Below are positions 1-20,808 of a DNA stretch of 20,808 nt, one piece after another. The stretch comes from a virus. The stretch's first letter is position 1, and every line of letters begins with the position of its first letter. The notes beneath the pieces are model-generated. The model had not been told where the DNA came from. It was given only the letters and a program-made list of their open reading frames with translations, and did not search any database. The DNA is taken from IMG/VR virus record IMGVR_UViG_3300031696_000082, positions 1-20,808 of that record; one strand, given 5' to 3'. A program made the translations under genes and the position numbers.

Positions 1-71
1 CAGCAATACTTAAAGCTGAGCTAGAGTCTGAATCTGCAACAACACAATGGCTTCTTAGTAAACTATTTTAA
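1..71 (+). CDS. C-terminal end of an unknown, probably virion, gene (partial)
   Basis: An open frame enters from the left edge in the frame of base 3 and stops at TAA (69-71). Its 22 visible residues end in ATTQWLLSKLF. The other two + frames close within the first 25 bases, so this is the only frame that can continue a gene from the left. It lies 29 nt before the next virion gene on the same strand, so it is probably the end of another late structural gene. Too little is visible to name it. Confidence 0.55.
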   Translation, partial: AILKAELESESATTQWLLSKLF

Positions 72-100
72 TAAAGTTACAAGAAATAAAGGTATATAAA

Positions 101-928
101 ATGGCATTCCCACTAGAGCGTTTTGGAAAAGTATCGAAGATATCATCAGTTGGTTCTACTAATACTGGTGCAGCTAACACTGGTAAAGGGTTAGGTGCTA
201 GGGTAAATGCAATTAAAAGTGTAGCTCAGAATAAAAACAATAGTAAACGAACTAGAGCACTTATGGAAAATGCCTTAAGTTTTGAACCAATAAACGCAAA
301 CACTCAGAAAACTCAAGGAGGAAATGTTCAATCCGACATGGATGTGTTTACGAAAGTTATACAGGAAGAAACTGAGATACCTGAAGTTAAAGGCGCTGAA
401 GTTTCTGAAGTAAAGTCTAGTAAGAATACAACTTCTAATATAAATCTTTCTGAGTTAGCTGAAAAACTAGCTGAGACTACAAACGATCCTAACTTTATAA
501 GTGCAGTTAAAAATCTAGCAAAGAAACATAATACAACACCAAATAAAATATACGGTATTATTAATGGAGAGAGTGCATGGGACCCTACAGCCTCTAATGC
601 AGGCGGTTATAAGTCTTTATTTGCACTTGGAGTAGTGGCTTCAGAAGAAGCAGGTATTGACTACGATAACCTTACAACAATGTCACCAAGTGAACAAGTA
701 GCTGAGTACGGTAAGTACTTGGATCGTTGGAACTACGATGGAAGCGTATCATTAGGATTGATGCAAGCTGCCCCAGGTCTAGCCAAAAAATTAAAAGGAT
801 CTCCAGTCAATACAGTAGTGTATGCTAAAGACTCTCCTGAGTGGAACGCTAATCCAGGTTGGCGCTCTGCTAAAGATGGTGACATAACATTGGCTAGTAT
901 TGACGCATACTATAATAAAGGTAAATAA
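101..928 (+). CDS. Virion-associated lytic transglycosylase-like protein
   Basis: This 275-residue protein probably cuts peptidoglycan during DNA entry or is part of the virion. Residues 1-115 are low-complexity (Ser, Thr, Asn, Lys) with no signal peptide, which argues against an exported enzyme. Residues about 120-275 resemble phage SLT-like muramidase domains: GESAWDP at 156-162 supplies a candidate catalytic Glu157. The end, with NPGW at 251-254 followed by a short Asp/Gly segment and ASIDAYY, matches the close of phage transglycosylase domains. The usual GxxGLxQ motif after the catalytic Glu is replaced by GGYKSLFALGV, so activity is not certain. AAAGG lies 8 nt before the ATG. The next gene starts 2 nt after the stop. 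The role is inferred from domain resemblance and position among late genes. Confidence 0.6.
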   Translation: MAFPLERFGKVSKISSVGSTNTGAANTGKGLGARVNAIKSVAQNKNNSKRTRALMENALSFEPINANTQKTQGGNVQSDMDVFTKVIQEETEIPEVKGAEVSEVKSSKNTTSNINLSELAEKLAETTNDPNFISAVKNLAKKHNTTPNKIYGIINGESAWDPTASNAGGYKSLFALGVVASEEAGIDYDNLTTMSPSEQVAEYGKYLDRWNYDGSVSLGLMQAAPGLAKKLKGSPVNTVVYAKDSPEWNANPGWRSAKDGDITLASIDAYYNKGK

Positions 929-930
929 AA

Positions 931-1503
931 ATGGACGGACCAATACCAGGACAGTCTCTCGCTAGAGAGCCAAGAAATGCAATCATGGAGAGGCCACCTG
1001 AGATCTCTGATCCAAATGAGGCTGTTGAGTATTACTTAGAACGTATTGCTAACCCAGAAATCCTAGACAATATATTGCATACACTAGAGGTAGGACTACC
1101 AGTTGATATACTAGCTCAAGCCATGCTTACAACAGGGGTTGCACAGGGTATACATAACGTAGACGTTAGCTATGTTATTTCTAGTGTAGTACAGGAGTAC
1201 ATTACGTCTACTGCCCTTGAAGCTGAGATTGATTTTAAAGAAACCTTTTCCAACAAAGACGAGAAAAAAGAGGTACAGAAAAGCCGTGTTGATACTATGC
1301 TTCGTAAAGCTTTAGATGATACGCCAGAGGATGAACAGGACATTGGTTATCAAATGGTATCAGATATATCTGACATGGTGTCTAGCGATATAGCTGCTAG
1401 TAGTCCAGAAGATAGTGATGAAGAAGTAGAAGAAGTAGAAGAAGAGGTTACAGAGAGTAAGCCAGCTGGGTTAATGAGTAGAGGACAGAATAATGGTAAG
1501 TAA
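931..1503 (+). CDS. Conserved phage protein with PIPGQSL N-terminus, probably structural
   Basis: This acidic 190-residue protein begins MDGPIPGQSLAREP followed by MERPPEISDPNEA. From memory this opening is shared by an unnamed protein family in many marine podoviruses and some cyanomyoviruses. The middle (about residues 45-95) looks helical and hydrophobic; the C-terminal third is strongly acidic, with a run of Glu/Val at about 163-173. No catalytic motif is visible. Its AAAGG ribosome site is embedded in the last codons of the transglycosylase gene, 2 nt upstream, so the two are likely translated together. The end overlaps the next gene by 11 nt. A virion or assembly role is inferred only from its position in the late operon. 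Confidence 0.7.
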   Translation: MDGPIPGQSLAREPRNAIMERPPEISDPNEAVEYYLERIANPEILDNILHTLEVGLPVDILAQAMLTTGVAQGIHNVDVSYVISSVVQEYITSTALEAEIDFKETFSNKDEKKEVQKSRVDTMLRKALDDTPEDEQDIGYQMVSDISDMVSSDIAASSPEDSDEEVEEVEEEVTESKPAGLMSRGQNNGK

Positions 1504-2500
1504 ACTTGGGTTTCAGATGGGTCTTGGTGCCTACGCTAGGTCTGAAATGGATAAAGAAGCTCTGGTTGCAGCTCGCGTCCAAGAACTAAATGATAAAAAA
1601 AGACAATGGCTCTTTACTTCGTATCAAACAGATAGGGCTGCAAGATCAAAGACTGTTGCTGCTCGTAAAACTTTAATTAAAAAGGCGATGGGTGAGGGGT
1701 TTTCTAAGAAGGCTGCTTATCTTCTTGAGTCCACTGGTGAGTTATCTGAGCAGCTAAGTCGTATCTCTGAACTAAAATCAAAGGGTAAATACAATAGAGA
1801 AAAAGTTACTCTAATGAGTGATATGGTTCTGCAAACACTTGAGGATAAGCCAGAGGAACAGCAAGCAGCGGCACTAGCCTACATAGCACAAGGCGATCTT
1901 AACTTTAGTAGTACTTCTGAGTTTGAAGATGAGTTTGTTAACGCTATCTTTAGTGCTGACCCAGATTCTTTAAAGAAAGCTACAGAATTATACTCTGATG
2001 TTATGGCGGGTGGTGGTGCTGGAGGTCTAAACTTTGGTTCTCTGGGCTTAAGTTCACGCCCCTTCGGAGACTACGGAACCACACAAAGGGCTGGTGTTGA
2101 TAAACTTATTGCTCAAAGAACAGAAGGTTTCTTTAAGGAAAGCACATTTACTTACAGCAATAATGGTGAGGATGTAAGATTTAAAGGGGAAGATAAAGAA
2201 GCTGCTCAAGACCTGTTTAACAAGATGAATAAGGTAATAGAAGAAAGTTACTACGACCCTAGCATGGTTGGTGATTGGAAAGCTTCTATTGATATTATGG
2301 CAAGAAACCTGAAGTTACAATCTGATGCAGGTCTTAAGGTTAATGAATACGTAATATCAGCAGACCCTAACTTTGAGCCAGCCGTTCCAACAATAGCTGG
2401 TGAAGGTTCTGATGAGGAACCACTGGATAATGGTGTGACACCAAGTGTAGTTGAAGAAGTAACTACTTCAACTAATCCACTTGATATGGGATCATATTAA
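1493..2500 (+). CDS. Probable internal virion or structural protein
   Basis: This 335-residue protein matches no family I recognise. The N-terminal part is rich in Lys, Arg, Glu and Ala and probably helical. A glycine-rich stretch (MAGGGAGG and following, about residues 170-185) divides it, and the C-terminal 50 residues are acidic and Pro/Thr-rich. There is no signal peptide or clear membrane segment. The ATG lies inside the previous gene (11-nt overlap) and is preceded by AGAGGA at 7 nt, which supports this start. Sitting between the transglycosylase-type gene and the 1175-residue virion gene, it occupies the place of the internal core proteins of T7-like phages. That assignment is inference from order. 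Confidence 0.6.
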   Translation: MVSKLGFQMGLGAYARSEMDKEALVAARVQELNDKKRQWLFTSYQTDRAARSKTVAARKTLIKKAMGEGFSKKAAYLLESTGELSEQLSRISELKSKGKYNREKVTLMSDMVLQTLEDKPEEQQAAALAYIAQGDLNFSSTSEFEDEFVNAIFSADPDSLKKATELYSDVMAGGGAGGLNFGSLGLSSRPFGDYGTTQRAGVDKLIAQRTEGFFKESTFTYSNNGEDVRFKGEDKEAAQDLFNKMNKVIEESYYDPSMVGDWKASIDIMARNLKLQSDAGLKVNEYVISADPNFEPAVPTIAGEGSDEEPLDNGVTPSVVEEVTTSTNPLDMGSY

Positions 2501-2526
2501 ATAAGTTTTAGGATTGTATAAAGACA

Positions 2527-5500
2527 ATGGTTGAATATATTGAGCGTGTAAAAGACGGTGCCTTCATGGACTTGAAGGATGACTATGACTTTCAAGTTGA
2601 CTTAGTTCAATTCTTTAGTGGTGGTCGATACAAAAAGTCTAGAGAAGAAATGAAGGAAGCAGGCTTTGAAGGTCTTACAGAAGAGTTTATTACTCACATG
2701 CGTTTTCAAAACTCTAACGAAGTTACAGCACTTATGGATCTTAACTACGTAAACGATAAGACTGCAAACCGAAAGGGAAAAGAGTCTTTTGGTAACTTAA
2801 TACAGGCTTGGGATAACTCTGACAGTGTAGGTACAGGATTCTTTGATGGCGCTAGTGATTACATCTATGGCACTATATCAGCCCCTTCTACCTACGTAGG
2901 TATAGGGAGTCTTGGTCTGGGTAAACTAGGTGCCAAGGCTGCAACGAAGGGTACTCAAATGCTTGTTCGCTCAAGCATACAGAAGAGTGTTGTAAAGGAT
3001 ACCCTGAAGCAGAGTGTTGTAAAGGATACCCTGAAGCAGAGTGTTGTAAAGAATACTCTAAAGGGTGTGGGAACTGGTTTTGTAGCTGAGTCTGCTATAG
3101 GTGGTGTTACTGCTTACGGCGCAGGCGAGACAAGAGAAGGACTAATAGAAGGTTATGAATACTCTGCTGCTGACCTAGCAAAAGAAGCTGGTATATCAGG
3201 ACTATTTGGCGCTGTGTTAGGTGGTGGTGGTGGTGCTCTAACGGGAGCAAAGGTATTTAATAAGTCTGAACTTGCTGCAAAGATGGCTATATCTACAGAA
3301 GAAGCTCGTAAGAAGGCAGCTGAGAAAGCCAAAAAAACTATTGATGGTGCTTCAGCAGAGCAAAAGAGTCTTGCGACAGGTAGGATTGTTGATCTTGAAG
3401 CTACTTTAGCTGCGAGAGCGGGTGACAGAAGTTCTAATATCCTTGAGCCACTAGACCCTACCCGTGTGGCGATGGGTGAAACAATACTTAAAGGTATCTC
3501 TGACCTAGATACCAAAGGTGAACTGTCATCTGGCTTGTCGATGGACACTATAAGAAGCATAACCGCTGCAACAATTGATATTGTAAATGCATTTGAAGTG
3601 AAGCCTAACGAAAGAATTACTTCTACTGTAGCCAGGCTTTTAGATGATCCATCTGTTGACTCTGGTTTGCAGATTAGTACTTTAGAGAAAATAAGGAGTG
3701 ACTATGGCCTGACTAGGCAGCAGATGTCCTACGTCTACTTGGCTGACGTGTCTCGCGCAGGTAAAATACTAGCTGAGCAATCAAGGATAGCTAAGGCAAC
3801 AAAGAAAGCTGGCAGAACATTTAGATCAGCCTCTGAAGAGGCAGCTGACAGTGCAACTCGTGTAGGTATGGACATAAATACTCTTGCTAAGCATGGGCTA
3901 TCATCCTTTGATGATCAAGCTGTTGCTGAAATGTCTAGTGAAGTAATAAAGAACTCTACTAAGAGAACAGCTGGAACTAAGTTCTATAACTTTCTTCAAG
4001 ATGCTGATCAAATGCGTATTGCATTTATGACTTCTCAGTTTACTACGACTGCACGTAACGTTACTTCAACTGCGTTGCTGGCTGCTGTTGATATATCTGA
4101 TGAGTTTTTCAGGGGAATGATAAGAGGTGTTCAAGGAAAGCCTACCAATTTAGTTAGGCGTATGTCGTCTACTGTTAGAGGTATGTCTTTCGACAACGCA
4201 ACAGCTGAGGTTCTTCGTGATGCATTCCTAGAGCAGATGCCTGAGGAGTATACTAAGACATTCTATAACACACTACGTATGGAAGTAGGTACACAAAGTA
4301 CCTCACGTATGGCTAAAGCAGGTCGCTTGGTTAACCTTGTGAACACATCTTTTGATACTGCCTTTAAGGAAGGTGCATTGTTCTCAAGCCTAGACAGACA
4401 ACTGAGTGATTTGGGAGATGAGACACTTGGTCTTACAGTGAAAGACTTTCTTGAGAAGGGTGGACGCTTAGACAATCTACCAGATGGTTTTATGGCTAAG
4501 TCTGTGGATGATGCAAACAGATTTACAATGCAGCGTACATACGAAGGGGATGAATCTCAATTTGGCATAAGAGCTAGGCAGGTATCCGCCTTAAACCAGA
4601 AGTATCCTTTTCTTATTTCTGCAGTCTTGGGTGTTCCCTTCCCACGATATGTAGCTAACCACATAGAGATGATTGCAGACTACACACCGATACTTGGTGC
4701 TGTTGTACCAGCACTAAAAAAGGCAGGCATAAATATAGGTGGTGATGCGTTTAAGTCTAACGAAGACAGGATGGTTAGACAATTAACTGGTACGGTGGCT
4801 ATTGGCCTAGGTTACATGTTTGCTAGGGAAAAAGAGGGTGAAGTAGATTACGGATCTATGGAAACAGCAGTAGGTGGTGACGCTGACCTAGCTCCATCAG
4901 CTGGCTTTCTAATTGCACCTATGTTTTTAGGTGACTTACTCTATAGACACAATGAAGGTCTAACTCTACCATCCAAATGGAAAACCCTAAAAGAAACTGG
5001 TGCAGTTTTAGGTGGTTTAGGTGACCTAGGTATTGATTTTTCATTAGCTGAAGAAACAGTTAAGTCTATAAAAGATGGAAACATTACAGAAAACTTACAG
5101 AAACAATTAGGTAATATAGCGGCTACCTTTACCTATCCTGGTACACTAGCTAGAGACATCACTGGCCAGTTCTCTTACGAAGCAGCTGGGACACCATACG
5201 TAAGAGACATTGATGGTATCGGACCAGTTGCTAACATGGGGGCAGGGTCAGCAACAAGCGATAAAGACTTACCTAAAAGTATGAAGGGTGAAAGAGGGAG
5301 TTATCAAACACTGTTTGGTCAAGCTACAAGAATGTTGATGGATTCTGATACACTGCAGTACACACAATCTTTTAGCAAAAACCCTAATAATGACATTGAC
5401 TACTACTCACCCTTTAACCCTGCACCTATCGGTAAGATGAACCCATTGCTTAAACAAATATCTGGCTTACAACAAAATGCCCCTATGACAGAGCTACAAC

Positions 5501-6054
5501 GTGAAATGAATAAGTTGTACATAGAAGAGTATGAAGTTTATAGTAACAGGTCAGCACCTAACGCAGCGATTGACTACGTTCTTAGGTTTAAACTAGCCAA
5601 CAGTATGCCAAAAGCATTTAAGGAGTGGAGACAGAGTGCAGAAATTAAGGCTGGTAACAATAATACCTACGACGAAATATCTTCTGACGCAAACCTAAGT
5701 GAAAGATCTAGTGAAATAAAGAAAAAAGCACTAGAAGATTTTATGAAGAACTTCATCAGTTCTCAAAGGGAAATTATAACTGAGTCATTCAACAATATAA
5801 TGACAGAAAGACCTATACAAGCCAGAGGCTTTATACGTAACAACTACGAGTTACAGCGTAAAGAAGTGGGTGCTGAATACTTTAATCGTGCTGTTCAGCA
5901 ACTAGAAAACTTTGACTTCAAGACTTCTGAAGAATTTCTAGCAGACTCTGATGATATACTAGAAGAGTTAAACAGGCGTATGTTTATTATGAATACAGCT
6001 AAACAGATAAAGGCAGCTGAAGAACAACCTAAGTTCTCTATTGTTAATAGATAA
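2527..6054 (+). CDS. Large internal (ejection-type) virion protein
   Basis: At 1175 residues this is the largest gene in the window and the last of the + strand operon. Size, order and composition resemble the large internal core proteins of T7-like phages (T7 gp16), which enter the cell envelope during DNA delivery. Hydrophobic Gly/Ala-rich stretches occur near residues 121-139, 224-240 and 753-767; the last could span a membrane. The rest is mostly charged and helical. Residues about 153-179 are a 9-residue unit repeated three times ((K/Q)SVVKDTLK). No enzymatic motif is seen; the lytic domain may be supplied by the separate protein at 101-928. The ribosome site is weak (AGGA about 13 nt upstream). 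A terminator hairpin begins 5 nt after the stop. Confidence 0.65.
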   Translation: MVEYIERVKDGAFMDLKDDYDFQVDLVQFFSGGRYKKSREEMKEAGFEGLTEEFITHMRFQNSNEVTALMDLNYVNDKTANRKGKESFGNLIQAWDNSDSVGTGFFDGASDYIYGTISAPSTYVGIGSLGLGKLGAKAATKGTQMLVRSSIQKSVVKDTLKQSVVKDTLKQSVVKNTLKGVGTGFVAESAIGGVTAYGAGETREGLIEGYEYSAADLAKEAGISGLFGAVLGGGGGALTGAKVFNKSELAAKMAISTEEARKKAAEKAKKTIDGASAEQKSLATGRIVDLEATLAARAGDRSSNILEPLDPTRVAMGETILKGISDLDTKGELSSGLSMDTIRSITAATIDIVNAFEVKPNERITSTVARLLDDPSVDSGLQISTLEKIRSDYGLTRQQMSYVYLADVSRAGKILAEQSRIAKATKKAGRTFRSASEEAADSATRVGMDINTLAKHGLSSFDDQAVAEMSSEVIKNSTKRTAGTKFYNFLQDADQMRIAFMTSQFTTTARNVTSTALLAAVDISDEFFRGMIRGVQGKPTNLVRRMSSTVRGMSFDNATAEVLRDAFLEQMPEEYTKTFYNTLRMEVGTQSTSRMAKAGRLVNLVNTSFDTAFKEGALFSSLDRQLSDLGDETLGLTVKDFLEKGGRLDNLPDGFMAKSVDDANRFTMQRTYEGDESQFGIRARQVSALNQKYPFLISAVLGVPFPRYVANHIEMIADYTPILGAVVPALKKAGINIGGDAFKSNEDRMVRQLTGTVAIGLGYMFAREKEGEVDYGSMETAVGGDADLAPSAGFLIAPMFLGDLLYRHNEGLTLPSKWKTLKETGAVLGGLGDLGIDFSLAEETVKSIKDGNITENLQKQLGNIAATFTYPGTLARDITGQFSYEAAGTPYVRDIDGIGPVANMGAGSATSDKDLPKSMKGERGSYQTLFGQATRMLMDSDTLQYTQSFSKNPNNDIDYYSPFNPAPIGKMNPLLKQISGLQQNAPMTELQREMNKLYIEEYEVYSNRSAPNAAIDYVLRFKLANSMPKAFKEWRQSAEIKAGNNNTYDEISSDANLSERSSEIKKKALEDFMKNFISSQREIITESFNNIMTERPIQARGFIRNNYELQRKEVGAEYFNRAVQQLENFDFKTSEEFLADSDDILEELNRRMFIMNTAKQIKAAEEQPKFSIVNR
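2984..3064 (+). repeat. In-frame tandem repeat, three 27-nt units
   Basis: Units 2984-3010 and 3011-3037 are identical, and a diverged third unit covers 3038-3064. Each encodes nine residues of the form SVVKDTLKQ in the large virion protein. The unit length is a multiple of three, so copy number can change without breaking the frame. Confidence 0.9.
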
Positions 6055-6058
6055 ATAA

Positions 6059-6085
6059 AAACCCCCAGTGTTTAGCTGGGGGTTT
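6059..6085. terminator. Bidirectional terminator between convergent operons
   Basis: A perfect 10-bp stem (AAACCCCCAG with CTGGGGGTTT) surrounds a 7-nt loop (6069-6075). It lies 5 nt after the stop of the + strand virion operon and 10 nt beyond the stop of the last - strand gene. Reading the - strand, the stem is followed by TTTTATTTAT, a good U-tract. Reading the + strand, only TTTAGTCT follows, which is weaker. Confidence 0.85.
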
Positions 6086-6094
6086 AGTCTAAGT

Positions 6095-6313
6095 TTATTT
6101 CTTTTTATTGTTAAGCATTCGGCTGCTATATCTATAAGCTTCATCTACTACATCGTCTGACCGTACGTACTTGCCAGATGCTAGCAGACCAGACAGTGCA
6201 CATCCAGCATAGTATTCCTCTAACGGTACTAAGGACAGCGTAGTATTTTTATTAACGTTAACGAACTCTTGGGCTTCTTGCTCAAGGGTTTTCTTTTTTG
6301 ATAGATCAGACAT
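6095..6313 (-). CDS. Small conserved phage protein of unknown function
   Basis: This 72-residue protein has a charged N-terminus, a central segment with YYAGCALSGLLAS (about residues 34-46) and an end with RSDDVVDEAYRYSSRML. From memory a family of small phage and prophage proteins shares the layout 'ISLRDYFAAxAL-GLLA ... A-xIADAML'; its function is unknown. The start is supported by AGGT 4 nt before the ATG, overlapping the stop of the upstream DUF3310 gene 2 nt away. It is the last gene of the - strand unit, just before the terminator. Confidence 0.65.
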   Translation of the reverse strand: MSDLSKKKTLEQEAQEFVNVNKNTTLSLVPLEEYYAGCALSGLLASGKYVRSDDVVDEAYRYSSRMLNNKKK

Positions 6314-6315
6314 GT

Positions 6316-6630
6316 TTACCTATGCTTTTCTTTGAGAGCTAAGTTAGCTTGGTTCAGATACCATGCAGCCTTATTCATATCCTCTGTGGGGTTACCCTTG
6401 TAGAAGGCACGGTGGTTGTACTTCATTACGTTACCACGACAGTAGGCTACAAACCCATCAATACCTAAGACCTGTCTGATGTACTCAATACATTCAATAC
6501 CATCTGTGTGGTTGTAGTGGTAAGGTTTTTGGACTGGATCAAAGTTAGGAATAAGATCAGTGTCGCACTCAGGGCAGGTGTTGTCATCATGTAAGTAACT
6601 CTCACAGACATTACAGAACTCTTGCTTCAT
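6316..6630 (-). CDS. DUF3310 protein with N-terminal zinc ribbon (gp1.7-like)
   Basis: Residues about 35-104 carry the DUF3310 pattern: KPYHY, GIECIEYI, CRGNVMKYNHRA and KAAWYL. Phage proteins with this domain are often annotated as nucleotide kinases because T7 gp1.7 is grouped with them; activity here is not shown. Residues 6-22 hold two Cys pairs (CNVC at 6-9, CPEC at 19-22) that form a probable zinc ribbon. I place the start at 6630, giving 104 residues, because AAGAAGG lies 6 nt upstream and this ATG shares its A with the TAA stop of phoH (TAATG). The longer frame from 6663 would overlap phoH by 34 nt with no better ribosome site. Confidence 0.8.
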   Translation of the reverse strand: MKQEFCNVCESYLHDDNTCPECDTDLIPNFDPVQKPYHYNHTDGIECIEYIRQVLGIDGFVAYCRGNVMKYNHRAFYKGNPTEDMNKAAWYLNQANLALKEKHR

Positions 6631-7349
6631 TACAGACCTTCTTTCATAAATACTTTGACCCACTCAGCACAGATGCCACTCCGCACAATGTCGTCAACAC
6701 CAAACTCAACGATGGGTACATCAAGGTAGTACTTCTTTGAAAGGTGTATGACCTTAGCTAGGCCACTCTGTCCCTTCAGGTCTGACTGCTGGATGTCTCC
6801 GTTGAGGACGATTGTACTGCCTTCGCCCACTCGTGTCAACAGCATCTTGATTTCTGATACCTCAATGTTCTGGGCTTCGTCTACTATTATAAAGGCATTG
6901 TCAAAGCTACGTCCACGCATGAGAGCTAGGGTAGCAACTTCTATATTGCCTGCCTTTAAACCTGTTTCGACTGCACCCTTACCTAGGTGCTTCGTTAGTA
7001 CATCAAAAACAGGTAAGGCCCAAGGCTGAGCTTTCTCTTCAAGGGTTCCAGGAAGAAAGCCAATGTCCTTGCCCACTGCTACATGTGGCCTAGTGATGAC
7101 AATCTTATCTATCTCTTTGAGGGTGTAGAGATCAGCAGCACAAGTAGCTGTCACGTAAGTCTTACCTGTACCAGCTGGACCTAAGATTAGAACCTGTTTG
7201 CTACCGCCTATAGCTTCTATTAGTTCCCTCTGCTTGTCTGTACGAGGTACTATACCTGACGTAGGCTTGACTGATGCACCCTTGTACGTAGTCTTACGCC
7301 TAGATCGTGTCTGCTTCTTCGGAGGCTCTTCATTAGACAGTGACAACAT
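6630..7349 (-). CDS. phoH: PhoH-like P-loop ATPase
   Basis: This 239-residue protein has the PhoH ATPase core: Walker A GPAGTGKT (57-64), ITRPHVAVGKDIGFLPG (85-101), Walker B FIIVDEAQN (153-161), NGDIQQSD (183-190) and VRSGICAEW (222-230). PhoH-like proteins are frequent in marine phages; ATP binding is secure but the role is not. Bacterial relatives are tied to phosphate stress or RNA metabolism. The N-terminal 30 residues are basic and probably disordered. The start at 7349 overlaps the upstream gene by 17 nt, with AAGGAA about 11 nt before it. No Pho-box-like site was seen. Confidence 0.93.
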   Translation of the reverse strand: MLSLSNEEPPKKQTRSRRKTTYKGASVKPTSGIVPRTDKQRELIEAIGGSKQVLILGPAGTGKTYVTATCAADLYTLKEIDKIVITRPHVAVGKDIGFLPGTLEEKAQPWALPVFDVLTKHLGKGAVETGLKAGNIEVATLALMRGRSFDNAFIIVDEAQNIEVSEIKMLLTRVGEGSTIVLNGDIQQSDLKGQSGLAKVIHLSKKYYLDVPIVEFGVDDIVRSGICAEWVKVFMKEGL

Positions 7350-7821
7350 GCTTTGAGTTTTCCTTTACGTAGCTTAGTGGTAGTATAGTCATAAGATCCC
7401 CACGGTCTGCTCGACCATAGAGTCCAAAGTCACCCTTGTAGTACTCAGTACATCTCTTTTGTAGGTCTAGGTAGATGTCGTCTGGGTTTACTAGGTAGAA
7501 AGCTTCTTCACCTCTTACTGCAATGAACCTATCAACACCGTTAGGTACACCCCAACCCTTAGTAGGTTGCCAATTGGGAGGACGTTTAACAGTCTTTAAC
7601 TCCCACCATATAGTATAGGTTACTTCACTTGAACGAGAAAAACGTTTAGCTGCCTTAACATCTATACGTCCAAACTCTTTATCTAGGAGATCCCAGTGCT
7701 GGCTTATATCCTCATCCTTGGTGGCTTTACGAACATAGTTTTCACCCCTCAGTGCAGCGAACTCTTGTTCAGAAGCTGTGCCTTCGAGGTAGGACTGAGC
7801 ATTTCTTTTAATGTAGGCCAT
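7333..7821 (-). CDS. Conserved phage protein, possible PD-(D/E)XK-like fold
   Basis: I choose the start at 7821 (162 residues): AAGGAG lies 7 nt before this ATG, whereas the earlier in-frame ATG at 7848 falls inside the tRNA gene. Residues 52-60 (RIDVKAAKR) and 71-77 (IWWELKT) contain D-x-K and E-x-K patterns, and GVDRFIAVRGEEAFYLVNPDDI follows at 95-116. From memory this resembles a phage family with 'DVKGxKR ... W-E ... aDfIAfe'. The spacing is compatible with a PD-(D/E)XK nuclease-type core, but I cannot confirm the fold, so no function is assigned. It lies between phoH, which it overlaps by 17 nt, and the tRNA. Confidence 0.65.
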   Translation of the reverse strand: MAYIKRNAQSYLEGTASEQEFAALRGENYVRKATKDEDISQHWDLLDKEFGRIDVKAAKRFSRSSEVTYTIWWELKTVKRPPNWQPTKGWGVPNGVDRFIAVRGEEAFYLVNPDDIYLDLQKRCTEYYKGDFGLYGRADRGDLMTILPLSYVKENSKHVVTV

Positions 7822-7840
7822 CTTAGTACTCCTTAACATG

Positions 7841-7917
7841 TGGTCCACCCCGCAGGACTCGAACCTGCAACCTAGTCATTAGAAGTGACTTGCTCTATCC
7901 AGTTGAGCTAGGGGTGG
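7841..7917 (-). tRNA. tRNA-Arg (anticodon UCU)
   Basis: The cloverleaf is complete. The acceptor stem CCACCCC/GGGGTGG is followed by discriminator A and an encoded CCA (7841-7843). The D stem is GCTC/GAGC with GG in its loop. The anticodon stem AGTCA/TGACT holds the loop CTTCTAA, so the anticodon is TCT, reading AGA. The variable loop is AGGTT, and the T arm is GCAGG-TTCGAGT-CCTGC. All stems pair perfectly, so it should be functional. It lies between the ribonucleotide reductase gene (37 nt away) and the next - strand gene, and is probably processed from their shared transcript. The virion genes use AGA often, consistent with a tRNA that supports late translation. Confidence 0.96.
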
Positions 7918-7954
7918 TTAAGTAGCAGTTTAAACACATGCTTAGGTGTGCATC

Positions 7955-9925
7955 CTATACTAGGTCTACAATCTCACAGCTGTCACCAGAACATGCTAGT
8001 GTCTGACTACCTGCAGTGTTGTCTTCCTTTTCATAATCTGAGAGGAGTGACCAATCAATACTAGATGGCATAAGTTTTAGTAAGCTGTCGTATGTGTGCT
8101 TATACCCAACCAATATTTCATTTCTGTCGTTGTCCCTACCCCAAACCTCAGTGGGTTCACCGAACTCTTCTACCTCTTGGTAGGGTGCCTGTTGGTATGT
8201 GTGTTCATTAAAGGGTAAGAAGGATACACCAGACATCTCATCAAAGTGCTTGTAAACAAAGGCTCCTACTTCAAACCATTCGTCATTTTTAACATTTATA
8301 GTTACCGAAGGTTTATGCTCACACCATGATCGTTGATAGGCTAACCACATCTCTAGCTGTTCAATGGCAGACATATCAGCAGTAACTATTGCACCCGCTG
8401 GAGCTTTCATAGGGAAGCTAAACACGGTAGTCTGATCAGGCTTTGTTACGTCAGGCTCATTAGGTATACCTTGGTCTGACATAAACTGTGTCAGTGGGTC
8501 TTTGTTATCACCACGAACAGTACGAATATAATAGGATGAGTGACGTGCATGTATCCCCGAACTGGAGTTTACAAGTTGTGATACCGTACCCGAAGGTTTA
8601 ACACAGCTGATAGCAGTAGCGACAGGGATGCCAAGACGCTCAGCCCACTCAGCGTTAGTAATAACGGCGATAGATTTTAGGTGCTCAAGTGTTTTCTCCA
8701 GGCCAGTATTCTTTATAGTCATCAAAGGGTTATCCATAATGCCTGTCATTGACACGCCCAACAGTCTTTCCTCCTCTGTGTTCTTCTGCCATATCTTACG
8801 TAGGTATGGAAACTTAGTAAACGATGATTGGATAGTACCAAGGATGGTAGCCATACGAACCTTCTTCTCTAGGTCACCAATGCTATCTGTTGCACGTACA
8901 ACTACCTCTGTTAGGTTGCAAAACTGCATCGGCCTCAAAATTATTTCCGAACATGGATTAGTTCCGAACTCATACGTTGCATCACGGCGTCCATTCTTAG
9001 CTGCCTGTACCTTAGATGCCTGACGGTTAAAGATACCACGCTCACCTGACTTACTCTCTACTAGTGACAACCACTCACGCATGAATGATAAGCTGTCGGG
9101 TTTTTCAGTGTAGGCCACAGAGTTGTTAGCTAAGGCACGTTGTACATCGTTCTTCCACCAATCACCTGACTTAGCGTGACGCATACGATCATCTGATAGA
9201 TTACTCAAGGAGATCATAGCACTACGACGAACACCGCCAACTACTACTACCTCACCAATCTTACACATGATGTCATGACACTCAAGGGATGATAGCTTGC
9301 GTCCTTGTGCATCCTTGAAGGTACGGATAGTAAAATTAAATAGATCAACAAGAGGCGCTGGGCCTGATGCACGTCCACCAAAGGTCTTAAGCTTGGCACC
9401 AGAAGGTCGAACACGAGAGACATCCCACTTAGGAATCTCACCGCTGTAAAGGAGCGCAATCAATTGACGTAGAGACTTAGCCCATCCTTCTTTGCTATCC
9501 TTAACAACGATAGATGTCTCACTATCAAACAACTCAGGTATATCTGGAAGCTTACTTACTGATTGACGTTCCACTGAGAACCCAACGCCTGTGCCACATA
9601 GTAAGATAAACATAGCCTCATCAAAAGCTTTTATGTCATCTACTGGTAGGTATGAACAGTTGTAACCAGCTGTATTATCCCGTGCCATTGCTGGACCAGC
9701 TGTCATTAATGCCCTCATACTAGGCATAACATCCAGTGACAGTATAGCTTGTTCAATCTCTCTGATATATGAACTGCTACCTGCATTAGGAGTTACTATG
9801 TGTTCCATGTATCTTGATACTGTCTCGCCCCAAGTCTCACGCCTTCCCTCTTTGTCCAGCCAACGTGCATAGCGTGACTTGTGTATAAATGATTGGTAGT
9901 CTGTTGGTAAATAATTGTTGCTCAT
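7955..9925 (-). CDS. nrdJ: Adenosylcobalamin-dependent ribonucleoside-triphosphate reductase (class II)
   Basis: This enzyme reduces ribonucleoside triphosphates to dNTPs with a B12 radical and needs no separate small subunit. Compared with the Lactobacillus leichmannii enzyme: C90 in GYNCSYLP matches the first redox Cys; N323-P-C325-S-E327 holds the thiyl-radical Cys; C336 in FCNLTE is the second redox Cys, with the same 11-residue spacing. CSGDSC at 645-650 is the C-terminal shuttle pair. GTGVGFSVER (111-120) and VKPSGTVSQ (442-450) are also typical. At 656 residues it is shorter than the roughly 739 of the Lactobacillus enzyme. The ribosome site is weak (AAAGAGAA). No cobalamin riboswitch was found upstream; regulation is probably by the operon. 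Confidence 0.95.
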   Translation of the reverse strand: MSNNYLPTDYQSFIHKSRYARWLDKEGRRETWGETVSRYMEHIVTPNAGSSSYIREIEQAILSLDVMPSMRALMTAGPAMARDNTAGYNCSYLPVDDIKAFDEAMFILLCGTGVGFSVERQSVSKLPDIPELFDSETSIVVKDSKEGWAKSLRQLIALLYSGEIPKWDVSRVRPSGAKLKTFGGRASGPAPLVDLFNFTIRTFKDAQGRKLSSLECHDIMCKIGEVVVVGGVRRSAMISLSNLSDDRMRHAKSGDWWKNDVQRALANNSVAYTEKPDSLSFMREWLSLVESKSGERGIFNRQASKVQAAKNGRRDATYEFGTNPCSEIILRPMQFCNLTEVVVRATDSIGDLEKKVRMATILGTIQSSFTKFPYLRKIWQKNTEEERLLGVSMTGIMDNPLMTIKNTGLEKTLEHLKSIAVITNAEWAERLGIPVATAISCVKPSGTVSQLVNSSSGIHARHSSYYIRTVRGDNKDPLTQFMSDQGIPNEPDVTKPDQTTVFSFPMKAPAGAIVTADMSAIEQLEMWLAYQRSWCEHKPSVTINVKNDEWFEVGAFVYKHFDEMSGVSFLPFNEHTYQQAPYQEVEEFGEPTEVWGRDNDRNEILVGYKHTYDSLLKLMPSSIDWSLLSDYEKEDNTAGSQTLACSGDSCEIVDLV

Positions 9926-9960
9926 GTTGTTCTCTTTCTGTTGTGTATTGTTCTATACGT

Positions 9961-10344
9961 CTATCGGTTATCGCCACTGCCCCTTAGGGTTCCCCTAGCT
10001 TCACGTCCATCTAACTTCTCAACGTTCAGTCTGATGATGTCTCCAAGTCCGTAACCAAAGATCATACCAAGGGCTACGCCATAGAAAAAGACATCACCTA
10101 TCTCCTTAGCAATCTCCTCAGGAGTAAACTTGTGCTTGTCACGTATTAGTTTCTTAACCTTTTCAGCTACTTCACCTGACTCACCAACAAGTCCAAGGGT
10201 ATTCTCAACTAAACGATCATGTCCTTTAGTTAGAATCTTACCCTCAACCCATTCACTGTAACACTCAAACGGATCGACGCTATATTTATTTCCGTCTATC
10301 ATTCTGTAGTAGCCCATGGCTGTGAGATCCACATCACTCATCAT
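9961..10344 (-). CDS. mazG: MazG-like nucleotide pyrophosphohydrolase
   Basis: This 127-residue protein has the all-alpha NTP-PPase pattern: GLVGESGEVAEKVKKLIRD (51-69) with metal-binding E55 and E58, then EEIAKEIGDVFFY (76-88) with E81 and D84. The C-terminus LNVEKLDGREARG ... GSGDNR is typical of phage MazG homologues. The family removes pyrophosphate from NTPs or dNTPs; links to host ppGpp in cyanophages are debated. The first ATG (10344) overlaps the upstream stop by 4 nt; a second ATG follows immediately. It lies just before the ribonucleotide reductase, consistent with nucleotide-pool control. Confidence 0.9.
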   Translation of the reverse strand: MMSDVDLTAMGYYRMIDGNKYSVDPFECYSEWVEGKILTKGHDRLVENTLGLVGESGEVAEKVKKLIRDKHKFTPEEIAKEIGDVFFYGVALGMIFGYGLGDIIRLNVEKLDGREARGTLRGSGDNR

Positions 10345-10586
10345 TTTGTGCTGTCGTCTAAGCTTACCACCAGATCACCCAATGTATTCGGGAATGTGGG
10401 CCTAACTTCGAGTAGTCTTGTAAGCTCCTCTGTCTTCATCTGCTGCACAGAACTAGTACACTTAAGAATATGATCAAGTAAAGTAACAGAGTTTTTACCC
10501 AAGTTAAGTAAGTTAACAAGATCAATCTGCTCAGGTGTCATGCCTTCTGTTTCATACTCTTTATTATTAATAGATACTTTAGTCAT
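10341..10586 (-). CDS. Small unknown phage protein with a duplicated C-terminal peptide
   Basis: This 81-residue protein starts MTKVSINNKEYETEGMTPEQ, a pattern (INGKEY ... L-xEQ) common in small T4-like and T7-like phage proteins of about 70-80 residues with unknown function. The middle is helical. The last 12 residues, GDLVVSLDDSTK, are encoded by a 36-nt sequence identical to one at 20354-20389, where it lies inside a different gene. This tail may have been copied in. The start overlaps the upstream small gene by 8 nt (ATGACTAA), and the stop overlaps the MazG start by 4 nt. No function can be assigned. Confidence 0.75.
   Translation of the reverse strand: MTKVSINNKEYETEGMTPEQIDLVNLLNLGKNSVTLLDHILKCTSSVQQMKTEELTRLLEVRPTFPNTLGDLVVSLDDSTK
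10346..10381 (-). repeat. 36-nt direct repeat, copy 1 (pairs with 20354-20389)
   Basis: These 36 bases recur without mismatch at 20354-20389 in the same orientation. Both copies are read in the same frame as GDLVVSLDDST. It forms the end of the 81-residue gene and reaches to within 5 nt of its stop. Confidence 0.95.
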
Positions 10587-10743
10587 AAGTGTTTACCTCA
10601 CAGTTTGTTAGAATGATGTCATCAGTATCGTAGATCAAGTCGTCTAGCAACTCTAAAACAACTACACATGCATTGTCTTTTGATACCTCAAGAAAGTTAG
10701 CGTCTGGGTGAATTTCTAGTACAAGTCTAGCCTCAAATTTCAT
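10579..10743 (-). CDS. Small acidic phage protein (54 residues)
   Basis: This short gene fills the gap between the metallophosphoesterase and the 81-residue gene. It starts MKFEARLVLEIHPDAN and ends LTNCEVNTYD. A helix-like segment with VVVLELLDDLIYDTDDI (about 27-43) and a final strand give a pattern seen in small unnamed phage proteins (beta, helix, 'YDIDD', beta). The stop overlaps the next ATG by 8 nt (ATGACTAA), the same geometry as several other junctions here, which supports a real gene. AAGGG lies 9 nt before the ATG. Function unknown. Confidence 0.75.
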   Translation of the reverse strand: MKFEARLVLEIHPDANFLEVSKDNACVVVLELLDDLIYDTDDIILTNCEVNTYD

Positions 10744-10782
10744 TGGCGGAAACCCTTAGTTATATTATTTTCCATCAAAGTG

Positions 10783-11562
10783 TCAACCATATTCCCTGCG
10801 TAATGCAGCTAGAGAAACAAACTCTGGCTCATATACACCGTTACTTATCTCACGCTTGACAACAACACCTGACCACCAATCTAGGTTGGCCTGGCCTGCC
10901 CATCCTTCGTCAGCACCCTTGAAGCAACCGACGACAAGACCTAACGCACCAGCTGCATCCTTGAACTTAATGTCTCTCTTGTGTGAGTGACCGCACGTTG
11001 AACTCTTAAAGCGGTTAGCGAGTAAAGAGTTAGCGTGATGCATACCACTCATAGCTGTACCAAAGTTACCAGCACTAAAGAAGTGTGCGTAGGACACGCC
11101 ATCGTAGTCATGTATGGAAGGGGCTGAGTTGTGGTATTCGTGGTACTCATCAAACCAGTGGTTAGTTTGTAGGTGGCTGAAGGATATTCCGTACTTGGTT
11201 CCCTCTAGGCGGGGGTCACTGGACAAAGCCTTCTTGATGCGGTGCTCGTGGTTACCCTCAAACCCATAGTAGGCTGGACGCTTACGCTTATGATGCCTGA
11301 ACTTCCAACGTAGACGATCTTGTGCTTCGTTGTACTGCTCAATGTCTTCCTGATAACTCTGACTTACGATAGCTTGTGGGCTGCGTGTATCAAATGTATT
11401 TAGGGAACGCATGTCGGCACCATCACCTAGGTCCACAACATAGTCAGGCTTAATATCGTAGATGAACTCACCAAGAAGGCTGAACCTCTCGTTACTTATG
11501 GCGGGGTCACAGTGAGCGCAAGAGAATACAACAGCTGTCTTTGATCTAGAACTTTTAAACAT
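10783..11562 (-). CDS. Calcineurin-like metallophosphoesterase
   Basis: This 259-residue protein has the order of metal-binding motifs of the metallophosphatase fold: FSCAHCD (13-19), VVDLGDGAD (42-50), EGNHEHR (102-108), an HH pair at 175-176 and TCGHSHKRD (189-197). The first motif is normally D-x-H; here the Asp is Cys15 (C-A-H17). From memory close marine-phage relatives have the same SCAH, so this is probably a family trait. The substrate is unknown; neighbouring endonuclease and MazG genes suggest nucleic acid or nucleotides. The ATG overlaps the upstream stop by 8 nt (ATGTTTAA). An intergenic space of 39 nt follows. Confidence 0.85.
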   Translation of the reverse strand: MFKSSRSKTAVVFSCAHCDPAISNERFSLLGEFIYDIKPDYVVDLGDGADMRSLNTFDTRSPQAIVSQSYQEDIEQYNEAQDRLRWKFRHHKRKRPAYYGFEGNHEHRIKKALSSDPRLEGTKYGISFSHLQTNHWFDEYHEYHNSAPSIHDYDGVSYAHFFSAGNFGTAMSGMHHANSLLANRFKSSTCGHSHKRDIKFKDAAGALGLVVGCFKGADEGWAGQANLDWWSGVVVKREISNGVYEPEFVSLAALRREYG

Positions 11563-11818
11563 GATCGTGTATCCCTCTTACAACGTCATCGTGCTGGGTA
11601 TTACCATTACGATCAATAACAATACTGATGTTGTTAGACAAGAAGTCTACGTCATCCATAGCTTGAGCCATGTTAGCGTAGTAAAACTCTTCTTCGTGTA
11701 GGTTGCTATCGTACTTGTACCTAGTCAAGCAAAGGTTCCAAGGAAGGTTCTCACCATTCTCAAATGGCCCTTTGATTACCTTAAGTATCTCAGCGTATGG
11801 TTCAAACTCTTTAGGCAT
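11555..11818 (-). CDS. Unknown phage protein (87 residues)
   Basis: This acidic 87-residue protein (start MPKEFEPYAEILKVIKGPFE, end VVRGIHDHV) resembles no family I can name. It has mixed strand and helix character, with aromatic residues clustered at YKYDSNLHEEEFYYANMAQA (34-53). It overlaps the upstream endonuclease gene by 8 nt (ATGCCTAA) and the downstream phosphoesterase by 8 nt (ATGTTTAA). It is therefore translated within a tightly coupled trio and is likely real. Placement suggests an accessory role in DNA metabolism, but the sequence gives no direct evidence. Confidence 0.7.
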   Translation of the reverse strand: MPKEFEPYAEILKVIKGPFENGENLPWNLCLTRYKYDSNLHEEEFYYANMAQAMDDVDFLSNNISIVIDRNGNTQHDDVVRGIHDHV

Positions 11819-12221
11819 TACTGCTCTCCTTTAACCAGGATTCTGGTATAACCTTATCGGCATAGATGAAGTCGTGTTTCTTACACCATTCACCGTATGT
11901 TGTCTTGCTTCCCTTATATAGGCGTGACTTACTATTTGTAAAGACAAACCTTATGTCGTGATCAGGAAACTGTTTCCGTATTTCCTTGTGCTTCCTTCTG
12001 TCATCTGAAACGAATCGGCCCTTTGTCTCAACTATGATACCGTTACCTAAAACAAAGTCAGGTGTGTAGGTTCTATTGCGTAAGTCTATCCACTTAATCT
12101 TTGTTTTCTCGTAGGTAAAGGGGATGTTTCTTTTCTTAAGGTAGTTAGCTGTATCTACCTCTAAGCCTGAGCGATACCCTTCTTGGATACCCCTCAATCT
12201 CTTGCTATTAAATTTCACCAC
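11811..12221 (-). CDS. T7-type endonuclease I (Holliday junction resolvase)
   Basis: This 136-residue protein is a clear homologue of T7 gp3. It keeps YRSGLE (16-21), FTYE (35-38), YTPDF (52-56) with D55, and IIVETKG (62-68) with E65 and K67. These match the catalytic positions E20, E35, D55, E65 and K67 of the T7 enzyme nearly by number. SDDRRKHKEIR, RFVF and SRLYKGS also follow the T7 order. It should cut branched DNA, and in T7 the enzyme also degrades host DNA. The start codon is GTG (12221; a second GTG follows directly), overlapping the exonuclease gene by 14 nt, with GAGGA about 10 nt upstream. Confidence 0.95.
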   Translation of the reverse strand: MVKFNSKRLRGIQEGYRSGLEVDTANYLKKRNIPFTYEKTKIKWIDLRNRTYTPDFVLGNGIIVETKGRFVSDDRRKHKEIRKQFPDHDIRFVFTNSKSRLYKGSKTTYGEWCKKHDFIYADKVIPESWLKESSNA

Positions 12222-13092
12222 GGTATGTTAAGTCCTCTGCTACGTTAGGTAGTTTGTTTACCTTAGTTAGGTATAGCGGTTTGTCACTGTATATAAACTT
12301 ACGTAGCTTAGGGTAACATACCTTCTTAAAGTCACAGTAACCACACGCAGACGGTAGCTTAAGGTTACCGTTGTTGCTTGTCTTTGATTGAGGTATAGGT
12401 TCAAAGGCTCTCTCAGGTGGCTCCTCACTTTTAGCCATCTTCTTAAGATGCTTAACCGTACTCTCTTTGTTATCAAACTCTTCTGAGAAGTCGTATATGT
12501 CTAGGCAAACAGAGCCACTGACCTTACAGACCACGAGAAAACCACCGTGTGTCTTGTTGGTTACAAGCGGGTCATCCTCAGCCGCGTAGACGTAGGAGCT
12601 AAGCTGGGAGATGTAACCAAAAGGATCATCCCTACGTAAGTTACCATCCTTAAACTTCTTAAAGGCGTAAGGTGATGCAGACTTAACATCAATAGTCATA
12701 CCGTTTATGACAGCATCCCTGTGTCCCTTGATGCCATGTACATCCATACGGTCTTGCATACCAGTGACTGAGTGTCCAGACACAGCTGCCACCGCTAGTA
12801 CTAACTCTTCAATCATGTCTCCGTAGAAGAACTTGAATAGAGTATCAGGGCCTAGAGGCTCAGACTCTAATGGCTTGTTAACTTTGTACCATAGTTTACG
12901 CTCACACGGTGTACCTAGAGAAGACAGGGATAAGTAGGCACGAGGTTCCTGTGGTTTAGCAAACCGCTGTTCAGCCATTTCGGCTATGTTCTTAGACATG
13001 AAGTCACCTATAGCTGTGTCCCAACCATTGCGTCCTAAGATAGTCTGCTCAATGTCGTGTACTAGCGTATCGTTTGTTTTAGCTTCTATCAT
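12208..13092 (-). CDS. Cas4/RecB-like PD-(D/E)XK exonuclease with probable Fe-S cluster
   Basis: This 294-residue protein shows the layout of Cas4-type phage exonucleases: PCERKLWYK (62-70) with C63, FYGDMIEELV (89-98), GHRDAVI (123-129) with D126, TIDVKS (133-138) with catalytic D135 and K137, and ISQLSSYVYA (161-170) with the Q-x3-Y motif. CGYCDFKKVC (250-259) follows. The four Cys (63, 250, 253, 259) fit an iron-sulphur cluster as in Cas4 and AddB. It probably replaces T7 gp6 exonuclease in degrading host DNA and in recombination. The start has GAGGGAG immediately upstream. It overlaps the endonuclease I gene by 14 nt. Confidence 0.9.
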   Translation of the reverse strand: MIEAKTNDTLVHDIEQTILGRNGWDTAIGDFMSKNIAEMAEQRFAKPQEPRAYLSLSSLGTPCERKLWYKVNKPLESEPLGPDTLFKFFYGDMIEELVLAVAAVSGHSVTGMQDRMDVHGIKGHRDAVINGMTIDVKSASPYAFKKFKDGNLRRDDPFGYISQLSSYVYAAEDDPLVTNKTHGGFLVVCKVSGSVCLDIYDFSEEFDNKESTVKHLKKMAKSEEPPERAFEPIPQSKTSNNGNLKLPSACGYCDFKKVCYPKLRKFIYSDKPLYLTKVNKLPNVAEDLTYRGEI

Positions 13093-13114
13093 ATCGCTCC
13101 CTCTTTATAAGAAC

Positions 13115-13140
13115 GCCCCCACCCAACTAAGGGAAGGGGC
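13115..13140 (-). terminator. GC-rich hairpin after the SSB gene (possible attenuator)
   Basis: GCCCC pairs with GGGGC and CCC with GGG across a 2x2 internal loop, closing a 6-nt loop (13125-13130). On the - strand it lies 32 nt after the SSB stop and 23 nt before the exonuclease ATG. The sequence after it (GTTCTTATAAAG) is not a strong U-tract, so partial termination or RNA stabilisation is as likely as full termination. The + strand is followed by TTTGTT. Confidence 0.5.
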
Positions 13141-13171
13141 TTTGTTATAGAACAACACACATTTGAATTAC

Positions 13172-13714
13172 CTAGAAGGGTATAGCATCATCTTCAATCA
13201 ATGCTTTCTTCTTGGGTGCTTCGGTAGTTGGGGTAGCTTTGGTATCCCCTGCAATAGAGGATAAGTCTTTGAAGGTAGAGGGGGAGGCTCCTCCTTCAGA
13301 CTCGTAGGCCACTTGATCAATGACCTGTACAGCTTCAAGACGTGTACCCCTACGTCCAGTAGATGTATCATAAACAGCTACACGTACCATGCCTGTGCTG
13401 CCGTTACCTATAAACCCGTCTATGTCAAAGTTCCAGTCAATGCCCTTCACGTTAACAACGGTGGGAGTGCCACTATTCCAGTCGTTTCTGCCTTTGAAAG
13501 GGCGGCTAAGTGTAACCTTAGTGCCACCTTCAACAGAATCCATTTTCTTCTGACAGCCAGATGCCTTAAGCTTATCTGTGTTGTCTTTATCAAGGATGAT
13601 GGTAACCTTGCATTCACCATCTGTCTCAACATTCCAAGATGCTTGGTCACGATTGTGTTCAAATACCTTAGCCCATTCTAGTGTGCCAAACAATTCAAGA
13701 ATCTCAGTAGCCAT
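13172..13714 (-). CDS. Single-stranded DNA-binding protein (T7 gp2.5-like)
   Basis: This 180-residue protein has a beta-rich core (about residues 8-140), compatible with an OB fold, then a Ser/Thr/Lys linker and an acidic tail ending DDAIPF. An acidic tail with a terminal aromatic is the hallmark of SSBs that contact polymerase and helicase, as in T7 gp2.5 and bacterial SSB. The core differs from bacterial SSB and fits the gp2.5 type better. AGAGG lies 8 nt before the ATG. It is placed between polymerase and exonuclease, as expected for a replication operon. A hairpin follows the stop. Confidence 0.85.
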   Translation of the reverse strand: MATEILELFGTLEWAKVFEHNRDQASWNVETDGECKVTIILDKDNTDKLKASGCQKKMDSVEGGTKVTLSRPFKGRNDWNSGTPTVVNVKGIDWNFDIDGFIGNGSTGMVRVAVYDTSTGRRGTRLEAVQVIDQVAYESEGGASPSTFKDLSSIAGDTKATPTTEAPKKKALIEDDAIPF

Positions 13715-13759
13715 TTTTAGTACCTCTTTTTTATGGTGTTTGTGTTATATTATTAAATC

Positions 13760-15721
13760 CTAGTGTGTGTCAAGCCAATTCTGTCCAACGTCATAAGATC
13801 CTGGCGTAGGTATTCTAAAACCTAACTCAACCCCTACCTCTTCCATGCATTTAGCCTGCACCCTACCTAACTCCTCAGCCTCTTCCTTAGTTCCTTTAAC
13901 CTCTGTCTGGTACTCATCGTGTATGAAGCCTACCATCTTGAAGTTGATCCCTAGCTTACGAGCTTCCTTAGTCCAGCTGAGTAACGTGTGCTTCATAAGA
14001 ATACTTTCGGCTGACTGTAGCATACCAGCTAGAGTCTTGTGTTCGTTGGGAACCTTAACCTTACGACCATCATATCCTGTGAAGTACCCTTGCTCAGCAA
14101 TGTAGGGGACAAGCCTGTTCTTTAGGTCAGCCAATCCATCAATAGACTTAACGAATGAATCCCTAGCCTTTACTGCACCTACCTTATTGATCTTAAGTAT
14201 CTGTGCAGTCTTCTCAACACCTGCCCCCAGTAGCCATGCGTAGATAAAAGTCTTAGCCATGTCTCTTGTTGCATGCTTAATACCCAAAGCTTTCTTGTTG
14301 ACGTTATGTATGTCTGTCTCATCTTCCTTCTTACCCTGCATGATGGCAAGCGCATACTGATCAGCATCAAAGTGACGCCACATATAGTCAGCTAGTACAC
14401 GTAACTGAATCCCGTCTGCGTCCGTACCTACCAGCCAGCTACCATCAGGTGTTGTCCAACATGCACGTAGGTGTGAGTCGTACTGGTTCTTAACTTCCTC
14501 AACTGCTGACTTAGGTTTGCCATGAAAAGCTGATGGGATGTTGGCTGTGTTTGGTGCGTTGTGAGCGCACCGTCCTGTCCAAGCACCTATGTTGTTTATT
14601 GTACCATGTACACGTCCATCAGCACCTACCTGATTTATCCACTCCACTAGGGAACTACGCCTACCCTCAAGGGTAAGCCACTTAGCTAATGAACGAGCAC
14701 CATCAGGAGCATGCTCAGGTAGTGTCTCAAGGTTATCCTCAGAGCAAGCCCAGCCATACGTAGCCAAGTCATCCTTCTTCTCTTTGTAGAATGCCTTAGT
14801 CATAGACGTGATCCTCTTACCGTATGGGTCACCAACCGACAGCCTACCAAACTTGATAGCAGTAACCGTCTTATCGTAAGGCTTCCAACCAGCATCCCAT
14901 AGGGCTTCAATCCTATCCTTAGATGATCCAGGTTTGAAGTCTATCCAGTTGTAGCAGACAAGATCCTCACCTACTACCTGTGTCAAAGCATACTTCTCCT
15001 TAGCCTTAACAACACTGGATGCCTCTGTGCCATCCTTCTTTAGGCGGTACAACATCGTGTTCACAGGTGTCATCTTAGGTGGGAAGTCTACTTGAAACTG
15101 TTCTTCCAACGTATCCATCTGCTTACGTATAGATGTCAGTAGTCCGTCAGCCTTAGGTGTATCAAAGGCAAACCCATAGTATCTAGTGCGTACCAACTCA
15201 ATCTGTAGGTCATGCTCAGCACGTAAAGACTTCTTCCAATCAGCATCATAGATGTACTTTGAAAAATGATTATACAAAGCCTCAGTCGTATCCAAGTCAC
15301 CGTACCAGTAGTCCACCATCTCCTGAGAAAACTCACCAAAGTTATGAAAGTCTCCCTTGTGTACACCAAGCCTACGTCCCCAAGCATCCAAGCTATGGGG
15401 TGACCTAGCACCAGAGGGTATTGATATACCGTAGTCAACGATACGAGATATAAGAAGAGTATCAATCACCTTAGTAGGATCAATGAGCCTAGGCTTAAGT
15501 AACCTATTTATTTCAGGCGCATCAAACTGTATGAAGTTATGTCCAACAAAATACTCAACTGATTGGTGCCACTTAATTGCCTCAGCCTTAGCGACAGGAT
15601 CATCATGGCAGTTCTCAAACTTGTATACCTCACCTGTAGCTACGTCCTTACCACCACACAACCAAAGCTTATCACTACCTCTGACTGCATTAGTTTCGAT
15701 GTCGCTTATCACAATCTTCAT
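13760..15721 (-). CDS. T7-like family A DNA polymerase with 3'-5' exonuclease
   Basis: This 653-residue polymerase compares with 704 residues in T7 gp5. Exonuclease motifs: SDIETN (6-11; D7, E9), VGHNFIQFDAPE (59-70) and YGDLDTTEALY (140-150). Polymerase motifs: A, GTDADGIQLR (432-441; D434); B, RDMAKTFIYAWLLGAG (486-501; R486, K490, Y494); C, GFIHDEYQ (598-605; D602). Y494 matches T7 Tyr526. Two positions differ: Q439 stands where T7 has Glu480, the steric gate, and L498 where T7 has Tyr530 (Pol I Tyr766). No thioredoxin gene is in the window. The ATG overlaps the primase-helicase stop by 4 nt, with GGAGG 13 nt upstream. Confidence 0.97.
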   Translation of the reverse strand: MKIVISDIETNAVRGSDKLWLCGGKDVATGEVYKFENCHDDPVAKAEAIKWHQSVEYFVGHNFIQFDAPEINRLLKPRLIDPTKVIDTLLISRIVDYGISIPSGARSPHSLDAWGRRLGVHKGDFHNFGEFSQEMVDYWYGDLDTTEALYNHFSKYIYDADWKKSLRAEHDLQIELVRTRYYGFAFDTPKADGLLTSIRKQMDTLEEQFQVDFPPKMTPVNTMLYRLKKDGTEASSVVKAKEKYALTQVVGEDLVCYNWIDFKPGSSKDRIEALWDAGWKPYDKTVTAIKFGRLSVGDPYGKRITSMTKAFYKEKKDDLATYGWACSEDNLETLPEHAPDGARSLAKWLTLEGRRSSLVEWINQVGADGRVHGTINNIGAWTGRCAHNAPNTANIPSAFHGKPKSAVEEVKNQYDSHLRACWTTPDGSWLVGTDADGIQLRVLADYMWRHFDADQYALAIMQGKKEDETDIHNVNKKALGIKHATRDMAKTFIYAWLLGAGVEKTAQILKINKVGAVKARDSFVKSIDGLADLKNRLVPYIAEQGYFTGYDGRKVKVPNEHKTLAGMLQSAESILMKHTLLSWTKEARKLGINFKMVGFIHDEYQTEVKGTKEEAEELGRVQAKCMEEVGVELGFRIPTPGSYDVGQNWLDTH

Positions 15722-17334
15722 ACTTGATATGATACCTCCGATAGTACCGTAGTGTCTGGGTCATAGTAGACGCTACCTGACCTACCTAAGTTAGCGAAGG
15801 GACGGTTCTTGTCAACTATGAAGTTAGTTGTGTTACGAATTATATCATCCTCTGATTCAGTGTCACGCTCAAGCTTAATACAAACGATAGCTTCCTCCTC
15901 CAGTGATGCAGCATACTTGGTACGCCCATCATCATTGACCTGAGAGATAAAGATAACACCAATGTTTAGTTCCTTAGCAAGCTGAGCCATACGTGCGCCC
16001 AACGTGGTCAGTGTACTGGTGGCTCCCTCAACACCCGCGTTAGATAGATAGGCTAGGCGTTGAACGTGGTCAATGAAGATGAACTCTGCACCATAGACTG
16101 TAACCGCAAGACGCACATAGTCTAGTAGCTGCATTGGATCATCATGTCCACGCATCTCAAATATAATAGTCTTATCATCCTGTGCTGCAATCTTAGCTGC
16201 AAGTATCACCTGATCCTCAGTCACGCCATTGTCGGCTGCATCCTCCTTAGTACGCACGTTAATACCTAGTTCGTAGGTAGCCATGGCGCGATAGGTAGTA
16301 GACTTCTGCTCCTCCATATGAAGCATGGCTAGCTTAGTGTTGTTCTTCAGCAGACCAACCTCAAAGTATCTAATCAGTTCTGTCTTACCCTGTCCACGCA
16401 TAGCCTTGATGAACGTGAGGCCACCCTTGACTAGGCCACGTATCTTATCGTCAATACCTGTGTGACCAGTGGGTACATACTCATAGGGGTTCTCTGTAGA
16501 GATAGCCTTCTCTACCTCGTGGTCACCCACAAAGAAGTTGTCGGGGCTAAATCGTTGAGGCTTAAGACCTGACCACTTAAGATCATCCTGATCACCATTC
16601 ATTATGAAGTCGTTTGCATCCTTGTGCTTAGTCATAGGCACATAGAAGAACTTCTCAGGAAACAAAGCATACAATCTTTCAGCCGCTGCCTTACCTGCTG
16701 GGTCTTGTTCACCTGCGTAGACAACCTCAGTGAAGCTGTTCATGTACTCAAAGTTCTGCTTGATAAACTTATCTGAGATAGATGCACTAGGTATGGCCTT
16801 AACTGGAAAGCTTTTGCCTAAGGCTTGGTAGAGACTAGCGGCATCAAACTCACCCTCAGTTATGTATAGTCTTTTGCTTGAGCCTGCGTTGAAGTCAGGC
16901 CCAAACAGTTCACGGGGTGTACCCTTCTCTTTTGTCCAAAACTTCTTCTCGTCATAGCCACGATACTTAACGTTGCTAGGGTACTTAAATGCGTACCTAA
17001 CTGGATCACCTTCTGAATCAAGCTGAAGTTGAATGCCGTACAGTGTAGCCACGTCAGTGTCTAAGCCCCTTATCCCTGCGTTTGTAGCTGATACTACCTG
17101 TCGCTGTTGTACTGGTGGCTTACGCTTCTTAACTGGGTAGGTTTCTAAAGCCCAGTCCTTCATCTTCGCTGTACTTGGGTACGAACCCTTACAGGAGTGA
17201 CAGCTACCATAGCCGCCTGTATTGTAGTTGAATGCATCCGAACTTTTGCATGCCTCGAAAGGGCATTCTTGTCCAGGAATGTCCACACCTTTATCCTTTG
17301 GTCTAATATCTGACATCATTACTACCGAACTCAT
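15718..17334 (-). CDS. T7 gp4-like primase-helicase
   Basis: This 538-residue bifunctional protein has an N-terminal zinc-binding module: C24-x4-C29 and C45-x2-C48 (T7 has C-x2-C in the first pair). The TOPRIM primase domain has YITEGEFDA (157-165) with E160, AGEQDPAGKAA (207-217) in the place of the usual D-x-D, and KDANDF (238-243). The RecA-like helicase has Walker A AMRGQGKT (311-318), Walker B FIFIDHVQRL (418-427) with D422, and IFISQ (461-465). KNRPFANLGRSG (509-520) is the likely arginine-finger region. It should unwind the fork and make primers. GAGGGG lies 8 nt before the ATG. Its stop overlaps the polymerase ATG. Confidence 0.95.
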   Translation of the reverse strand: MSSVVMMSDIRPKDKGVDIPGQECPFEACKSSDAFNYNTGGYGSCHSCKGSYPSTAKMKDWALETYPVKKRKPPVQQRQVVSATNAGIRGLDTDVATLYGIQLQLDSEGDPVRYAFKYPSNVKYRGYDEKKFWTKEKGTPRELFGPDFNAGSSKRLYITEGEFDAASLYQALGKSFPVKAIPSASISDKFIKQNFEYMNSFTEVVYAGEQDPAGKAAAERLYALFPEKFFYVPMTKHKDANDFIMNGDQDDLKWSGLKPQRFSPDNFFVGDHEVEKAISTENPYEYVPTGHTGIDDKIRGLVKGGLTFIKAMRGQGKTELIRYFEVGLLKNNTKLAMLHMEEQKSTTYRAMATYELGINVRTKEDAADNGVTEDQVILAAKIAAQDDKTIIFEMRGHDDPMQLLDYVRLAVTVYGAEFIFIDHVQRLAYLSNAGVEGATSTLTTLGARMAQLAKELNIGVIFISQVNDDGRTKYAASLEEEAIVCIKLERDTESEDDIIRNTTNFIVDKNRPFANLGRSGSVYYDPDTTVLSEVSYQV

Positions 17335-17370
17335 ACCGTGTTCCCCTCTGAGTTGTTGTTACTTGGCATC

Positions 17371-17607
17371 CTAGCCTCCTCTAACCTCTATCTTAAACAA
17401 GCCTTCACTCTGCTTCATAGCTGCCCACAAGTCAAGAAGCTGCTGAGAAGAGATAGCAATAAGATGGTGGTCATCAATTGATTCATCCCACTGCCTAAAG
17501 AAAACGCTGCCATCATCAGTGAAGTGCATCTCTACATCTTCAAACTCATCGTGTTGATCCAATGATGTGACAACTGTGGTGTCATACTCGTGTTCAACTG
17601 TGAACAT
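17371..17607 (-). CDS. Small acidic conserved phage protein
   Basis: This 78-residue, strongly acidic protein begins MFTVEHEYDTTVVTSLD and contains FFRQWDESIDDHHLIAIS (36-53), then a helix QQLLDLWAAMKQSEG. From memory an unnamed family in marine phages has the same layout (VEHEYD-xxxI-xLD, RQFDE, LS-xQ-xx-L-AAL). Function unknown. GAGGAG lies 5 nt before the ATG and overlaps the stop of the tiny membrane peptide gene upstream. Confidence 0.75.
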   Translation of the reverse strand: MFTVEHEYDTTVVTSLDQHDEFEDVEMHFTDDGSVFFRQWDESIDDHHLIAISSQQLLDLWAAMKQSEGLFKIEVRGG

Positions 17608-17616
17608 AATGTCTCC

Positions 17617-17712
17617 TCAAAAAAGTAAAGTGACTATGAATGTGGTTGTAAAGACTCCAATAAAGAAACCCAACGCCGCACCCACAAGCCCTGCTATTTC
17701 TATCTTATTCAT
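17617..17712 (-). CDS. Tiny single-helix membrane peptide (31 residues)
   Basis: The peptide starts MNKIEIAGLVGAALGFF, and almost all of residues 7-31 is a hydrophobic helix with Gly/Ala followed by Thr/Phe. Its ATG overlaps the ThyX stop by 4 nt (ATGA), and its stop overlaps the ribosome site of the next gene, so it fills the space exactly as a coupled gene would. It has no cytoplasmic domain. Function unknown; a membrane-acting early peptide is one possibility, and a chance frame cannot be excluded. Confidence 0.6.
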   Translation of the reverse strand: MNKIEIAGLVGAALGFFIGVFTTTFIVTLLF

Positions 17713-18398
17713 TTGCACAACCTCAATGCAAACCAAGATATAGGGAATAGCTCCTTCATACTGTTACATATATCATTAGCTACTAGTCTAGTCTCTAACT
17801 GTGTATCACCTGTACACCTCAGGTTGCACATGTCAGCGAAGGCATCGAGGCTACCTGACCAGTACCACTCAGTCATGGTGTTTTGTGGCAACACCATTCT
17901 TGCTTGCTCCTCGCAAACGCCCCTATCTAACATGCTTTCGTATAGCATAGCAACTATACGTTGTGTTGTAGCAATGTGTATATCTTGTTGATCTTCCAAC
18001 GCTGGACCACTGCCTTGCTTCTTATCCTGTGCTTTGCTACGCCACTCATCAGGTTCATAGAACTCAGGGGCATTGCTCACGTATCTACGACTGATCTCAT
18101 TCCAACGTAAGAACTTATGCTTGACTAGCTGACGTGCCACAAAGATAGGTGCCTTGATGTGGAAGGATGCGAAGCAGTGTCCAAAGGGTGAGGTATGTTT
18201 ATGCTTGGCTAGGTAGTTGATTAGCTTCTCATCTTCATTAAGCATAAAGGTAGGCTCCTCCCACTCACGATCAAAGTCAGCAGCAATCTCAGCTTCATCA
18301 CCATAATAGTACCTAGACTTTTTGCCAAAGGATACACGGGCTGCATTAACTACGGATAGATCACTACCCATGTGGTCTATGTATGTTGCTTCAATCAT
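17709..18398 (-). CDS. thyX: Flavin-dependent thymidylate synthase ThyX
   Basis: ThyX makes dTMP from dUMP with FAD, NADPH and methylene-tetrahydrofolate. This 229-residue protein has NAARVSFGK (18-26), KHTSPFGH (67-74; family HxSPFEH), ARQLVKHKFLRWNEISRRY (88-106), ARMVLPQN (166-173) and CNLRC ... TQLETR near the end. The signature RHR-x7-S appears as K93-H94-K95-x7-S103, with Lys in place of both Arg. From memory some marine-phage ThyX proteins also vary there (VKHQ types). The start overlaps the upstream small gene by 8 nt (ATGATTGA) with GGAGG in front. Together with the B12 reductase it gives the phage its own dTTP supply. Confidence 0.95.
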   Translation of the reverse strand: MIEATYIDHMGSDLSVVNAARVSFGKKSRYYYGDEAEIAADFDREWEEPTFMLNEDEKLINYLAKHKHTSPFGHCFASFHIKAPIFVARQLVKHKFLRWNEISRRYVSNAPEFYEPDEWRSKAQDKKQGSGPALEDQQDIHIATTQRIVAMLYESMLDRGVCEEQARMVLPQNTMTEWYWSGSLDAFADMCNLRCTGDTQLETRLVANDICNSMKELFPISWFALRLCK

Positions 18399-18582
18399 CT
18401 TTGATATCCTCCAACTCTATCCTTAAGCATGTTATCGTTTCAGTTGAATGATTGGACATAACTCTGGCACTGGTCAACTCTGCACCACACAAGACATCTG
18501 TCTCAAATGTATTAAGGTGGTGGTAGTTAACTCCTTGCTCAGGCAGTACTTGAAACCAAATAAGTAACCATACGTATTTCAT
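18391..18582 (-). CDS. Small exported or membrane-anchored protein with two Cys
   Basis: This 63-residue protein begins MKYVWLLIWFQVL, a short hydrophobic start that fits a signal peptide or anchor, followed by a polar domain with C32 and C52 that could pair in the periplasm. Small phage proteins with this layout (hydrophobic start, HHLNTF-like strand, two Cys) recur in marine phages without known function. It overlaps the upstream gene by 4 nt (ATGA) and ThyX by 8 nt. An AAGGGGGG-rich ribosome site precedes the ATG. Confidence 0.7.
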   Translation of the reverse strand: MKYVWLLIWFQVLPEQGVNYHHLNTFETDVLCGAELTSARVMSNHSTETITCLRIELEDIKDD

Positions 18583-18779
18583 TTTGTACCCCCCTTGTTC
18601 AAGTCTTCTATCTCTTTAGCCATGAGTATGAAACCTTCTGCCATACTGTTGTGCTTTTCTATCATGTCGTCAATGTCTTCTTCCAACTCATCTAAAAATC
18701 TGTCTGTCTTGTAGTTTTCAAACACTAGCATAGCTAACAAGACACCATAACCGATCATTGTTATATCAACTACTTCCAT
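18579..18779 (-). CDS. Small membrane protein with coiled-coil tail
   Basis: In this 66-residue protein, residues about 5-21 (DITMIGYGVLLAMLVFE) form one membrane segment. Residues 26-62 are charged and heptad-like (DRFLDELEEDIDDMIEKH), likely a coiled coil. No family is recognised. AGGAG lies 8 nt before the ATG, overlapping the end of the gene upstream. Its stop overlaps the next ATG by 4 nt. The layout recalls spanin-like or inhibitor-like phage membrane proteins, but nothing in the sequence decides this. Confidence 0.7.
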   Translation of the reverse strand: MEVVDITMIGYGVLLAMLVFENYKTDRFLDELEEDIDDMIEKHNSMAEGFILMAKEIEDLNKGGTK

Positions 18780-18790
18780 GTGTGTAACTC

Positions 18791-18943
18791 CTAATGATAT
18801 GTAATATTATCTCTATCCTTCTGCCATTGGACGAACTCTTTTTCTTCAATACCATTGTAAATTAAAAAATCCTGGAGATCATATATCTGTTCAAACAAAT
18901 CCTCAATTATTTCTGAGAATTTGTAGGGTTCATCCTTACTCAT
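18791..18943 (-). CDS. Small acidic protein (50 residues), unknown
   Basis: This frame starts MSKDEPYKFSEIIEDLFEQI and ends QKDRDNITYH. It is rich in Glu, Asp and aromatic residues and probably helical. GGAG lies 7 nt before the ATG, and the stop lies 11 nt before the next gene's ATG with that gene's AGGAG between them. Good ribosome-site spacing and tight packing support a real gene. No relative recognised. Confidence 0.65.
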   Translation of the reverse strand: MSKDEPYKFSEIIEDLFEQIYDLQDFLIYNGIEEKEFVQWQKDRDNITYH

Positions 18944-18985
18944 AGTAATACTCCAAGTATTTTATTAACGAAAGATATGTAAGCA

Positions 18986-19084
18986 CTACGTAAAAAGAAA
19001 TATTGCTGTCATTACTATGATGCTTGAGCCAGTAATTATTATTGCAACGACACTGACAAATGTTGCTAACTTTATTAATCTCAT
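18986..19084 (-). CDS. Tiny membrane peptide (32 residues)
   Basis: The peptide MRLIKLATFVSVVAIII continues as a hydrophobic helix to the end (FLFT). Two positive charges at the N-terminus suggest an inside N-terminus or a signal-anchor orientation. AGGAA lies about 8 nt before the ATG. It occupies an otherwise empty space and lies directly after the inverted-repeat region. Could be a chance frame, but two similar peptides lie nearby. Confidence 0.5.
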   Translation of the reverse strand: MRLIKLATFVSVVAIIITGSSIIVMTAIFLFT

Positions 19085-19099
19085 ATCTATTTCCTACAT

Positions 19100-19213
19100 A
19101 CTTATAGTATACTAATGGTAGTACTGTTCGTACCCTATCTCATAATGGAGATGATATAAATACTATAAGTAAATACTTTAAGTATTCTTTTAGTTAAGGA
19201 TACGAACTAGTAC
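19100..19213. repeat. AT-rich region with interleaved inverted repeats
   Basis: This region falls in the 149-nt stretch 19085-19233, which holds no gene. ACTTATAGTAT (19100-19110) is repeated inverted and exactly at 19160-19170. A second imperfect pair, GTACTGTTCGTACCC (from 19121) and its inverted counterpart GGATACGAACTAGTAC (19198-19213), differs by one gap and one substitution. The order is A-B-A'-B', so the pairs interleave. A small palindrome, AATACTT-T-AAGTATT (19172-19186), lies between them. Possible uses are a regulatory RNA structure, operator sites or a replication start; none is shown. Confidence 0.6.
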
Positions 19214-19218
19214 GTCAA
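19190..19218 (-). promoter_or_regulatory. Weak sigma70-like promoter candidate
   Basis: TTGACG (19218-19213 on the - strand) is a good -35 match. The best -10 at standard spacing (AACTAA or TTAACT) is poor. It lies at the edge of the gene-free inverted-repeat region, pointing towards the small genes and ThyX. Kept only as a candidate. Confidence 0.25.
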
Positions 19219-19233
19219 GGGGTAGGCTGCAAA

Positions 19234-19308
19234 CTATCTTGATAATAAGTAAATGAATACAAAGATTGCAACGTTAATACCTACTGCTACTAATTCTAGT
19301 GCTATCAT
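19234..19308 (-). CDS. Tiny membrane peptide (24 residues)
   Basis: MIALELVAVGINVAIFVFIY followed by LLSR is one uninterrupted hydrophobic helix. AAGG lies 6-7 nt before the ATG, just after the stop of the 75-residue gene. It is short enough to occur by chance; the ribosome site and the presence of similar peptides nearby are the only support. Confidence 0.4.
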   Translation of the reverse strand: MIALELVAVGINVAIFVFIYLLSR

Positions 19309-19317
19309 TCTATACCT

Positions 19318-19545
19318 TTACTTCCATGCTGGACTACCAATTTCTTCATGCTCACCACAAATCCATTCTTCATGTAATAAATTTATCTCAACCAGTACTC
19401 TTGCTCTAGCAGCATAGTATTCCATTGTTTCTACATCCGCGTAGTCAGGTTCGTCTTGGTCTGACATAATAATGTCTGAAAGTACTACCTCGCGCATGCA
19501 TAATAATTCCTCAATGCTTATCTCTAACGATACTTTGTATGCCAT
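19318..19545 (-). CDS. Small acidic protein (75 residues), unknown
   Basis: This acidic protein starts MAYKVSLEISIEELLCMREV and contains MEYYAARARVLVEINLLHEE, giving a strand followed by two helices. No family recognised. AAAGGA about 10 nt before the ATG comes from the end of the upstream gene, whose stop lies 4 nt before this ATG. Part of the run of small early-type genes. Confidence 0.65.
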   Translation of the reverse strand: MAYKVSLEISIEELLCMREVVLSDIIMSDQDEPDYADVETMEYYAARARVLVEINLLHEEWICGEHEEIGSPAWK

Positions 19546-19549
19546 GTTC

Positions 19550-19702
19550 CTAAAATCCTTTGGGTTCTATGTGGTGTATTGTGTCGTGAGGGAATTGATC
19601 CCGCACCCACTGCGTTAAATTTTCTTGATGGTCAGATACCTTAAGCTCGACCTCGTACCGCTTACCCTTGGGGCTAAGCATAACAACTCTGTATTCATTC
19701 AT
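19550..19702 (-). CDS. Small unknown protein (50 residues)
   Basis: The frame starts MNEYRVVMLSPKGKRYEVEL and ends HHIEPKGF. Two beta strands with a GKRYEVEL turn and a central helix (DHQENLTQWVRDQF) suggest a compact alpha-beta fold. The ATG shares its first base with the TGA stop of the gene upstream (TGATG), and GGAGAAG lies 5 nt before it. This coupled geometry makes a real gene likely. Function unknown. Confidence 0.7.
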   Translation of the reverse strand: MNEYRVVMLSPKGKRYEVELKVSDHQENLTQWVRDQFPHDTIHHIEPKGF

Positions 19703-19950
19703 CAGAACTTCTCCGCTATCTTTGCAAAATCCAGGATTATGTTACGGCTGTTTGTGTGTGTCTCTCCTTCGATCATTCTGTTTTCCCATCCATCATTGAT
19801 TGCGTATGTCCAACCAGCATCAGGCGCGGTGTGTAATACCCTTGTCTCGCCCAGTTTATTAACGACAGTAAATTTAAAACGTGGGTTACCCATACGGCTC
19901 TTGGTCAGTCGGCGCATGGTCTTAATGAAGTATCTCTCTTGGTCGCTCAT
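19702..19950 (-). CDS. Small basic phage protein (82 residues), unknown
   Basis: I choose the ATG at 19950 (MSDQERYFIKTMRRLTKSRM): AAGGA lies 7 nt upstream. A longer frame to 20016 exists but would overlap the gene upstream by 35 nt without a better ribosome site. The N-terminal part is basic and helical; the rest contains PRFKFTVVNK, GWTYAIND and a final helix. No family recognised. The stop overlaps the next gene by 1 nt. Confidence 0.65.
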   Translation of the reverse strand: MSDQERYFIKTMRRLTKSRMGNPRFKFTVVNKLGETRVLHTAPDAGWTYAINDGWENRMIEGETHTNSRNIILDFAKIAEKF

Positions 19951-19981
19951 AATTTTATCCTTCTTTACTGTATAATAAAAT

Positions 19982-20275
19982 CTATTTGGTATCATGGTGG
20001 AACCACGCCCTGTCATCAGAAGCTAGCACCTTAGGAGCCCAGTATTTTGCAGCACCATCCTCACCCATCTGTAGTCTAAAGTTAAAGGTAGTGCTTACCA
20101 TATGGCATAGCCGCCGCATATCCCTTAGGGCTGATAGTTCTACATCTAGACACTCAACGATGTTGTCTACATGACTGTCTATTGAGTTGTATAGTTCTAG
20201 TACCTGCATCAGGTCTGCTACTGATATTGTTAAGGTATCTGTTGGTTTGATTGGTGTTGTTTTAGATTTAGACAT
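19982..20275 (-). CDS. Small unknown protein (97 residues)
   Basis: Residues 1-15 are a Lys/Thr/Pro-rich start. Residues 16-60 form helices (SVADLMQVLELYNSIDSHV and following) with two Cys. The C-terminal part ends DDRAWFHHDTK. No family recognised. AGAGGGA lies 9 nt before the ATG, and the start overlaps the upstream gene by 8 nt (ATGTCTAA), which supports it as a coupled gene. Confidence 0.65.
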   Translation of the reverse strand: MSKSKTTPIKPTDTLTISVADLMQVLELYNSIDSHVDNIVECLDVELSALRDMRRLCHMVSTTFNFRLQMGEDGAAKYWAPKVLASDDRAWFHHDTK

Positions 20276-20690
20276 TGTTAGTATTCCCTCTAAAGGTTAA
20301 GTTAAGTTTTAATCCGCTTATCTGATGCCATCCCATTGGCATACAGACATGGGTTGTGCTGTCGTCTAAGCTTACCACCAGATCACCCACTGATATGCTT
20401 GTGTGTTTCATTAGATCATGCCTGTCTATCTCCCCAGACCCGTGACCATTACCCTCCGCAAATATGTACTCAAGTGTTGCACGGTTGGGCCTGTCGTACC
20501 CGATCATAAACATGGTGGGCCTGTATAGGTTATGGTCTACTGCATTTTGCACTGCTTCTTCTGCCGCACTACCGTCAGGCATAGTAAGCAAATCAAAGTA
20601 TGCTTTCTTTTTTGTTGTTAGTGTCGTGCCATTCAATTCATCTTGAAAATCTTCGTCCAATGGCCGCTGATATATTAAATAAGAATGCAT
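20268..20690 (-). CDS. Conserved phage protein with SVGDLVV ... CMPMGW C-terminal motif
   Basis: This 140-residue protein starts MHSYLIYQRPLDEDFQDELN. Residues about 103-128 (HTSISVGDLVVSLDDST, then HVCMPMGW) match a motif (SMSVGD-VV ... VCxxMGW) that I recall at the end of small phage and plasmid proteins of YodL-like type with unknown function. The 36-nt repeat encodes the centre of this motif, which looks like its native place. GAGGAAT lies 7 nt before the ATG, and the ATG overlaps the upstream stop by 1 nt. Function unknown. Confidence 0.7.
   Translation of the reverse strand: MHSYLIYQRPLDEDFQDELNGTTLTTKKKAYFDLLTMPDGSAAEEAVQNAVDHNLYRPTMFMIGYDRPNRATLEYIFAEGNGHGSGEIDRHDLMKHTSISVGDLVVSLDDSTTHVCMPMGWHQISGLKLNLTFRGNTNNV
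20354..20389 (-). repeat. 36-nt direct repeat, copy 2 (pairs with 10346-10381)
   Basis: Identical over 36 nt to 10346-10381 and in the same coding frame. Here it lies inside the 140-residue gene, within its SVGD ... PMGW motif, so this is probably the source copy. Confidence 0.95.
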
Positions 20691-20808
20691 TATATATATT
20701 CCTCTATGTTTCTTTCAATCCCATACTGCTCTGCGTATGCATCCGAATAGTCTACCAGTGTCAGGCCCATCGTTGCCTCACGAATGTAGCTGTCACCCAT
20801 GTCATAGC
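20690..20808 (-). CDS. C-terminal end of an unknown early gene (partial)
   Basis: A - strand frame enters from the right edge and stops at TAA (20692-20690), sharing one base with the next ATG. The 38 visible residues include YIREATMGLTLVDYSDAYAE and end RNIEEYI. Tight overlap with the following gene supports a real coding frame. Too short to name. Confidence 0.6.
   Translation of the reverse strand, partial: YDMGDSYIREATMGLTLVDYSDAYAEQYGIERNIEEYI

Follow-up and report, generated by a model that had tools for sequence, protein, structure and literature searches.

A 46-nt insertion at the end of a small phage gene, probably a recent patch templated by two distant genes

Class 2 templated sequence insertions (TSI/TSIP) are known in human genomes, where they have been ascribed to the patching of breaks (PMC5110952). 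A replicative model, microhomology-mediated break-induced replication (MMBIR), has been proposed from eukaryotic rearrangements (PMC2621351; for templated insertions, PMC8421209). For phages, literature titles and abstracts yielded no case of a multi-donor templated insertion, most subscription papers lying outside this search. Here we describe a candidate from a viral contig, the analysed window being the entire 20,808-nt stretch of IMG/VR record IMGVR_UViG_3300031696_000082. Its genomic background is likely that of marine roseophages of the HMO-2011-type/CRP-13 kind (PMC9038755, PMC8528129), with which it shares genes for DNA polymerase A, exonuclease, endonuclease I, MazG (found in CRP-6), B12-dependent RNR and PhoH. 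Conversely, it differs from these phages in the two genes considered below, a small gene encoding 81 aa and a gene encoding 140 aa, neither of which is matched in isolated phages by tblastn.

The two genes share a perfect 36-nt direct repeat, positions 10346-10381 being identical to positions 20354-20389 (39 nt at 97% identity), with a start-to-start distance of 10,008 nt. Both copies are translated in frame from the - strand as GDLVVSLDDST, and the identity and shared peptide first noticed in a sequence-only reading of this DNA are thus borne out by coordinates and ORF translations. That reading had also suggested a search for further copies; in the window and related contigs (147 loci, 1.13 Mb) we found no other dispersed exact repeat of at least 22 nt, which argues that the 36-nt match is not due to chance. 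A blastn self-comparison of 482 kb recovered the same single pair. Since the contigs are partial and may hide longer-range repeats, this count is a lower bound. A mobile element or dispersed repeat family was considered and rejected, as only one pair is present in the 1.13 Mb and no exact copy was detected in viral contigs. Elsewhere in the window (2981-3061), three tandem 27-nt units of 9 residues each are found within the gene for a 1175-aa protein.

Comparison with closely related strains revealed that the altered stretch is larger than this repeat. The IMG/VR contig 3300028548_001590 (loci L004 and L006) is 99.4% identical to the window over 11.2 kb, and their whole overlap contains 18 substitutions and one gap, which corresponds to exactly 46 nt at 10347-10392. 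Alignment to this contig and to a second one that is nearly identical around the site (L003), and also devoid of the 46 nt, delimits a - strand insertion, CCCGAATACATTGGGTGATCTGGTGGTAAGCTTAGACGACAGCACA, flanked by CCCACATT and AAATGATGAG and located immediately before the stop codon of the small gene (10341-10586, - strand). No base of the target has been lost and none duplicated, the joined sequence reading CCCACATT, insert, AAATGATG. As expected of a templated insertion, the insert is absent from close relatives, the donor is kept, and there is neither a target-site duplication nor any transposon end.

The 36 nt can be traced to the 140-aa gene (20268-20690, - strand), whose product matches no known family and whose predicted structure was of low confidence and was set aside. 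The donor peptide is native to this gene in all five relatives found, SVGDLVVSLD being invariant in the aligned sequences. The donor copy of the repeat (20354-20389, - strand) is marked by an allele: position 20359 is G in this contig, giving an AGC codon, and A (AAC) in 5/5 relatives. The recipient copy (10346-10381, - strand), which supplies the same peptide to the altered end of the 81-aa protein, carries AGC, as does this contig's own 140-aa gene. On this sequence evidence, copying is one-way, from the 140-aa gene into the 81-aa gene, and recent, and the earlier suggestion of a short patch copied between genes can be given a source and a recipient. In the simplest history, the AGC change would have occurred first and the patch would have been copied afterwards. 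Loss of the patch from the two other strains is disfavoured, because the AGC change would then have to arise in both copies.

Thirteen of the 18 substitutions that separate the window from 3300028548_001590 fall between 18848 and 20682 (1.9 kb), four of them within 30 nt at 19318-19347, and another related locus (L010) agrees with 3300028548_001590 across 18848-20682 wherever it is readable. This cluster could reflect either recombination over a short tract or a stretch that changes fast in this lineage only. Given such clustering at 18.8-20.7 kb, part of the sequence may derive from another close strain, and the AGC allele may exist elsewhere. In L003, near-identity to 3300028548_001590 upstream is followed by sharp divergence near the mazG/RNR boundary (L003 2250-3000), a point which, judged by the abrupt change in identity, is a recombination breakpoint between strains. 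Related phages are mosaic, L003 itself losing its near identity and becoming strongly divergent in the space of 2.5 kb, and the 46 nt might accordingly have been acquired by recombination with an unsampled phage in which they form one continuous native stretch. We nevertheless find this improbable: the joined insert has no exact match in 2.9 million viral contigs or in a bacterial genome collection, and its allele agrees with that of the contig's own 140-aa gene. Furthermore, the same near-identical genome continues on both flanks of the insert, which also speaks against the genome-mosaicism junction that had been proposed for the repeat.

Of the insert, 11 nt (CCCGAATACAT) are not accounted for by the 36-nt repeat. 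Together with the next two bases, these constitute CCCGAATACATTG, the first 13 nt of the insert (10380-10392, - strand), which overlap the repeat by 2 nt (TG) and are present at L006:7155-7167 within a gene matching a phage DNA methyltransferase family; at least the first 12 nt are present in L007 and L008 as well. This site lies outside the window and was absent from the sequence-only reading; it is found ~1.1 kb upstream of the donor segment of the 140-aa gene, shares its strand and keeps the order of the insert. Since our contig ends ~0.66 kb short of the position, the second donor is observed in relatives (L006, L007 and L008). The chance of such a 13-nt match is ~0.001 (0.00085 and 0.00115 with shuffled 13-mers); a null of 13-mers drawn from related phages gives 0.015, a value inflated by homology. 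The methyltransferase-like gene is a likely second donor on the basis of these 13 nt seen in relatives, so that two fragments from one strand, joined in the order of the genome, probably make up the insert. The overlaps at the junctions amount to 0 nt on the left, 2 nt (TG) between the donor pieces and 1 nt (A) on the right.

These junctions bear on whether the patch might have been put into the contig by a chimeric molecule, formed during amplification or library making, or by misassembly. Such an artefact would agree with the insert being known from a single contig (exact scans of viral contigs for the repeat, the joined insert and the target site found no second carrier), and also with the donor allele being the contig's own, as something made within one sample would give. 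We consider it unlikely, however. Misassembly from k-mers requires long shared words at the joins, for which the observed 0-2 nt are too short, and the joins must therefore lie in reads, whereas a chimera would need two or three switches and a return to the exact base left. Moreover, the differences from the near-identical strain resemble real substitutions under selection, with 7/16 coding differences altering an amino acid.

Our preferred explanation, with an assigned probability of about 0.73, is a templated insertion that took place recently in this phage's lineage; the lack of microhomology at the left junction counts against it. What the sequences show directly is the insertion together with its main donor, the matching allele and the junctions; the physical process, which we infer, would be either template switching in series or the joining of small fragments into a break. 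Under template switching, the nascent strand would have come off its template after ...GGCCCACATT during replication of the small gene or repair of a break within it. It would next have copied ~13 nt of the methyltransferase-like gene, moved ~1.1 kb along to copy ~36 nt from the 140-aa gene, and rejoined the target at the very base it had left (AAATGATGAG), all segments being on the same strand. The outcome is a 46-nt filler that replaces the last residues LNDE by FPNTLGDLVVSLDDSTK and leaves the start of the next gene untouched. With its segments ordered along one strand, minimal overlaps and a return to the exact target base, the insert is best fitted by serial template switching (template switching as such had been raised from the repeat alone), with capture of small fragments in a break as the alternative. 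It has the appearance of a rare error of replication or repair, observed soon after it arose. One arm of a 6-bp inverted repeat (CCACAT/ATGTGG) ends at the insertion point; this is a hint only, as 1.4% of positions qualify (a post hoc figure) and the fold energy at the target is ordinary (z -0.8).

The insertion changes a protein of 68 residues ending in PTLNDE into one of 81 residues ending in PTFPNTLGDLVVSLDDSTK. The protein is predicted to form a β-hairpin and a long helix followed by a disordered tail, residues 64-81 of the 81-aa model having pLDDT values below 50 save for one residue; two relatives of the small protein give weak DUF6447 matches, below the curated cut-off. As the sequence-only reading had anticipated, relatives end differently: GDLVVSLDDST is missing from all small-gene relatives aligned, in which the protein is 68 (two strains), 87 (a sister clade) or 69 residues long (more distant ones) and terminates in LNDE, in long KKQADDIKK tails or in EELDL. 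In the sister clade (L015-L024, upstream of mazG), a different small-gene end, 57 nt longer, occupies the same spot (window 10341-10400) and encodes the tail ISDVTKKQADDIKKSLDADTNAK; a search of the related-phage loci compared for its source located this end at its own site only. Directly downstream lies the gene for a MazG-like pyrophosphohydrolase (9961-10344, - strand), the start codon of which has been preserved and shares bases with the new stop (ATGA). As the tail that received the insert differs among relatives and is predicted to be disordered, its change is probably near-neutral.

The same observations weigh on the idea, put forward together with the repeat, that GDLVVSLDDST is a selected tag, i.e. 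a working module (an interaction or degradation signal) common to the two proteins. The peptide is in frame in both genes, and the end of the longer relatives, DDIKKSLDADTN, aligns with GDLVVSLDDSTK. Frame agreement, however, has a 1 in 3 chance and does not need selection, and the similarity between the new tail and that of the sister clade is weak (p about 0.02-0.05). The tail is carried by one strain only, and the perfect DNA identity makes the copy so young that selection could not yet be visible. Taken with the predicted disorder and the variability among relatives, this renders a selected tag very improbable.

In order to place the templated insertion among other strain-level changes, we surveyed 381 pairwise contig alignments at ≥90% identity (1.68 Mb aligned), which contained 92 insertion events of at least 12 nt, not deduplicated; some of these gaps are alignment splits of diverged stretches, making the denominator rough. 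Among the distinct inserts of up to 300 nt listed, only the 46-nt one has a source elsewhere in its own contig for most of its sequence; the second-longest copied match among the inserts listed is 16 nt, within a 208-nt insert. If confirmed by reads, the rarity of such patches would be, roughly, one per ~1.1 Mb of related contigs. As the sister clade possesses a different, longer tail at the same spot, the small gene/mazG position may be a hotspot of patch capture, possibly at a replication-stalling hairpin, and templated insertions at gene ends a recurrent route to new protein tails in marine phages, a conjecture that we regard as unlikely. The case illustrates that a single step can give a protein a different tail, with sequence borrowed from an unrelated gene.

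Although this kind of mutation is already known, what we describe is a polarised, allele-marked templated insertion in a phage, probably with two donors. It departs from the class 2 TSI/TSIP of human genomes (PMC5110952) in affecting phage DNA, in having two tiny same-strand donors in genome order and in being without a known reverse transcriptase route. It resembles them as a short patch from a distant place in the genome that leaves the donor intact, without target-site duplication and with little or no microhomology at the joins. Compared with MMBIR, one join here is devoid of microhomology and the model was derived from eukaryotic rearrangements; yet a composite multi-template filler, very short overlaps and a return to the original template are common to our insertion and to serial template switching of this type. 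If confirmed by reads, template-switch patches of the human type would arise in phage populations too.
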